A DNA stretch of 64,000 nucleotides, taken from positions 1-64,000 of the forward strand of contig JAFRZA010000017.1 of assembly GCA_017442805.1 (NCBI GenBank), in the 5' to 3' direction. How positions within the stretch are numbered: the first letter of the stretch is position 1; each line of letters opens with the position of its first letter. The position numbers and the translations under genes are program-made. This document shows, one piece after another, positions 1-64,000 of this stretch. The notes under the pieces were generated by a model. It did not search any database and was not told the DNA's origin. It worked only from the letters and a program-made list of their open reading frames with translations. This DNA is from Erysipelotrichaceae bacterium (lineage in GTDB: Bacteria; Bacillota_I; Bacilli_A; Erysipelotrichales; Erysipelotrichaceae).

Positions 1-249
1 GCGCTGGCCAAGAACCCCAAGCTGTTGCTCTGCGACGAGCCGACCGGCGCCCTGGACTACGTGACCGGCAAGCAGGTCCTCAAGCTTCTGCAGCAGACCT
101 GCAAGAGCAGCCGCAAGACCGTCATCGTCATCACTCACAACCTCGCCATCTGCCCGATGGGTGACAAGGTCATCCGGGTCAAGAGCGGAAAGATCGAAAA
201 GATTGAAGTCAATGAACATCCGATGGATGTTGAGGAGATCGAGTATTAG
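1..249 (+). CDS. ABC transporter ATP-binding protein, C-terminal part (5' truncated by window)
   Basis: The reading frame is open from base 1, so the gene starts outside the window. The visible part holds a Walker B motif followed by the D-loop (LLLCDEPTGALD), then the H-loop region (VIVITHN). These place it in the MacB/LolD-type ABC ATPase family that powers FtsX-like permeases. Its TAG stop overlaps the GTG start of the next gene by one base, so the two are almost certainly translated together and form one exporter. The substrate cannot be told from this fragment. Confidence 0.93.
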   Translation, partial: ALAKNPKLLLCDEPTGALDYVTGKQVLKLLQQTCKSSRKTVIVITHNLAICPMGDKVIRVKSGKIEKIEVNEHPMDVEEIEY

Positions 250-3200
250 TGCCCAAGGTGTTTCTGAAAAACATACTGGCCGAGATCCGCAGTAATTTCG
301 GCCGTTTCCTGTCCATCATGGCCATCGTCGCCCTTGGCGTCGCCTTTTTTGCCGGCATCAAGGCTTCGGCTCCGGACATGAAGAACAGCGCCGACACCTA
401 CTTTGACCAGTACCGCCTGCAGGACGTCCAGGTCTTCTCCACCCTGGGTCTTTATGACCAAGACGTGGAAGAGATCAGAAGCCTCAGCGGCGTTGAAGAC
501 GCCCAGGCCATCTTCACCCTTGACACCCTGACCAACCTGAAAACCACCCAGCTGGTCGTCAAGGTCATCTCCCACGATCAGAATACCGGCGTCAACCTGG
601 TCAGACTGGTGGAGGGCCGGATGCCGCAGAACGATCACGAATGTCTGATCGAGGCAGCCAGCGCCACTTCCAACATGTTCGGCACCTTCAGTATCGGCGA
701 TACCATCAGGCTCCACCGCGATGATGATCAGCTGAAAGAAAGTCTGAAATACGGCGACTACGAGATCGTCGGTACCTGTTACCTGCCGGCTTATCTGTCC
801 TACCAGAAAGGCGCTTCCAACATCGGCTCGGGAACCGTCGACACCTTCATCGTGATTGAACAGTCCGCCGTCATAGCGGATTACTATACCGAGATCGACG
901 TCACCATTGACGGTGCCCGCGACGTCAACTGTTATGACGACCGCTACTTCGACATCGTCGACCCGGTCAGGGAAAGGATCGACTTACTGGAAAACCACAG
1001 CGTCAAGGACCGCATGGCCCAGTACCAGCGGGAGATCGACGACGCCAAGAAGGACTACGCTTCCCAGATTGAACTGGCCCAGCAGAAGCTGGATGAAGCC
1101 GGAGAAAAGATCGAAGCCGGCCGCAAGGAGATTGAGGAGAACGAAGCCAAGATAAAGGACGCCGAGAAGCAGATCGCCGACGGCGAGAAGGAAATCGCGG
1201 AGAATGAGCGGAAACTGGCGGAAGCCAAGAAGCAGCTCGACGAAGGCTGGCAGCAGTACTATGACGCCATCAACGCCTCGGAAGAACTGGTAGACATGCT
1301 CAACGAGATTTCCGAACTGGAAGCCGAACAGGCCAGCCTGCCGACGCTTACCATCATGCAGGCTTCCCTCCAGCAGAATCTGGAATCCGCCCAGGCGGTC
1401 CAGAGCAGCATTGAAGACAACATTCACCAGACCGTTCAGCAGATCGCCGAAACGGAAGAAAGGATAGCCGACCTGCAGTCGCAGATCGGCGAGATCGACG
1501 GGCAGTTGAGCGACCCGTCTCTCAGCGAGCAGCAGATCTTTGAACTGCAGCTGCGCCGCGCCGAACTGGCCGGTCAGCTCCAGGGTCAGCAAGCCCTGCT
1601 GGAATCGCTGAATCAGCAGCTGGCCTCTCAGCAGCAGTCGCTGCAGAGCGCTCAGCAGAACACCCGGCAGATCCAGCAGCAGCTCGATGAAGTCAACGCC
1701 CAGATCGCCAAGGTCGAAGCCGACGCCCAGCGGCTGGAGGAACTCAAAGCCCAGCGCGACGCCTATCTGGCCTCGGTGCCGGAACTGGTCGCCGCCTACA
1801 ACCAGCTGAGTGAAGCCCAGGCGCAGTACGACGAAGGCATGACCCAGCTGCAGGCTGCCAAAATAACCCTGGAAAACAGCAAGAAGGAAGTTCAGCAGGC
1901 CCGCAGGCAGATCAATGCCGCCAAGGCTGAATTCGCCAAGGGCGAGAAGGAATACCTGGATGGCCTGGAAGAATTCGAAAAACAGAAGAAGGAAGGCCTG
2001 GAGAAGATCGAGGAAGCCCAGAACGAACTGGATTCCCTGCAGGCCCAGTGGTATGTCCTGGACCGCAACTCCCACTATTCCTACCGCGACTATGAGGCCT
2101 GTGCCGACCGCATGGACGGCATCGCCTCCGTCTTCCCGGTATTCTTCTTTCTGGTCGCCGCTCTGATCGTCACCACGACGATGACCCGGATGGTCGATGA
2201 GCAGCGCACCGAGATCGGCACACTCAAGGCCCTGGGCTACTCCCGGGTGCAGATCGCCGGCAAATACATCGTCTACGCCCTGATCGCCAGCCTGGCCGGC
2301 TCACTGGCGGGCTGCCTTCTGGGCATGATCATCTTCCCCTACGTCATCTTCAAGGCCTGGAACACCCTGTATAACCTGAAGACGATTTACTATCTCTTCC
2401 CCATAAAGCTCATCCTGCTGGCCTCGCTGTCGATGATCCTTTCGACCCTGGTGGTCACCGTGGCGACCATCTACCAGCAGCTCAACGACTCACCCAGCCA
2501 GCTGATGCGTCCCAAGAGCGCCAAGGCCGGCAAGAAGGTCCTTCTGGAAAGGATCACCTTCATCTGGAGAAGGCTCTCCTTCCTGCATAAGGTCACCGTC
2601 CGCAACCTCTTCCGCTATAAGAAGCGCTTCTTAATGACCGTCATCGGCATCGCCGGCTGCTCGGCGCTGATCGTTGCCGGCTTCGGCATCAACGACAGCA
2701 TCTCCGACATCGCCCGGGCGCAGTATGAAGACATCTATCACTATGACGCCTCCGTTACCCTGAAGAAGGGCAGCGATGAACTCAGGCAGCAGATCGGTGC
2801 TCTTGACGGCGTGGAAGCCGTCTACCGCGAACAGCAGATCGCCGCAACCATTCAGATCAACAACAAGGACGCTGCCGTCACCATTCACATCGTTGACGAT
2901 CCCGAGGCCTTCGAAGAGTTCACCACCCTCTACGTGGAAAAGACCGGTGAACATCTCCATCTGGACGACGACGGCGTGCTGATCTCCCAGAAGCTGGCCA
3001 ACCAGCTGGAGCTGGAAGTCGGACAGCAGCTGACCTTTAAGGACAGCGATGAAAAGGAGATCACCGTCACCGTCAGCGGCGTCTTTGAAAACTACGTCTA
3101 CCATCACATGTACGTCACCCAGAAGCAGTACGACAGCTGGCTCTCCCTTGCCAAGGTCACCGAGGTCTACCAGATCCGCAACCGCAGCCGGGAAAGCGGT

Positions 3201-3704
3201 TTTGAGACCGCCCTGGGCAACCGGATCATGGCTCTGGACAACGTCACCGGCATCACCTTCTACTCTTCTCTGCAGACCAACTTCGCCGACATGATCTCCA
3301 GCATCTCCTTCATCGTGGTCGTGCTGGTCATCTCCGCCGCCGCCCTGGCTGCCGTGGTGCTCTATAACCTTTCCAACATCAACATCTCCGAACGCGTCAG
3401 AGAAATCGCCACCATCAAGGTGCTGGGCTTCACCGACCGCGAGGTCGATAAGTACGTCAACCGCGAAAGCATCATCATGACCGTCATCGGTGCCGGCGCC
3501 GGACTTCTGGTGGGCATCTACCTGCACGATCTGATCATGAACCTGGCCGAAATGGACGAAGTCATGTTCGGCCGGACCATCAATCCCATTTCCTTCGTCA
3601 TCAGCTTCTTCATGACCCTGGGCTTCTCGCTGATCATCAACGGCATCATGCACTTCCACCTCAGGGACATTCAGATGGTCGAGTCGCTCAAGGCCGTTGA
3701 ATAA
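249..3704 (+). CDS. Large FtsX-family ABC permease with extracellular coiled coil
   Basis: This 1151-residue membrane protein starts at a GTG that overlaps the stop of the upstream ATPase. It has one N-terminal membrane segment (about 17-38). A long Glu/Lys/Gln-rich coiled-coil region follows (about 257-610). Next come a first FtsX core with three membrane segments (about 623-744) and a second core (segments near 793-814, 1014-1040, 1075-1096 and 1114-1135). This two-FtsX-domain layout is common in Bacillota exporters paired with MacB/LolD-like ATPases. Such systems are mostly linked to peptide or lipid export or to mechanotransmission at the cell envelope. The coiled coil probably projects outside the membrane. 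The substrate is unknown. Confidence 0.9.
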   Translation: MPKVFLKNILAEIRSNFGRFLSIMAIVALGVAFFAGIKASAPDMKNSADTYFDQYRLQDVQVFSTLGLYDQDVEEIRSLSGVEDAQAIFTLDTLTNLKTTQLVVKVISHDQNTGVNLVRLVEGRMPQNDHECLIEAASATSNMFGTFSIGDTIRLHRDDDQLKESLKYGDYEIVGTCYLPAYLSYQKGASNIGSGTVDTFIVIEQSAVIADYYTEIDVTIDGARDVNCYDDRYFDIVDPVRERIDLLENHSVKDRMAQYQREIDDAKKDYASQIELAQQKLDEAGEKIEAGRKEIEENEAKIKDAEKQIADGEKEIAENERKLAEAKKQLDEGWQQYYDAINASEELVDMLNEISELEAEQASLPTLTIMQASLQQNLESAQAVQSSIEDNIHQTVQQIAETEERIADLQSQIGEIDGQLSDPSLSEQQIFELQLRRAELAGQLQGQQALLESLNQQLASQQQSLQSAQQNTRQIQQQLDEVNAQIAKVEADAQRLEELKAQRDAYLASVPELVAAYNQLSEAQAQYDEGMTQLQAAKITLENSKKEVQQARRQINAAKAEFAKGEKEYLDGLEEFEKQKKEGLEKIEEAQNELDSLQAQWYVLDRNSHYSYRDYEACADRMDGIASVFPVFFFLVAALIVTTTMTRMVDEQRTEIGTLKALGYSRVQIAGKYIVYALIASLAGSLAGCLLGMIIFPYVIFKAWNTLYNLKTIYYLFPIKLILLASLSMILSTLVVTVATIYQQLNDSPSQLMRPKSAKAGKKVLLERITFIWRRLSFLHKVTVRNLFRYKKRFLMTVIGIAGCSALIVAGFGINDSISDIARAQYEDIYHYDASVTLKKGSDELRQQIGALDGVEAVYREQQIAATIQINNKDAAVTIHIVDDPEAFEEFTTLYVEKTGEHLHLDDDGVLISQKLANQLELEVGQQLTFKDSDEKEITVTVSGVFENYVYHHMYVTQKQYDSWLSLAKVTEVYQIRNRSRESGFETALGNRIMALDNVTGITFYSSLQTNFADMISSISFIVVVLVISAAALAAVVLYNLSNINISERVREIATIKVLGFTDREVDKYVNRESIIMTVIGAGAGLLVGIYLHDLIMNLAEMDEVMFGRTINPISFVISFFMTLGFSLIINGIMHFHLRDIQMVESLKAVE

Positions 3705-3726
3705 CGGCGCATTGATGGCTTATAAT
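3697..3726 (+). promoter_or_regulatory. Promoter for the TIM-barrel gene
   Basis: A TTGAAT -35 box (3697-3702) and a TATAAT -10 box (3721-3726) are separated by 18 bases. The -35 box overlaps the stop codon of the ABC permease, so the next gene has its own promoter despite the short gap. Confidence 0.6.
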
Positions 3727-3749
3727 GTTTCCGTTGAACGGAGGCCTCC

Positions 3750-4604
3750 ATGCGCAAGGTAATGAAGCTCGCCCTTGAAGAAAGGCAGATCAGAATAAAG
3801 TGTCACTATGATCTCTTTGACGGCTATGAGATCCATCTCTATGGCGACGAAAGAGATCATTTTGCGTTGGCTGAGAATCTGGACAAGCCGATCATCACCG
3901 TCCACTACCCCATCGAGCGCTGCGATGTCTACGACGTCTGTAATGAGCTGAACACTGACTACTTCCGTCAGGTCATCGAACTGTGCCGGAAGCAGCACGC
4001 CGGCCTGGTGGTCCACGCTGAAACCGGCCTGCAGAGACTGCAGGGAAATCCCAACCTGGAAGGCTTCTGCGCCGCCATCAGAGACAGCGGCATCATTCTT
4101 CACGTGGAGAACTGTTACCGCTTCGTCGGCGCCATCGAGAGTCTGGATGTCGCCTATTATCTGCGCAGCCTGATCGGCGAAGACCGGGTCTACCCGCTTC
4201 TGGATACCTGCCATCTGATCATGAGTGAGATGTCCTTCCGCTTTGAGGAGATGTCCTTCTTCAAGACCATCGAAGCCTACGCCTCGGAAAACTTCAAGAT
4301 CCATCTCAACGACTGCATCGGCTCCGGGGAATGGGAGACCGGCGGCATTCACGGCACCAACTTCTACGCCAACCAGTACCTGCTCAGAAACATCCTCTGG
4401 ATGGTACACGAACTGGAAAAGAAGGGCATCAGCGTCGATCTGATCCTGGAGGTCAACGAGGAAGACTACGTCTACCCGACCAACGCCCACCAGCTGGCCG
4501 GCAACGTCGACCGTTACTGGCAGAAGATGGAAGAAGAAGACAATCTGGCTCTGACTGAGCGTCCCAGCAAGAAACGCCGGCCGCCGGAAAAGTCAGAAGA
4601 CTGA
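3750..4604 (+). CDS. Sugar phosphate isomerase/epimerase-like TIM-barrel protein
   Basis: The 284-residue protein resembles the xylose isomerase-like / AP endonuclease 2 TIM-barrel superfamily. Candidate metal ligands at strand ends are visible: HVEN (Glu), LDTCH (Asp and His), KIHLND (His and Asp) and LILEVNE (Glu). These enzymes isomerise sugars or cut abasic DNA using divalent metals. Nothing here fixes the substrate, so only the fold is assigned. The start follows a GGAGG that is part of the self-complementary GGAGGCCTCC, which could partly mask ribosome access. The C-terminal tail (about the last 20 residues) is basic and low-complexity. Confidence 0.75.
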   Translation: MRKVMKLALEERQIRIKCHYDLFDGYEIHLYGDERDHFALAENLDKPIITVHYPIERCDVYDVCNELNTDYFRQVIELCRKQHAGLVVHAETGLQRLQGNPNLEGFCAAIRDSGIILHVENCYRFVGAIESLDVAYYLRSLIGEDRVYPLLDTCHLIMSEMSFRFEEMSFFKTIEAYASENFKIHLNDCIGSGEWETGGIHGTNFYANQYLLRNILWMVHELEKKGISVDLILEVNEEDYVYPTNAHQLAGNVDRYWQKMEEEDNLALTERPSKKRRPPEKSED

Positions 4605-4616
4605 TAGCCTTCCGAC

Positions 4617-4645
4617 TTGACATCAGGGGTCAAACCGCTTAAAAT
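4617..4645 (+). promoter_or_regulatory. Promoter of the trpXYZ T-box transcript
   Basis: A perfect TTGACA -35 box (4617-4622) lies 17 bases from a TAAAAT -10 box (4640-4645). Transcription should start near 4652, a few bases before the T-box Stem I. A TTGAC/GTCAA inverted repeat overlaps the -35 box. Confidence 0.7.
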
Positions 4646-4660
4646 CAGTATCAATAAACC

Positions 4661-4930
4661 TGTGAACAAGTGTGAGTAATCAGCATGGCCGTTCTTCCAG
4701 AGAGTCGCGGTTGGTGAGAAGCGATGGAATGAGTGCTGACGAATGGGCTTGTGAGGGCAAACGGAAATCCGTAAGGAGAGTATGGGCGCCGGATTGACTG
4801 ACCGTCAGAACAGTCGGCATATGAAGGTATGCGCAGAGTGGATGCATATTGCATCAAGCCGGGTGGCACCGCAGGAAGATTAACGATCCTGTCCCAGCAA
4901 AGTTCAGTTATTTGCTGAGGCAGGATTTTT
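4661..4930 (+). ncRNA. Tryptophan T-box leader with intrinsic terminator
   Basis: The element carries the conserved T-box motif GGGTGGCACCGC (4861-4872). It ends in a terminator hairpin (arms 4886-4901 and 4911-4926) followed by a T-run. At the base of Stem I, ACAAG (4666-4670) pairs with CTTGT, and TCAGC pairs with GCTGA just above. The loop between them holds GAA followed by TGG (4744-4746), which is the specifier position and reads as Trp. The variable base of the TGGN antiterminator bulge is C, which matches the G73 discriminator of bacterial tRNA-Trp. T-boxes bind uncharged tRNA and then block termination, so the downstream transporter should be made when tryptophan is scarce. Confidence 0.9.
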
Positions 4931-4957
4931 GTTTATATGACCAGGAGGTATGACAGC

Positions 4958-4993
4958 ATGAAACGATGGCAAATGATCTTTCTTAAGAACTGA
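4958..4993 (+). CDS. Possible 11-residue Trp-containing leader peptide
   Basis: A short reading frame, MKRWQMIFLKN, starts nine bases after a very strong AGGAGG (4943-4948). It lies between the T-box terminator and trpX. It has one Trp codon (4967-4969). Its position and strong ribosome binding site suggest it is translated when the T-box reads through. I see no clear downstream hairpin that would make it a classical attenuator. It may instead tune translation of trpX, or be chance. Confidence 0.35.
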   Translation: MKRWQMIFLKN

Positions 4994-5035
4994 ATCGGAT
5001 GAATTAAGACAACGAAAAGAAAGGAAACATGAAAC

Positions 5036-6061
5036 ATGAAAAAAACATTATTAACCATATTCGCATTACTGCTCGCATTAAGCCTGATTGGCTGTCAGAA
5101 GAATGAACCTGCCGATGAAGACGGAAACGTTTATCACATCGGCATCTGTAACTACGTCGACCACGCCTCTCTCAACCAGATCGTCGACAACATCACCTCG
5201 CAGCTTAACGCCCTGGCCAGGGGCAGGGATTTCCGCTTTGAGATCAACTGCCAGAACTGCAACGCCGACGCCAACCTGCTGAATCAGATCATTCAGAACT
5301 TCATCGACCAGAAGATCGATCTGATGATCGGCGTCGCTACTCCGGTCGCCCTGGCCATGCAGGGAGCTACCGAAGATCATCCGATCCCGGTCGTCTTCGC
5401 CGCCGTCAGCGACCCGCTGACCTACGGTCTGGTCGATTCCCTGGATAAGCCGGGCCATAACATCACCGGTACTTCCGACTATCTCGATACCAACGCCGTC
5501 ATGAACCTGATCCTGGCTCTCAAGCCGGAGATAAAGAAGGTCGGCCTGCTGTTTGACTTCTCCCAGGACGCTTCCACCACCGCCATCAATCAGGCCAGAG
5601 AACTTCTGCAGGGCAAGGGCATCGAAGTCGTGGAGAAGTCCGGAACCAACGTTTCCGAGATCCAGATCGCCGCTGACGCCCTGATCCAGGCCGGCGTCGA
5701 AGCCGTCTTCACTCCTTCCGACAATACCGTCATGACCGCCGAACTGTCCATCTACGAGGCTCTGGCCAAGGCCGGCATCCCGCATTTCGCCGGTGCCGAT
5801 TCCTTCGCTCTCAACGGCGCCTTTTTGGGCTATGGCGTTGACTACGCCAACCTGGGTGTCGAGACCGCCAACATGGCTGCCGATATCCTGATCGAACATC
5901 TGAATCCCGGCGACGTCGCCGTCAGGACCTTCGATAACGGCATCGCCACCATCAATACCGAAGTCTGCGCTCAGCTGGGCTATGACTTCGAAGAACTGAA
6001 GAATCTGTTTGCGCCTTTATGCACCCGGGTAACCGGCATCGCGACCGGCGAGAACTTCTGA
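5036..6061 (+). CDS. trpX: TrpX-type ABC substrate-binding lipoprotein
   Basis: This 341-residue protein belongs to the ABC_sub_bind (COG2984) family. It begins with a lipoprotein signal peptide, hydrophobic and ending in the lipobox LIGC (Cys about 20), so it should be anchored outside the membrane. It is followed by a permease (27-base gap) and an ATPase, the standard TrpXYZ order. The tryptophan T-box directly upstream supports tryptophan, or an aromatic precursor, as ligand. The start at 5036 was chosen because it gives the signal peptide; an out-of-frame ATG lies at 5029. Confidence 0.88.
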   Translation: MKKTLLTIFALLLALSLIGCQKNEPADEDGNVYHIGICNYVDHASLNQIVDNITSQLNALARGRDFRFEINCQNCNADANLLNQIIQNFIDQKIDLMIGVATPVALAMQGATEDHPIPVVFAAVSDPLTYGLVDSLDKPGHNITGTSDYLDTNAVMNLILALKPEIKKVGLLFDFSQDASTTAINQARELLQGKGIEVVEKSGTNVSEIQIAADALIQAGVEAVFTPSDNTVMTAELSIYEALAKAGIPHFAGADSFALNGAFLGYGVDYANLGVETANMAADILIEHLNPGDVAVRTFDNGIATINTEVCAQLGYDFEELKNLFAPLCTRVTGIATGENF

Positions 6062-6088
6062 TTCTCATAAAACACCGAGGAATTAAAA

Positions 6089-6997
6089 ATGTCTAATCTG
6101 TTAAGCAGCGTCATCGAACTCGGACTGATCAACGCCCTGACCGTACTGGCTCTTTTCGTCAGCTACCGCGTCCTGGACATCTGCGATCTGTCCACCGACG
6201 GATGCTTCACCCTGGGCGGAGCCGTGGGAGCCGTCGTGGCCATCAGCTTCGGCCCCTGCCTCTCCCTGCTGGCCGCCGTCGGGGCGGGAATGCTGTGCGG
6301 CTTGGTGACCTCACTGCTGCAGACCAAGCTGGGAGTCAATTCTCTGCTGGCCGGCATCGCCGTCAACACCGCGCTTTATTCCGTCAACATCGCCGTCATG
6401 AAGGGCAGCGCCCTGATCAACCTGAACAAGGTGACTACCGTCTTTTCCCTGACCAGACAGGCTCTCATCAACACGCCCCTGGCCGGCTGCCAGACCATCA
6501 TCGTGGCTTTGATTACGGTCATTCTGGCCGTAGCCTTCCTGAACTTCTTCTTAAGGACGAGACTTGGCCTGGCCTTACGGGCTACCGGCGACAACCATCA
6601 GATGGTGGAAAACTCCTCCATTGACCCGCACCGGATGAAGATCATCGGCCTGATCATCTCCGGCGGACTTACCGCTCTTTCCGGCTGCCTGCTGGCGCAG
6701 AGCCAGAAGTCAGTTAACATCGACATCGGCAGCGGCATCCTGACCGTCGCCCTGGCTTCCCTGCTGATCGGCCGCATCTTCTTCCCCAGAGGAAAGCTGA
6801 TCGTTCAGCTGGTGGGAAGCGTTGCCGGTTCGCTGCTGTTCCGCTTCATCTACGCACTGGCGCTGAAACTCAACATGCCGGCTTACATGCTGAAGCTGGT
6901 ATCTTCCAGCATCGTCTTATTGGCCATTTCCCTGCCTTATCTGCAGACGCAGTATCCGCTGTTTATCAGAAGGCTCAGACAGAACAGGAGGGCTTAG
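6089..6997 (+). CDS. trpY: TrpY-type ABC permease
   Basis: A 302-residue, highly hydrophobic protein of the COG4120 / BPD_transp_2-like permease group, with roughly eight membrane segments. The conserved stretch VLDICDLSTDGCFTLGGAVG near the N-terminus is typical and has a counterpart in the second importer at 31868. It sits between trpX and the ATPase gene and ends one base before it, implying co-translation. It should form the membrane channel of the tryptophan-type importer. Confidence 0.87.
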   Translation: MSNLLSSVIELGLINALTVLALFVSYRVLDICDLSTDGCFTLGGAVGAVVAISFGPCLSLLAAVGAGMLCGLVTSLLQTKLGVNSLLAGIAVNTALYSVNIAVMKGSALINLNKVTTVFSLTRQALINTPLAGCQTIIVALITVILAVAFLNFFLRTRLGLALRATGDNHQMVENSSIDPHRMKIIGLIISGGLTALSGCLLAQSQKSVNIDIGSGILTVALASLLIGRIFFPRGKLIVQLVGSVAGSLLFRFIYALALKLNMPAYMLKLVSSSIVLLAISLPYLQTQYPLFIRRLRQNRRA

Positions 6998-6998
6998 C

Positions 6999-7787
6999 AT
7001 GCTGGAATTAAGACACATAACCAAGATCTTCAATCCCCATACCGTAAACGAAAAGATCGGAATCAACGATTTGTCGCTGACGGTCAATGACGGTGAATTC
7101 ATCACCATCATCGGTTCCAACGGCTCAGGCAAGAGCACGCTGTTCAACCTGATCGGCGGAACGCTGATTTCCGACAGCGGCGACATCTTCCTGGATGGTA
7201 ATAACATTACCCTGCAGAAGCCCTGCCTGCGCTCCCGCAGCATCGGCCGCCTCTTCCAGGATCCGATGGCCGGCACCGCTCCGGACATGACCGTAGCGGA
7301 AAACCTCGCGCTGGCCGCCAAGAGCGGGGGCTGGCTGAAGACCATCAGCCGCTCCGACCGCCAGTTCTTCCGTCAAAAGCTGTCCCAGCTGGAAATGGGG
7401 CTGGAAGACTGCCTGGACCAGCCGGTCGGTCTGTTGTCCGGCGGACAGCGTCAGGCGCTTTCCCTGATGATGGCCACCGTCAATCCGCCGCGGGTACTGC
7501 TTCTCGATGAGCATACCGCCGCCCTGGATCCTTCCAGCGGGGCCAAGGTGCTGGAAATCACGGAAAAGATCGTCACTTCCCAGCATCTCAGCTGCCTGAT
7601 GGTCACCCACAACATGGCCGACGCCCTGAAGATGGGCGGCCGGACCATCATGTTGGACAGGGGAAAGATCATCATGGACATCTCCGGAAAGGAACGGGCC
7701 CAGGCCAGTGTCAGCTCCCTGGTTGAACGCTTCCGCAGCACTTCCGGAAAGATGCTGGACGACGATGAACTGATGCTCAATAACTGA
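6999..7787 (+). CDS. trpZ: TrpZ-type ABC ATPase
   Basis: A 262-residue ATPase of the COG1101 group. Visible motifs are Walker A (GSNGSGKST, about 37-45), the signature LLSGGQRQAL, Walker B with catalytic Glu written LLLDEHTAALD, and the H-loop MVTHNMADAL. The DEHTAALD form, with His after the Glu, is characteristic of this subfamily and is shared with the paralogue at 32757. It is the last gene of the T-box controlled operon and a terminator follows. Confidence 0.9.
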   Translation: MLELRHITKIFNPHTVNEKIGINDLSLTVNDGEFITIIGSNGSGKSTLFNLIGGTLISDSGDIFLDGNNITLQKPCLRSRSIGRLFQDPMAGTAPDMTVAENLALAAKSGGWLKTISRSDRQFFRQKLSQLEMGLEDCLDQPVGLLSGGQRQALSLMMATVNPPRVLLLDEHTAALDPSSGAKVLEITEKIVTSQHLSCLMVTHNMADALKMGGRTIMLDRGKIIMDISGKERAQASVSSLVERFRSTSGKMLDDDELMLNN

Positions 7788-7796
7788 ATGATACGG

Positions 7797-7831
7797 AGGA
7801 TGAACCGCACCTCAGCGATTCATCCTTTTTT
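7797..7831 (+). terminator. Terminator of trpXYZ
   Basis: AGGATGAA (7797-7804) pairs with TTCATCCT (7819-7826) and is followed by a T-run. Confidence 0.85.
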
Positions 7832-7860
7832 CCGCGCCGACACATCGAAAAATAGCGCAC

Positions 7861-7887
7861 TTGTTTCGAAGTATGATATTATATTAT
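7861..7887 (+). promoter_or_regulatory. Possible enolase promoter
   Basis: TTGTTT (7861-7866) and TATTAT (7882-7887) lie upstream of eno with a short 15-base spacer. The AT-rich region also contains other -10-like hexamers, so the exact promoter is uncertain. Confidence 0.35.
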
Positions 7888-7912
7888 CGGTAATACAAGG
7901 AGGGCAAATTAG

Positions 7913-9244
<1,332 letters not shown>

Positions 9245-9258
9245 TTCTCTTCAAACAA

Positions 9259-9302
9259 GGAAAAGACGCCCGTCAGATCAGCATCCGGCGGGCGTTTTCC
9301 TT
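9259..9302 (+). terminator. Terminator of eno
   Basis: GGAAAAGACGCCCG (9259-9272) pairs with CGGGCGTTTTCC (9289-9300) with one mismatch. The stem is long and GC-rich and ends in T-rich sequence. Confidence 0.85.
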
Positions 9303-9350
9303 ACTGTTTTTACAAAATCTGTCATTTAGCGTTTCTTATTGGCTTTTTCG

Positions 9351-9359
9351 TGTTATAAT
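9351..9359 (+). promoter_or_regulatory. Extended -10 promoter of tRNA-Pro
   Basis: TGTTATAAT matches an extended -10 element (TGnTATAAT) thirteen bases before the tRNA. No good -35 box is present, as expected for this promoter class. Confidence 0.65.
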
Positions 9360-9371
9360 TATCGCGGTAAA

Positions 9372-9448
9372 CGGGATATAGCGCAGTTTGGTAGCGCGCT
9401 TGAATGGGGTTCAAGAGGTCTCGGGTTCGAATCCCGATATTCCGACCA
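9372..9448 (+). tRNA. tRNA-Pro (anticodon GGG)
   Basis: The 77-base cloverleaf has acceptor arms CGGGATA and TATTCCG, an encoded ACCA end, a TTCGAAT T-loop, and an anticodon stem CTTGA/TCAAG with loop ATGGGGT. The anticodon GGG is at 9406-9408. The loop sequence is the same as in the well-known E. coli tRNA-Pro(GGG). Confidence 0.96.
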
Positions 9449-9458
9449 TTATCAGAAC

Positions 9459-9489
9459 AAGCCGTCAGGTTCAGCCCTGCGGCTTTTAT
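9459..9489 (+). terminator. Terminator after tRNA-Pro
   Basis: AAGCCG (9459-9464) pairs with CGGCTT (9480-9485), extended by TCAGG/CCTG, and is followed by TTTATT. Confidence 0.65.
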
Positions 9490-9585
9490 TATGACCTGAA
9501 CCGGGCAGAGGATTTGTGTTTCCTCAGTTAATAATATGATAGAATATAGATGAAAGAAGGCCTTAGGTCCCTTGAGGTAAGCATA

Positions 9586-10149
9586 ATGAGAAACAAGTAC
9601 GTAGTATCACGCAGCATGAATGTCAGTTATGTCCGCCAGCACCTTGACGATCTCATCGCCAACGCCCTGGCTCTTTCCCGTTATGATGAGAAGGACGGCC
9701 AGAAGGAAATCGCCGAAGCCAATTTCCGGAGGGCCTTCGAGTACATCATGGAGGAGCACGAAGTCGAGAATGACTATGAGTGCATGCTGCAGCTCCACGA
9801 CATCCTGATGGACGGCCTCAACGACGACATCCGCTCCGGTCTCACCCAGCAGCAGATCGACGAGCTCCATGAGATGATCAATCAGCCGGCCAAGGCCAAC
9901 GTGGAGATCGCCATTGACGTCATGCTGTACATTCTGGACAGAAGGCTGTTCGCCGACGGCGATGTCCGGGTCGCCATCATGTTCGCCAATAAGATCATGA
10001 TTGATAACGGCTGCGGCATCATCACCGTCCGTAAGGACAGAAGGGAAACCTTCCGTTCCTACTACAAGGAATACCAGGAAACCAGGACCGACGATTTCAA
10101 GAACTGGATCTACAAGTACTGCATCAGGGGACCGAAGGTAGAATACTGA
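9586..10149 (+). CDS. Degenerate Fic-like protein
   Basis: The 187-residue protein matches the pattern of Fic/DOC domains: an N-terminal helical part, LHDILMDGLND (about 71-81), then RLFADGDVR (120-128), then a long helix with FANKIMIDNG. In active Fic enzymes the core reads HPFxDGNGR, and the His is the catalytic base for AMP transfer. Here His is Arg120, Pro is Leu, and the GNG turn is GDV, so AMPylation is unlikely. The start at 9586 follows GAGG by eight bases. An in-frame ATG at 9550 lacks a ribosome binding site. The family call rests on pattern reading alone. Confidence 0.5.
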   Translation: MRNKYVVSRSMNVSYVRQHLDDLIANALALSRYDEKDGQKEIAEANFRRAFEYIMEEHEVENDYECMLQLHDILMDGLNDDIRSGLTQQQIDELHEMINQPAKANVEIAIDVMLYILDRRLFADGDVRVAIMFANKIMIDNGCGIITVRKDRRETFRSYYKEYQETRTDDFKNWIYKYCIRGPKVEY

Positions 10150-10169
10150 TTTCCAACACCGATTATGAT

Positions 10170-10197
10170 AAAGGTCACGGGTCGACCCGTGACCTTT
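10170..10197. terminator. Bidirectional terminator between the Fic-like gene and gpsA
   Basis: AAAGGTCACGGGTC (10170-10183) is directly followed by its exact reverse complement (10184-10197). T-rich sequence follows on the plus strand. The genes converge here, so it serves both. Confidence 0.85.
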
Positions 10198-10218
10198 TGT
10201 TTTTCTTAAACTCTACCC

Positions 10219-11628
10219 TCAGCTGACGGGAATCCAGACGACTTCTCTTCCGGTTTTCTCCGTTTTTCCTTCGCCCTGTCCTCTGGCAATAAGCACGTGC
10301 CGGTACTCTTCCATTTTTCTTTCCAGCTGCTCATCATTCTCAACAGTCATGACCTCATCGACATAGGAGATGCAACGGACCAACTCCATGCGCTCTGGCA
10401 GGGTAAGCTCACATCTCATGCCCTTTTCAGCCAGATATTCATCGCTATAGACCGCCGCGATCAGATAGTCGCCCAATAAGCGCGCTCTGCGCAGAAAACC
10501 GATCTTCCGGTAATCCAGCTTGTCAAAATCTCCCTCAGCGAACACGATCCGGCTTTCGCTGGTCAGATTTCTTTCCGACGGCGTTTCGATTCTTTCATAA
10601 TTCAGGTCAAACAGCGGCCGTGGCAGTTCGCTCTTGCGATCCCTGTTCATCAGTCTGCGGACGATCTCGCTGGGGTCAGCTCCGTGATTGACGATCTGAT
10701 CAACGCCCTTGACGATCGGCATGTCGACATCCAGCTGCCTGGACAGAGTGATGGCGGCGTCAATGGTATTGATGCCTTCAACGACCATGCCCACCTGCTT
10801 GATGGCGTCTTCAATGCCGTAGCCCTGACCGATGTAGTAACCGCAGCGGTTGTTGCGGCTGTGGTGGCTGGTCGCCGTGACGATCAGGTCACCAATGCCG
10901 GCCAGACCGTAGAAGGTATCCTTCTGACAGCCCAGCCTGCTGCCGAGACGGACGATCTCCACCATGCCCCGGGTGACCAGGGCTGCCCGGGCGTTATCGC
11001 CATATCCCAGACCGGCGGAAATGCCGGAAGCCAGGGCAATGACGTTCTTGAGCGCTCCGCAGATCTCCACGCCCTTGATGTCTTCGTTGGTGTAGACGCG
11101 CATGTATTCGCTGGTAAAGACATCCTGGACCTTCAGAGCGGCCTGCTGATCCCTGGAAGCGGCCACGATGGTGGTCGGCAGTTCCGCTGCCACCTCCTCG
11201 GCGTGGGTCGGTCCGGAAAGGGTTACCACAGGGCAGTAATTCTCACCATGGACCTTTCCGATCTCTTCATTTATGATTTCCGACATCGTCATCAGTGTTT
11301 TTGCTTCGATGCCCTTGGCGACATCAACGATGATCTGTTTTTCCGTAATGAAGGGAGCGGCCTTTCTGACCGTTTCCCGGACGTAAATGGAAGGAACCGC
11401 GATCACGATGATCTGCTGATCACGGCAGGTTTCTTCAATGTCCGTTGTATAGATCAGGTTTTCTGGCAGCACCACGTTGGACAGATTCTTCTGCCGGCGG
11501 GTCTTTTTGAGATTATCGACCGTCTCCTGGTGGGCTGACCAGACCGTTACTTCATTATTGGTTCCGCTAAGCATCCGGGCCAGGGCAATGCCCCAGGTTC
11601 CGGCTCCGAAAACACCTATTCTGCTCAT
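10219..11628 (-). CDS. gpsA: Glycerol-3-phosphate dehydrogenase fused to degenerate TagD-like domain
   Basis: Residues 1-335 are a complete NAD(P)-dependent glycerol-3-phosphate dehydrogenase, which reduces dihydroxyacetone phosphate to sn-glycerol-3-phosphate for lipids. The Rossmann motif GAGTWG (8-13), LSGPTHAEEV, catalytic Lys194 in ICGALKN, and GLAGIGDL are present. Residues 358-469 align well with glycerol-3-phosphate cytidylyltransferase (TagD): GDFDKL, LLRRA-like FLRRARLLGDYLIAAV, SDE, SYVDEV. However the catalytic HxGH is DYRK (372-375), and the protein ends where TagD would have its ISTT signature. The C-terminal domain is probably a non-catalytic remnant or a regulatory domain. A promoter was not identified. 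Confidence 0.9.
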   Translation of the reverse strand: MSRIGVFGAGTWGIALARMLSGTNNEVTVWSAHQETVDNLKKTRRQKNLSNVVLPENLIYTTDIEETCRDQQIIVIAVPSIYVRETVRKAAPFITEKQIIVDVAKGIEAKTLMTMSEIINEEIGKVHGENYCPVVTLSGPTHAEEVAAELPTTIVAASRDQQAALKVQDVFTSEYMRVYTNEDIKGVEICGALKNVIALASGISAGLGYGDNARAALVTRGMVEIVRLGSRLGCQKDTFYGLAGIGDLIVTATSHHSRNNRCGYYIGQGYGIEDAIKQVGMVVEGINTIDAAITLSRQLDVDMPIVKGVDQIVNHGADPSEIVRRLMNRDRKSELPRPLFDLNYERIETPSERNLTSESRIVFAEGDFDKLDYRKIGFLRRARLLGDYLIAAVYSDEYLAEKGMRCELTLPERMELVRCISYVDEVMTVENDEQLERKMEEYRHVLIARGQGEGKTEKTGREVVWIPVS

Positions 11629-11755
11629 CAGTCATTCCTGCTTTCTTACATCTATATTCTATTATTCTCTTCCGGCTTTGACAAACGCCGATTTTATTGA
11701 GGAAGTTGGTCATACTTGTGCTAAAATGTTTAGTAAATAAAAAGGAGACTTACCC

Positions 11756-12634
11756 ATGGGAGACAGATTTGATGCCAAGTATCTGAAGGACATTGATTCG
11801 ATGCATTTCATCGTGCCGTTCATGTTCCCCAACAGATGCGACAACGAGACTTTCTTTTCCTTCAAAATCGATTTGACCAACCTTAATGAATACGTAAAGA
11901 AGAAAAACGCTTCCAACCCCGACTACAAGTACAACATGTACCAGTGCATCGTCACGGCGGCTCTGAAGACCATTCATCTCCGCAGCAAGCTCAACATCTT
12001 CATTCACGACCGCCGGATGTACAAACGCAATGAGGTCACCGCTGCCTTTACCGTCAAGCAGGAATTCGCTGACGAGGGCGGCGAGGTGCTGTGCTTCATG
12101 CACTCCAAACCGGAGTGGACCATTGATGACGTTCACAACGAACTCAAGAGACAGCTTCTGAAGCTCAAGAGCAAGACCTACGTCGATGAGACCACCGGCG
12201 TCATGGACAAGTTCAACAAGCTGCCCAAGTTCATTTCCCGTCCGATCATCGCCTTCATCGCCTGGCTGGAAAGAAAGGGAATCGTCATTCCGGCCCTGGT
12301 CGAATCCGACATCTACCATTCATCCGTCATCTTCGCCAACCTCGGCTCCATCGGTCTGCCGATGGGTTTCCACCACCTGAGCAACTGGGGTACCACTTCC
12401 CTGTTCCTGGTCGTGGGCAAGGCCGGTGATTTGCCCTTCTTCGACAACAAGAAGCTGGAGTTCCACCCGGGCGTCGAATTCGGCTTTACCGTCGATGAGC
12501 GCATCGCTGACGGCTACTACTTCGCCAAGAGCATCCAGATGATGCAGCTGTTCCTACAGGAGCCTGAGACCTACCTTGAGCAGCCGCTCAGTCAGAAACT
12601 TCCGGACGAAGTCTTTGCCAGCTTAGGCAAGTAA
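11756..12634 (+). CDS. Stand-alone 2-oxoacid dehydrogenase E2-type acyltransferase-fold protein
   Basis: The 292-residue protein matches the C-terminal catalytic domain of E2 dihydrolipoyl acyltransferases (chloramphenicol acetyltransferase fold). It has no lipoyl or E1/E3-binding domain. Near the C-terminus the family signature DHRxxDG reads DERIADG (247-253), so the catalytic His is Glu248. The residues after it, a long helix with FLQEPE, are typical of E2. A strong AAAAAGGAGA ribosome binding site precedes the ATG. No E1 or E3 genes are nearby. Such orphan E2-like proteins occur in Bacillota with no agreed function; acyl transfer by the usual mechanism is doubtful. Confidence 0.7.
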   Translation: MGDRFDAKYLKDIDSMHFIVPFMFPNRCDNETFFSFKIDLTNLNEYVKKKNASNPDYKYNMYQCIVTAALKTIHLRSKLNIFIHDRRMYKRNEVTAAFTVKQEFADEGGEVLCFMHSKPEWTIDDVHNELKRQLLKLKSKTYVDETTGVMDKFNKLPKFISRPIIAFIAWLERKGIVIPALVESDIYHSSVIFANLGSIGLPMGFHHLSNWGTTSLFLVVGKAGDLPFFDNKKLEFHPGVEFGFTVDERIADGYYFAKSIQMMQLFLQEPETYLEQPLSQKLPDEVFASLGK

Positions 12635-12644
12635 TGAAAAAAGA

Positions 12645-12668
12645 AAAATCCCGAGCAATCGGGATTTT
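12645..12668. terminator. Bidirectional terminator
   Basis: AAAATCCCGA (12645-12654), a GCAA loop, and TCGGGATTTT (12659-12668) form a 10-bp stem between two convergent genes. Confidence 0.88.
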
Positions 12669-12676
12669 CATTTGCC

Positions 12677-14008
12677 TCAATCAGCCAGGGTTCCCATTGG
12701 ATCCCAGGCTTCAAGAACGACCGGCTGCTGGTCAGCCAGCTTGGCCAGATCGCCCAGGTATTCCTTTTCCACGGCAGCCTGATAGACGTACTTGTCAAAC
12801 CAGCTGTCGGAACAGATGTAGTAGCCCTTGGCACCGGACTTGTCGCCCCAGCTGTTTTCGATTTTCCAGCGGGTCGGCTTGTCATCGACCAGATTGACGC
12901 CAGTGATGACCATGGCATGGTTCATCGCGGAATGCCAGTAATCCAGACCGTCGGCTTTCGAAATGTCCAGATCAAGGCCGCTCATCAGGGAGACGTCATA
13001 GGAATTATCGTCCCAGATGCCCTTATCCCGTTCGCCGTCCTTGCCGACATCGGAACCGAACCAGACGATCTTGCCGGCCTTCAGCTGATCGATGATGGCC
13101 TTCTTGAACTCGTCCATCGGAAGGTTGAGATGCCTGACGATGTTGCCGCCTTCAACATTGCCCAGACAGTCGATCGTATAAGTCCTGTGATACGGCTTGT
13201 CGGCGGTCGGGGCGTTGATGATGCTTACCAGCTCATCGAGATAGTTGCCAACGTACTTTTCATAAAAGGCCTTGGGTGTCAGGTTGCGCTCGACATGATA
13301 ATGCTTGTCCTTGTCGACGTATTCGAAGTCGAATGACTTCGGCGGCTCGCTGTAGCAGCTGCACAGGAAACCGTATACCTTCTCCAGCATCTGTGCCTTG
13401 ATTTCTTCCAGTTCTTCCCTGCTCTTGCCTTCGGCAGCCAGCTTTCTCAGCCTAGCGGCGCAGACCTTCATGTTGGTGTTCAAGGCCGCGTTCATGGAAC
13501 GGCTGTGCGATGACTGGAAGGTCTCATCAAAGACATTCTTCGGCACCAGGCCGTACTTGCGGACGATGTTGGCGAACATCTCCCACTGACCGCCGTCATG
13601 GACGCCGGTCGTCAGGATGAACTGAACCAGCCGGTCATCAGTCGGCCGCTCTGCCGTATCGATGATCCTTTCCAGCATGAAGTTGGCTCTTTCAAACTTG
13701 TCCCAGAAAGCCAGGTAGCTCTGGGAAAGCTCAAAGCTGTCCAGGTTAAGCTGTCGGGCGATCCGCTCTCTTAAAATGTTGGTTGCCGAGAACAGCCAGC
13801 AGCGGCCGGTAGCCTGCTGATTGGTGACCGGCATGGTCGGGATCTCAATGGAGAAGCGGAAGTTCATGTCGAAGCTTCCGGCGATATCGTAGGATACGTC
13901 CTTAAGATCGGTCTTGGACATGGCCAGAGTCGCCAGACGGCGCTCGGCGGATGCGTTGTAGGATTCAGACCAGTTCTTCAGCTGGTCAGCTGTAATGGTT
14001 TTTGACAT
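12677..14008 (-). CDS. pepC: Aminopeptidase C (bleomycin hydrolase family)
   Basis: This cytoplasmic papain-fold cysteine peptidase (family C1B) removes N-terminal residues from peptides. The catalytic Cys70 lies in GRCWLFSATN. The catalytic His is in NHAMVITGVN and the Asn in WKIENSWGD. The length of 443 residues is typical of PepC. I chose the ATG at 14008 because GGGAGG precedes it by seven bases; an upstream in-frame ATG at 14032 lacks such a site. The C-terminus closes the active site in this family and controls exopeptidase activity. It follows tyrS by 36 bases and is likely co-transcribed. Confidence 0.95.
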   Translation of the reverse strand: MSKTITADQLKNWSESYNASAERRLATLAMSKTDLKDVSYDIAGSFDMNFRFSIEIPTMPVTNQQATGRCWLFSATNILRERIARQLNLDSFELSQSYLAFWDKFERANFMLERIIDTAERPTDDRLVQFILTTGVHDGGQWEMFANIVRKYGLVPKNVFDETFQSSHSRSMNAALNTNMKVCAARLRKLAAEGKSREELEEIKAQMLEKVYGFLCSCYSEPPKSFDFEYVDKDKHYHVERNLTPKAFYEKYVGNYLDELVSIINAPTADKPYHRTYTIDCLGNVEGGNIVRHLNLPMDEFKKAIIDQLKAGKIVWFGSDVGKDGERDKGIWDDNSYDVSLMSGLDLDISKADGLDYWHSAMNHAMVITGVNLVDDKPTRWKIENSWGDKSGAKGYYICSDSWFDKYVYQAAVEKEYLGDLAKLADQQPVVLEAWDPMGTLAD

Positions 14009-14044
14009 ATTCTTTCCTCCCTTACTTCGCAAACGGTTTATCAG

Positions 14045-15277
14045 TTAATCAAATAGGCCGATGTACTGTTTCTTCTTGCCCTTGCGGATGATGATGACCT
14101 TGCCGTCAATGGCCATCTCTCTGCTCATCGGGATGTTTTCGTCGCTGTAGCGCTGGTTATTGAGGTTGATGGCTCCTGATGCCAGCATCTCCCTGGCCTC
14201 ACGGCGGCTGGAACATACCTGGTTGTTCACCAGCATGTCGATCAGCGTCTCATTCTCATTGACCTTGAAGTTGGGTACCTGGGAAGCGCACTGCATGATG
14301 TCCTCAGCGCTTAAGCCGCTGAGGTCGCCTCCGAAGAGAGCTTCGGAGATCTTGACGGCCTTTTCATATTCTTCCTGACCGTGCAGCCCGACGATGATGT
14401 CCTTGGCCAGGGCCTTGTGGGCAATCCGCAGATGCGGGGCCTCAAGATGCTGCTTTTCGATTTCCATGATCTCCTCAGGCGTCAGGAAGGTCAGCTTCTT
14501 GAGGTAGTCGATGATCATCGAGTCTTCCAGGTTGATCAGGTACTGGTACATCTGGTAGCTCGAGGTCTTGTTCTTGTCCAGCCACAGGGCATTGCCTTCA
14601 GTCTTGCCGAACTTCTTGCCGGTGGAATCGGTGACTAGCGGCATGACCATGCCGTAGGCTGTCTTGTCGATCTTCCGGCGGATCAGCTCGATGCCGGAGG
14701 TGATGTTGCCCCACTGGTCGCTGCCGGCCACCTGCAGGGTGCAGTTGCGGGTCTCATAGAGGTGCAGGAAGTCCAAGGCCTGAAGGATCATGTAGCTGAA
14801 CTCGGCGTAGGTGATGCCGGTTTCCATGCGGCTTCTGACCTTGTCCTTGGCCAGCATGTAGCCGATGTTGAAGTACTTGCCGTAATCGCGCAGGAAATCA
14901 ATGACGTTGATGTCCTTGATCCAGTCCCAGTTGTTGACGACTTCAAAGCCGAAGATCTTCTCGGCCTGAGCCTTCAGTCCGGCGATGTTGTGCTCGACTT
15001 CTTCCTTGGTGATCATCGGGCGCTCTGAATCCGGCTTGGGGTCGCCGATCATGCCGGTAGCCCCGCCGACCAGTAACAGCGGATGATGGCCGTGCTGAGC
15101 CAGTCTCTTGGAGATCAGGAAAGAGGAATAGTGGCCGATGTGCATGGAATCGGCGGTCGGGTCGGTGCCGATGTAGAAGGTCAGCCCGCCCTCGTTAAGC
15201 TTGTCGATCAGTTCCGGAGAGCTGATGTCCTGAACCAGTCCTCTCCATTGCAGTTCTTCAAAAAATGTCATGCTCAT
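14045..15277 (-). CDS. tyrS: Tyrosyl-tRNA synthetase
   Basis: The 410-residue class I synthetase charges tRNA-Tyr. The ATP-binding HIGH motif lies in TADSMHIGHYSS, and the KMSKS loop is present in the variant form KFGKT (about residue 230). Tyrosine-site features such as YMILQALDF and GSDQWGNI are present. A C-terminal S4 RNA-binding domain follows (INNQVCSSRREAREML-like segment onward). The ATG at 15277 has GGAAG nine bases upstream. A T-box motif in the short leader indicates induction by uncharged tRNA. pepC follows in the same direction. Confidence 0.97.
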   Translation of the reverse strand: MSMTFFEELQWRGLVQDISSPELIDKLNEGGLTFYIGTDPTADSMHIGHYSSFLISKRLAQHGHHPLLLVGGATGMIGDPKPDSERPMITKEEVEHNIAGLKAQAEKIFGFEVVNNWDWIKDINVIDFLRDYGKYFNIGYMLAKDKVRSRMETGITYAEFSYMILQALDFLHLYETRNCTLQVAGSDQWGNITSGIELIRRKIDKTAYGMVMPLVTDSTGKKFGKTEGNALWLDKNKTSSYQMYQYLINLEDSMIIDYLKKLTFLTPEEIMEIEKQHLEAPHLRIAHKALAKDIIVGLHGQEEYEKAVKISEALFGGDLSGLSAEDIMQCASQVPNFKVNENETLIDMLVNNQVCSSRREAREMLASGAINLNNQRYSDENIPMSREMAIDGKVIIIRKGKKKQYIGLFD

Positions 15278-15300
15278 GTTTTTAAACTTCCTTTCACGAA

Positions 15301-15433
15301 AATAAAAAAATTCACTCCCTCAGGGACGCCTTTGGCGCGGTACCACCCTGATTCATGAATTTCATCACACCCTCAATGCCTTAACGCGGCGGACGTCCCG
15401 GCTCCGGAGTCGTAAATTCCATCTCAGCCGGCT
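15301..15433 (-). ncRNA. Short T-box leader of tyrS
   Basis: The canonical motif AGGGTGGTACCGCG lies on the minus strand at 15336-15349. Its arms form the antiterminator: CAGGG with CCCTG, and GCGCC with GGCG. The bulge base T fits the A73 discriminator of tRNA-Tyr. Only about 85 bases lie between the predicted transcription start (near 15433) and the motif, too few for a normal Stem I. A hairpin with CCGGCT/AGCCGG arms (within 15396-15431) displays a UAC triplet (15412-15414), the Tyr codon, in its apical loop. A T-run follows the element at about 15302-15308. Confidence 0.75.
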
Positions 15434-15439
15434 ATCACG

Positions 15440-15467
15440 ATTATAACACATCCGCTTTTACCGTAAA
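15440..15467 (-). promoter_or_regulatory. tyrS promoter
   Basis: On the minus strand, TTTACG (15462-15467) and TATAAT (15440-15445) are 16 bases apart. The perfect -10 box fixes the start of the short T-box leader. Confidence 0.7.
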
Positions 15468-15502
15468 CTCATTTTTGCCTGAAACTATGGTACAATTTTT
15501 CC

Positions 15503-16291
15503 ATGAAGGAAACAGCTCTGCGAAAAACCCTTAATTTCCGCGATCTCGGCGGCTGCCGGATGCAGGACGGACGTCTCATCCGCCGCGGTCTTTTCTACCG
15601 CAGCTGCGGCCTCTACATGTTCGACCCGCAGGAGCTTGAGTATCTCAGCAGCCTGAACATCCGCAACATCATCGATCTGCGCACTGAAAGGGAATGCATC
15701 AGACGGCCGGACGCCGTTCCTTCCGGCAGCGTCTACCATAACGCCATCTGCATGTGCGGCCGGGAAGGCGATGACATCGACTTTTCTCCCGCGGGCATGA
15801 AGCAGGCCGGCGAAAAGGGGCAGCGGCAGCTGGAACAACTGCGCAGTTATTACCTGAACATGCCGTTTGACAACGAAGCCTTCCGGCTGATCGTCAGAAT
15901 GCTCAGGGAAAGAGACTTCCCGCTGCTGTTTCACTGTGCTACCGGCAAGGACCGCACCGGGGTGATCAGCGCCCTGATCATGTTGCTGCTGGGGGCTGAT
16001 GACTGGCAGGTAACCATTGACTACCTGACTTCCAACGACAGTTACATGGACCTCATTGAGGAAACCATTGAAAGCGAAGGGAAGCTGGCGGAAACCGATG
16101 CCGTTTACCTCAGCCTGCTGCTGATGATGAAGGGAGTTGACCCCAAGATCATGAGACTGCTGCTGGAAAAGCTGCACAGCGACTATCCCGACATCCGCGA
16201 CTTTTTCGCTGAACAGTATGGCCTCTCCCGTCAGGAAATCGAAGAGATCCGCGACTTCTGCCTGGAAGAAGATAACGACCAATTGAAATGA
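15503..16291 (+). CDS. Tyrosine-protein phosphatase (Y_phosphatase3 family)
   Basis: The 262-residue protein has the phosphatase P-loop HCATGKDRTG with nucleophile Cys145 and Arg151. It also has the N-terminal NFRDLGG signature of the bacterial PtpA/Lip-A-like dual-specificity phosphatases. These cleave phosphotyrosine and sometimes phosphoinositides. No signal peptide is visible, so it should be cytoplasmic. There is no ribosome binding site before the ATG. Instead a TACAAT -10-like box at 15491-15496 ends six bases before it, which hints at a leaderless transcript. The partner is unknown. Confidence 0.88.
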   Translation: MKETALRKTLNFRDLGGCRMQDGRLIRRGLFYRSCGLYMFDPQELEYLSSLNIRNIIDLRTERECIRRPDAVPSGSVYHNAICMCGREGDDIDFSPAGMKQAGEKGQRQLEQLRSYYLNMPFDNEAFRLIVRMLRERDFPLLFHCATGKDRTGVISALIMLLLGADDWQVTIDYLTSNDSYMDLIEETIESEGKLAETDAVYLSLLLMMKGVDPKIMRLLLEKLHSDYPDIRDFFAEQYGLSRQEIEEIRDFCLEEDNDQLK

Positions 16292-16312
16292 TGGCCTGAG
16301 CCATCATTTTTC
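16286..16312. terminator. Bidirectional terminator
   Basis: AAATGATGGC (16286-16295), loop CTGA, GCCATCATTT (16300-16309) and a T-run. It overlaps the ends of both convergent genes. Confidence 0.85.
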
Positions 16313-16678
16313 ATTGACTGACAGTTCCACTGTCTGGGGATCCTGTTCGCTGCCGCAGATAATGACCGTTACGCCCTCATCATGCCAGCTTACCAGAAAG
16401 TTTTCCGGCTGCAGATTGGCACCGTCGTCAGCGACTTCGAAGCCCAGGACATCCTTCTTTCTGCCGTTTTCCAGCAGCTCCAGGACTCCTCTGGTATGGC
16501 CAAAGGGGAAATCCAGTTCACCGGTCTGGTATACCCTAAGTTCCTTCTGTCCATCGCTGAAACTGACAACGGGAGTGCGGCGGTATTCAGTTTGCCAGAA
16601 AAACCAGCCCAGTGTCAGGGCAGCAGTCATAAACAGCACGGCCACTGAAATGAACAGCATGCGAAAGCTCTTCTTCAT
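16304..16678 (-). CDS. Small membrane-anchored protein of unknown function
   Basis: The 124-residue protein has a single N-terminal membrane segment (about 8-26), then a soluble domain of about 90 residues that should face outside. I do not recognise the family. The start at 16678 gives the sequence MKKSF and has AAAGGTG nine bases upstream; an in-frame ATG at 16696 is less likely. It is a single gene converging on the tyrosine phosphatase. Confidence 0.65.
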   Translation of the reverse strand: MKKSFRMLFISVAVLFMTAALTLGWFFWQTEYRRTPVVSFSDGQKELRVYQTGELDFPFGHTRGVLELLENGRKKDVLGFEVADDGANLQPENFLVSWHDEGVTVIICGSEQDPQTVELSVNEK

Positions 16679-16780
16679 GAACATCACCTTTCCCATTTTA
16701 ACACATCATAAAAGGTGTTTCATTTATGGCGGTGAGAGGCATAAAGTTGTATAATATAACCGAAATACAGGAGGAAAAAC

Positions 16781-17485
16781 ATGAAATACGAAATTTACGG
16801 CGGACATCTTCCGGCAGTGGAAATCTCACTGGATCGCGGCGAAAGCATCTACACCCAGTCCGGTGCCATGGCCTGGATGAGCGACCAGATCACCCTGGAA
16901 ACCAACATGAAGGGCGGCTTCCTGAAGAGTCTGGGCAGAGCCTTCTCCGGTGACTCTCTGTTCATGGCTACCTGGACGGCTGACACCGATGATCAGCGCA
17001 TCACTCTGTCAACTGACCTGCCGGGTGAGATCAAGGCCTTTGAACTGGATGGCTCCATGGAATACATTGCCCAGAAGGGCGCCTTCCTCGGCGCTACTTC
17101 CGGTGTAAACTTTGAAGCAGTTCTTAACAAGAAAATCGGAGCCGGCCTCTTCGGCGGTGAAGGCTTCGTGCTGCAGAAGTATTCCGGCGTGGGAACGATG
17201 TTTGTGGAAATGGACGGTTCCATCAGAGAAGTTGAACTCAAGGCCGGCGAAAGGCTTAAGGTCTCCACTTCCAAGCTGGCTCTCTTCGAGGCTACCTGCT
17301 CATACGACATCGAGACCGTCAAGGGCTTCAAGAACGTCCTGTTCGGCGGCGAAGGTCTGTTCATGACCGTCATCAACGGACCGGGCAAGGTATGGCTGCA
17401 GAGCATGACCGTTGCCGATCTGGCCAAGCGGGTAATTCCTTTCCTGCCCACCAGCAATACGACAACCACCAGCAGCAGTAATTAA
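16781..17485 (+). CDS. AIM24 / TIGR00266 family protein
   Basis: The 234-residue beta-rich protein belongs to the TIGR00266 (AIM24) family. The hallmark is the start MKYEIYGGHLPAVEISLDRG followed by a Gly-rich repeated architecture (GGEGFVLQKYSGVG, FGGEGLFM). The ribosome binding site is AGGAGG. A TATAAT (16750-16755) is the likely -10 box. Bacterial members are cytoplasmic with no settled biochemical role; the yeast homologue affects mitochondrial inner-membrane organisation. The C-terminal dozen residues are Ser/Thr-rich and low in complexity. Confidence 0.85.
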   Translation: MKYEIYGGHLPAVEISLDRGESIYTQSGAMAWMSDQITLETNMKGGFLKSLGRAFSGDSLFMATWTADTDDQRITLSTDLPGEIKAFELDGSMEYIAQKGAFLGATSGVNFEAVLNKKIGAGLFGGEGFVLQKYSGVGTMFVEMDGSIREVELKAGERLKVSTSKLALFEATCSYDIETVKGFKNVLFGGEGLFMTVINGPGKVWLQSMTVADLAKRVIPFLPTSNTTTTSSSN

Positions 17486-17495
17486 TCCGGTAAAG

Positions 17496-17513
17496 AAGCC
17501 GGAACTCCGGCTT
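17496..17513 (+). terminator. Weak terminator-like hairpin
   Basis: AAGCCGG, loop AACT, CCGGCTT, followed only by T then C. The stem is good but the T-run is poor, so read-through into fba is possible. Confidence 0.45.
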
Positions 17514-17563
17514 TCAGGAATAACAGTATTAAGAGCATTATTAGAATTTAGGGAGGATTGAAA

Positions 17564-18529
17564 ATGCCATTAGTTACTTCAAAAGAAATGTTTGAAAAGG
17601 CTTATAAGGGTGGCTACTCCATCGGTGCTTTCAATGTCAACAACATGGAAATCATCCAGGCCATCACTGAAGCTGCCAAGGAATGCAACGCCCCGGTCAT
17701 CCTGCAGGTCTCCAAGGGCGCCAGAGCCTATGCCAACCGCACCTACCTGGTAAAGCTGGTTGAGGCCGCCATCATCGAAACCGGTCTGCCGATCGTCCTG
17801 CACCTGGACCATGGCGACAGCTTCGAAACCTGCAAGTCCTGCATTGACGACGGTTTCACTTCCGTCATGATTGACTGCTCAAGCAAGCCGTTCGAGGAAA
17901 ACATCGCCGAGACCAGGAAGGTCGTCGAATACGCTCATGCCCACGGCGTCGTCGTCGAAGCTGAGCTGGGAACCCTGGCCGGCGTTGAGGACGAAGTCAG
18001 CGTCTCCGCTGAGGATTCCTCATACACCCGTCCGGAAGACGTCGAAGAGTTTGTCAGAAGAACCGGCTGCGACTCACTGGCCATTGCCATCGGTACCAGC
18101 CACGGCGCCTACAAGTTCAAACCCGAACAGTGCACAAGAAACGAAGAAGGTATTCTGGTACCTCCACCGCTGCGTTTCGACATCCTCGAAGAAGTCTCCA
18201 AGAGACTGCCGGGCTTCCCGATCGTTCTGCACGGCTCAAGCTCCGTTCCTCAGGAATATGTCAAGATGATCAACGAACACGGCGGCAACATGCCTGATGC
18301 CGTAGGCGTTCCGGAAGAACAGCTCCGCGAAGCTTCCAGAATGGCTGTCTGCAAGATCAACATCGACTCCGACCTGCGTCTGGCCATGACCGGCACGATC
18401 CGCAAGTACTTCGATGAGCATCCGGCTGACTTCGACCCCCGTCAGTATCTGAAACCGGCCAGAGAAAACATCAAGCAGCTGGTCAAGCATAAGATCATTG
18501 ATGTTCTCGGCTGCAACGACAAGGCTTAA
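17564..18529 (+). CDS. fba: Class II fructose-bisphosphate aldolase (copy 1)
   Basis: The 321-residue zinc aldolase cleaves fructose 1,6-bisphosphate to triose phosphates, or related sugar bisphosphates. The zinc and substrate motifs HLDHGDS, VEAELGTLAG, SHGAYKF and LHGSSSVP are present, as is the phosphate-binding KINIDSDLR. The ATG at 17564 sits seven bases after GGGAGG, whereas an in-frame TTG at 17558 is too close to it. A second, distinct class II aldolase lies at 21131 on the other strand. Copy 1 has a short extra loop with CTRNEEGILVPPP. Confidence 0.94.
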   Translation: MPLVTSKEMFEKAYKGGYSIGAFNVNNMEIIQAITEAAKECNAPVILQVSKGARAYANRTYLVKLVEAAIIETGLPIVLHLDHGDSFETCKSCIDDGFTSVMIDCSSKPFEENIAETRKVVEYAHAHGVVVEAELGTLAGVEDEVSVSAEDSSYTRPEDVEEFVRRTGCDSLAIAIGTSHGAYKFKPEQCTRNEEGILVPPPLRFDILEEVSKRLPGFPIVLHGSSSVPQEYVKMINEHGGNMPDAVGVPEEQLREASRMAVCKINIDSDLRLAMTGTIRKYFDEHPADFDPRQYLKPARENIKQLVKHKIIDVLGCNDKA

Positions 18530-18550
18530 TTATCATTTCGCTGATAAACG

Positions 18551-18581
18551 AAAAAGAGCTCAGTTAACTGAACTCTTTTTT
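18551..18581. terminator. Bidirectional terminator after fba
   Basis: AAAAAGAG(C)TCAGT pairs with ACTGA(A)CTCTTTTT around a TA loop. Convergent genes flank it. Confidence 0.8.
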
Positions 18582-19168
18582 CATTTTGGATAAACGGTTA
18601 TGAAATCCTGCTCTTCTTCGTACCGCCTTTCGGAGTCTGATCTGATGAGTTCGCATACTCTTTCATCCTCCAACATCATCCGGCACGCCTCCAGCAGATC
18701 AGCCAGCGCTTCCTCATTAATGGCCAGCTGTCTTTCGATGATCGGGCAGCGGTAGGGCAGATCATCAGGGAAGTAGATCAGTGACAGCTCATCGTCTTCA
18801 CTAAGATGAGGCGTCAGAGGAAACAGCCGGCACTGCAGAGGTCTTTTTTCCCGCTTACAGAAGGCCTTGCCGCCGCAGCTGACGAAGGTAACGCTGCCCC
18901 AGTTTTCCGGAAAGCCCACCTCTTCAGCGTCCTCGACGGAATGACTCTGCCAGTCTTCCAGCTTTGTCAGTTCTTCTTCTCCGGGATACAGAAAGATGCC
19001 CATTTCTCCGTCCGGATCGTCAATGAGATAATCCTCGTTGATCACATCTTCATCGTAACAGCCGTCCGGCCGGCAGCAGGCTGCCGAACACAGCTGGCCG
19101 CAGTCGTAGTCGAGGATCTCATGGCGGTTGAGCAGTTCATATATCTTACGGTAATCAATCTTATTCAT
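18581..19168 (-). CDS. Cys-rich metal-binding protein, YkgJ/CxxCxxCC-like
   Basis: The 195-residue protein has Cys clusters typical of the YkgJ-type family: CGQLCSAACC near the N-terminus, then CGGKAFCKREKRPLQCRLFPL, and a further Cys in YRCPII. The RPLQCRLFPL segment resembles the conserved RPxxCRxYPF of that family. The ligands probably hold zinc or an iron-sulfur cluster. Enzymatic function is unknown. It is the last gene of an apparent four-gene minus-strand operon (21003 to 18581), 21 bases after its neighbour. Confidence 0.6.
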   Translation of the reverse strand: MNKIDYRKIYELLNRHEILDYDCGQLCSAACCRPDGCYDEDVINEDYLIDDPDGEMGIFLYPGEEELTKLEDWQSHSVEDAEEVGFPENWGSVTFVSCGGKAFCKREKRPLQCRLFPLTPHLSEDDELSLIYFPDDLPYRCPIIERQLAINEEALADLLEACRMMLEDERVCELIRSDSERRYEEEQDFITVYPK

Positions 19169-19189
19169 CGTCTTACCCCATGCCGATTT

Positions 19190-19612
19190 CTATTCCTCGG
19201 TTTCGTAAACGATCCCGCCGTCATGGCTGATCTCGATCATCGCCTCGACGACCAGGCTCTCACCGTTGAAAACGGAGAAATAACCCTTATAGATCGACGA
19301 ATTACAGCCATGGTATTCCTTATTGATCTCAAAGTCGCGGTAGCGGTAATCCTGCAGAAACCGGAGCAGTTCGATTTTCTGTCCCGCAAACTCGCCGACC
19401 ATGGCGTAGTGAGAAAGAATGTGCACGAAGCTGTTATCGAAGTTTACTCCGGTCAGAGTGAGCGTTCCGCTTACCACCTGATAGGGTTCCTCATTACGGA
19501 TCAGCCCTTCGGGCAGATGCATGATCAGGCTGTTGTCCCTTACCTCCAGGCTGTCAAAGATCATGTCCTGCAGGCCGTAGGGGGTCTTTTCATATTGATA
19601 GGTCGTCTTCAT
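19190..19612 (-). CDS. Hypothetical protein of about 140 residues
   Basis: I do not recognise this protein. It is soluble, lacks a signal peptide and is mostly predicted beta-strand (alternating hydrophobic stretches), with one Cys in EYHGCNSS. The start chosen overlaps the stop of the upstream oxidoreductase (ATGA) and has GAGGAA seven bases upstream; an ATG six bases earlier also exists. Translational coupling suggests a role linked to the oxidoreductase. Confidence 0.6.
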   Translation of the reverse strand: MKTTYQYEKTPYGLQDMIFDSLEVRDNSLIMHLPEGLIRNEEPYQVVSGTLTLTGVNFDNSFVHILSHYAMVGEFAGQKIELLRFLQDYRYRDFEINKEYHGCNSSIYKGYFSVFNGESLVVEAMIEISHDGGIVYETEE

Positions 19613-20571
19613 GGGCATTCCTCAATTCTTTCTCTGGCCATTTCCATCAGCCGGACATAGCGCCGGCAGTCTTCATAGGTCATGTACGGGCTTTCCTTCA
19701 GCCCCTGATTCAGGCAGTCATGGACATGTCTGATCTCATATTGGAAGTCATCGTCGCCATACGGCTCCTTACGGGCGTATTCGCCTTCACCGTTAACCAG
19801 TCTTATTTCCGAGGGACGGTAGAAGTAATCAGCCCATAAGCTGCCTTCCGTTCCCCTGATCAGCAGATGACGGAAGTTGGAGGGATCGGTAAACGACGAT
19901 TCGCAGAGCGCCTCAACGCCCCCGGCAAAGCGGTACTTCACCCAGGTATGGCTGTCAACGCCATTGATCTTCTCGCAGCGTACTTCCACGCTTTCACAAT
20001 CAGTTCTGACGAAGTCGGCAATGCTGGCGACGCCGTAACAGCCCTGGTCGTAGAAACTTCCGCCGTATTGGGGATCCCATATGTAATGGCCCTGTTTCCA
20101 GTTTCCGTGTTCGGCAGTGAAATGAACTTCAACAGATTGGATATCGCCAATCTTTCCTTCATCCAGAAGCTGATGAATCTCCCTGACCAGGGGCATGCAG
20201 CGGGTCTTCATGGCTTCCATGTAGAACAGGTTCTTCTTTTTCGCCAGAGCGAAGATCTGCTCAGTTTCGCTGACAGTCACGACTGCCGGCTTTTCACACA
20301 GCACGTTGCGGCCCTTCTCCAGGGCTTCCATGATCCACTGATAATGCCAGCGGTGCGGGACGGCTATGTATACGACGTCGACCCTTTCATCGCTCAGGAG
20401 CGCTGAATAATCGTCATACAGCACTTGAGCGCCGAATTCTTCCCTGAAGTACTCAAGGTTGTCCGGCTTCCGGGAAGCCACGGCATAAAGCTGCCCTTCC
20501 GGGATGTTTTTCAGCGAACGGCAGAAGCGGCGGGCGATGTTTCCCAGACCGATGATTCCCCAGTTGATCAT
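19609..20571 (-). CDS. Gfo/Idh/MocA family oxidoreductase
   Basis: The 320-residue NAD(P)-dependent enzyme has the N-terminal Rossmann motif GIIGLGNIARR and the conserved EKP (NVLCEKPAVV) after the second half of the nucleotide fold. It also has the C-terminal substrate-binding domain. The family oxidises or reduces sugars, inositols and related compounds; the substrate here is not evident. It overlaps the following 140-residue gene by four bases and follows a small membrane protein by 36 bases. Confidence 0.9.
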   Translation of the reverse strand: MINWGIIGLGNIARRFCRSLKNIPEGQLYAVASRKPDNLEYFREEFGAQVLYDDYSALLSDERVDVVYIAVPHRWHYQWIMEALEKGRNVLCEKPAVVTVSETEQIFALAKKKNLFYMEAMKTRCMPLVREIHQLLDEGKIGDIQSVEVHFTAEHGNWKQGHYIWDPQYGGSFYDQGCYGVASIADFVRTDCESVEVRCEKINGVDSHTWVKYRFAGGVEALCESSFTDPSNFRHLLIRGTEGSLWADYFYRPSEIRLVNGEGEYARKEPYGDDDFQYEIRHVHDCLNQGLKESPYMTYEDCRRYVRLMEMARERIEECP

Positions 20572-20607
20572 GTTGTTTCCTTTCTTCCCCTGCGGGATGG
20601 ATGGTGA

Positions 20608-21003
20608 TCAGTTATTGCCGGTTAAGCCCTGTCTGATCAGCAGATAGATGTGATAGAAGAACATCAGCGTAAACGAGACGGCCATGGTCCCCATGATGAT
20701 GGTCAGCGGCATCATCCGGACGTCGCTGTAGAGCAGCAGGGTGAAGATGGCCACGACGGCTGCTGCGGTGATCAGGCTGCGGATAAGCATGCCTGCCGTC
20801 ATTTTCTTTCCTTCCAGAGCCGTGAGATTCAGCTTACCGGACAGGAAGAAGGCGTAGACGCCTCCGCCGGCCAGAGCGAAACAGAACAGGCTGAGCAGCA
20901 GCCGCAGTATCAGCGGCTGGTCTTCGACAAACAGCACGGCGATGCCGGCAGACGCCAAGACGGTCAGTCCGGCGACCAGAATGGACTTGATGTATTCCTT
21001 CAT
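20608..21003 (-). CDS. Small four-helix membrane protein
   Basis: The 131-residue protein has four predicted membrane segments (about 7-26, 32-54, 70-90, 98-122) and short loops. I do not recognise the family. It heads the operon with the Gfo/Idh/MocA oxidoreductase. It may be a small transporter subunit or simply a DUF-type membrane protein. Confidence 0.6.
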   Translation of the reverse strand: MKEYIKSILVAGLTVLASAGIAVLFVEDQPLILRLLLSLFCFALAGGGVYAFFLSGKLNLTALEGKKMTAGMLIRSLITAAAVVAIFTLLLYSDVRMMPLTIIMGTMAVSFTLMFFYHIYLLIRQGLTGNN

Positions 21004-21082
21004 ATTATTACCCCTTTTCGTTATTCATATAGATTATACTTCAAAAACATCTGCCGGTGGCTTGTTTTGCCTGACCCGAAGG

Positions 21083-21111
21083 AAAACCGGGCCGTGATTA
21101 ACGGTCCGGTT
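21083..21111 (-). terminator. Terminator of the second aldolase
   Basis: On the minus strand AACCGGACCGT pairs with ACGGCCCGGTT (one mismatch) and is followed by TT. Confidence 0.7.
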
Positions 21112-21130
21112 AACGGTTAAATCAATAAGC

Positions 21131-22066
21131 CTACGCCTTGTCGTTGGAGCCGAGAACGTTGACGATCTTGTCGGCAACCATGTCGGCAACGGCCAGTCTG
21201 CCCGGTTCGAGGTAGGTGCGGCCGTCGAACTTGGTCGGGCACTCGACGCAGGCCTTTCTGACCTGGCCGAAGTAGCAGACGCGGATGTCGGTGCCGACGT
21301 TGATCTTGCAGATGCCCTTGCTGGCGGCTTCTCTCAGCATGGCTTCGGGAATGCCGATGGCTTCCGGCAGCTGACCACCGTACTGGTTGAAGATGTCCAG
21401 ACGGTCACGCGGTACGGAAGAAGCGCCGTGAAGAACCAGCGGATAGCCCGGCATCAGGGAAGTGATCTCTTCAAGGATGTCGAAGCGTAGCTGCGGCTTC
21501 TGTCCGGGTTTGAACTTGTAGGCGCCATGGGCAGTGCCGATGGCGATGGCCAGCGAGTCGATTCCGGTCCTCTGAACGAACTCGACGGCATCCTGCGGAT
21601 GAGTGAACTGTCCGTACTTATCCTCAACGACGATGTCGTCCTCAATGCCGGCAATGGCGCCCAGCTCACCTTCGACGACGACGTCCTTGGCGTGAGCGTA
21701 TTCGACAACCTCTTTGGTCATGGCGATGTTGGTCTCAAAGTCATAGGCGGAAGCGTCGATCATGACGGAAGTGAAGCCGTTGTCAACGCACTGCTTGCAG
21801 AGTTCCACGCTCTTGCCGTGGTCCAAATGCAGGGCGATGGGGATGTCGTTTTCCTCACAAGCTGCCTTGATGGCTTCTCTGATGTAAGCGGGGTGCATGT
21901 ACTTCAGAGCGCCTTCCGAAACGGCGATGATGACCGGTGACTTGGTTCTTGCCGCGCCGGCCAGAACGCCCATCATGATGTCGATGTTGTCAACGTTAAA
22001 GGCGCCGATGGCATACTTGCCTTCATATGCCTTTTTAAACATTTCCTTCGTGGTTACTAATTTCAT
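21131..22066 (-). CDS. fba: Class II fructose-bisphosphate aldolase (copy 2)
   Basis: The 311-residue protein is a second zinc-dependent aldolase. Motifs include HLDHGKS, VEGELGAIAG, THPQDAVEF, AHGAYKF, LHGASSVP and the phosphate loop KINVGTDIR. It shares many conserved motifs with copy 1 but differs throughout and lacks copy 1's extra loop. It may be the main glycolytic enzyme or act on another sugar such as tagatose bisphosphate. It has its own strong promoter and GGAGG ribosome binding site. No sugar operon genes are linked. Confidence 0.93.
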   Translation of the reverse strand: MKLVTTKEMFKKAYEGKYAIGAFNVDNIDIMMGVLAGAARTKSPVIIAVSEGALKYMHPAYIREAIKAACEENDIPIALHLDHGKSVELCKQCVDNGFTSVMIDASAYDFETNIAMTKEVVEYAHAKDVVVEGELGAIAGIEDDIVVEDKYGQFTHPQDAVEFVQRTGIDSLAIAIGTAHGAYKFKPGQKPQLRFDILEEITSLMPGYPLVLHGASSVPRDRLDIFNQYGGQLPEAIGIPEAMLREAASKGICKINVGTDIRVCYFGQVRKACVECPTKFDGRTYLEPGRLAVADMVADKIVNVLGSNDKA

Positions 22067-22125
22067 GTTTTTCCTCCAAGACCCTGATGACTGAGATCTG
22101 TCAGAAGGCCTTTCATTCTACCCAA

Positions 22126-22154
22126 ATTATACTATCTGCCGGTTCTCTAAACAA
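22126..22154 (-). promoter_or_regulatory. Promoter of the second aldolase
   Basis: TTGTTT (22149-22154), 17-base spacer, TATAAT (22126-22131) on the minus strand. Confidence 0.8.
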
Positions 22155-22167
22155 CCGTAGCGGCAGT

Positions 22168-22190
22168 AAAAAAACCGGATCGCTCCGGTT
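22168..22190 (-). terminator. Terminator after the surface-protein remnant
   Basis: AACCGGA, loop GCGA, TCCGGTT and a run of seven Ts on the minus strand. It resembles the terminator at 22522-22550. Confidence 0.8.
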
Positions 22191-22201
22191 CATTTACTGA
22201 T

Positions 22202-22522
22202 TCATAGGTTTTCTTCTCTTCTCTGTTTTTCCGCGTTCAGGTACAGAGCCGAGGCGGCTGCGGAAACCATCATCATTATCACCGCCAGCTGGCGCAGGTT
22301 ATCGTTTTCACCGGTTTCCGGAACGGGTGCGGGTGCGGGTCCCAGAGCCGGGATGATCACGCTGTCATGACCGACGATCTCATTTTCGCCGTTTTCGTCT
22401 TCGTAGAACTTGCCGCAGCGCTGGCAGACATAGTAGGCGATGTTGCCGTCTTCGGTTTCTGTCGGCTCCTTGGCTTCAACATAGACCAGATCGTGATTCT
22501 TATTATATGACGGACTCGGGAT
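22202..22522 (-). pseudogene. C-terminal remnant of a sortase-anchored surface protein
   Basis: An open frame of about 102 codons with no start codon reads as the tail of a wall-anchored protein. It has an acidic domain with CQRCGKFYEDENGENE, a Pro/Ala linker PALGPAPAPVPETG, a hydrophobic segment (LAVIMMMVSAAASALYL) and a basic end (KQRREENL). VPETG is an LPXTG-like sorting signal. The CxxC repeat resembles modules in large Bacillota surface proteins (DG...C..CG). Upstream the frame runs straight into the tRNA-Lys terminator, so the N-terminal part has been lost. It is probably a leftover from a deletion or insertion next to the tRNA. Confidence 0.75.
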
Positions 22523-22550
22523 GAAAAAAAACCGGATGACTCCGGTTTCT
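22522..22550 (-). terminator. Terminator after tRNA-Lys
   Basis: ACCGGA, loop GTCA, TCCGGT and a run of eight Ts on the minus strand. Confidence 0.85.
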
Positions 22551-22558
22551 TTTTCAAC

Positions 22559-22634
22559 TGGTGCTCGAATAGGGACTCGAACCCTAGACCCACTGATTAA
22601 GAGTCAGTTGCTCTACCATCTGAGCTATTCAAGC
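22559..22634 (-). tRNA. tRNA-Lys (anticodon CTT)
   Basis: The 76-base cloverleaf has acceptor arms GCTTGAA and TTCGAGC, an encoded ACCA end, and anticodon stem ACTGA/TCAGT with loop CTCTTAA. Anticodon CTT (plus-strand 22599-22601) reads AAG. Confidence 0.96.
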
Positions 22635-22707
22635 AGTTGCTTAATTATATTATCACTTATGTTTTAATAATTCAACCAGTATTTTTCGCAAATTAAGCAT
22701 TATTTAT

Positions 22708-23475
22708 TCACTGATTTTCCGTTATCCGGTATCCGGCATTCAGCGTCTTTTCCTCTTCGCCGCCATCATCAGTGAACAGTTCTCTCTGAAAGTTGAACGA
22801 CTGATTCTGCAGACACAGTTCCAGAAAGCACAGGAAGATGCCGATGTCGATGCGGTTGTAGAAGGCTACCTGATCAGCCGGCATGATTCCCCGCTTTCCG
22901 GGCTTGCGGTAACGATAGACCAAGAGCTTTCCGTCTTCATTTTCAACCAGCCAGGGCTGGGTGTTACAGGCACTGGGGGCAAAGCGGACGATGTCCGTCA
23001 CTCCTTCAATCGGTTCACCCTGCCAGATCTCATCGACGGGCTTGCGCTTGCTCTTGAACATGTCCTTGCGGAACAGTGACGGATCAGGGATCTTGCGGAT
23101 CGCCATCATGATGACATAGTCCAGCCCTTCAAAGGAATCTTCTTCCACTTTCCCAATGCCGAACCACAGAGTACCGATGTCACGGGAAACCAACCGGAGA
23201 TCCATTTGCTCGCCCAGATAACCGATATTGGCAAGATAGCCATCTTTTTTCTCGCTGTAAAAAAGAATGCAGTACTCCTGCCCACGCTTATAGGTAGTCT
23301 CTTCTGCCCTGACAATGCGGATTGCTGTCTTTATGTCAGGATAAAGAGGGATCAGTTCATCATAGATGTTTCTTATCCAATCAAGTTCTTCTTCGCTGAT
23401 CTCTTCCTGACCGCAGTTTCGGAACAGGTGAAAAGACTTTCTTTTAAAAATCATGTTATATAGTTTTTCTTCCAT
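22708..23475 (-). CDS. Nitroreductase-family protein
   Basis: The 255-residue protein fits the flavin-dependent nitroreductase superfamily of the TM1586-like subgroup. The start MIFKRKSFHLF (residues 8-18) is the usual FMN phosphate-binding arginine/serine segment. FAPSACNTQPW is the conserved FMN-contacting helix start. These proteins reduce nitro compounds or quinones with NAD(P)H, but physiological substrates are mostly unknown. It is the last gene of the rlmD-headed operon, 51 bases after the acetyltransferase, and has no predicted membrane segments. Confidence 0.82.
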   Translation of the reverse strand: MEEKLYNMIFKRKSFHLFRNCGQEEISEEELDWIRNIYDELIPLYPDIKTAIRIVRAEETTYKRGQEYCILFYSEKKDGYLANIGYLGEQMDLRLVSRDIGTLWFGIGKVEEDSFEGLDYVIMMAIRKIPDPSLFRKDMFKSKRKPVDEIWQGEPIEGVTDIVRFAPSACNTQPWLVENEDGKLLVYRYRKPGKRGIMPADQVAFYNRIDIGIFLCFLELCLQNQSFNFQRELFTDDGGEEEKTLNAGYRITENQ

Positions 23476-23526
23476 GACGAATCTCCTCTACACATTAACG
23501 GAAGAATTTGCACATCAGCAAACTCC

Positions 23527-24336
23527 TCAATGTGCACTTTTTTTCTGAGTATAAACACCCTGAGAAAACACTTTCCTGAATCCCAGTGATTCATAAAGGT
23601 GATTGGAAATCGGGTTGGCTTGATCGACGTTCAATGTCGCCGTCATTCCCTGAGCCAGGATCTCATTCTTAATGGTGTTTACCACTTTCCGGCCGTAGCC
23701 TCTGCCCCGGTATTGCGGTCTGGTATAGACATAAGCTATCTTGCATGAGGTATCAGTGTTAGGCTGATAAGCCGCCAGGGAAACGATCATGCCATCATCT
23801 CTGATGATGCGGAAATCATTCAGCCTATTCTGCAGTTTTTCCTTTTCCATCTTATCCGGAAGCCCACAGTCCATAAAGAATCTGTTGATCATCTCAAGCA
23901 TCTCATCAAGATCTTCTTCCACCGGTCTGACCACCTCGGATGAAGACGGGCCGGTATAGTCTCTGGTTTCCATGAAATCCATGCCGATCATCAGTTCACA
24001 TTCCCTGTCGGACAGTTCCTTCGACACTTTGATCAGTTCTTCTCCGATGTCAGTCGGACAGAGAACGCCGTCGTATTCATAGCCGTTTTCTTCCAGATGA
24101 TGCATCAGTTCACCGACACACTCCCTGTCACCGTAGAGCATCAGGTTATATTTATCGACCTTCAGGGCAACCAGGTTACATGAGTCATCAGTAACCTTCA
24201 TGGCATAATCGGCTTTATTGGGCTGTTCAAGCAATTTGGCATCAAGGTAAAAGAACGCCGACATGTAGCGGTTCTGATTCAGAAAAGCCTCATTATCTTC
24301 AATGAATTCTCTGCCATTGGCATATTCTCTTATCAT
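23527..24336 (-). CDS. GNAT family N-acetyltransferase
   Basis: The C-terminal half (about 130-269) is a GNAT domain. The acetyl-CoA-binding motif A reads RPQYRGRGYGRKVV, followed by LNVDQANPISNHLYESLGFRKV, which is motif B. The N-terminal 125 residues are a separate, less recognisable domain. Substrate is unknown; small molecules are more likely than proteins given the two-domain build. It lies between the radical SAM gene (18-base gap) and the nitroreductase-like gene. Confidence 0.88.
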   Translation of the reverse strand: MIREYANGREFIEDNEAFLNQNRYMSAFFYLDAKLLEQPNKADYAMKVTDDSCNLVALKVDKYNLMLYGDRECVGELMHHLEENGYEYDGVLCPTDIGEELIKVSKELSDRECELMIGMDFMETRDYTGPSSSEVVRPVEEDLDEMLEMINRFFMDCGLPDKMEKEKLQNRLNDFRIIRDDGMIVSLAAYQPNTDTSCKIAYVYTRPQYRGRGYGRKVVNTIKNEILAQGMTATLNVDQANPISNHLYESLGFRKVFSQGVYTQKKSAH

Positions 24337-24354
24337 CTTTTATCCCCCCCTTGC

Positions 24355-25233
24355 TTATTCGTCAAACATGCTCATCTGCACGTTCTGTTCCGGAAACTCA
24401 TACATGAAGCGGAAGCATTCCTCCGGAGTTGCCAGCATCCCGTTTTCCCGGCAGATCTTCCTAAACACTTCTTTCAGTTCATCCGCATTCGGACTGGGCA
24501 GTTCATAGGCGTTGCCGTAGCGTCTGATGTAGCGCTCCTTCATTCCCGGAAAGTGGCGGTCCAGTGCTGCGTAATAGTATTCCCGGTCGCCTTCCCTCAG
24601 CGTCAGCCCCATGCCGAAGTCAATGACGCCTTTGACGCCTGCTCTGACGCATTCGTTCAGAATGGCGGTAACGTTTTCCACGGTATCATTGATGAACGGC
24701 AGAATGGGTGTCATCCATACCACGGTCGGAATGCCTCTTTCCTGCATTTTCTCCAGAACCTCGATGCGGCGCTTGGTATTGCACACATTGGGTTCAAGGA
24801 TGCTGCACAATTCATCGTCATAGGTAGTAAGAGTGATCTGGACCACGCATTTGGCAGCCCGGTTGATCTCATCCAGCAGGTCAATGTCCTGAAGAATGCG
24901 GTCGGACTTGGTCTGTATGGCCACGCCGAAGCCGTATTTCCTTATTACTTCCAGGCATCTTCTGGTGAGCCGCAGTTTCTCTTCGCAGTGCATGTAGGGA
25001 TCGGACATTGACCCGGTCCCGATCATGCACTTCTTTCTCTTCGCTCTCAGGGCCGTTTCCAGCAGTTCCGGTGCGTTCTGCTTTACTTCGATGTCTTCAA
25101 ACGGATGAGTGAACTGATAGCACCTGCTTCGGCTGTCACAGTAAACACATCCGTGGCTGCACCCGCGGTAAATGTTCATGCCCTGGAAGCCGTTGCTTCC
25201 GCTCAATATCGTCTTAGCATCGACAAAATGCAT
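24355..25233 (-). CDS. SplB-like radical SAM protein
   Basis: The 292-residue enzyme has the radical SAM 4Fe-4S motif CxxxCxxC in YRGCSHGCVYCDSRS (about 23-37). A TIM-barrel-like part follows with TTYDDEL and FGMGLTLREGDREYY. It belongs to the COG1533 group that contains spore photoproduct lyase. The sequence lacks the extra Cys typical of true SplB, so DNA repair is only one option. Many non-spore formers carry this protein with no proven substrate. It sits in the rlmD-headed operon. Confidence 0.85.
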   Translation of the reverse strand: MHFVDAKTILSGSNGFQGMNIYRGCSHGCVYCDSRSRCYQFTHPFEDIEVKQNAPELLETALRAKRKKCMIGTGSMSDPYMHCEEKLRLTRRCLEVIRKYGFGVAIQTKSDRILQDIDLLDEINRAAKCVVQITLTTYDDELCSILEPNVCNTKRRIEVLEKMQERGIPTVVWMTPILPFINDTVENVTAILNECVRAGVKGVIDFGMGLTLREGDREYYYAALDRHFPGMKERYIRRYGNAYELPSPNADELKEVFRKICRENGMLATPEECFRFMYEFPEQNVQMSMFDE

Positions 25234-25261
25234 CTTTCCGTTCTCCCTTGATTAATGAGTT

Positions 25262-26452
25262 CTATAACCCGAACGAGGCTTTTACCTGTTCATACAGCTT
25301 TTGAACGGTCATGCTGCCGTCATTGACCAGGCAGACGATGCCCTGTTCTTCGCATTCTTTTCTGACCTTCTCAGCGAAAAGGATGTCTCTTTTCATCCAG
25401 TTGTCAAAGGCCGTTTCCTTATCGGAACATTCAGCCAGCACCTGCTTTACCCACTGGCGCTGCCGGTAGTGTTCGATCTGGAATTGCGGCTCCGGCACTA
25501 TCGTGAGGTAATCGGTAAACCCATATCTTTTCATCACTTCAGGTGTGTAAGCCGCCCCTTCCGTGATTATCAGTTCATTGTCGATCTGTTCCAGCTTTTC
25601 AAGGACATACGGCGCCATTTCTTCATAGATCAAAAACTCATCCCGGCACTGTTCTTCCGAATCTCTGAGCCAGATCTCATCGACCGATAAGTCCTTGTAC
25701 TTCAGGCAGGTTTTCTTTCCATCCCGGGCTGCGCGGTCGACAAATTCCTCAAGATGATTATCCACCTTGAAATAATACGCTCCGTATTCTTCCACTAACA
25801 TTTCCGCAATGGTGCTCTTACCGCTGCAGGGCGAGCCGCCGATGAAGATTATTCTTTTATCCGGCTGCAGAGGCCTGATGCTTCGTTTTCCATCTTCATC
25901 TATTGTTAATAAAGATACGCTGCCGGCAGTTCCGTTAAACTCCGTTTCATAATATGATTCAACATCAAGTCCCATGAACATGATATTCCAGATTCTCAGA
26001 AGGTCGCCATGGGAAACAATGATTATGTTTTCTTCCTCACTTGTCATTATTTCGTCGAAAAAGGGCTTAAGGCGGTTGAAGGCATCGCGTACGCTTTCCC
26101 CGTCCGAGAACAGTCTGTCGTCAACGGTATTCTCCGGCTGCTCAATGTTTTCCCGAAGCCACTGAACGGACTTGCCGCAGCATTTCCCGAGATTTCTTTC
26201 TCTCAGTTCCCATCTTAAGACCGGTTCAGTTCCCAGATGACCGGCAATCTCTTCGGCTGTCTGACTGGCGCGCTTCAGGTCTGAAGAATAAAGCACCGCG
26301 TCTTTTCCCGCGAGTTCTTTCCTGAGTTTCCTTCCGATGCTGTCTGCCTGTTTTCTGCCAGACTCCGTCAGTTCCCAATCCGTCCATGATCCTACCATGC
26401 CGTTAATGTGGTGAATCGACTGAGTATGCTGAACCGTTATGATGTTCTTCAT
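25262..26452 (-). CDS. Histidine-phosphatase / P-loop kinase fusion
   Basis: Residues 1-195 are a histidine phosphatase (phosphoglycerate mutase) domain. His9, the phospho-acceptor, lies in QHTQS where most members have RHGET, so the first arginine is Gln8. SSDLKRASQTAE and the second catalytic His148 in VSHGDLLR are kept. Residues 200-396 carry a P-loop (GGSPCSGKST, 205-214) and resemble small nucleoside or sugar kinases (AAA_33 type). The order is the reverse of eukaryotic PFK-2/FBPase-2. The substrate is unknown. It starts 10 bases after rlmD. Confidence 0.8.
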   Translation of the reverse strand: MKNIITVQHTQSIHHINGMVGSWTDWELTESGRKQADSIGRKLRKELAGKDAVLYSSDLKRASQTAEEIAGHLGTEPVLRWELRERNLGKCCGKSVQWLRENIEQPENTVDDRLFSDGESVRDAFNRLKPFFDEIMTSEEENIIIVSHGDLLRIWNIMFMGLDVESYYETEFNGTAGSVSLLTIDEDGKRSIRPLQPDKRIIFIGGSPCSGKSTIAEMLVEEYGAYYFKVDNHLEEFVDRAARDGKKTCLKYKDLSVDEIWLRDSEEQCRDEFLIYEEMAPYVLEKLEQIDNELIITEGAAYTPEVMKRYGFTDYLTIVPEPQFQIEHYRQRQWVKQVLAECSDKETAFDNWMKRDILFAEKVRKECEEQGIVCLVNDGSMTVQKLYEQVKASFGL

Positions 26453-26462
26453 GTTTTCCTCT

Positions 26463-27773
26463 TTATTTCCTCAGATTCCAGAGCGTCACTGTCTCGACAT
26501 GAGGAGTCTGCGGGAACATGTCATATGGCTGAATGAAAGTCAGTTCATAGTATCTTGCCAGATCAGCATAGTTTCTGGCCAGCGTAGCGGGATTACAGGA
26601 AACGTAGATGATCTTCCTGGGCTTACTTTTAACGATCGTTTCAATGAAGTCGGCGCCCAGACCGGTGCGCGGCGGATCAACGATCATGACGTCGATGATC
26701 TGCTTCCTGGCTATCTTACCGATTTGTTCGTTCGCGTCGGCGCAGATGAATTCGGCGTTCTTAATGTTGTTTACCCTGGCGTTTTCCCGGGCGTTTTCGA
26801 CAGCGCTCTTTTCCAGGTCGATGCCGATGATCTTCTCACACTTTTCCGCCAGCATCAGCGACATGACACCGATGCCGCAGAAGGCCTCGACGACCGTGCC
26901 GCAGTCTTCACCTAATAGTTCTCTGACCTTACGGTAAATGTTCAGAGCCTGTTGAGTATTCAGTTGGAAAAAAGACTGCGGAGCAAGAGAAAACTTCCTC
27001 TCTTCAATGTTCAGATCAATGTTATTCTTTCCTGCCAACAAAACAGCCTTGCCGGAAAGCAGACTGACCGGATTTCTGACAGTATTGACAATCTGATAAA
27101 GGGAAACGATCCGGTCGTCGGCCATGAGGTCATCGATCAGCTTCCGGGGAAGTTTTTCTTCTCCGGTAACAATGACGGCCTGGTACTGTTCACCAAAACC
27201 TCTGACCATCAGGTGGCGGATGCCCTTTTTCTGCTTATGATCATAGGCTTTCAGATGATGCTTATTTAAAATCTTAAGGATTTCCAGCCGGATCTCTTCC
27301 AACTTTTCCTCATGCAGCGGGCAACGGTCAATGTTGACCGGTTTGTTGGAGCCGCTCTGATACATGGCATTGACCAGCCGGCCTTCTGCTTCCACTACCG
27401 GCAAGGCGCACTTATTGCGGTAGGCCGTCTGCCTGGGTGAGGCAACTGTCATGTCAGGGTTTATCTCCTGATGAGCGTACTTGAAGAAGGCTTCTTTGAG
27501 AAGTTCTCTTTTGTTTTCCAGCTGGGCTTCGTACTGCAGCGTCATCAGCGGGCAGCTGCCGCACAGGCGATTATGAGGACAGAATTCCTTTCTTCTCTGC
27601 CGGCTGCGCTTTTCAATTCTGATCAATGAACCGATGTAATAGCTTCGGCGGTCTTCTCTGATCTTCCACTCCACGGTTTCGCCGGGGAAACAGCCCGCAA
27701 TGAAGACAGGCTTATTGCGGTAATAGCCGATTCCTTCACCATTAATGCCCATCTTCTCAATCTGAATCTTCAT
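26463..27773 (-). CDS. rlmD: 23S rRNA (uracil-C5)-methyltransferase RlmD/RumA family
   Basis: The 436-residue SAM-dependent RNA methyltransferase has an N-terminal TRAM domain (IEKMGINGEGIGYYRNKPVF). A 4Fe-4S cysteine cluster CPHNRLCGSC follows. The catalytic core has CGIGVMSLMLAEK, DPPRTGLG and the nucleophile Cys in VSCNPATLARN. It methylates uridine in 23S rRNA; the exact position cannot be read from sequence. I chose the ATG at 27773 because the TRAM domain starts there. No ribosome binding site is seen, and a TATAAT (27780-27785) ends six bases before the ATG, so the transcript may be leaderless. Confidence 0.9.
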   Translation of the reverse strand: MKIQIEKMGINGEGIGYYRNKPVFIAGCFPGETVEWKIREDRRSYYIGSLIRIEKRSRQRRKEFCPHNRLCGSCPLMTLQYEAQLENKRELLKEAFFKYAHQEINPDMTVASPRQTAYRNKCALPVVEAEGRLVNAMYQSGSNKPVNIDRCPLHEEKLEEIRLEILKILNKHHLKAYDHKQKKGIRHLMVRGFGEQYQAVIVTGEEKLPRKLIDDLMADDRIVSLYQIVNTVRNPVSLLSGKAVLLAGKNNIDLNIEERKFSLAPQSFFQLNTQQALNIYRKVRELLGEDCGTVVEAFCGIGVMSLMLAEKCEKIIGIDLEKSAVENARENARVNNIKNAEFICADANEQIGKIARKQIIDVMIVDPPRTGLGADFIETIVKSKPRKIIYVSCNPATLARNYADLARYYELTFIQPYDMFPQTPHVETVTLWNLRK

Positions 27774-27862
27774 GAATTCATTATACACGCATTTGAAAAT
27801 CTTCCCTAATGTTCGCGGTTTGACATTAACCATGCCGCTTTCTACAATTTAGTCAGTATGAA

Positions 27863-27879
27863 AGGCGGCCCTGCCGCCT
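27863..27879 (+). promoter_or_regulatory. Hairpin just before the aldehyde dehydrogenase ribosome binding site
   Basis: AGGCGGC, loop CCT, GCCGCCT form a stable 7-bp stem. It ends seven bases before the GAGG site and has no T-run, so it may affect translation or mRNA decay rather than termination. Confidence 0.4.
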
Positions 27880-27896
27880 GCTGGCGAGGTAACATT

Positions 27897-29267
27897 ATGA
27901 GCATGATCGAAGAAACCCTGAAGAGACAGAAGGAATACTTTTACAGCGGCAGAACGCTTGAACTTTCTGACCGTCTGGCTGCCCTGATCAGCCTGGAACA
28001 GGCGGTCAGAAGACATGAGAAAGAAGTAATTGAAGCCCTGCATCAGGACCTCAACAAGTCCCGCACCGAAGCCATCATTACCGAACTGGGCATCTTCTAC
28101 AGCGAAGTCTCATATCTTAGGAAAAACCTCCGCAAACTGATGAGGCCGGAAAAGGTAAGGACTACTTTGTCTCTAATCCCAGCCCGCAGCTACATCGTCA
28201 GCGAGCCTTACGGCTGCGTACTGATCATGTCCCCCTGGAACTACCCGTTCCTATTGACAATGCAGCCTTTAGCCGGCGCTCTGGCCGGGGGCAACTGCGT
28301 CACCCTGAAGCCTTCCGCCTACAGTCCTCACACTTCCGAAGTAATCAGAAAGATCATCTCCGAAGCCTTAAGCGAGGAATTGGCCAATGTTGTTCTGGGC
28401 GGCCGGCAGGAAAACCAACAGCTGCTAGACCACCCCTTTGACTTCATATTCTTTACCGGCAGCGTCGCTGTCGGCAAGCTGGTCATGAGCAAGGCTTCCG
28501 AAAGGCTGACTCCCATTGCCCTGGAACTGGGCGGCAAGTCACCGGTCATCGTTGACGAAACAGCGGACATCGACCTGGCCGCCAAGCGGCTGGTCTTCGG
28601 CAAGTTCATCAATGCCGGTCAGACCTGCGTGGCCCCTGACCACATCTTCGTTCATCAGTCCGTCGAGCAGCAGCTGGTCGATCGGCTGATCTACTGGATC
28701 GAACAGTTCTATCCCCTGGATGATAAAGATTTCATCGCCGATTATCCCTGCATCATCAACCAGAAGCACTTTGAACGTTTGCTCGGCCTTCTGGAGGGTC
28801 AGGAGATAACTTATGGCGGAAGGCATAACGATGAAACCCGGCAGATCCAGCCGACGATCGTCCGCAACATTGACCGCTCCAATAAACTGATGCAGGAAGA
28901 ACTGTTCGGACCGATCTTCCCCATTCTTACCTATCAGCGTTTTGAAGATGTTATCGATGAGATCAAGCGGCTGCCCAAACCCCTGGCTCTCTACCTCTTC
29001 TCAACTGACGAAGGTCACATGAAGGCCGTGGAGAATGAAGTGAGTTTCGGCGGCGGCTGCATCAATGACTGCGTCGTCCAGCTCTCAAACCACCATCTCC
29101 CCTTCGGCGGGGTCGGCAACAGCGGCGTCGGCAGTTACCACGGCAAGGCCAGTTTCCGCTGCTTCACCCACCAGAAATCGCTGGTCCGCAAGTCCAATCA
29201 TCTGGATATCAGCGTGCGCTACCGCCCCTATGACAAACGGAAAAGCGACATACTGACCAAGCTTTGA
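27897..29267 (+). CDS. Aldehyde dehydrogenase, class 3-like
   Basis: The 456-residue NAD(P)-dependent enzyme oxidises aldehydes to acids. The catalytic Glu lies in LELGGKSPVIVD and the nucleophile Cys in NAGQTCVAPDHI. The nucleotide fold carries FTGSVAVGK. The short length and absent N-terminal extension fit the class 3 (fatty or aromatic aldehyde) group, which is often membrane-associated. I chose the ATG at 27897, seven bases after GAGG, over the upstream ATG at 27858. It is a monocistronic unit ended by a strong terminator. Confidence 0.92.
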   Translation: MSMIEETLKRQKEYFYSGRTLELSDRLAALISLEQAVRRHEKEVIEALHQDLNKSRTEAIITELGIFYSEVSYLRKNLRKLMRPEKVRTTLSLIPARSYIVSEPYGCVLIMSPWNYPFLLTMQPLAGALAGGNCVTLKPSAYSPHTSEVIRKIISEALSEELANVVLGGRQENQQLLDHPFDFIFFTGSVAVGKLVMSKASERLTPIALELGGKSPVIVDETADIDLAAKRLVFGKFINAGQTCVAPDHIFVHQSVEQQLVDRLIYWIEQFYPLDDKDFIADYPCIINQKHFERLLGLLEGQEITYGGRHNDETRQIQPTIVRNIDRSNKLMQEELFGPIFPILTYQRFEDVIDEIKRLPKPLALYLFSTDEGHMKAVENEVSFGGGCINDCVVQLSNHHLPFGGVGNSGVGSYHGKASFRCFTHQKSLVRKSNHLDISVRYRPYDKRKSDILTKL

Positions 29268-29276
29268 ACCATACGA

Positions 29277-29308
29277 AAGGCCTGACTAAGTCAGGCCTTC
29301 TTTTGTTT
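29277..29308 (+). terminator. Terminator of the aldehyde dehydrogenase gene
   Basis: AAGGCCTGAC, loop TAA, GTCAGGCCTT (29277-29299) followed by CTTTTGTTTTT. Confidence 0.88.
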
Positions 29309-29512
29309 TTACTTTTTGCTCATCTTGATCAAAACGGCGATCAGTAAGCCGATGATGATCAGCGGGGAAAGCAGGTAGATCAGCGCTACCAGAATCGATG
29401 TTCCGGCGGCAATCAGATTCAATACGTACTTGACGAGGTGCCAGGCAATGTATACCACCGCCACTAACAGCACGACGTCCAACAGCATTCTCAGAATGTC
29501 CTTAGCCTTCAT
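29309..29512 (-). CDS. Small two-helix membrane protein
   Basis: A 67-residue protein with two predicted membrane segments (about 10-32 and 37-61) and a basic C-terminus (KMSKK). The family is not recognised. A GGAG precedes the ATG. It lies downstream of the disrupted membrane gene on the same strand. Confidence 0.55.
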   Translation of the reverse strand: MKAKDILRMLLDVVLLVAVVYIAWHLVKYVLNLIAAGTSILVALIYLLSPLIIIGLLIAVLIKMSKK

Positions 29513-29575
29513 TTGACTTCATTCTCCTTTTCAACCATATCATTATAATTCTTTTGTGCTGAAAGCACAAAACCG

Positions 29576-30226
29576 TCAGATGATGCCGGCCGGAATCAGG
29601 ACTACCAGCAGCAGAGCCACGGTCCCCCACAGGATTCCCAGCACCTTCCACTTCTTCTTATCCGGCAGCTCATTGATGTAGTTACAGGCCAGAAAGAAGG
29701 GAATGTAGGTAGTGATGAACACCGGCACAACGCCCCACCACTTATAGACCCAGATGAAGGAATGATTTGAAGTGGCGGCCAGGAAGGACTCAAACAGGGC
29801 AAACAGCAACGCCATGGAAACGGCGCCGACGATCTTGCAGTCGATGCCGAAGAATTTGGTGTTCTTATCCTAAGGCAGCATCTTGTAACAGATCATGCCC
29901 GACAGCGAGAACATCATGCTCAGTTCCCAGCAGACCCCGATCAGGATGATGAAGGTCGTGGAAGCATTGCTGACGGACCACAAGGGATAACCCCAGATGT
30001 GGGCGATGACTGCGTTGGCGATCTCATAGAGCCAGTGGACGCCATAGGTGGCCAGGCCGGCCGCGATGACCTTATAATCCTTCTTCTGCATGTTGTCCCA
30101 GTAAACGTAGAAGACAACGGCCAGAATGAAAATGAAAGTCCAGTTGAAGTTTTCCGTGCTTCTGACGGCAATCTGATCAACCAATGACTTGGCACCGTCA
30201 CTGCCGTCTCCCCAGAATGTGAACAT
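29576..30226 (-). pseudogene. Multi-helix membrane protein gene split by an in-frame amber codon
   Basis: One continuous frame encodes a membrane protein of about 215 residues with roughly six hydrophobic segments, but a TAG at 29870-29872 follows residue 118. The frame then continues with DKNTKFFGID and hydrophobic helices to the natural stop at 29576. A single change at the TAG (for example from AAG, Lys) would restore it. The 5' part has a good AGAGAGG ribosome binding site. The family is unknown. It could be a recent nonsense mutation, a sequencing error, or programmed read-through. Confidence 0.7.
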
Positions 30227-30298
30227 ATTGTATACCTCTCTTTTTCCTAATTATATCATACCGGCCTGAAGAATACGGGCCTGCCGGATTGGCGCCGG

Positions 30299-30319
30299 AA
30301 AAAGCAGCGTTCTCGCTGC
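30299..30319 (-). terminator. Terminator of the 78-residue gene
   Basis: On the minus strand GCAGCG, loop AGAA, CGCTGC and TTTTT follow the gene's stop by a few bases. Confidence 0.8.
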
Positions 30320-30326
30320 CATTTTC

Positions 30327-30563
30327 CTAAATCCTTACCTGCAGTCTGATCGGCTCCTCGTCTTCCGGTTTCATGAGAAGAAATTCGGTAAAGCTCATCG
30401 GCTCTCCGGTATCCTTCAGAACGACCAAGGGAGTCCCTTCGCCTCCGATGTCATACATATGCTCTTCCCGGCAGAATACGTATGCGTCCTTGTATTCCGA
30501 ATAGATGTCAAAATCGGGATTATACTCTCTGGCTATTCTGATTGCCTGTTTCAATGCGATCAT
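30327..30563 (-). CDS. Small hypothetical protein (78 residues)
   Basis: The protein is acidic, soluble and not recognised. It has a clear GGAGG ribosome binding site nine bases before the ATG and its own terminator, so it is likely real. A segment ARE-YNPDFDIYSEYKDAY near the N-terminus and LVVLKDTGEPMSF in the middle are suggestive of a small beta/alpha domain. No function is proposed. Confidence 0.6.
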   Translation of the reverse strand: MIALKQAIRIAREYNPDFDIYSEYKDAYVFCREEHMYDIGGEGTPLVVLKDTGEPMSFTEFLLMKPEDEEPIRLQVRI

Positions 30564-30680
30564 ATTTCTTACCTCCGTCTTTATCCTACACCGCTGCGGG
30601 CATTCTTTTGTCGCCCCGAAGGCGACTTTTCCGCGCCGGCTGCCCCCTGAGCGTTCCCCGTGTTTTCAGATTTTCAAACA

Positions 30681-30701
30681 AATATGAAAAAATTTCATAT
30701 T
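30681..30701. promoter_or_regulatory. Perfect inverted repeat upstream of the second importer's promoter
   Basis: AATATGAAA and TTTCATATT form an exact 9-bp inverted repeat with a three-base AAA spacer. It ends five bases before the -35 box, a typical operator or activator position. Confidence 0.55.
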
Positions 30702-30706
30702 TTCAG

Positions 30707-30734
30707 TTGACATATTTTTCAAATCGTTTATCAT
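30707..30734 (+). promoter_or_regulatory. Promoter of the leader peptide and second importer
   Basis: A perfect TTGACA (30707-30712) and TATCAT (30729-30734) are 16 bases apart. Transcription should start near 30741, just before the leader's ribosome binding site. Confidence 0.75.
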
Positions 30735-30754
30735 TTACTTAAAGGAGATCATCC

Positions 30755-30814
30755 ATGAAGAGTTCACGCTATTTCGCTTACTATTATTTCTTCTTCAGTT
30801 ACCGGAAAAAGTAA
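30755..30814 (+). CDS. Tyr/Phe-rich attenuation leader peptide
   Basis: The 19-residue frame MKSSRYFAYYYFFFSYRKK contains five Tyr and four Phe codons within eleven residues (6-16). AAGGAG lies eight bases before the ATG. Such a run matches classical leader peptides (pheA, pheS, his, trp), where stalling on scarce-aminoacyl codons changes mRNA folding. It lies directly upstream of an attenuator hairpin and an aromatic-type ABC importer operon. The peptide itself probably has no function. Confidence 0.85.
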   Translation: MKSSRYFAYYYFFFSYRKK

Positions 30815-30880
30815 TCGTTTTGCGTTGGCGTGTATTCAGATCAATTTAACCTAAAAGCTGCCAACCGGGCAGCTTTATTA
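30765..30880 (+). promoter_or_regulatory. Ribosome-mediated attenuator of the second importer
   Basis: Four pairing segments are visible. Segment 1, CACGCTA (30765-30771, in leader codons 4-6), can pair with segment 2, TGGCGTG (30826-30832). Segment 2's GTTGGC (30824-30829) can instead pair with GCCAAC (30860-30865), which blocks the terminator. The terminator is AAAGCTGCC (30854-30862) with GGCAGCTTT (30868-30876), then TTTATTAAT. A ribosome stalled at Tyr/Phe codons would cover segment 1 and favour read-through. The weak T-run is the main caveat. Confidence 0.75.
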
Positions 30881-30896
30881 ATAGGAGGGGAAACAA

Positions 30897-31853
30897 ATGA
30901 AAAAACTATCCGTCATCTTACTGTCACTGTTAATGGTCCTGACCATGGCCGGCTGCAGCCAACCGCAGCCTGAGGACGACAAGTTCGTCGTCGGCATCTG
31001 CCAGCTGGTTCAGCACCCCGCTCTCGACTCCGCCACTCAGGGCTTCAAGGAGGCCCTCAAGGAGGCCCTGGGCGATAAGGTCACTTTCCTGGACGGCAAC
31101 GGTTCCGGCGATCCGGCTACCTGCACCATCATCTGCAACGGCTACGTGACCGATGGCGTTGACCTGATCATGGCCAACGCGACTCCGGCCGTAAAGGCCG
31201 CCGCCAGTGCCACCAACACCATTCCGGTCATCGGCACTTCCGTAACATCCTATGGCGTGGCTCTGGAACTCGACAACTTCGTCGATGTCACCGGCACCAA
31301 CGTCTCCGGCACATCCGATCTGGCTCCGCTGGACAAGCAGGCCCAAATGTTCCTGGATCTTCTGCCCAACGCCAAGACCATCGGCTTACTCTACTGCTCA
31401 GGCGAGCCCAACTCCCTGTTCCAGGTAGGCGTCGTCAAGGATTACCTGGAAGCTCATGGTCTCACAGTCAAGACATTCTCGTTCTCATCCTCTGCGGACG
31501 TAGCCCTGGTAACCACCCAGGCCTGCAGCGAATGCGACGCCTTATACATCCCGACCGACAACACCGCCGCTGAATGCGCGGAACTGATCGGCGGCATCAT
31601 CCTGAACAACGCCATCCCGGTCATCGCCGGTGAAGAAGGCATCTGCCAGGGCTGCGGCATTGCCACCCTGACCATTGATTACTACCAGCTCGGTGTCCAG
31701 ACCGGCAAGATGGCCGCCCAGATCCTCAAGGGCGAAGCTGATCCTGCCACCCTGGCCATCCAGTATTTCGACAATCCGACCTACAAGTACAACAAGGCTC
31801 TCTGCGAAAAGTTCGGCGTTACCGTACCTGAGGGCTATGTGGAAATGAACTGA
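30897..31853 (+). CDS. TrpX-like ABC substrate-binding lipoprotein (second importer)
   Basis: The 318-residue ABC_sub_bind (COG2984) lipoprotein has a signal peptide with lipobox MAGC (Cys 20). It is a paralogue of the protein at 5036 and shares the same layout, including the QLVQHPALDSATQGF ligand-domain start. The Tyr/Phe leader upstream suggests a tyrosine or phenylalanine ligand rather than tryptophan; this is inference. The permease follows after 14 bases. Confidence 0.88.
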   Translation: MKKLSVILLSLLMVLTMAGCSQPQPEDDKFVVGICQLVQHPALDSATQGFKEALKEALGDKVTFLDGNGSGDPATCTIICNGYVTDGVDLIMANATPAVKAAASATNTIPVIGTSVTSYGVALELDNFVDVTGTNVSGTSDLAPLDKQAQMFLDLLPNAKTIGLLYCSGEPNSLFQVGVVKDYLEAHGLTVKTFSFSSSADVALVTTQACSECDALYIPTDNTAAECAELIGGIILNNAIPVIAGEEGICQGCGIATLTIDYYQLGVQTGKMAAQILKGEADPATLAIQYFDNPTYKYNKALCEKFGVTVPEGYVEMN

Positions 31854-31867
31854 AGCGGAGCAGCAAA

Positions 31868-32755
31868 ATGACTTTAAGCAGTCTGCTTGCCCGCCTTCCC
31901 GGAGGAATTGCCATCGGCATCCTCTACGGAATCATGGCGCTGGGAATATACATTACCTTCCGCGTCCTCAAAGTCTCCGACCTGACGGTCGACGGCTCAT
32001 TCGCGACCGGCGGCGCTGTCAGCGTCATGCTGATGCTCGCCGGCGTCAACACCTGGATCTCCCTGCTCTGCGCTTTTGCGGTCGGTCTGCTCTGCGGAAC
32101 CGTTACCGGCTTACTGCACACCAGGCTGAACATCCCGATCATTCTTTCCTCCATTCTCGTTCAGATCGGCCTGTATTCCGTCAATCTGCGGATCATGCAG
32201 GGTTCAGCTCTCAAGTCCATAAGCGTAGACAAGTATAACCTGCTGATAAACGTCCGTTTCGTCAGCAAGACCATCCTCATCGGCGCCCTGATCTCTCTGG
32301 TTCTGATCATCATCCTGTACTGGTACTTCGGTACCGAACAGGGAAGCTCGATCAGGGCGACCGGCAACAACTCCGCCATGGCCAAGAGCAACGGCATCAA
32401 CACCGCCACGACCACCCTCATCGGTCTGGCCCTGTGCAACGGTGTGGTAGCCTTTGCCGGAGGTCTGATGTCCCAGTACCAGGGCTTTTCCGATGTCAAC
32501 CAGGGCCGCGGCGCCATCGTCACCGGCCTGGCCGCCATCATCATCGGCGAAGTGCTGTGCGACATCTTCTTCAAGAAGGGCAGCAGCTTCTGGCTGCGGC
32601 TGACCTTCGTCATCCTCGGCGGCATCATCTACTACCTGATCATGGTGCTGATCCTGTGGCTGCGGGTCGATTCCAACGACCTCAAGCTGTTCACCGCCAT
32701 CATCGTCGCCATTTTCCTGGCCATTCCCAATTTCCGGAAAGGAGCTGCTGAGTAA
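31868..32755 (+). CDS. TrpY-like ABC permease (second importer)
   Basis: The 295-residue membrane protein has about eight hydrophobic segments and the COG4120 signature VLKVSDLTVDGSFATGGAVS near the N-terminus. It matches the permease at 6089 in the same part. A GGAG-like site precedes the ATG and its stop lies one base before the ATPase gene. It should form the channel for the second aromatic-type importer. Confidence 0.87.
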   Translation: MTLSSLLARLPGGIAIGILYGIMALGIYITFRVLKVSDLTVDGSFATGGAVSVMLMLAGVNTWISLLCAFAVGLLCGTVTGLLHTRLNIPIILSSILVQIGLYSVNLRIMQGSALKSISVDKYNLLINVRFVSKTILIGALISLVLIIILYWYFGTEQGSSIRATGNNSAMAKSNGINTATTTLIGLALCNGVVAFAGGLMSQYQGFSDVNQGRGAIVTGLAAIIIGEVLCDIFFKKGSSFWLRLTFVILGGIIYYLIMVLILWLRVDSNDLKLFTAIIVAIFLAIPNFRKGAAE

Positions 32756-32756
32756 C

Positions 32757-33551
32757 ATGTTAAGGATCACAGACATCGCCAAGACATTCAACAGGGGAAC
32801 GGTAAATGAGAAGGTGGCCATTGCCGACCTGTCCCTGACGTTAAACGACGGGGACTTCGTCACCGTCATCGGCTCCAACGGCGCCGGCAAGTCGACCCTG
32901 CTCAACGCCATCGCCGGTACCTGGCTGACCGATTCCGGAAGCATCATGATCGATGACATCGACATCACCCGCCTGCCGGAATACAAGCGGGCCAAATACA
33001 TCGGCCGGGTCTTCCAGGACCCGCTGATGGGCACGGCTGCCGACATGTGGATCGAGGAAAACCTCGCTCTGGCCAGCCGTCGGGGCGAACGCAGACGCCT
33101 GTTACCCGGCATCACCCGCTCAGAACGGGCTGAATATGCCGAGATGCTCAAGCCGCTGAACCTCGGTCTGGAAAACCGTCTCACCAGCAAGGTCGGACTG
33201 CTCTCCGGCGGCCAGCGGCAGGCTCTTACCCTGTTAATGGCAACCATTAAGAAACCCAGACTGTTGCTGCTGGACGAGCATACCGCCGCTCTGGACCCGG
33301 CAACCGCCGACAAGGTCCTGAAGCTTACCGACGAACTTGTCAGCAAGGACAGCCTGACCACCCTGATGATCACCCACAACATGCAGGACGCCATCGACTA
33401 CGGCAACCGGCTGATCATGATGAATGAAGGCCGGATCATCCTGGACATCGCGGGTGAGGAAAAGAAGCAGCTGACCAAGCAGCAGCTGATCGACCGCTTC
33501 AACGCATTATCTGACCAAAAGCTGGAAAGCGATGACGTTCTGCTTTCCTGA
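32757..33551 (+). CDS. TrpZ-like ABC ATPase (second importer)
   Basis: The 264-residue ATPase has Walker A GSNGAGKST, signature LLSGGQRQALTLL, Walker B LLLLDEHTAALD and H-loop MITHNMQDAI. The DEHTAALD form is shared with trpZ at 6999. It completes a three-gene operon controlled by the Tyr/Phe attenuator. A strong terminator follows. Confidence 0.9.
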   Translation: MLRITDIAKTFNRGTVNEKVAIADLSLTLNDGDFVTVIGSNGAGKSTLLNAIAGTWLTDSGSIMIDDIDITRLPEYKRAKYIGRVFQDPLMGTAADMWIEENLALASRRGERRRLLPGITRSERAEYAEMLKPLNLGLENRLTSKVGLLSGGQRQALTLLMATIKKPRLLLLDEHTAALDPATADKVLKLTDELVSKDSLTTLMITHNMQDAIDYGNRLIMMNEGRIILDIAGEEKKQLTKQQLIDRFNALSDQKLESDDVLLS

Positions 33552-33590
33552 TCGCGATATTTTCTCCCTCTTGTTAATTAGATCATTACG

Positions 33591-33618
33591 AAAAGAGCAA
33601 TCTCACGATTGCTCTTTT
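33591..33618. terminator. Bidirectional terminator
   Basis: AAAAGAGCAATC, loop TCAC, GATTGCTCTTTT form a perfect 12-bp stem between convergent operons. Confidence 0.9.
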
Positions 33619-33629
33619 CAATTGGTTCC

Positions 33630-35707
<2,078 letters not shown>

Positions 35708-35711
<4 letters not shown>

Positions 35712-37318
35712 AAGCTTTCTCCTGTGCTGCGCTTAATCGCAGCTTCGATCAATCCTCTGAATAGCGGATGAGCCCGGTTGGGACGGGACTTGAATTCCGG
35801 ATGGAACTGCACGCCGATGAAGTAATGATCAGCCGGGTTTTCCATGGTTTCGACGATGTAGCCGTTATTGTATGTTCCTGAGAGCACCAGACCGTGATCG
35901 GCGATCATCTGGCGGTAGTCGTTATTGAATTCATAGCGGTGGCGGTGACGCTCACTGATGGCATCGGTGCCGTAAAGCTGACGGATCAGCGTGCCTTCCT
36001 TCAGCTGGCAGGGATAGGCGCCCAGGCGGAGTGTTCCACCCTTATTGGTCTCATCGCTCTGATCAGGCAGAAAGTCGATCACCTTGTCCGGGGAATCCGG
36101 GGCGAACTCCCGGGAATTGGCCAGGGGCAGACCGCAGAGATGACGGGCGAATTCGATGACCGCTACCTGCATGCCCAGACAGATGCCCAGATAGGGAAGA
36201 TCATGAGTGCGGCAGTACTCTGCCGTGACGATCATGCCCTCAATGCCCCGGTCGCCGAAGCCGCCGGGAACGACGATGCCGTCGCACTTCTCCAGTTTCT
36301 CACTGACATTGTCTTCGGTTATGTGTTCGCTGTCGATCCATTTGATTTTTACTTTCGCATGATTGGCCAGCCCGCCGTGGCTCAGCGCCTCAGCTACCGA
36401 CAGATAGGCGTCGTGCAATTTGACATACTTGCCGACCAGTCCGATGGTAACGGTGCGCTCGGGATGCTTTTCCGCCCTGACCATTTCCTTCCACTGGCTC
36501 AGATCAGCCTTGCCGCAGGGCAGACCAAGCTGCCGGCAGACGACTTCGGCCATGTGCTGCTTTTCCAGCATCAGGGGTACTTCGTGCAGGCTCTTGAGCG
36601 TCCGGTTTTCAATGACGCAGTCTCTTCTGATGTTGCAGAAGAGGGCGATCTTTTCAAACAGGTCCTTTTCCAGCGGCCGGTGGCAGCGCAGCACGATGAC
36701 GTTGGGCTTGATGCCGATGCCCTGCAGTTCCTTGACAGAATGCTGGGTCGGCTTGGACTTATGCTCCTTACCGCACTCCAGCCAGGGAACCAGGGTGACG
36801 TGGACGTAACAGACGTCCTGTTCACCCTTCTCCAGGCCGATCTGACGGATGGCTTCCAGAAACGGCTGGGATTCGATGTCGCCGACCGTACCGCCGATCT
36901 CGCAGATCAAAACGTCCGGATCATCCTTGACGGCCGAATAGATGAATTTCTTGATTTCATTGGTTATGTGCGGAATGATCTGGACGGTCTTGCCCAGATA
37001 TTCGCCTTCTCTTTCCTTATTCAATACGTTCCAGAAGACCTTGCCGGTGGTAAGGTTGGAATACTTGTTCAGATTCTCGTCAATGAAGCGCTCATAATGG
37101 CCCAGATCGAGGTCGGTCTCCGCTCCATCATCAGTGACGAATACTTCACCGTGCTGGAGCGGTGACATCGTCCCGGGGTCAACGTTTATGTAGGGATCGA
37201 GTTTCTGGGAAGCGACCTTCAGACCCCGGGCCTTCAAAAGACGGCCCAGCGAAGCTGCGGTGATTCCCTTGCCAAGACCGGATACTACCCCGCCGGTAAC
37301 AAAGATGAATTTTGACAT
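35708..37318 (-). CDS. pyrG: CTP synthase
   Basis: The 536-residue enzyme aminates UTP to CTP using glutamine. The N-terminal synthetase domain has [20 protein letters not shown] and the [13 protein letters not shown] nucleotide site. The C-terminal class I glutamine amidotransferase has the catalytic Cys in GICLGMQ and His in FHPEF. The start at 37318 is set by GGAGG; the open frame runs 81 bases further upstream but homologues begin here. glnN overlaps its stop, so CTP and glutamine synthesis are coupled. Control in other Bacillota works through leader RNA; the 147-base leader has no obvious terminator. Confidence 0.97.
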
Positions 37319-37444
37319 AAGCCGTACCTCCATATAAATAAAAACAACATCCTCAAATCCGAGTGATGTCATTCCATAGGGCTTTAAAACCATCTCCACA
37401 AACTAGCGTAAATGTGGATCTTTATGATGATTTCCGTATACTTG

Positions 37445-37456
37445 GTACGGCCGTAC
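37445..37456. repeat. Perfect palindrome in the pyrG leader
   Basis: GTACGGCCGTAC is an exact 12-base palindrome about ten bases downstream of the predicted transcription start. It may be an operator or a small hairpin. Confidence 0.4.
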
Positions 37457-37472
37457 ACAAATTTACTTTTTA

Positions 37473-37501
37473 ATAATAACTCTGCTTTTTTGCCGTTTCA
37501 A
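37473..37501 (-). promoter_or_regulatory. pyrG-glnN promoter
   Basis: TTGAAA (37496-37501), 17-base spacer and TATTAT (37473-37478) on the minus strand. Confidence 0.7.
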
Positions 37502-37542
37502 GAGGATTTTTTATGAAAGTTTCTTTCATTTTTTCTCACCAG

Positions 37543-37564
37543 AAAAGGCCGGTTTCCCGACCTT
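37543..37564 (-). terminator. Terminator of the GntR-ABC operon
   Basis: On the minus strand AAGGTCGG, loop GAAA, CCGGCCTTTTC (one G-U pair) lies after the permease gene at 37606. Confidence 0.7.
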
Positions 37565-37605
37565 CTTAACGCCTGTTTCTTTATCAACAGCTTGTTTTAT
37601 TATGT

Positions 37606-38256
37606 CTAGAATTCCTTGTTCTTCATGACTCTGACAGCCAGAAGATACAGCGCCATGTCCAATGCCGCAACTGTCAGCAACAGCACGCCTGCCACCACCA
37701 GCGGCGAGGTCCTTTCCAGAACGTCGATCACCTTTCCCAGCATTTCCGGTCCGCCGGGGATCTTACTGAGGGCAAACAGGATCACGGCGACGGCGCCATA
37801 GATCACCAGCATGGCCAGCCGGCTCTTTTCCGCTCCGAACTTCAGTTCGATGACGATCATGCCGGAAACCAGCAGGGTCATTACCGCGATGATAGCCAGC
37901 ACGTAGGGCAGCGATTCGATCAGATCGAAACTCTGGCCCTTGGCCAGGGAGCAGACACCGCAGACCAGCAGGCCAAACAGCGCGCCGCCGCCTTCCATGA
38001 TCAGGCTGTAGATGAACTTTTCCCTGACATAGCTCTTGCGGTCGACCGGCAGGGACATCAGAAACGGTAAACCGTTATCCAGTTCGTCATAGCTGATGGT
38101 TCCCACCGCCATGATTCCGAACAGCATCGCGGCATAGCCGATGATGAAGGAGCCGTCCATGGAGAAGCCCATGATGACACAGATGATCAGATACATCAGA
38201 ATGGTCCTGCTGTTGCGGAAGTTGAGATGCAGGTCCTTTACGATTAAGCCTTTCAC
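37606..38256 (-). CDS. ABC-2 type permease
   Basis: The 216-residue membrane protein has six predicted membrane segments and the ABC2_membrane_5 pattern: N-terminal MKGLIVKDLHLNFRNSR, then DELDNGLPFLMSLPVDRKSYVREKF in the first cytoplasmic loop. Such permeases pair with the ATPase of YtrB type. It overlaps the ATPase gene by four bases and belongs to a GntR-ATPase-permease operon. These modules respond to cell-envelope stress or antibiotics in other Bacillota. The substrate is not known. Confidence 0.88.
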   Translation of the reverse strand: MKGLIVKDLHLNFRNSRTILMYLIICVIMGFSMDGSFIIGYAAMLFGIMAVGTISYDELDNGLPFLMSLPVDRKSYVREKFIYSLIMEGGGALFGLLVCGVCSLAKGQSFDLIESLPYVLAIIAVMTLLVSGMIVIELKFGAEKSRLAMLVIYGAVAVILFALSKIPGGPEMLGKVIDVLERTSPLVVAGVLLLTVAALDMALYLLAVRVMKNKEF

Positions 38257-39104
38257 AGTATTTCACCTCCTGCCATGATCAGAATGAGATCATCGATGCT
38301 GCCGTTTTCAACGACCAGCGCCGGATAGTTTTCCGCGTAGTACTGCTTCTCGTCGGTAAACAGGCTGTAGCCGAATCTTTCCTTACGGCTGGCGATGAGG
38401 TGGCTGCGGTCGATGGACCTGTAGGTTTCCTCATCGACCTTGAGCACGCCGTATTTGTCCAGCAGCTTGTCGGTGTCTTCGTGCAGAATGATCTTGCCGT
38501 CGTTGATCAGGTAAATGTCGTCGCACATGCTTTCCAGGTCACTGGAGATGTGCGAGGAAATGATGATCGAACAGTCTTCATTTTCCGCCAGATAGTTTCT
38601 CAATACGTCTAGCACTTCGTTTCTGGCTTCCACGTCCAGTCCGGAAGTCGGCTCATCCATGATGAGCAGCCTGGCCTTGTGGGTAATGGCCACGATGACT
38701 CTCAGCTTGGCCTTCATGCCGGTGGAAAATTCCTTGATTGGCTTATTGAGCGGCAGCGCCAGAGTGGTGCACAGCTTTCTGAAGCGGTCTTCCTCAAAGT
38801 TGGAATACATGTTTTTGAGAATGCTGATGACGTTTTCCACGGTGAGGTAGTTGGAGAAGGCAGAATCGGAAAGGGCGACGCCGATGTTTTCCTTATCCTT
38901 ACCGGTCAAATGCCGGGAATCCTTGCCGAAGACTTCGGCTGTTCCGCCATCAATGCTTATCAGGCCCAGAATGGCCTTGATAGTCGTGGTCTTGCCGGCT
39001 CCGTTTCTTCCCACCAGTCCGCTGACCCTTCCTTCGGGAAGGTTCAGGGAGATATTCAGATTGAAGTCCTTGTAGTTCTTTACGAGGTTTTCGATTCTTA
39101 CCAT
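38253..39104 (-). CDS. ABC transporter ATP-binding protein
   Basis: The 283-residue ATPase has Walker A GRNGAGKTTTIKAI, signature EFSTGMKAKLRVI in place of LSGGQ, Walker B LLIMDEPTSGLD, and H-loop IISSHISSDL. The STGMK signature fits the ABC-2 exporter group (YtrB/BcrA type). It has a C-terminal extension of about 70 residues. The gene lies two bases after the GntR regulator and overlaps the permease gene. Confidence 0.92.
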   Translation of the reverse strand: MVRIENLVKNYKDFNLNISLNLPEGRVSGLVGRNGAGKTTTIKAILGLISIDGGTAEVFGKDSRHLTGKDKENIGVALSDSAFSNYLTVENVISILKNMYSNFEEDRFRKLCTTLALPLNKPIKEFSTGMKAKLRVIVAITHKARLLIMDEPTSGLDVEARNEVLDVLRNYLAENEDCSIIISSHISSDLESMCDDIYLINDGKIILHEDTDKLLDKYGVLKVDEETYRSIDRSHLIASRKERFGYSLFTDEKQYYAENYPALVVENGSIDDLILIMAGGEIL

Positions 39105-39106
39105 AG

Positions 39107-39478
39107 TCAGTCCTCCAGAATGATTTCTGTCATTTCTCTGATTTCTTCTTTTGTCAGTCCCCCGGCCAGAGCCTTGTCGATGACCAGGGTGAGTTCTTCT
39201 TCCAGACTCTTTCTTCTGGCCTCCATGGCCAGCTGCCGGTCGGCAGCGTTGACATAACTGCCCTTGCCGTGGACAGTGGTGATGAAGCCTTCCTCTTCCA
39301 GGAAGTCATAGGCTTTCTTGACCGTCAGGGAACTGATCTTCAGATCGGCCGCCAGCGCTCTGACCGAAGGCAGCGCTTCAGCGTCCTGAAGCTGTCCGGT
39401 GATGATGGCGTTCTTGATCTGTGATACCACCTGTTCATAGATGGGTACCATTGAGCTGTTGTTTATAATAATGCGCAT
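39107..39478 (-). CDS. GntR-family (YtrA-type) repressor
   Basis: The 123-residue regulator has an N-terminal winged-helix domain: NSSMVPIYEQVVSQIKNAI, LPSVRALAADLKISSLTVKKAY and GSYVN. The short C-terminal tail and no large effector domain place it in the YtrA subfamily. YtrA-type repressors control their own ABC operon and bind inverted repeats; one sits in this gene's promoter. The start was moved from 39526 to 39478 because the domain begins there and GAGG precedes it. Confidence 0.92.
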   Translation of the reverse strand: MRIIINNSSMVPIYEQVVSQIKNAIITGQLQDAEALPSVRALAADLKISSLTVKKAYDFLEEEGFITTVHGKGSYVNAADRQLAMEARRKSLEEELTLVIDKALAGGLTKEEIREMTEIILED

Positions 39479-39497
39479 ATTTACCAACCTCGCAAAC

Positions 39498-39541
39498 AGT
39501 ATATAACAGCATATAACTGTTGTCAACTGTTATATGCTGTT
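39498..39541 (-). promoter_or_regulatory. Promoter with YtrA-type operator
   Basis: A near-consensus promoter, TTGACA (39521-39526) and TATACT (39498-39503) with a 17-base spacer, overlaps a perfect 13-bp inverted repeat. The arms are AACAGCATATAAC (39505-39517) and GTTATATGCTGTT (39529-39541), 11 bases apart. The regulator bound here would block RNA polymerase. Confidence 0.85.
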
Positions 39542-39580
39542 TATTTATATGATTATGCTTGGAAATCTATAATAACGGAC

Positions 39581-39934
39581 TCAGATGCCTGCGTTTCTTG
39601 ACAGCAGGTAAACGCAGTACTGATTCATGCTGATGCCTTCCCTGCTGGCCTGCTCGGCAAGCTGTCTGTGGAGACTTTTCGGTATTCTCAGTTTGAACTG
39701 ACCTGAATATGACTGCAGCTGCTGAGGCTCATTAATCGGAAGCCCCTGCTCAACTGCAGCGCTGAGCCAGGCCAGTTTGGCATCCTCCCCGTTTCTGATC
39801 GCTTCCTCGATGGTTTCGCCGGTTGACAGACATCCGGGCAGATCCGGATAGGACACGACATATCCTCCCTCATCTCTGTCCGGAATTATTTCCATTCTGT
39901 ACGGCATTTCCATGTACTGTTCAACTGTTTTCAT
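39581..39934 (-). CDS. hicB: HicB-family antitoxin
   Basis: The 117-residue protein has the HicB partial RNase-H-like fold at the N-terminus (DRDEGGYVVSYPDLPGCLSTGETIEEAIRN). A ribbon-helix-helix/HicB DNA-binding part follows (FKLRIPKSLHRQLAEQASREGISMNQYCVYLLSR). It would neutralise the toxin at 39921 and repress the promoter at 40191-40220. It overlaps the toxin gene by 14 bases, so order is toxin first. No separate promoter is visible. Confidence 0.93.
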   Translation of the reverse strand: MKTVEQYMEMPYRMEIIPDRDEGGYVVSYPDLPGCLSTGETIEEAIRNGEDAKLAWLSAAVEQGLPINEPQQLQSYSGQFKLRIPKSLHRQLAEQASREGISMNQYCVYLLSRNAGI

Positions 39935-40172
39935 TTTCTTCCGCCTCCTCTATGACTTTTCTGACCATTTCAACATATGCTTTCTTGATGGGTTGATGTT
40001 TTGGAATTGTAACGGGATTCTTTCCCTGCTTTCTGAAGGTGTAATGACTGCTTCCGCTTCTTGGCGATAACATTTCATATCCGTAGGATTCCAGCACCTT
40101 TCGCAGTTCATCAAAACGAAGGTCGTTCGAAAGGCTTAATATCCTGCTGAGCAGTTTTTCCCATTTTGACAT
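39921..40172 (-). CDS. hicA: HicA-family mRNA interferase toxin
   Basis: The 83-residue protein resembles HicA. The pattern FDELRKVLESYGYEML, then the conserved catalytic His43 in GSSHYTFRK, then NPVTIPKH, is typical. HicA is a small double-stranded-RNA-binding-domain fold that cleaves mRNA without ribosome binding. The N-terminal 15 residues extend beyond the usual start. Expression is restrained by HicB. Confidence 0.92.
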   Translation of the reverse strand: MSKWEKLLSRILSLSNDLRFDELRKVLESYGYEMLSPRSGSSHYTFRKQGKNPVTIPKHQPIKKAYVEMVRKVIEEAEENENS

Positions 40173-40190
40173 TTTTTCTTCACCTGATTA

Positions 40191-40220
40191 ATTGTAGGAT
40201 GACACCATATATGGTGTCAA
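40191..40220 (-). promoter_or_regulatory. hicAB promoter with operator palindrome
   Basis: TTGACA (40215-40220) and TACAAT (40191-40196) are 18 bases apart. The 18-base perfect palindrome GACACCATATATGGTGTC (40201-40218) sits in and around the spacer, a likely HicB operator. Confidence 0.8.
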
Positions 40221-40249
40221 GCGCTACAAACGGCATTCTTACAGGATAA

Positions 40250-40276
40250 GAAAAAGCGGTTCATCAGTCACCGCTT
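40250..40276 (-). terminator. Terminator of the guanine deaminase gene
   Basis: AAGCGGT and ACCGCTT arms with a nine-base loop and a T-run on the minus strand. Confidence 0.75.
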
Positions 40277-40303
40277 CATCATCTTTTCTGTACTGTTCTG
40301 TTG

Positions 40304-40810
40304 TCAGTAGTCTTCGTGTTCCATCTGCATGTAGATGTCAAACAGTTTCAGGCAGCCTTCCCGGTCCAGGGGAATCAGATAACCTTCAAACCCGTCTCTT
40401 CCTCCGGACATCCTGTCGAGCACCTCGTCACGGAAGCCGATGCCGGCGTTGTCCTGAATGGTGGCGCCGTAGTAGATCACTTCAATTTTTGCCCACTTGC
40501 AGGCAAACAGGCACATCGGACAGGGCTCTCCGGTGGTATACATCTGACAGCCAGTAAGATCAAAGGTTCCCAGGTTGGCGCAGGCGTTGCGGATGGCATC
40601 CACTTCCCCATGACAGGTCGGGTCATTGTTTCCGACAACGCGATTGTGACCGCGGCCGATGATCTCGCCGTTTCTGACGACGATCGCGCCGAAAGGTCCG
40701 CCGTCCCCGGCGGTTATTCCCTTATAGGCTTCTTCAATGGCGGCCTGCATATACTTGCTTTCAGCCGTGTCGATCAGTTCACTGGGAAACCTGGTGAGTT
40801 TTTTCTTCAT
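40304..40810 (-). CDS. guaD: Guanine deaminase-like CMP/dCMP deaminase-family enzyme
   Basis: The 168-residue zinc enzyme has the motifs HGEVDAIR and PCPMC. The former carries the zinc His and catalytic Glu, with Gly where HAE is usual. GGPFGA and NNDPTCHGE match Bacillus GuaD, which converts guanine to xanthine. The C-terminal region (GIGFRDEVL, EGYLIPLDREGCLKLFDIYMQM) fits the domain-swapped GuaD dimer better than cytosine or tRNA adenosine deaminases. It is monocistronic. Related activities cannot be excluded. Confidence 0.82.
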   Translation of the reverse strand: MKKKLTRFPSELIDTAESKYMQAAIEEAYKGITAGDGGPFGAIVVRNGEIIGRGHNRVVGNNDPTCHGEVDAIRNACANLGTFDLTGCQMYTTGEPCPMCLFACKWAKIEVIYYGATIQDNAGIGFRDEVLDRMSGGRDGFEGYLIPLDREGCLKLFDIYMQMEHEDY

Positions 40811-40843
40811 TGCCCTTTACTTTCAGATGAGTTAATTTTATCA

Positions 40844-40868
40844 TAAAAAGCCTGCCGCAAGGCAGGCT
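40844..40868 (-). terminator. Terminator after the GH5 lipoprotein gene
   Basis: AGCCTGCC, loop TTGC, GGCAGGCT and TTTTT on the minus strand. Confidence 0.85.
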
Positions 40869-40873
40869 GTTAA

Positions 40874-41878
40874 TCATTTCCGGGAGCGGCTGGCAATGGT
40901 ATCAAGCAGCCACTTGCCGGCGCGTGTGAGGTCTTCCTCTGTCAGATCCTTTGTCTTCAGGGAAGCGAAGTTCAGCGCAGCGCACGGCTCACCCGTCCTG
41001 GCAAAGTTCCACATCACGTAGCTGATGCCGCTCTCTTCCAGGAAGTCGATCCAGACGTTGGCCTCATCTTCATCAACCGGGTAACCTCCGGAAGATGCCG
41101 TGATGCCGAATTCGGTCACAAACAGCGGCAGTCCCCTGCTCATGGCTGACTTGGCCTTGTCACGCAGTTCCTGTTTATGGGTAGCCGAATAGAAGTGCAG
41201 GGTGTACATGATGTTGTCGTAGTTCAGCGGATCCTGAGCTGCCACGTCGACGTCCTGCGACCAGTTGGGCGTTCCCACGATGATCAGGGACTCCGGGTCA
41301 TTGGCCCGGATGATCGGGATGATCACCTCGGCATAGGCCTTGATGTCGTCCCAGCTGCACTTGTTTGGTTCGTTGCAGATCTCATAGATGACGTTTTCCG
41401 CCTTGGCGCATTTCTTCGATACTTCATCAAAGAAGATCTTGGCTTCATCGATGTACTTGTTGGGATTGCCGTCGGAGAGGATGTGCCAGTCGATCAGGAT
41501 GTACATGTCCTGCCTTCGTCCCCACTCCACACCGTCGATGATGTCCTGCATCAGCAGGTTTTTGTCGCCGCCGGTGCAGTAGCCCACCGAGCCGACGCCG
41601 TAGGTGTACAGAGCCAGACGGTAGATGTTGGCGCCCAGGAAATGGGAGATGTCCTTATAGCTGTCCTCGTTGCTGAAGGAACGGGAAACGGATACGCCGT
41701 TGTTTGACACTCCTCTCAGCATTACCGGATTGCCGTTTTTGTCGCACAGCCGGCCGTCGATGACCTGCAGCCTTCCACAGACGGACGGACGGTCCTTGCC
41801 GTCGAAGGACTGCTTCGGCTGAGAACTGCAGCCGATCAGCACCAGCAGGCATAACAGTATTGTCAGTAGTTTTTTCAT
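40874..41878 (-). CDS. GH5 endoglucanase lipoprotein
   Basis: The 334-residue protein has a lipoprotein signal with lipobox LIGC (Cys17), so it sits on the outer face of the membrane. Its catalytic domain is GH5: the acid/base Glu170 lies in YEICNEP and the nucleophile Glu256 in FVTEFG. The family cuts beta-1,4-glucans and related polysaccharides. It follows the CUT1 ABC genes, so it probably makes oligosaccharides for import. Compared with larger cellulases it has no carbohydrate-binding module. Confidence 0.92.
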   Translation of the reverse strand: MKKLLTILLCLLVLIGCSSQPKQSFDGKDRPSVCGRLQVIDGRLCDKNGNPVMLRGVSNNGVSVSRSFSNEDSYKDISHFLGANIYRLALYTYGVGSVGYCTGGDKNLLMQDIIDGVEWGRRQDMYILIDWHILSDGNPNKYIDEAKIFFDEVSKKCAKAENVIYEICNEPNKCSWDDIKAYAEVIIPIIRANDPESLIIVGTPNWSQDVDVAAQDPLNYDNIMYTLHFYSATHKQELRDKAKSAMSRGLPLFVTEFGITASSGGYPVDEDEANVWIDFLEESGISYVMWNFARTGEPCAALNFASLKTKDLTEEDLTRAGKWLLDTIASRSRK

Positions 41879-41889
41879 GCTGTCTCCTT

Positions 41890-41911
41890 AAAATGCCCCG
41901 AAGGGCATTTT
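41890..41911 (-). terminator. Hairpin between sugar ABC ATPase and GH5 genes
   Basis: AAAATGCCC, loop TTCG, GGGCATTTT on the minus strand. The short T-run may only attenuate, letting GH5 be co-transcribed. Confidence 0.65.
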
Positions 41912-41913
41912 TT

Positions 41914-43098
41914 TTAGTATTCCAGGTTCTTCTCAGTCTCCTTGGAGAAGACGTGGGCAACGTTGCCGTCAAAACTCAGGTGGAGATCCTTGCCGGCATA
42001 GTTGGTCGTCTTGCCTTCCGTCGGAACGATGATGATGACATCCTTGCCCATGACGGTCATGTGCAGGTGGCAGGAAGAGCCCATCAGCTCGGATACGTCG
42101 ACCTTGCCCTCAATGCCCTTGTCGGCAATGCTCAGGTGTTCCGGTCTGACGCCAAGGACGACATCCTGTTCCTCAACCTTGTTGGCCTTCAGTCTGGCCT
42201 GCTTTTCTTCGGCGAGCTCAACGCTGATGCCGTCGGTCTCAACGAAGTATCTGCCGTCCTTCTTCACCAGTCTGGCGTCGAAGTAGTTCATCTGCGGAGT
42301 GCCGATGAAGCCGGAAACGAACAGATTGGCCGGATGATCGAAGACTTCCTGCGGAGTGCCGATCTGCTGGATGTAACCGTCCTTCATGACGACGATCCGG
42401 TCGCCCAGCGTCATGGCTTCGATCTGGTCGTGAGTAACGTAGATGAAGGTGGTGTTGATGCGCTGTCTGAGCTTAATGATCTCGGAACGCATCTGGTTAC
42501 GCAGCTTGGCGTCCAGGTTGGAAAGCGGTTCGTCCATTAACAGGACCTTCGGGTTTCTGACGATGGCCCGGCCGCTGGCGACACGCGGTCTCTGACCGCC
42601 GGAGAGCGCCTTGGGCTTGCGGTCCAGATACTGGGTGATGTCCAGGATCTCGGCTGCTTCTCTGACCTTGCGGTCGATCTCGTCCTTGGGAACCTTCTTG
42701 ATCTTCAGGGAGTAGGCCATGTTGTCGTAAACGGTCATGTGCGGGTAAAGGGCATATGACTGGAAGACCATGGCAATGTCGCGGTCCTTCGGCTCAACGT
42801 CGTTGACCAGCTGACCGTCGATGTACAGCTCGCCGCTGGTGATTTCTTCCAGACCGGCAACCATTCTCAGAGTGGTGGACTTGCCGCAGCCGGAAGGTCC
42901 GACCAGAACGATGAACTCGTTGTCCTTGATGTCCAGAGTGAATTCCTGAACGGCAACGACGCCTTCATCAGTGATCTGCAGGTTGATCTTCTTCTCTTCC
43001 TGCTGATCTTCGTTTTTTCTGAACAGGCCTCTCTTCTTGGCCTTGCTTTCGGTATTGGTATAGATTTTCTTGATGTTCTTTAATAAAACTTCAGCCAT
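41914..43098 (-). CDS. Sugar ABC transporter ATP-binding protein (MsmX/UgpC type)
   Basis: The 394-residue ATPase energises CUT1 sugar importers. Walker A GPSGCGKSTTLR, Walker B VLLMDEPLSNLD and H-loop YVTHDQIEAM are intact. The signature region reads LSGGQRPRVASGRA where the family nearly always has LSGGQRQRVALGRA. The C-terminal TOBE/MDR regulatory domains are present (about 240-394). An insertion of basic residues (about 18-35) separates the first strand from the core. It follows the permease genes by 12 bases and serves the importer at 43111-46351. Confidence 0.92.
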   Translation of the reverse strand: MAEVLLKNIKKIYTNTESKAKKRGLFRKNEDQQEEKKINLQITDEGVVAVQEFTLDIKDNEFIVLVGPSGCGKSTTLRMVAGLEEITSGELYIDGQLVNDVEPKDRDIAMVFQSYALYPHMTVYDNMAYSLKIKKVPKDEIDRKVREAAEILDITQYLDRKPKALSGGQRPRVASGRAIVRNPKVLLMDEPLSNLDAKLRNQMRSEIIKLRQRINTTFIYVTHDQIEAMTLGDRIVVMKDGYIQQIGTPQEVFDHPANLFVSGFIGTPQMNYFDARLVKKDGRYFVETDGISVELAEEKQARLKANKVEEQDVVLGVRPEHLSIADKGIEGKVDVSELMGSSCHLHMTVMGKDVIIIVPTEGKTTNYAGKDLHLSFDGNVAHVFSKETEKNLEY

Positions 43099-43110
43099 TG
43101 TAATTCTCCT

Positions 43111-43980
43111 TTAACCCTTAACGCTGCCTGAGGTAACACCCTTAATGATTGATTTGGAAAGGATGGTATAGATGACCATGACCGGCAGGATGGCCATGAC
43201 CATGAGCATGTAGACCTTGCCCATGTCGAACTTGGAATAGTCGGCGCTTCGCAGCGTGGCTATCATGACCGGAACGGTCTTCTTCTGGGCATCGTTGAGC
43301 AGCAGTGCCGGCATGAAGTAGTTGTTCCAGGAACCGACAAATGAGAAGATCATCTGTACGGCCACGGCCGGCTTCATGATCGGCAGAACGATCTGATTGA
43401 AGATCTTGAATTCGTTGGAGCCGTCAATGCGGGCTGCCTCGACCATTTCCAGCGGCAGCGTCGCTTCCAGATACTGCCTCATGTAGAAGTAGACGGCCGG
43501 AGCGGCGATGCTGGGGATGATCAGCAGCCACAGTTTATTGGTCAGATGGTACTTATAGGCCAGCTGGATGAAACCGACAGTGGAAACCTGCGAGGGGATC
43601 ATCATGATGGCCAGGATGAACAGGTGAACGGCATTCTTGAAACGGAAGTTGTAGACATAGGTGCCATACGCCGTCAGAGCTGAGAAGTATGATGTCAGCA
43701 GCGCTGAGCAGATGGCGACGATGAAGCTGTTCTTCATGCCGGTCGGAATGTTGATGGAACCGTCATTCCAGGCATTCAGGAAGTTCTTCATGGCATTGCC
43801 GCCTGGAATCATTGTAAAACCAGCCTGCAGCTGAGCGTTGGAACGCGAAGAGTTGATGAACATCAGATAGAAGAAGAACAGACACAGGAAGGTCAGGAAG
43901 ATCAGAATTCCGTAAACCACAATCCTGGAGATCAGGAGTTTTAACTTAGCTATCGCATTGGCATTCTTTTTCATTTTCAC
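43111..43980 (-). CDS. Carbohydrate ABC permease, MalG-like
   Basis: The 289-residue protein has six predicted membrane segments and the EAA loop in VEAARIDGSNEFKIFNQIVLPIMKPA, which docks the ATPase. It belongs to the CUT1 family. It lies 9 bases after the MalF-like gene and 12 bases before the ATPase gene. Substrate is probably a glucan oligosaccharide, inferred from linked GH94 and GH5 genes. Confidence 0.93.
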   Translation of the reverse strand: MKMKKNANAIAKLKLLISRIVVYGILIFLTFLCLFFFYLMFINSSRSNAQLQAGFTMIPGGNAMKNFLNAWNDGSINIPTGMKNSFIVAICSALLTSYFSALTAYGTYVYNFRFKNAVHLFILAIMMIPSQVSTVGFIQLAYKYHLTNKLWLLIIPSIAAPAVYFYMRQYLEATLPLEMVEAARIDGSNEFKIFNQIVLPIMKPAVAVQMIFSFVGSWNNYFMPALLLNDAQKKTVPVMIATLRSADYSKFDMGKVYMLMVMAILPVMVIYTILSKSIIKGVTSGSVKG

Positions 43981-43989
43981 TTTTCCTCC

Positions 43990-44922
43990 CTACTTCTTTC
44001 TGATCGTCTTAAAGACGAAGGATGACAGGATGGCCGTCATGATGAACAGCAGCACCGACAATGCGCCGGCCATGCCGTAGTTCTTGGAAAGACCAAGGAA
44101 GTTGTTCAGATACATGATCAGCGTCGTTGAAGTATTGTCCGGAGTGCCTTTGCCGTTGGTCAAGACCTGCGGAACGTCGAACATCTGGATGCCGCCGATC
44201 ATGGAAGTGATGAACACGTAGATGAAGATCGGCATCAGTAACGGCATGGTGATGTGGAAGAACACCTGGGTCGATGAGGATCCGTCCAGCCTGGCTGACT
44301 CGAAGAGCGCTTCATCAATGCCCTGAATGCCGGCCATTAACAGAATGGTCGTATTGCCGAACCACATTAAGAAGTTCATCAGGGCGATCAGGCTTCTGAC
44401 CGAGATCTTGATGGCCAGGAAGTTGATGGCCTTGTCGACCACTCCCCAGCTGATCAGCAGCTGGTTGATCGGTCCGACCTGGGAGAACATGGTGAAGAAC
44501 AGCATTGAGAAGGCTGACGCCATGATCAGGTTGGGCATGTAGATGACCGTCTTGAAGAACTGCTGGCCTCTGATGTTCAGTCTGGTGCTGGTGAAGAACA
44601 GTGCCAGCAGCATGGCTACCAGAAACTGCGGAACGGCACCGATGACCCACAGGATCGCCGTATTCATCGTATAGCGGACGATGGGAACATAGCCTGCCGT
44701 ATTGGTCTCAAACAGCTTTGCGTAGTTACCGAGTCCCACGAATCTCGGCCCGATGATGTTCAGACCGTCACGGTAGTACTCAAAGAAGCTGTTGTAGATG
44801 GTCAGTATCTGCGGATACAGAGTGAAAATCGCATAGACTATGAAGAAGGGGATGATGAAGTAGTAGCCCCACTTGGCATAGGATATGGATTTCTTCTTTT
44901 CCTTTTTTCTTGATTTATCCAT
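43990..44922 (-). CDS. Carbohydrate ABC permease, MalF-like
   Basis: The 310-residue CUT1 permease has six membrane segments and the EAA loop in FESARLDGSSSTQVFFHITMPLLMP. The N-terminus is Lys-rich and cytoplasmic. The start at 44922 is preceded by GAGG (eight bases); an in-frame ATG at 44940 lacks one. It follows the binding-protein gene after a stem-loop at 44982-45007. Confidence 0.92.
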   Translation of the reverse strand: MDKSRKKEKKKSISYAKWGYYFIIPFFIVYAIFTLYPQILTIYNSFFEYYRDGLNIIGPRFVGLGNYAKLFETNTAGYVPIVRYTMNTAILWVIGAVPQFLVAMLLALFFTSTRLNIRGQQFFKTVIYMPNLIMASAFSMLFFTMFSQVGPINQLLISWGVVDKAINFLAIKISVRSLIALMNFLMWFGNTTILLMAGIQGIDEALFESARLDGSSSTQVFFHITMPLLMPIFIYVFITSMIGGIQMFDVPQVLTNGKGTPDNTSTTLIMYLNNFLGLSKNYGMAGALSVLLFIMTAILSSFVFKTIRKK

Positions 44923-44981
44923 TTCATTAACCTCTTTCATATTTCTCAGATAAGCAACCCTGCCGTTGTTTATCTAAGAAA

Positions 44982-45007
44982 CTGTGGCAGGCGTCAGCCT
45001 GCCACAG
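44982..45007 (-). terminator. Intercistronic stem-loop after the binding-protein gene
   Basis: CTGTGGCAGGC, loop TGAC, GCCTGCCACAG followed by TTTC. Such hairpins often raise the level of the binding-protein mRNA over permease mRNA. Confidence 0.75.
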
Positions 45008-45031
45008 AATCGTTTTTCTAATTACTGACTA

Positions 45032-46351
45032 TTACTCTACAGTGATGCCAGGATAGACGTTCTTCAGGTAATCCTTGAAGTTGGCAATAGCCTGATCCTT
45101 GGTAACCTGACCGTTCAGCCATTCACGAACGTAAGTCTGAATGCCTTCGTTGCAGCCCTGGTCATACGGAGTGATGTTCTGGAACTTGATGTTCTTGGCC
45201 AGTTCAGCGAAGACTGCGACATCGTTCTGACCGCCTAAGAATTCACTGCCATAGGAAGCGTCAGCAGCCAGCTTGTTGTTGACGACCTGGTTGTTGGAGA
45301 ACTGAGCTTCGTTTCTGACCAGCTTCTCAACGACTTCTTCGTTGTTGATGAAGGTGTTCATGATGTCGGCAACAGTCTTCGGGTTGTCAGTGCCGGTAGC
45401 AGCGAGCATCCAGGTGCCGCCCCAGAAGTGAGCCTGCGGGCCCTGGCAGATAGCCCAGTCGCCCTTGCATCCCTTATCGGGATCCTGAGCGTTGCCCATG
45501 CAGAAGTTGAAGTACCAGGCGGGTCCGAAGAAGCACATGGTCTTGCCTGAAGCGAACATCTGATCGTTCTTTTCGCCGTCCCAGATGCCATATGCACCAG
45601 GAGCATAGCCTTCAGCCATGTACTTTTCAGCCTGATCCATCCAGTTGAGGATAGCGCTGTCGAAATTCAGTTTGCCATCAACAACCCAGGCGGAAGTGGT
45701 GTTGTTTGAGAAAGTACGGTAGGTTTCCAGCGGAGTCGGTACCATGTAGTAGCCCTTAGCCTTGGCTTCGGCAGCTACGGCATCGAACATTTCCCAGGAA
45801 TTCAGTTTAGCCTGAACTTCAGCCGGATCATCAGTGCCTAAGACATCCTTGGCGATGGAGCGTCTGTAAATCAGAGCTGACGGGCAGCACTGGAAGGAAA
45901 CGCCCTTGACAACGCCGTTGGCGTCAGAAGCAGCTTCAACAGTGTACTTGTAGGTGTTGGAGAAATCGGTAACGCCGATCTTGGAAACATCCATGGTTAC
46001 ATCGGAGTTGGTGTACTTGATGATGTAGTCGGCTTCAGCAAGGAACATGTCAACCTTTTCATCAGCAGCAGCAGTTTCCTGAGCTAATAAGGCAGCATCC
46101 AGAGCATTCTGGTAAGCCATGTTGTCGGAAACGTAAGTGGTACGCTTGATGGTAACGTCGCCCTTCTTGACGGTGTATTCGTCGATCTTTTCATCGGCAT
46201 AGTACTTTACCAGGAAGCCCCAGAATTCTTCGTTCCAGGTCCACAGATTCAGAACCTTTCCTTCTTCCTGAGTCGGTTCAACGGGCTTGGTGCAGCCGGC
46301 TAATGAAACGATCATCAGTACAGCAAGGATTGCACTTAATAACTTTTTCAT
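45032..46351 (-). CDS. Carbohydrate ABC substrate-binding lipoprotein
   Basis: The 439-residue protein starts with a lipoprotein signal and lipobox LAGC (Cys19). It has the family 1 extracellular solute-binding fold, with aromatic-rich stretches (LNLWTWNEEFWG, WNGEK-type WDGEK, WGGTWMLAATG) typical of oligosaccharide binders. It is the first ABC gene after lacI on this strand. Cellodextrin or laminarin fragments are the plausible ligands by context; this is inference. Confidence 0.92.
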   Translation of the reverse strand: MKKLLSAILAVLMIVSLAGCTKPVEPTQEEGKVLNLWTWNEEFWGFLVKYYADEKIDEYTVKKGDVTIKRTTYVSDNMAYQNALDAALLAQETAAADEKVDMFLAEADYIIKYTNSDVTMDVSKIGVTDFSNTYKYTVEAASDANGVVKGVSFQCCPSALIYRRSIAKDVLGTDDPAEVQAKLNSWEMFDAVAAEAKAKGYYMVPTPLETYRTFSNNTTSAWVVDGKLNFDSAILNWMDQAEKYMAEGYAPGAYGIWDGEKNDQMFASGKTMCFFGPAWYFNFCMGNAQDPDKGCKGDWAICQGPQAHFWGGTWMLAATGTDNPKTVADIMNTFINNEEVVEKLVRNEAQFSNNQVVNNKLAADASYGSEFLGGQNDVAVFAELAKNIKFQNITPYDQGCNEGIQTYVREWLNGQVTKDQAIANFKDYLKNVYPGITVE

Positions 46352-46417
46352 GTTTTCCTCCTTCGTTAATTAAGTTCATAACATCTTTTTTATATTCACT
46401 GCCTTGGCAGTCAATAA

Positions 46418-47419
46418 CTATTTAACTTCGTGAACGGTCCGTCCTTCGATCAGCTCACCGGCAACTACGGAGTGTTCGCAGAGGCCCTCGGGATTCTCGA
46501 TGGCATCGACCAGTCTCTTGCAGGCCAGCTGGCCCAAGGCCTGGGCGTCCTGACGGTAGGTGGTGATGCCCATGAAGCGGGCCATCTTGATGCCGTCGTA
46601 GCCGATGACGGAGATCCTGTCCAGCGAATCATCGCCGTCTTCCCGGAAGCGGGAGATCGTGCCGATCAGCGAGTAGTCATCGGGGAAGATGATGCAGGTC
46701 GGCTTTTCCCTAAGGCTCAGCAGCTGCTTGGCCAGGCGGTAACTCTCATCGATGTCGTGGTAGCGTCCCTCGATGACGTAATCCTCGTTGACACTGATGT
46801 TCAGCTCGCGACAGGTGTTGTAGAAACCGTCAAGTCTCTTCTTGGTGACATCGGTCGGTTCACCATGGATGAAGGCGATTTTCCGGTGGCCCTTTTCAGC
46901 GGCATACTTTACCAGCTGTCTTAAGCCCTTGGTGTTGTCGGAGACGACGGATGAACAGTGGTCATAGTTGAAGTCGATCGAGACGGCCGGGATGTCGGAG
47001 TCGACCAGTTCCAGGATCTGAGGACTGCTGAAGTCGGCGACGATGATGACGACACCATCGAAGTTGCGGTACTTGCAGTGGTTCAGATAGGTGGAGGTCA
47101 TGCCGGCGAAGCGGTTATTAATAAAGGTAATGTCATAACCGTATTCTTCGGCAGCCCAGCGGAAGCTTTCCAGGATCTCGGAGAAGTACTCGTGAGCCAG
47201 ACCGGCGGACATGCTGTCGACGAACAGGACGCCGATGTTGTTGGTCCGGTTGGTCTTCAGGGCCCGGGCGGAAGCGTTGAGCATGTAACCCATGTCTTCA
47301 GCGGCTTTCCTGATCTTCTCACGGGTGGCTTCGGAGATGTCCTTCTTATCAGCCAGGGCTTTGGAAACGGTCGCAACCGAGACATTACAGTTTTTGGCTA
47401 TTTCCTTCATTGAGACCAT
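46418..47419 (-). CDS. LacI-family transcriptional regulator
   Basis: The 333-residue repressor has an N-terminal helix-turn-helix (MKEIAKNCNVSVATVSKAL, hinge helix later) and a periplasmic-binding-like effector domain. It lies upstream of the ABC genes on the same strand and divergent from the GH94 genes. Two operator-like TGAAAACG sites lie between it and the first GH94 gene. It should bind a sugar released from the imported glucan and derepress the locus. Confidence 0.94.
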   Translation of the reverse strand: MVSMKEIAKNCNVSVATVSKALADKKDISEATREKIRKAAEDMGYMLNASARALKTNRTNNIGVLFVDSMSAGLAHEYFSEILESFRWAAEEYGYDITFINNRFAGMTSTYLNHCKYRNFDGVVIIVADFSSPQILELVDSDIPAVSIDFNYDHCSSVVSDNTKGLRQLVKYAAEKGHRKIAFIHGEPTDVTKKRLDGFYNTCRELNISVNEDYVIEGRYHDIDESYRLAKQLLSLREKPTCIIFPDDYSLIGTISRFREDGDDSLDRISVIGYDGIKMARFMGITTYRQDAQALGQLACKRLVDAIENPEGLCEHSVVAGELIEGRTVHEVK

Positions 47420-47442
47420 TTTGCTGCCCTAACCCCCGTTCA

Positions 47443-47491
47443 CTTAATCGTTTTCACAGTTTCAGCATAGCACATTTTCGGAGTTTGTAAA
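47443..47491 (-). promoter_or_regulatory. lacI promoter with downstream operator-like site
   Basis: On the minus strand TTTACA (47486-47491) and TATGCT (47464-47469) are 16 bases apart. TGAAAACGATTAAG (47443-47456) follows the -10 box and matches 12 of 14 positions of a cre/LacI-type consensus (TGWAANCGNTNWCA), suggesting autoregulation. Confidence 0.6.
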
Positions 47492-47500
47492 TACTTTTTT

Positions 47501-47514
47501 TGAAAACGCATACA
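47501..47514 (+). promoter_or_regulatory. cre/LacI-type operator
   Basis: TGAAAACGCATACA matches TGWAANCGNTNWCA at all but one position. It sits between the lacI and GH94 promoters. It could bind CcpA or the local LacI regulator. Confidence 0.6.
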
Positions 47515-47530
47515 ATTTTTTAATTTTTGG

Positions 47531-47559
47531 TTGTTTTTGGCTGAAAATGGCATTATTAT
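47531..47559 (+). promoter_or_regulatory. Promoter of the GH94 operon
   Basis: TTGTTT (47531-47536), 17-base spacer and TATTAT (47554-47559), 64 bases before the first GH94 start. Confidence 0.6.
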
Positions 47560-47623
47560 TAAGTCGAAAGAGCGTAAAACTAACTTAATCGGTTACGGAA
47601 AAGCGCGAAAAGAGGAGTTTAGC

Positions 47624-50056
47624 ATGAAATTCGGGCATTTTGATGACACTAATAAAGAGTATGTAATAGAAAAATACGCAACACCGCTGCCCTGGATCAA
47701 CTATCTGGGATCTGACAGTTTCTTTACCCTGCTGTCCAATACGGCCGGCGGCTACAGTTTCTACAAGGACGCCAAGCTGAGAAGAATCACCAGATACAGA
47801 TATAACAACCTGCCGCTGGACCAGGACGGTTTCCATATTTATATAAGGGACGGACAGACCGTCTGGAATCCCGGCTGGCAGCCGGTCCAGTGCGAGCTGG
47901 ACAGCTACCAGTGCCGCCACGGCTTGGGCTACAGCGTCATCACCGGAAAGAAGAACGGCATCAGCGCTTCTCAGGAACTCTACGTCCCGAAGTATGACAA
48001 CATCCTTCTGCAGAGAGTGACCGTTAAGAACGAATCTGAAAGTCTCAGGGAAATCGATCTGTTCTCCTTCATCGAATTCTGCCTGTGGGACGCCACCGAC
48101 GACACGACCAACTTCCAGAGAAACTATTCCACCGGCGAAGTTGAAGTCGAAGGCAGCGCCATCTACCACAAGACCGAATACCGGGAAAGAAGAAATCACT
48201 ACGCCGTCTTCTATGCCAATAAGCCGGTCGATTCATTTGATACTTCCCGCGACAGCTTCATGGGCGTCTACGGTTCCCCGCGCGCTCCTCAGGCCGTCAT
48301 GGCAGGCCGCTGCAGCAACTCCATCGCCCACGGCTGGCAGCCCGTCGGTGCTCACCATTTCCACCTCAGTCTGAAGGCCGGAGAATCCTTCTCCGTGATC
48401 CTGGGACTCGGCTATGTGGAAGTGCCGGTAGAGGAAAAGTTCATCACCTTAGGCGTCATCAACAAGAAGAATGCCGAAGCATTAATGAATAAGTACATGA
48501 CTGACGAGCAGTTTGACTGCGGTCTGGCTGACCTGAAGAACTTCTGGGACAGCCTGCTGGCCGGCTTTGAAGTCAGAACTGACAACGAGATCGTCAACCG
48601 CATGGTCAACATCTGGAACGCCTATCAGTGCATGGTCACCTTCAACATGTCCCGTTCCGCTTCCTACTTTGAGTCCGGCATCGGCCGGGGCATGGGCTTC
48701 CGCGATTCCTGCCAGGACCTGCTGGGCTTTGTCCACATGATCCCGGAAAGAGCCCGCGAGAGGATCCTGGACATCGCCGCTACACAGAAGGCGGACGGCG
48801 GCGCCTACCACCAGTACCAGCCTCTGACCAAGAAGGGTAACTCCGACATCGGCGGCGGCTTCAACGATGATCCGCTGTGGCTGATCGCCTGCACCGACGC
48901 CTACATCAGGGAAACCGGCGACTGGGACATCCTGAAGGAAAAGGTCGACTTCGACAACAAGCCGGAACTGGCCGATACCCTGCTGGAGCATCTGCGCCGC
49001 AGTTTCAACTATACTCTTAACAACCTCGGCCCCCATAAGCTTCCGCTGATTGGCCGGGCTGACTGGAATGACTGTCTGAATCTGAACTGCTTCTCTGAGC
49101 ATCCGGGCGAATCCTTCCAGATTACCGGACCGTCCGAAGGACCGGTAGCCGAATCCGTCTTCATCGCCGGCATGTTCGTCAAGTACGGACGTGAGTACGC
49201 CAACATTCTCAGCCACCTGGGCATCAGCGAAGAAGCTGAAAAAGCCTACGGCGCCGTTGAGGAAATGAGCCGCACCATTCTGGAAAGCGGTTGGGACGGA
49301 CAGTGGTTCTTACGCGCCTATGACGCCTTCGGTGAAAAGGTCGGATCTCACGAATGTGACGAAGGCCAGATCTTCATTGAACCCCAGGGCATGTGCATCA
49401 TGGCCGGCGTCGGCGTGGAAACCGGCGAGGCTCAGAAAGCCCTTGATTCCGTCAGGGAAAGACTGGACACCCGCTTCGGCATCGTCCTGAACAATCCCGC
49501 CTATACGACATACAGACTCAATCTCGGTGAAATTTCCTCCTATCCTCCCGGATACAAGGAAAACGCCGGTATCTTCTGCCATAACAACCCCTGGGTCATC
49601 TTCGCGGAGACCATCATGGGTCATGGCGACCGCGCCTTTGAACTCTACAAGAAGACCTGCCCGGCCTTCCTGGAAGAGATCTCCGAGATCCACCGCACCG
49701 AACCCTATGTCTACTGTCAGATGGTCGCCGGCAAGGATGCCCCGACCCATGGCGAAGGCAAGAACTCCTGGCTGACCGGCACGGCCGCCTGGACCTTCAC
49801 GGTTCTGACCGAAGGCATCCTCGGCATTCAGCCGGATTATGACGGTCTGAAGGTTGACCCCTGCATCCCCCACGGTGTTAAGAGGTTCACCGTCAACCGA
49901 CTGTTCCGCGGTACCATGTACCACATCACCGTCGCCAATCCCGACGGCGTGGAAAAGGGTGTTAAGGCCATTAAGATCAATGGTCAAAGCGTGCCTGTCG
50001 GAACGCTGCCGCTGACTGACGACAGGGAAGTAAATGTCGAAATCATCATGGGCTGA
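47624..50056 (+). CDS. Cellobiose phosphorylase-like GH94 enzyme
   Basis: The 810-residue protein has the length and start ([20 protein letters not shown]) typical of cellobiose phosphorylase. This converts cellobiose plus phosphate to glucose and glucose 1-phosphate in the cytoplasm. The catalytic Asp lies in [12 protein letters not shown]. The phosphate-site region near FCHNNPWVI and the GTAAWTF segment are conserved. GAGGAG precedes the ATG at 47624; the open frame extends 93 bases upstream without homology. The second GH94 gene follows 25 bases later. Confidence 0.92.
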
Positions 50057-50081
50057 TCCTTCAGCCCGGAAGGAGAAGTAT

Positions 50082-52967
50082 ATGATCTATACCTCGCAGA
50101 CTGCCAGAACGGAAACCAATCAAGCCTCTGAACACGCTTCAGAGGTTTTTGCCGGAAGGCTGTGCTCTTTTACCGATGCCCTCTGGCTTTCCGCCACCAA
50201 AGATAGGATCTTTGCGGTGACCGGGCTGCCCTTTTGGGCGCCGGTAGCCGGAAAGCTGCTTAACGACCCTCAGCTGCAGCACCTGTTTGAAGAAGGCAAT
50301 GAAATTCTTCTTTCCCTCAGTCAGGACATTCAGCTTCTGAAAGACGGAGAAACCGTTGAACTGAAAGTGTCAGAAAAGGAAATGATCAGCGAGCTGCTGC
50401 AGAGCGTGCTGAACGCCCCGGGAAAGCTGGACGAAAACGGCAGCCTGCGCCTTGACCTCAAGTCGCCGCTGATTGGCACTCACTACGCCGTCAACCTGTT
50501 GCTGGGCGACCGGGAGAACTACCCCGACCCCCTGCAGACTACCCCCAAGAGCGTTCTTGACCACTTCGGACGCGGTTCCTTCCGCTCATCCCAGGAAAAG
50601 CAGGTGCTGGCCACCCGTTATGAGCTTAATCCCGACATCAACGGCGAGACCGCCAACCGCCAGTTCTATCTGACTGAAGACGGCCGGCAGATCTTCTATT
50701 CCCTGGACGCTCAGCATAATGTCAGGGAAGCCTATTGCGTCCACCACAACAACTATTCGGAAATTACCTATAAGACTAACGGCAATCTGGAAATCAAGCG
50801 CACCATCTTCATTCTCCCGCAGCAGGACGGCATGCCCTCAGCCGTTGAGGCTCAGCGCATCGCCATTACCAACAACGGAGAACACCGGCGTGATCTTCGA
50901 ATCGTGGTCACCGGCATGTTCGGCATTACCGACCCCGGCACCCTGACCAGCGACATCATCTACGCCAACGTCGTCGTGGAAAGCGAAGTCTGCTCGATCG
51001 ACGGCAAGCCCGTCGCGGTGAGCGCTCATCATCAGCCTAAGCAGTGCAACGGCGAAAAGCGCTTCGCGATGCTGTTGAAGAACGGGGAAGGCATGGACGA
51101 ATACACCAGCGACGTCAACGGGTTCCTGGGCTCCGGAAGCTACGACCGTCCGGAAGGCCTCTTCCGGCTTTCCAACAGTCACAGCCGCAGAGCTGCCAGC
51201 TTCTACGCCATGGCCAAGAGCTTTACCGTCAACCCCGGTCAGACCGTTTTCATTGATGAACTGGTCGGCATGTGTGAAGATCCTGAGGATGTCCGCGAAG
51301 ACTTCAAAAAGCAGCTGGCCTGCCTGTACGCGCGTTACCGCGATCCGGAACAGTTGGACATTACCCTGCAGAAGGTAATCGACAGCGCAGCCGACTACCG
51401 CCGTTATCTGTCCGTCAATACCGATGATCAGGACCTCAATGCCTATCTCTCCAATAACCTGCCCTTCCAGGTGCTGTATCAGACCTACATCTCCCGCTCC
51501 TTCGCCTGGACGCAGAAATCCTACCGCGAGACCGGCTTCCGGGAGATTCAGGACCTCTTTGCCTCAATGTACTACCTGCATGCTGAAGGCAAGGACGAAC
51601 TGGTCAGAGAACTGCTTTCCTCCTGGATCGTAAATGTCTTTGAACTGGGCTACGCCTACCATAACTTCACTACCAGAGGCAAGGAGCCGGGCATGTGCTC
51701 TGATGACCAGCTCTGGCTGGTTCAGGCCATCTACCGCTACGTTCGTCTGAGCGGCGACAGTGAATTCCTGAAGAAGGAATTCCCGATGGCCGGCTCTGAC
51801 AAGACCCGCCGGCTTATCGATACCCTAAAGGCCATTTTGATCTATTCCGGCAGGATCTCCGTCGGCAGGCACGGACTGCCCTTACTGGACAAGGCCGACT
51901 GGAACGACACTCTGAGATTGGATAAGGGTGTCCTGGACGGACCGGATAAGGAAGAACTGTATTACCGCCAGCTTGAGGAAAGCGGCCGGCCGTTCGGCTC
52001 ACCGCTGGAAAACAGCCAGTCGGAAAGCGTCATGAACGCCTTCCTGCTGGTAATTGCAGCGAACAACACCGCTTATCTGGCTGATCTGATCGATGAAAAA
52101 GAAATCAGAAAATTAGCCGAAGAAATAAAAAAGGATACCGCAGAAAGCATCCGTAATAACTGTTGGAAAGGCGACTTCTTCGCCCGCTGCCTGATCAACG
52201 ATGAGCGGCCTTACCGCTATCTGGGCAGCCGCGGCGACAAGCTGTCGCTGGATGAAAACATCGACGGTTCCTATTATCTCAACAGTTTTAGCTGGGCTCT
52301 GCTGGCTGATGTGGCTGATGAGAAGCAGATCGAATCCATGCTGGATGTCATTGACCATTATCTGAAGACCGATGCCGGCCTGAAGCTGTGTACGTCGGTC
52401 AACTATGATCTTCTGGATGTCATTACCGGCACGTCCTTCTACTTCCCGGGAGACCGGGAAAACGGCGGCGTCTTCAAGCACGCGGCCATGATGGCTACCG
52501 TAGCATCGCTGAAAAAAGCCAAGAGCATCAGCGATCCCGCCTTAGCCAAACGTTTAAGAGATCTGGCCTTCTTCATGATCAGCAAGACATTACCTTATAA
52601 AACGCTGGAAGACCCCTTCGTCCTGAAGGGCAATCCGCGTTTCTGCACGCAGTACAACAACTCACAGACCGGTGAGAACATCGGACCGATCCTTTCCGGT
52701 ACGGCTTCCTGGCTCACCCTGGCTCTCTATGAAGTCTGCGGCATTGACATTGACGGCGATACCATCACCTTCAGTCCCGTCATCAACCGTCCGCATTTCG
52801 CTTATCAGTTGAACATCAACGGTACACGGCTGAATGTGGAAATCGACGGAACTGCCGCTTTCCGGATGAATCGCAATTCCCGACTCTGTTTTGACGGCAG
52901 CCTGATCTCCTCCTCTTTCCCGCTGCCTCATGATCATAAAGCCCACGAGATAAGAATAACTCTCTAA
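50082..52967 (+). CDS. Second GH94-family glycoside phosphorylase
   Basis: The 961-residue protein is clearly GH94, with the catalytic Asp in DKADWNDTLRLD, the RENGGVFKHAAM segment, and TASWLTLALYEV at the C-terminus. It is about 150 residues longer than cellobiose phosphorylase, which fits laminaribiose, beta-1,2- or beta-1,3-oligoglucan phosphorylases better than cellobiose enzymes. The exact linkage cannot be read from sequence. It has a GGAAGGAG ribosome binding site and is co-transcribed with the first GH94 gene. Together they would handle more than one glucan type. Confidence 0.88.
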   Translation: MIYTSQTARTETNQASEHASEVFAGRLCSFTDALWLSATKDRIFAVTGLPFWAPVAGKLLNDPQLQHLFEEGNEILLSLSQDIQLLKDGETVELKVSEKEMISELLQSVLNAPGKLDENGSLRLDLKSPLIGTHYAVNLLLGDRENYPDPLQTTPKSVLDHFGRGSFRSSQEKQVLATRYELNPDINGETANRQFYLTEDGRQIFYSLDAQHNVREAYCVHHNNYSEITYKTNGNLEIKRTIFILPQQDGMPSAVEAQRIAITNNGEHRRDLRIVVTGMFGITDPGTLTSDIIYANVVVESEVCSIDGKPVAVSAHHQPKQCNGEKRFAMLLKNGEGMDEYTSDVNGFLGSGSYDRPEGLFRLSNSHSRRAASFYAMAKSFTVNPGQTVFIDELVGMCEDPEDVREDFKKQLACLYARYRDPEQLDITLQKVIDSAADYRRYLSVNTDDQDLNAYLSNNLPFQVLYQTYISRSFAWTQKSYRETGFREIQDLFASMYYLHAEGKDELVRELLSSWIVNVFELGYAYHNFTTRGKEPGMCSDDQLWLVQAIYRYVRLSGDSEFLKKEFPMAGSDKTRRLIDTLKAILIYSGRISVGRHGLPLLDKADWNDTLRLDKGVLDGPDKEELYYRQLEESGRPFGSPLENSQSESVMNAFLLVIAANNTAYLADLIDEKEIRKLAEEIKKDTAESIRNNCWKGDFFARCLINDERPYRYLGSRGDKLSLDENIDGSYYLNSFSWALLADVADEKQIESMLDVIDHYLKTDAGLKLCTSVNYDLLDVITGTSFYFPGDRENGGVFKHAAMMATVASLKKAKSISDPALAKRLRDLAFFMISKTLPYKTLEDPFVLKGNPRFCTQYNNSQTGENIGPILSGTASWLTLALYEVCGIDIDGDTITFSPVINRPHFAYQLNINGTRLNVEIDGTAAFRMNRNSRLCFDGSLISSSFPLPHDHKAHEIRITL

Positions 52968-52968
52968 A

Positions 52969-53000
52969 GAAAACAGCCGCACGGCTGTTTTCCTTTTTTT
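52969..53000 (+). terminator. Terminator of the GH94 operon
   Basis: GAAAACAGCCG, CA, CGGCTGTTTTC, then a run of seven Ts. Confidence 0.9.
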
Positions 53001-53045
53001 GTTTAACGACATTTAAAATTCACAGACAAGAATCAGAATCACTAT

Positions 53046-54068
53046 TTACAGCAATCCCACTATATCACCTAAAACATCTTTCATATGATCATCAACAAAC
53101 CCGAAGTCCATTTCCTTATAACTCCAGGCTGCCCGGCCGATGCCATATTCCTCAAATACTTCATGAATCATCTGATACCATTTTACAGTCTGTTGGGCAT
53201 CAGCGAGGTTGATGACGCCGTATTCACCGCAGTACAGCGGTACGTCTCTCTCTCGGGCGACAGCTACCGCTTCCGCAAAAAGACGGCGGAAGTAACCGGC
53301 GCTGAGTTTTTCTTCGTTTTCATCATATCCCGCCAGCGGCCTTCCGGTGACTTCCGGGCTTTCCAGCCGCATCAAAGCCATGTCTTCATCAATGGAGATG
53401 CGGTAATCATGGGGCATCTGGGGGATCCAGTAAGCGCCCTGGTGGGTGAAGACCAGCGGGTTGTAACAGTGGAAGTTGTAGACGATGTTTTCGTCATGAG
53501 GCTCCCACAGGTCCTTGACGGCTTCCACGCTGTTGTTATAGTAGCCGCCGATCAGGATCTTCGTTTCAGGGCAGATCCTTCTGATCCGCTCTACACACTT
53601 ATCGGCAATCGCGTTCCAGATCTCACAAACGGCCTTGTCCGTTACTTCATTGAGAAGTTCAAAGGCTACTCTGTCACCCAGAGAGCCGAAGCGCCGGGCA
53701 ATCTCTTCCCACAGCCGGTAGAATCTTTCCTGATACTCTTCCTTTTCAAAGAATCCCTCTTCACCTTCCTTGCGGTCAAAACTGTAGCCGTAAGTCTTGT
53801 GCAGGTCGATGATGACGTTCAGGCCGTACTTCATGGCCCAGTCAACTCCGTCTTGCAGGTGGGCGAAGCCGGATTCCAGGTAATTGCCCTGTTCGTCTTC
53901 AACCAGGTTGTAGTCAATGGGAATGCGGATGTGGTCCAGGCCCCATTCGCTGATTCTTCTGACGTCTTCTTCCCTGATGAAATTGTTATATCTGTCTTCG
54001 CTGTAATCGCACTGCGACAGCCAGCCTCCCAGGTTGATGCCGTGCTGAAATCCTTCAAATCTCCTCAT
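53046..54068 (-). CDS. Cytoplasmic GH5 glycoside hydrolase
   Basis: The 340-residue protein starts directly with the GH5 barrel (GINLGGWLSQCDY) and has no signal peptide. The acid/base Glu141 lies in AFELLNEV and the nucleophile Glu282 in YCGEYGV. It would cut imported beta-glucan oligosaccharides inside the cell, next to the two GH94 phosphorylases. It is unlike the exported lipoprotein GH5 at 40874. An AGAGGAAATACG site precedes the ATG. Confidence 0.9.
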   Translation of the reverse strand: MRRFEGFQHGINLGGWLSQCDYSEDRYNNFIREEDVRRISEWGLDHIRIPIDYNLVEDEQGNYLESGFAHLQDGVDWAMKYGLNVIIDLHKTYGYSFDRKEGEEGFFEKEEYQERFYRLWEEIARRFGSLGDRVAFELLNEVTDKAVCEIWNAIADKCVERIRRICPETKILIGGYYNNSVEAVKDLWEPHDENIVYNFHCYNPLVFTHQGAYWIPQMPHDYRISIDEDMALMRLESPEVTGRPLAGYDENEEKLSAGYFRRLFAEAVAVARERDVPLYCGEYGVINLADAQQTVKWYQMIHEVFEEYGIGRAAWSYKEMDFGFVDDHMKDVLGDIVGLL

Positions 54069-54143
54069 GTCGTATTTCCTCTTTTGAGTTAATTATATCA
54101 TCGCAGCAACCTCCAAGGCCACTGCTCTGCTGTCTCCATCAGA

Positions 54144-54167
54144 AAGGCTTCCGTTTCCGGAAGCCTT
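54144..54167 (-). terminator. Terminator of the CotH/VTC/DUF4956 operon
   Basis: AAGGCTTCCG, loop GAAA, CGGAAGCCTT then TCT on the minus strand. The stem is strong but the T-run is weak. Confidence 0.65.
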
Positions 54168-54193
54168 CTCTTCATAAGGATCATCGATCGGGT

Positions 54194-54871
54194 TTAAAGA
54201 CCGAATTCGTTAGTATAAGTCACCAGATTAACGCTGACAACTCCGCTGACATTCTGAATCTCGTTCATCAGGCTCTCCAGAGTCTTGTCATAGACGACTT
54301 CATAGGTCAGCTCGGCTGTGTTGTTGGAGTTGGTGGATTTGCTCTTGAGTTTCTTCTTCCTGATCTTCTCCAGTTCTGCCTTAACGCTTTCTTCAGCGGC
54401 CTGACTGTAGATGACGACCATCAGGTATTTGGCGGCTGCCTTGGAAGCGGACAGGTAGGTCAGGTAGTAGAACAGACCCAGCAAAATGCAGCCGATGATG
54501 GCGATGAAGTACAGCCCGGCGCCGGACATGATGCCGGCGGTGATGGCCCAGAACATGAAGGCCGTGTCAACCGGTTCCTTGATGGCCGTGCGGAATCGCA
54601 CGATGGACAGAGCGCCAACCATACCCAGAGAAAGGGAGAGGTTGGAGTTGATCGTCCTGATGATCATGGCGGTAACCATCGCCAGTAAGACCAGAGTCAG
54701 CGCCGTGGTGCGGTTATAGACGATGCCCGTAAAGGTCTTCTTGTAGATGAAGACCACAAACAGGGAGCACAGGAAGGCTACCAGCAGGGAAATGACGATC
54801 ATTTCCACGCTGACCGGACCGGTAAACTGTCCTACGATTTCGTTCCAGATTGTTCCAATAATATCAGTCAT
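54194..54871 (-). CDS. DUF4956 membrane protein
   Basis: The 225-residue protein has about four membrane segments and then a charged cytoplasmic tail with KIRKKKLKSKS. The conserved DUF4956 core GMVGALSIVRFRTAIKEPVD lies between segments. The family nearly always accompanies VTC-type polyphosphate polymerase-like and CotH genes, as here. It is 15 bases after the VTC gene. No biochemical role is proven. Confidence 0.9.
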   Translation of the reverse strand: MTDIIGTIWNEIVGQFTGPVSVEMIVISLLVAFLCSLFVVFIYKKTFTGIVYNRTTALTLVLLAMVTAMIIRTINSNLSLSLGMVGALSIVRFRTAIKEPVDTAFMFWAITAGIMSGAGLYFIAIIGCILLGLFYYLTYLSASKAAAKYLMVVIYSQAAEESVKAELEKIRKKKLKSKSTNSNNTAELTYEVVYDKTLESLMNEIQNVSGVVSVNLVTYTNEFGL

Positions 54872-54886
54872 ATGAATATACCTCTC

Positions 54887-55561
54887 TTACTTTACACTGC
54901 TGCAGACGGCAAACTTGGAGATTGCCAGTCTCAGCTTGGGATAACTGCTCAGAATTGCCAGAATGTGAGCAGGAATGAATTCGTCGCATTTGACTTCCAT
55001 GACCACCTCATCGCACACCGGCAGGGTGTTGATGTCCGGGTCGAAGATGTTGAGGTCATACCTTCCCGAACGGATGTTCTCATCGAAGGTGATCCGGGTA
55101 CTGCTGACCGGATAGGTGAAGGCGGTGCGCCGGTAGTCGACGACTACCGAAGGGGCCAGACGCTTTATGTTGGCGTTGACCAGAAAGCGGTTGAGGAACT
55201 CGCGCCTGCTGCGGATGGCCATATAGCGCTTGGCCATGATGGCCTCGGCGATCTGCCGGTTGATCGAGCAGTCTTCCTTGTAGGTCATGTTGCCGTCCTT
55301 GTGCTTGCATTCCATCTTGATGACCGCATCAGAGTAATTGTAGATGCGCATGCGGTACTTGCTGCGGTATTCGTTGCCGTCCCGCTTCTCATCCAGCGCG
55401 CTGCAATAGGGGTCGTCAAAGTATAGCGAACGGATATCGTAGGAGTACTCGCTGGAAACCGAATGACTGTCCAGACTCATGACCTGGCTGAGCTGTTTCT
55501 TCAGAGTCTCGGCTGTCAGCTTATCGATCAGGAATTTCAGTTCATAACGATATTCTACCAT
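54887..55561 (-). CDS. VTC-domain polyphosphate polymerase-like protein
   Basis: The 224-residue protein has the VTC tunnel fold pattern: N-terminal YRYELKFLID, YRSKYRMRIYN, MECKHKDGN, VDYRRTAFTYP, RITFDENIRSG and VMEVKCDEFIP. The repeated Lys/Arg/Glu positions line the tunnel that binds nucleotide and phosphate in yeast Vtc4. It would be cytoplasmic. It overlaps the CotH stop by seven bases. Whether it makes polyphosphate here is unproven. Confidence 0.88.
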   Translation of the reverse strand: MVEYRYELKFLIDKLTAETLKKQLSQVMSLDSHSVSSEYSYDIRSLYFDDPYCSALDEKRDGNEYRSKYRMRIYNYSDAVIKMECKHKDGNMTYKEDCSINRQIAEAIMAKRYMAIRSRREFLNRFLVNANIKRLAPSVVVDYRRTAFTYPVSSTRITFDENIRSGRYDLNIFDPDINTLPVCDEVVMEVKCDEFIPAHILAILSSYPKLRLAISKFAVCSSVK

Positions 55562-58461
55562 AAGTCCGTGAACATCTCCTTCATCTGTGCGTCGGTCAAC
55601 TTGAAGAAGTCCTTGGTCTGCTTCAGCACATAATCCTGACGGTTGTTGATGAATTTCTGGATCTTATCCAGATGAGCGCGGTAATTCTTCATGGTAGCGG
55701 CCGACCAGCGGTTGCGGTCCCGCTCGACTTCGCTTTCGATCATCCCCGTCAGCAGGTCAAACCGGCTCTGCATGTTGGTCTTGGAGAAGGTGTTGTGCAG
55801 ATGGTAATTCAGCCTGCTCAGCCACAGCTGTTTGAACTCCTCATTGGCAAACAGCTTGCGGGGAATGGTGTTGTCATAGGTGTTGTTGATGAAGCCGGTC
55901 ATCCCGTTGGGGTTGGCCAGATATTTGGTGTAGTAGTTGGTATCGTAATTGCGGAAGCCGCAGTCCAGGTCGTAGTAGATGTACTTCCACTTGCCGCCGT
56001 CCAGCTGGCTGTTGTTAAAGAAGCGGACGTTGAAGACATCGGGATTGGCGACGATCATCTCGCAGATCCAGTAATCGGCCAGATCCTGCATGTCGATGCG
56101 CTGACAGAGATAGTCGTAATTCTCCTTGACCGACAGGTCATGGCTCTTGGCAAAGGAGACCAGCTGCTGCCAGCCTTCCTTGGAACCGCTTTTGATCTCG
56201 CCGTCGATCCTGACGATGTTGGACTGATCCTTGGGAACGTTGTACATGTCGGAAATGAAGCTGGCGTTGCACTTCTCGCGGATGCTGTAGATGCCCCAGT
56301 AGCGGCCGTTGATGTAGAGAACGCAGAGCTTGTAGCTCAGAACGGTCAGGTCAGTGTAATCGTCAACCAGCGAGGTGCACAGCTCGTCTCTGATGATGCC
56401 CTTCTCCCAGTCGTTGGACCCGGTCCTTAAGACCAGAGCGTCATAGTCGGCGTTGTCGCGGTTGTCAAAGACCGGATAGACCAGATCGCCGGCGCCCCAG
56501 TCGCCGTCAAAGCGCAGGGCGAAGCTCTTCTTATCGTGCTGGCGGGTGTTGCCGCCGAACAGGGAAATGGAACACGGTGAATTGAAGCTGCCGTCTTCCT
56601 CATAGAACTCGACGTTGCACTGATACTCCGTGGTGGCATAGGTATAGGTATGCAGATTCTTCAGACTTGCCGGGTCAAGGGAAATGGAGACCACCGGCAG
56701 CTGATTGTTTTCATTAATAATAAAGCTGGAAGTGGCGGCGCTGCTCATCAGAGCATCCTCCTGCTTACCAGCCGCTTTGATTACGGTCGATGAGGTGAGA
56801 ACGAGGGGTTCGCTGTAGACCTTCGAAGAGGTCGTCGGCCGGGAACCGTCGGTCGTGTAGTAGATCGTTCCTTCACCCTCGATGCTTACCAGCACCTGCT
56901 CAACGCCCTGATAAACGCCGGCTAGCGTGTTGATCACCGGCTGTACCGTGATGGTCCGGCTGCCCACTTCATTAGCCTTTCCCGGCGTAGGCTTGGACAG
57001 GTAGTAGAAACCGTCCTCACTGCCCCGGCCGTAGCTGTAGTTCAGCGGCACGTCAGCGGCGTAGACGCTGTCAGCGATCTGGCCCTTGCGGCTCAGGAAA
57101 ACTGACTCATTGTCGGAAAGCTTGAAGCCGGCATGGACATAGCTCTGATTGGAAAGATTGACGTCACCGGAACACATGATGACGTAATATTCTCCCGGCG
57201 CCAGCTGCTTATCGGGAAGCTGGCAGAGCTGCAGGTAATCAGCGTCATTGCTGAGGGTATAATCGGAAAGGTTAACGGTTTCGCTGCCGTTATTGTACAA
57301 TTCGATCCAGTCGTAGTACTTATCGCCGTTCTGGGGCAGCTGGGTGTAGTTTCTGGTCATCAGCTCATTGATGATCAGACCCTTGGGGTTGGCCAGATAG
57401 CGGCTCTGGAACTGCTCAACGCCCTTGGGGCTGTTGGCGTATCCCGGGGAAACCGTGGACAGGGCGGCGTAGCTGCCGTTATCCTGACGGACGTAGGCCT
57501 TGCCGTTATCCAGCTGACTGTAGGTCAGCGTCTGAACGATCTTTCCGCCCCGGGAAAGCACGACTTCACCGTTTTTACCGTTGAGGGAGAAGCCGGCATA
57601 ATCGCAGCAGCTTTCGGCGCTGCGGTTACCGCAGTAGATCAGATATACTTCGCCGGGTGCCAGCGAAACCTTGTCAAGCTGCTTCTTGAACGGAGCGGAC
57701 GAGTTGTTGGAGAGGTTGTACTGGGAAAGATCCACGGTCTTTCTGGAAACGTTGATCAGTTCAATGAACCCCTCCCGGCGGCCGTCTTCGTTGACGAAGT
57801 TGCCGTTGTTGCGGGGCAGGACCTCATTGATCAGGATCTCGGAATCTTCCTGAGACTGCAGTGAGGCAACGTACTGCTGCAGTCCCTCCCGGCTGTTGGG
57901 ATAACCGGGGGTAGCGTAGTCATAGACGACCCACTGGCCGTTACCGTCACGGGCCATGACCTGGCCCTTGCTCAGGGCGAGAGTATCGACGGCGTCGATC
58001 ACCTTGCCTCTGGCATTGGTCAGAATGACGTTTTCCCCGCCCTTGGAGGACAGCTTGAAGGCAGCGTTGTAGCCGTCTTCCAGTTTGCCGGTCAGGGCGA
58101 CGACGATGTACTGTCCGGGCTGCAGAACGGTATTGGAAAAGGCCCACTTGATGCGGTCCTTCTTGTCGGAGAGGCCATAGCCGTCCAGATTGACCGGCTT
58201 GGATGAGCCGTTATAGATCTCCAGGAAATCGCAGGCAGCGCCGTTTTCATTGGCGTAGCTGCCGTCGTTATTGGTCATTATTTCGCTGATCACCAGCTTG
58301 TTGATCAGATTCTCATAACTGTCGGGGAATTCAGCGGAGCTGTTGTCCTTTACGCCACGGGAAAAAAGCATCCCCGCTGCGTAGAAGGCGATGACCAGAA
58401 GCGTAAGTATGGCGATTAACAGAAAGTCCTTCTTGGGCTTTGCATCAACGTTCTTCTTCAT
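55555..58461 (-). CDS. CotH-like kinase with lamin-tail domains
   Basis: The 968-residue protein has an N-terminal membrane anchor (about 13-33). Three lamin-tail domains follow (start near 50, 210 and 365; each opens with I-EIM/NEV-type strands, for example LVISEIMTNN and LIINELMTRN). A chitobiase/HEX C-terminal module (IYYTTDGSRPTTSS) lies next, then a CotH kinase domain (about 600-960) with RDELCTSLV, GIYSIREKC and YYDLDCGFRNY. CotH proteins are atypical protein kinases. It would act outside the cell, so its substrate is likely a surface protein. No ribosome binding site is seen; a promoter with the start site nearly at the ATG lies at 58471-58499. Confidence 0.88.
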   Translation of the reverse strand: MKKNVDAKPKKDFLLIAILTLLVIAFYAAGMLFSRGVKDNSSAEFPDSYENLINKLVISEIMTNNDGSYANENGAACDFLEIYNGSSKPVNLDGYGLSDKKDRIKWAFSNTVLQPGQYIVVALTGKLEDGYNAAFKLSSKGGENVILTNARGKVIDAVDTLALSKGQVMARDGNGQWVVYDYATPGYPNSREGLQQYVASLQSQEDSEILINEVLPRNNGNFVNEDGRREGFIELINVSRKTVDLSQYNLSNNSSAPFKKQLDKVSLAPGEVYLIYCGNRSAESCCDYAGFSLNGKNGEVVLSRGGKIVQTLTYSQLDNGKAYVRQDNGSYAALSTVSPGYANSPKGVEQFQSRYLANPKGLIINELMTRNYTQLPQNGDKYYDWIELYNNGSETVNLSDYTLSNDADYLQLCQLPDKQLAPGEYYVIMCSGDVNLSNQSYVHAGFKLSDNESVFLSRKGQIADSVYAADVPLNYSYGRGSEDGFYYLSKPTPGKANEVGSRTITVQPVINTLAGVYQGVEQVLVSIEGEGTIYYTTDGSRPTTSSKVYSEPLVLTSSTVIKAAGKQEDALMSSAATSSFIINENNQLPVVSISLDPASLKNLHTYTYATTEYQCNVEFYEEDGSFNSPCSISLFGGNTRQHDKKSFALRFDGDWGAGDLVYPVFDNRDNADYDALVLRTGSNDWEKGIIRDELCTSLVDDYTDLTVLSYKLCVLYINGRYWGIYSIREKCNASFISDMYNVPKDQSNIVRIDGEIKSGSKEGWQQLVSFAKSHDLSVKENYDYLCQRIDMQDLADYWICEMIVANPDVFNVRFFNNSQLDGGKWKYIYYDLDCGFRNYDTNYYTKYLANPNGMTGFINNTYDNTIPRKLFANEEFKQLWLSRLNYHLHNTFSKTNMQSRFDLLTGMIESEVERDRNRWSAATMKNYRAHLDKIQKFINNRQDYVLKQTKDFFKLTDAQMKEMFTDLW

Positions 58462-58470
58462 AACAATAAA

Positions 58471-58499
58471 ATAGTATCACATTGGCACTCAAATATAAA
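58471..58499 (-). promoter_or_regulatory. Possible internal promoter of the CotH gene
   Basis: TTTATA (58494-58499), 17-base spacer, TACTAT (58471-58476) on the minus strand. It would start transcription about one to three bases before the CotH ATG. Confidence 0.45.
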
Positions 58500-58504
58500 G
58501 TTGC

Positions 58505-61500
58505 CTATTCGCTCCGCAGGGCAACCACCGGGTCGCACTTGCTGGCCATCCGTGAGGGGATCAGACCGGCAATCAAGGTCAGAACGACCGATATCACGGT
58601 CAGGATGATCGCTCCCTTGTAGGGCAGGCTGGCGGTGATGGTGGAAATGCCGGTGAGCTTTCGGACGATCAGGCTGATGGGAATGCATAACAGCACGGTA
58701 ACGCCCACACCCAGCAGACCGGAGATCAGGCCGATGATGAAAGTCTCAGCCGAGAAGACGTGGCGGACATCGCCCTTGGAAGCTCCCAGAGAACGCAGGA
58801 TGCCGATCTCCTTGGTCCTCTCCAGAACGGAGATGTAGGTGATGATGCCGATCATGATCGAGGAGACGACTAATGATATCGAGACAAAGGCAATCAGAAC
58901 GTAGCTGATCGCGTTGATGATGGTGGTTATGGACTTCATCAGAATGCCGGTGATGTCGGTATAGATGATGACCTTTTCCTCAGCGCCGGAAGCCTTCATG
59001 TCCTCATTATAGTCGGAGATCATCTGCTTGAAGGCATCCTTGGAAGCGAAGTCGCGGAAGTAGAAGCTGATGGCTTCGGGATCGTCAGCGCTGCGGTAAC
59101 CCAAGAGCCTCAGGTTGCGGCTGTAGCTGACTTCTGAGGAGTCGTCAGTCATGTAGGTGCTTAACAGCCGGCTCAGTTCATCTTCGTCCATGTCAAATTT
59201 GAATGCTCCGGCCAGCTTGTCGGCATCCACGCTGATGCCTCCGGCAATCTCAGCGATCAGTTCGGTGGACATTCTGATCATGCACTGGCTGATGGTTATC
59301 CGCATTCTTGTTTCGATCAGAGCCCGGCTGTACTGGCTGATGAGGGATTCCATGATGAAGTTGTTCATCAGAAGGTTGAGAATCTCGTCAAGATTCTCCT
59401 CGGTCAGGTAAGCCTGCTGGATGCCGGCGTTGACGCTGATGTCCAGGTATCCCTGCAGCATCCTTTCCAGTAATGGCCTGAACATCATTTCCAGCATTTC
59501 CGTGCTCATGCCGTACTCATCGGCCAGTTCGCCTAAAACCCGCTGACTCTCCGGGTCAGCGAAGCCGGCGTCGATCATGGCCTGGATGTCATCCTGGCCA
59601 TAGCTTGCGGTCCCTTCAATGCCGTGTTCTTCAATGTAGATCCGCAGCGTGCGGTCCAATATCACGCTGAAGACGGCCGTGACTTGCTGACTGGTCTCAG
59701 CCGTATCGGTGGAAAGGGCGTCGAGCGCTTCGTTGATCGATCCGGAAATCGTCTGTCTTATCCTGTTCTCATCAATGGTAGTGCCGAAGGCCTCCCTGAT
59801 AGCATTCTGGTCAACGCTGATCATGTCGGAGAAATTAAGATTGGACTTCCGCCCCTTCTCGTTGGCTTCTTCAAAGCTCAGTCTGGTAAAGACATCCCGC
59901 TGGTCGTCCGTCAGCTGTTCGCTGACGATCTGACGGCCGGCTGACTGATCGATCAGATAGTCAATCAGTTCTTCCCGGTAGGCGATGCCCGGAGTCAGCG
60001 ACGAGGCGCTGACGCCGTCCTTTTCGGTAATGATGCCCACGACCTTCAGCTGCAGTCCGTCAGAGATCTGCTGCTTCAGATAGCTCTCGTCATCCCGCAT
60101 GTCTTCCCAGACATCGTATTCCTTATTGTAGCGGTAGTAGTCCGCCGAAACGACCACCCGGAAACTGAGGTTCAGGAAGTAGTCGTAGTTGAAGATCATG
60201 CTCTCGTTGTCAATGGATACCTGCTGGCCGTTGAAGGCTTCCCGGGCGAGCTTGGAAAGTTCTTCCGGATCCCTGATGCCCAGAGCGTAGAGCTGATAGT
60301 CGGTAATCGTATAGCGGTCATTGAGTACCAAAAGGCACTCATCGTATTTCTGCGGCCAGCGGCCGGCCAGCACGTCATACTGGCTTTCCAATAATTCCTG
60401 ATTATTGATCATCCGCTGGAAGGTCTGCATGCCGAAGCCATAGGAAGAGGAATAGGAGCCCTGACTGAACGTGCTGGGATTCAGACGTACGGCCTTGTCA
60501 GCTCTGTCGCTGTAGATCTGCGGAGTGATGCCGTAGTCGTACTGCAGCGCTGTCAGCAGCGGCTCAATGGTTTCCTTATTATCAATCAGATACCGGTGGA
60601 AGGCGCTCAGGTTATTGGTGCCCATCTGGGTGAACAGCTGGTTCACCAGCGGCATCTCGCTGATCTGGCCCTCCTGCTTTTCGGTGGAAGTCACCGTGCC
60701 CATCATCGAGTCGATGAGCGAGGAGTAGTCAGCGGTATTTCTCTCAATGGAAAGCGGGTAGGAGGACAGCGAGTTGGTCTGTACCTCGTCGATGTAGTTG
60801 TTGACGCCGGTGGACAGCGAAAGGATCAGGGCGATGCCGATGATGCCGATGCTGCCGGCGAAAGCGGTCAGGATGGTCCGGCCCTTCTTGCTTAAGAGGT
60901 TGTTCAGCGAAAGCTTGAAGGCCGTCAGCAGGCCCATGCGGGCCTTGCCGATGGTAAAGTTTTCTTCTTCCGAGGAATTGCGGTAGGGATTGGAATCGGA
61001 AGTGATCTCGCCGTCGCGGATACGGATGATTCGGGTGGCATACTCTTCCGCCAGCTCAGGGTTATGGGTAACCATGACCACCAGGCGGTCCTGAGCCACC
61101 TTTCTGAGGATCTCCATGACCTGCAGGGAGCTCTGGGTATCCAAAGCACCGGTGGGCTCATCAGCCAGCAGAATGTCGGGGTCATTGACCACGGCGCGGG
61201 CAATCGCCACTCTCTGCATCTGACCGCCGGAAAGCTGGTTGGGCCGCTTGCCGATCTGATCTTCCAGACCGACGCTCCTAAGCGCTTCGATCGCTCTTCT
61301 CTTTCTTTCCGCGGCGGAGATGCCGGAGATGGTCAGCGCCAGTTCGACGTTGGAAAGCACGTCCTGGTGAGGAATGAGGTTATATGACTGGAAGACAAAA
61401 CCTACCGAATGATTCCGGTAGTTGTCCCACTGTCTGTCGCTGTAATCTGAGGTGGTCTTGCCGTTGATTAGCAGGTCACCTTCGGTATATCTGTCCAGTC

Positions 61501-61657
61501 CGCCGATGATGTTCAGCAGCGTCGTCTTGCCGCCTCCGGAAGGACCCAGAACGGCGACGAATTCATTCTGCCGGAAGGCAATACTGACGCCCTTGAGGGC
61601 GTGCACGGTACTGGATTCCATGACATAGTCTTTCCTTACGTTTCTTAATTCAATCAA
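58505..61657 (-). CDS. MacB-like ABC exporter with fused ATPase and FtsX permease
   Basis: The 1050-residue protein starts with an ATPase (about 1-225: Walker A GPSGGGKTTLL, signature LSGGQMQRVAIARA, Walker B ILLADEPTGALD). A membrane segment follows near 260-282, then a large extracellular region (about 300-920) and three C-terminal membrane segments with the FtsX core. The fusion order is like MacB. It begins with TTG, ten bases after GGAG. The extracellular part is unusually long and helical. It leads the CotH-VTC-DUF4956 operon, so it may move a substrate or energise the surface system. The substrate is unknown. Confidence 0.9.
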   Translation of the reverse strand: MIELRNVRKDYVMESSTVHALKGVSIAFRQNEFVAVLGPSGGGKTTLLNIIGGLDRYTEGDLLINGKTTSDYSDRQWDNYRNHSVGFVFQSYNLIPHQDVLSNVELALTISGISAAERKRRAIEALRSVGLEDQIGKRPNQLSGGQMQRVAIARAVVNDPDILLADEPTGALDTQSSLQVMEILRKVAQDRLVVMVTHNPELAEEYATRIIRIRDGEITSDSNPYRNSSEEENFTIGKARMGLLTAFKLSLNNLLSKKGRTILTAFAGSIGIIGIALILSLSTGVNNYIDEVQTNSLSSYPLSIERNTADYSSLIDSMMGTVTSTEKQEGQISEMPLVNQLFTQMGTNNLSAFHRYLIDNKETIEPLLTALQYDYGITPQIYSDRADKAVRLNPSTFSQGSYSSSYGFGMQTFQRMINNQELLESQYDVLAGRWPQKYDECLLVLNDRYTITDYQLYALGIRDPEELSKLAREAFNGQQVSIDNESMIFNYDYFLNLSFRVVVSADYYRYNKEYDVWEDMRDDESYLKQQISDGLQLKVVGIITEKDGVSASSLTPGIAYREELIDYLIDQSAGRQIVSEQLTDDQRDVFTRLSFEEANEKGRKSNLNFSDMISVDQNAIREAFGTTIDENRIRQTISGSINEALDALSTDTAETSQQVTAVFSVILDRTLRIYIEEHGIEGTASYGQDDIQAMIDAGFADPESQRVLGELADEYGMSTEMLEMMFRPLLERMLQGYLDISVNAGIQQAYLTEENLDEILNLLMNNFIMESLISQYSRALIETRMRITISQCMIRMSTELIAEIAGGISVDADKLAGAFKFDMDEDELSRLLSTYMTDDSSEVSYSRNLRLLGYRSADDPEAISFYFRDFASKDAFKQMISDYNEDMKASGAEEKVIIYTDITGILMKSITTIINAISYVLIAFVSISLVVSSIMIGIITYISVLERTKEIGILRSLGASKGDVRHVFSAETFIIGLISGLLGVGVTVLLCIPISLIVRKLTGISTITASLPYKGAIILTVISVVLTLIAGLIPSRMASKCDPVVALRSE

Positions 61658-61683
61658 TCAGCTCAGCTCCGTCTGTTTCCTTT

Positions 61684-61697
61684 CCGGTCTTAACCGG
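61684..61697. repeat. Small hairpin in the leader of the MacB-like gene
   Basis: CCGGT, loop CTTA, ACCGG forms a 5-bp stem a few bases downstream of the predicted start. Confidence 0.35.
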
Positions 61698-61708
61698 ATA
61701 CATAGAAA

Positions 61709-61737
61709 ATTATAGTGAAACCGGCGGTCATTATCAA
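61709..61737 (-). promoter_or_regulatory. Promoter of the MacB-like / CotH operon
   Basis: TTGATA (61732-61737), 17-base spacer, TATAAT (61709-61714) on the minus strand. Confidence 0.82.
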
Positions 61738-61777
61738 CCTGACTGACCGTCTCAAGGGTGAAGCAGCAGGCATAATC

Positions 61778-61786
61778 TGTTATAAT
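61778..61786 (+). promoter_or_regulatory. Extended -10 promoter of the 5'-nucleotidase gene
   Basis: TGTTATAAT matches TGnTATAAT, 25 bases before the ATG. No good -35 box is present. Confidence 0.65.
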
Positions 61787-61811
61787 CATCTTATCCATCG
61801 GAGGTGGCTTT

Positions 61812-63281
61812 ATGACCATTAAGAAACTGACCATCCTGCACAACAACGACATGCACGGCGACTTTCTGCCTACGGAAGTTGACGGCCATCTGGAAGGCGG
61901 CATTACCTATCTGGCCAACTACATCCAGCGGGTCCGTCATGCCGAGGAAAACGTGCTGTACGTCAATGCCGGCGACATGTTCAGAGGCTCGATCATCGAC
62001 TCGGAATTCCGGGGCATCTCTACCATTGAGCTGATGAACTATCTGTCTCCCGACGTCTTTTCCGTCGGCAACCACGAGGTCGACTACGGCGTTGCCCACC
62101 TGCTGTTTCTGGAAAAGTGCGCCCGTTTCCCGATTGTCAATGCCAACCTCTACATCAAGAGCAATCACTCCCGTCTGTTCAAGCCCTATGAGATCGTCAA
62201 TGTCGGCGGACTGAACATCATGTTCATCGGCGTCATCACCGAGGAAGTGCTCTCTACCACCAAGAACGAAGAGATCATCGGCTCCTTCATCGACCTCTGG
62301 GAGGCCGTGGAAGAAGTCGGCGTCATCATCGACAACTACAAGACCACCAGGGTCGACCTGACCGTTCTGCTAACCCACATCGGCTACGAGAATGACGTCA
62401 AACTGGCCGAAATGCTCAACCCGGAATGGGGCGTGGACATCATTATCGGCGCTCATTCCCACACCTTATTGGAAGAACCGACCTTCGTCAACGGCATCCC
62501 GATCGTCCAGGTCGGCAAGGGTTCCAGCTACATGGGCCGCTTCGACATCGAGATCGACACTGCCCAGTCGAAAATCGCCGAACTGTCCTGGACCCTGTGT
62601 CCGATCACTTCGGAGACCTGCCAGCCTGATCCGATCATGGAAGAACTGCTGAACTCCTACAAGCACCGTACCGACGAGAAATACTCCCGCATCATCACCA
62701 CCTTCAAGCGCCCGCTGACCCACCCCAGCCGCTATCAGGAGACTGAGCTGGGCAACCTGTTCGCCGACCTGCTTCAGGAAGATTCCTCCTATGAGGTCAT
62801 GCTGATGGCATCGGGTTCCATCCGCAAGGATGTCCTGGGCCCGATCCTGACCCTGCAGGATCTCAAGGAAGTGGTACCCTACGATGAAGCCGTCATCATG
62901 CTGCAGGTGACGGGAAAGCAGTTCCGCCACATGATGCAGTTCATGTTAAGGGATGAAGCCCTGGAGCCGGAGGCTCACACCGAGTTCTACCAGCTCTCCA
63001 AGGGCATGCGCATCCTCTACAACAAGACGACCAGGCAGATTGAGGAATTCAAGCTCAACGGTGAGGACATCACCGATGAGAGGCTGATCCGCATCGCCGT
63101 TCAGGACGGCTTCCACTACAACAGCTTCAGCGAGTTCTTCGACGTACCGATCGAGGAAGTCTGGGCCAACGCCAAGCCGCGCAAGGTCATCACCTCGCAG
63201 TTTGCCATCTTTGAGGAGCTTCTCTCCTCCCGTCAGCACATCGACTCCAGGGTCGAAGGCCGCATTGAGATAAAGGAGTAG
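61812..63281 (+). CDS. Bifunctional metallophosphatase / 5'-nucleotidase-like protein
   Basis: The 489-residue protein has the calcineurin-like N-terminal domain (HNNDMHGDF, NAGDMFRGS, VGNHEVDYG, THIGYEND, GAHSHT), which binds two metals. A 5'-nucleotidase C-terminal domain follows. Unlike secreted UshA-type enzymes, it has no signal peptide and is therefore probably cytoplasmic. It could dephosphorylate nucleotides or cyclic dinucleotides. GGAGG lies before the ATG. The MscS gene starts three bases after the stop, so they are co-transcribed. Confidence 0.92.
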   Translation: MTIKKLTILHNNDMHGDFLPTEVDGHLEGGITYLANYIQRVRHAEENVLYVNAGDMFRGSIIDSEFRGISTIELMNYLSPDVFSVGNHEVDYGVAHLLFLEKCARFPIVNANLYIKSNHSRLFKPYEIVNVGGLNIMFIGVITEEVLSTTKNEEIIGSFIDLWEAVEEVGVIIDNYKTTRVDLTVLLTHIGYENDVKLAEMLNPEWGVDIIIGAHSHTLLEEPTFVNGIPIVQVGKGSSYMGRFDIEIDTAQSKIAELSWTLCPITSETCQPDPIMEELLNSYKHRTDEKYSRIITTFKRPLTHPSRYQETELGNLFADLLQEDSSYEVMLMASGSIRKDVLGPILTLQDLKEVVPYDEAVIMLQVTGKQFRHMMQFMLRDEALEPEAHTEFYQLSKGMRILYNKTTRQIEEFKLNGEDITDERLIRIAVQDGFHYNSFSEFFDVPIEEVWANAKPRKVITSQFAIFEELLSSRQHIDSRVEGRIEIKE

Positions 63282-63284
63282 GAA

Positions 63285-64000
63285 ATGGACTGGAATGAAT
63301 TCGTTAAAAACTATGGATTAAGGATCGTCTTCTCATTGGCCGTCATCATCGCCGCCGTCATTCTGACCCGGCTGGTCAGAAGAAGCGCTGCGAAGTTTGA
63401 AAAGCGCAAGGGAGCGACCCTGCACATCAAGTTCATCAGCAATATCATCCGGGTCCTGATCTGGATTCTGGCCGTGCTGCTCATCGGCTCGCAGTTTTCC
63501 AACTTCTCCAGCACCCTGAACACCATCATTACCTCCAGCGGCATCCTGGCCCTGGGCGTTTCGATGGCTGCTCAGGAATCGCTGAGCAACCTGATCGACG
63601 GCATCTTCATTTCCTCATACAAGCCCTTTGACATCGGCGACCGCATTACTCTTCCTGAGAAAAACGGGCTGACCGGCATCGTCTCGGAGATGAATCTGCG
63701 CCATACCATCATCACCACCTTCAACAACACCCGCTACATCATCTCCAACAGTTCCCTGAGCAATACCATCATCGAGAACTCTTCCGACAACGATTCCTTC
63801 ACCAGCCCCATCGTCGTCTCCATCACCTATGGAAGCGACATCGACAAGGCGATGAAGATCCTGGAAGAGATTGTCGCCGCTCACCCCAACACCGTTGACA
63901 AGCGCACCGAGGAACAGAAAAAGCAGGGCGTCAAGAAAGCCGCTGCCGTCCTGTATAATTTCGGCGACAGTTCCGTCGACCTGCGCATACCGGTGGTCAC
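63285..64000 (+). CDS. MscS-family mechanosensitive channel (3' truncated by window)
   Basis: The first 239 residues are visible. Membrane segments lie at about 11-26, 47-66 and 80-96, the last being the pore helix (ILALGVSMAAQESLSNLIDG). The soluble beta-domain starts with KPFDIGDRI. MscS-type channels open under membrane tension to release osmolytes. The gene has GGAG just before its ATG and follows the 5'-nucleotidase gene. The frame runs past the window end. Confidence 0.9.
   Translation, partial: MDWNEFVKNYGLRIVFSLAVIIAAVILTRLVRRSAAKFEKRKGATLHIKFISNIIRVLIWILAVLLIGSQFSNFSSTLNTIITSSGILALGVSMAAQESLSNLIDGIFISSYKPFDIGDRITLPEKNGLTGIVSEMNLRHTIITTFNNTRYIISNSSLSNTIIENSSDNDSFTSPIVVSITYGSDIDKAMKILEEIVAAHPNTVDKRTEEQKKQGVKKAAAVLYNFGDSSVDLRIPVV

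Follow-up and report, generated by a model that had tools for sequence, protein, structure and literature searches.

What controls the importer operon at positions 30897-33551, and which aromatic amino acid does it carry? The operon encodes the substrate-binding protein (SBP), permease and ATPase of an ABC transporter. It lies in a window of 64,000 nucleotides (the whole stretch of DNA analysed here), part of a 1.8-Mb genome assembly rated 94% complete. The closest named relative encodes a protein 88% identical and is labelled Erysipelotrichaceae, its genome coming from a rumen metagenome. We suggest that a ribosome-mediated transcription attenuator ties expression of this importer, whose predicted substrate is Tyr/Phe, to how much charged tRNA-Tyr and tRNA-Phe is available, and judging from sequence analysis we put the probability of this reading at about 0.88.

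Organization of the leader and the importer operon

The following features were identified, all on the plus strand.

30707..30734, +, strong sigma-70 type promoter, TTGACA-16 nt-TATCAT (consensus scan, 11/12 matches)
30742..30747, +, Shine-Dalgarno (SD) sequence of the leader, AAGGAG; most relatives' leaders likewise have one
30755..30814, +, predicted leader peptide ORF, MKSSRYFAYYYFFFSYRKK and stop, 19 codons with 5 Tyr, 4 Phe and 0 Trp (translation, conserved leaders)
30883..30890, +, SD sequence of the importer's first gene
30897..31853, +, lipoprotein SBP, Pfam ABC_sub_bind, TrpX-like (profile and residue comparison)
31868..32755, +, permease, BPD_transp_2 (domain match)
32757..33551, +, ATPase, ABC_tran (domain match)

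The original prediction described a 19-residue leader with nine aromatic codons out of eleven. This proved exact to the base: in the translation of MKSSRYFAYYYFFFSYRKK, nine of the eleven codons 6-16 are aromatic. The ORF has an SD sequence, a start codon and a Tyr/Phe run, all conserved, and is predicted to be translated.

RNA pairings and proposed mechanism

The leader RNA contains four elements that can pair in mutually exclusive ways.

30765..30771, +, region 1, CACGCTA, within leader codons 4-6, pairs with region 2 (sequence, folding)
30823..30834, +, region 2, CGTTGGCGTGTA, begins 8 nt past the stop codon, partner is region 1 or region 3 (folding)
30858..30866, +, region 3, CTGCCAACC, terminator 5' arm and loop (sequence, pairing analysis)
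30854..30876, +, 3:4 intrinsic terminator hairpin, AAAGCTGCC/GGCAGCTTT, followed by the U-rich tail ATTAAT (sequence, folding)

In brief, the 1:2 pairing joins 30765-30771 (CACGCTA) with 30826-30832 (TGGCGTG), the 2:3 pairing joins 30824-30829 (GTTGGC) with 30860-30865 (GCCAAC), and the arms of the terminator stem are 30854-30862 and 30868-30876. Both pairings and the terminator had been named in the original prediction, and all are present in the sequence. The free leader RNA folds as a 1:2 hairpin spanning the whole leader plus the 3:4 terminator (-42.1 kcal/mol, z -3.0, equalled by 0 of 200 shuffles).

We propose that, when Tyr (and Phe) is plentiful, the leader would be translated to its end and region 2 would be masked or would return to region 1; with region 2 unavailable the 3:4 hairpin would form and transcription would end before the importer. 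If the ribosome stalled within the run of Tyr/Phe codons, it would hold the 1:2 hairpin open, region 2 would take region 3 once that is transcribed, the terminator would not form and the importer would be made. Stalling, and read-through upon starvation, are the parts of this model that we infer.

Folding with a stalled ribosome was one of the proposed checks. In simple equilibrium folding 3:4 wins once region 4 has been transcribed and no antiterminated state is seen, and for this reason we folded the RNA length by length. With a ribosome stalled in the aromatic run, 2:3 then forms as region 3 is synthesized, in what is still an equilibrium model with no kinetics. In the window copy the 2:3 duplex and the terminator are equally stable (-11.6 each), and antitermination would therefore depend on kinetics. 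If the ribosome has a footprint of 13 nt, it masks just the start of region 2 when it reaches the stop codon here, and termination may thus rely on its release and on refolding of 1:2. The T-run (TTATTAATA) is as weak as first described, and most relatives have TTTTTATTT-like tails. Given the weak U-tract and the equal energies of 2:3 and 3:4, the efficiency of the window copy may be modest. Assistance by Rho, which had been offered in view of the weak T-run, found no backing: no protein in the assembly (94% complete) exceeds the cut-off of 509 of the Rho model TIGR00767, the only scores being 45.9 and 23.4 bits.

The weak U-tract would also suit translational attenuation, where the hairpin mainly hides the SD sequence of the importer and stalling exposes it. 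The window fold does lengthen the hairpin by CCUA/UAGG, which covers part of AGGAGGGG, but this extension is missing in most relatives, which have clear U-runs (TTTTTATTT or TTTTTTATC) and a free SD sequence. We consider translational attenuation unlikely, at around one chance in ten, and favor control at the level of transcription.

Two Rfam models were compared with the region. The T-box model RF00230 gave no match at 30650-30920; it does match at a paralogous importer in the window and on the importer of relatives, as described below. The Phe_leader model RF01859 scored 21.6 bits against a gathering score of 55 (E 0.18), which is below threshold.

Conservation of the aromatic leader

We drew orthologues of the operon from whole genomes and examined the sequence upstream of each in the orientation of the operon. 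An aromatic leader is found in the same place in 7/7 sampled genomes of the genus (for example MKTARYFAYFYFFYNYRKK, MKIVSAYNVNYYYYYYSKK and MNKTFIFTAVYYYSYYFG), in five other Erysipelotrichaceae genomes (MAYFGFYFYAFFDYLQK, MNKNENRSYYYYYYFRIMK, MNKTVIRSYYYYFYFRK, MNKSYYYYYYLSD and MAYCVAFTFMAYYFSFYF) and in no fewer than 14 others, for the most part Clostridia MAGs; it should be noted that related sequences are not independent, and the counts of leaders and T-boxes given here are to be taken accordingly. The order promoter, SD sequence, leader, pairings is kept in all congeners, and permease and ATPase genes stand behind the SBP gene in most leader operons with enough flanking sequence. Altogether 26 leaders comprise 583 residues, of which 123 are Tyr, 80 are Phe and 0 are Trp. 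One aromatic leader with importer (L188) is on a contig labelled as a Spirochaetaceae MAG, which may reflect horizontal transfer or mis-binning.

Runs of codons for Tyr and Phe are common in AT-rich DNA, and the ORF could in principle be a chance product beside the ordinary terminator of the upstream gene. Scanning the genus for runs of six Tyr/Phe codons is uninformative in the AT-rich congeners, where the pattern is frequent; it did reveal a second leader before a tandem SBP gene. A stricter search, which required an SD sequence, a start codon and at least six aromatic residues within 10 codons, found a leader upstream of 1/624 other ORFs as against 24/183 SBP loci, and the single hit is a spurious ORF adjoining another SBP gene. 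The gene left of the leader lies on the opposite strand, so the terminator at 30854-30876 is not that gene's own. With leader, pairings and their order conserved in relatives besides, we regard a chance ORF as having next to no probability.

Conservation and covariation of the pairings

Leader and gene are separated by a terminator at 34 leader loci, and the 5' arm of this terminator is complementary to sequence close to the stop codon, on one side of it or the other. The 2:3 sequences differ between groups: GUUGGC/GCCAAC in the window, UUGGCA/UGCCAA in the other congeners, GCUUUUGUGC/GCACAAAGC in a different genus and GUUUGUGC/GCACAGAC in the Clostridia. Compared with shuffled sequences the 2:3 pairing has a mean z of -2.18 over 26 loci, with p<=0.05 in 15, and taken alone is non-significant in about 10 of the 26. 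The aromatic leaders L188, L199 and L232 lack significant 2:3 pairing. When the regions were swapped among 10 sequence subgroups, the observed value was -15.0 and the permuted value -11.6 (sd 0.85), and 1/5000 permutations was as good.

In eight aligned leaders of the Clostridia type the 2:3 helix is 96.1% paired and shows seven double-sided changes (0/500 shuffles). Those at alignment columns 67 and 68 have their 3' partner in the terminator loop; these pairs are therefore kept for the antiterminator, as the terminator stem offers no explanation for them. The structure composed of 1:2 plus 3:4 has nine pairs with double-sided changes (0/500). Aromatic codons, both exclusive pairings, with compensatory changes, and gene context are thus kept in relatives, the conservation on which the original prediction had been staked.

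The ORF itself is conserved and has a good SD sequence, which would also fit a functional aromatic, perhaps membrane, small protein, or a nascent peptide that arrests the ribosome by its sequence and not through codon starvation. Against this, the peptide sequence varies freely save for its density of Tyr and Phe, and Tyr and Phe are swapped between the closest pair of leaders (L001/L002). Moreover, region 2 (UUUGUGCUGC) encodes Leu-Cys-Cys inside some leaders and falls past the stop codon in others, which indicates that the RNA is conserved rather than the peptide. A small protein or arrest peptide is in our judgement very improbable, and we retain the reading of the ORF as a leader whose codons are sensed.

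The longer Clostridia leaders, of 50-56 codons (L194, L204, L213, L228, L231, L233 and L239), and also L219, have a weaker 2:3 pairing (mean z -0.81) and were excluded from the evidence. The seven putative leaders of 50-56 codons finish with a run of aromatic codons, and their loci have a strong terminator whose tail is TTTTTGATA or TTTATGATA.

The amino acid predicted to be sensed and carried

T-box control had been described as the commoner arrangement in this lineage, and most close relatives indeed have a T-box on the orthologous importer operon at the place of the leader. The final count of T-box specifier codons is 25 UAC (Tyr), 14 UUC (Phe) and 3 UGG (Trp), taken from covariance-model alignments where printed and otherwise by a regular expression, with some T-boxes unread. 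Two of the UGG specifiers (L261 and L275) belong to diverged paralogues and the third (L243) is an unverified regular-expression reading. One importer (L098) is preceded by two tandem, adjacent T-box matches of 121.6 and 87.9 bits.

Structures of CD0873 (Tyr), SP1069 (Trp) and VC_1101 (Phe) assign the choice of side chain to two positions; a Glu+Tyr pair selects Tyr in Clostridioides difficile CD0873, and Ala+Gln is found in the Trp-binding SP1069 (PMC6816091). The window contains the following features of relevance.

31632..31634, +, Glu246 codon of the window SBP, aligns with CD0873 Glu263 (alignment)
31680..31682, +, Tyr262 codon of the window SBP, aligns with CD0873 Tyr279 (alignment)
4653..4899, +, T-box with UGG (Trp) specifier before a paralogous TrpX-like importer (T-box covariance model 85.0 bits, E 7.9e-19; GAA-UGG from the alignment)
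5036..6061, +, paralogous TrpX-like SBP, 27% identical to the protein encoded at 30897, with Ala replacing Glu246 (alignment)

The window SBP thus has the equivalents of both CD0873 residues, from which Tyr binding is predicted. The Glu+Tyr pair is present in 33/33 SBPs of the leader type and in 25/25 SBPs with a UAC T-box. We also found 64 SBP genes with the Glu+Tyr pair at which neither leader nor T-box was detected. In another genus of the family, which has neither of these sensors, the palindrome-like AGTGTGTAAACACT or a similar sequence lies about 33 nt before the SBP start at L118, L123 and L124 and is possibly a repressor operator.

The top NCBIfam match of the window SBP is TrpX (NF041285), with 219.8 bits against a cut-off of 390, which falls short of family membership. 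On the strength of that name the importer might carry Trp, with the aromatic codons as a loose aromatic signal. This is countered by the 0 Trp codons in 26 leaders, by the UAC and UUC specifiers of the T-boxes that replace the leader (bar the one UGG reading), and by the pocket, where the side-chain positions hold Glu246 and Tyr262 and no Ala+Gln of the SP1069 type (PMC6816091). In addition, the role of Trp importer apparently falls to the 5036 paralogue with its UGG T-box. We think a Trp importer highly improbable. A substrate of Tyr/Phe rather than Trp, as originally put forward, is supported by the T-box specifiers on orthologous operons together with the CD0873-type residues, and leader codons, T-box specifiers and binding residues, which we describe as three independent lines, all point to Tyr/Phe. 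In the leaders these codons are for Tyr, in most cases accompanied by Phe. For the window operon we infer import of Tyr, perhaps Phe.

The T-box at 4653..4899 scores below the Rfam gathering score of 93 bits, and a default scan misses it. The tyrS gene (tyrosyl-tRNA synthetase, 14045-15277) is preceded by a short T-box at 15319-15477 on the minus strand, with 45.5 bits and much of stem I unmatched. Of 13 T-boxes in the genome, 12 appear to precede synthetase genes, which apart from tyrS were named by eye from the sequence. The T-box is therefore the aminoacyl-tRNA sensor almost everywhere in this genome except at the leader locus.

Relation to known systems

The pheA/pheST and trp leaders of Enterobacteria are attenuators with an aromatic-codon leader, 1:2, 2:3 and 3:4 pairings and an intrinsic terminator. 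The window element has the same type of leader, pairings and terminator as these (RF01859 Phe_leader and relatives), but it occurs in another lineage, has no significant covariance-model match and would control an importer instead of biosynthesis or a synthetase. The mechanism itself is classical ribosome-mediated attenuation.

In Bacillota, His leader-peptide attenuators have been described in Erysipelotrichales, Peptostreptococcaceae and the Bacillus cereus group (PMC9413887) and before hisS/hisZ of bacilli (PMC2965389). They share with the present element that leader peptides stand at genes controlled by T-boxes in relatives, and the order Erysipelotrichales is common to both; those leaders precede histidine biosynthesis or synthetase genes, whereas the present ones combine Tyr/Phe with a transporter, across Erysipelotrichaceae and Clostridia. 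The ilv-leu operon of Staphylococcus aureus has an experimentally supported Leu-rich leader-peptide attenuator where relatives use a T-box (PMC5794164), the same pattern in Bacillota, there for branched-chain amino acids and a biosynthetic operon. The uORFC-13-1 motif before aroF in Acholeplasma, a Gram-positive relative, has a proposed uORF with Phe codons and an adjacent terminator (PMC8632094); compared by its description, it differs in the biosynthetic gene and in having at least one Phe codon and no Tyr/Phe run.

Among importers, the TrpXYZ system of Streptococcus suis is homologous and likewise attenuated by amino acid supply, there by a UGG T-box riboswitch responding to tryptophan (PMC9382623). 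The SBP of the CD0873-0875 tyrosine importer of C. difficile is homologous to the window SBP, 35% identical, with the same Glu+Tyr pair (PMC6816091; PDB 6HNI). A literature search for a Tyr/Phe leader on this importer, with most subscription journals outside its scope, found no description. The locus would be a case in gut Bacillota of a nutrient importer under a Tyr/Phe leader-peptide attenuator, where control by a T-box was expected. It also leads us to assign tyrosine, or Tyr/Phe, to many importers automatically annotated as tryptophan importers. In C. difficile tyrosine uptake feeds p-cresol production (PMC6816091), and correct assignment of such importers therefore matters for gut metabolism.

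Exchange of leader and T-box, and duplicated binding proteins

In the SBP tree of the family we count no fewer than three exchanges between leader and T-box, and the AU test rejects the grouping of all leaders in one clade (p 8.8e-25). Sister SBP genes differ in their sensor, with a leader at L240 and T-boxes at L255 and L259. This exchange is unusually clean, and offers a large natural series of cases in which the same gene is found with one or the other of two unrelated RNA sensors.

The SBP gene is duplicated in four congeneric genomes, with a separate promoter, leader and terminator for each copy. The leader is Tyr-only at the first copy, with 7-8 Tyr and 0 Phe, and Phe-rich at the second, for example MKTVLYNNAYFNFFFFYFNK; in genomes G000 and G003, where the gene is single, Tyr and Phe are mixed in the leader. 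We looked for a difference between Phe-type and Tyr-type pockets in the tandem SBPs and found none: both keep Glu+Tyr and the proteins are 80% identical. To date we therefore see a split in the sensor but none in the pocket.

We speculate, at roughly even odds, that T-box and leader replaced each other in place several times while the sensed amino acid stayed constant, and that, after duplication of the SBP gene, the Tyr-only and the Phe-rich leader both arose from an ancestral leader of mixed Tyr+Phe codons, the copies answering different starvations with pockets still of the Tyr type. The tandem genes with their Tyr-only and Phe-rich leaders make both the specificity of the sensor and its evolution directly testable. 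At L292 (genome G001) and at L293-L295, the Phe-rich second leader attenuator is located between the tandem SBP genes.
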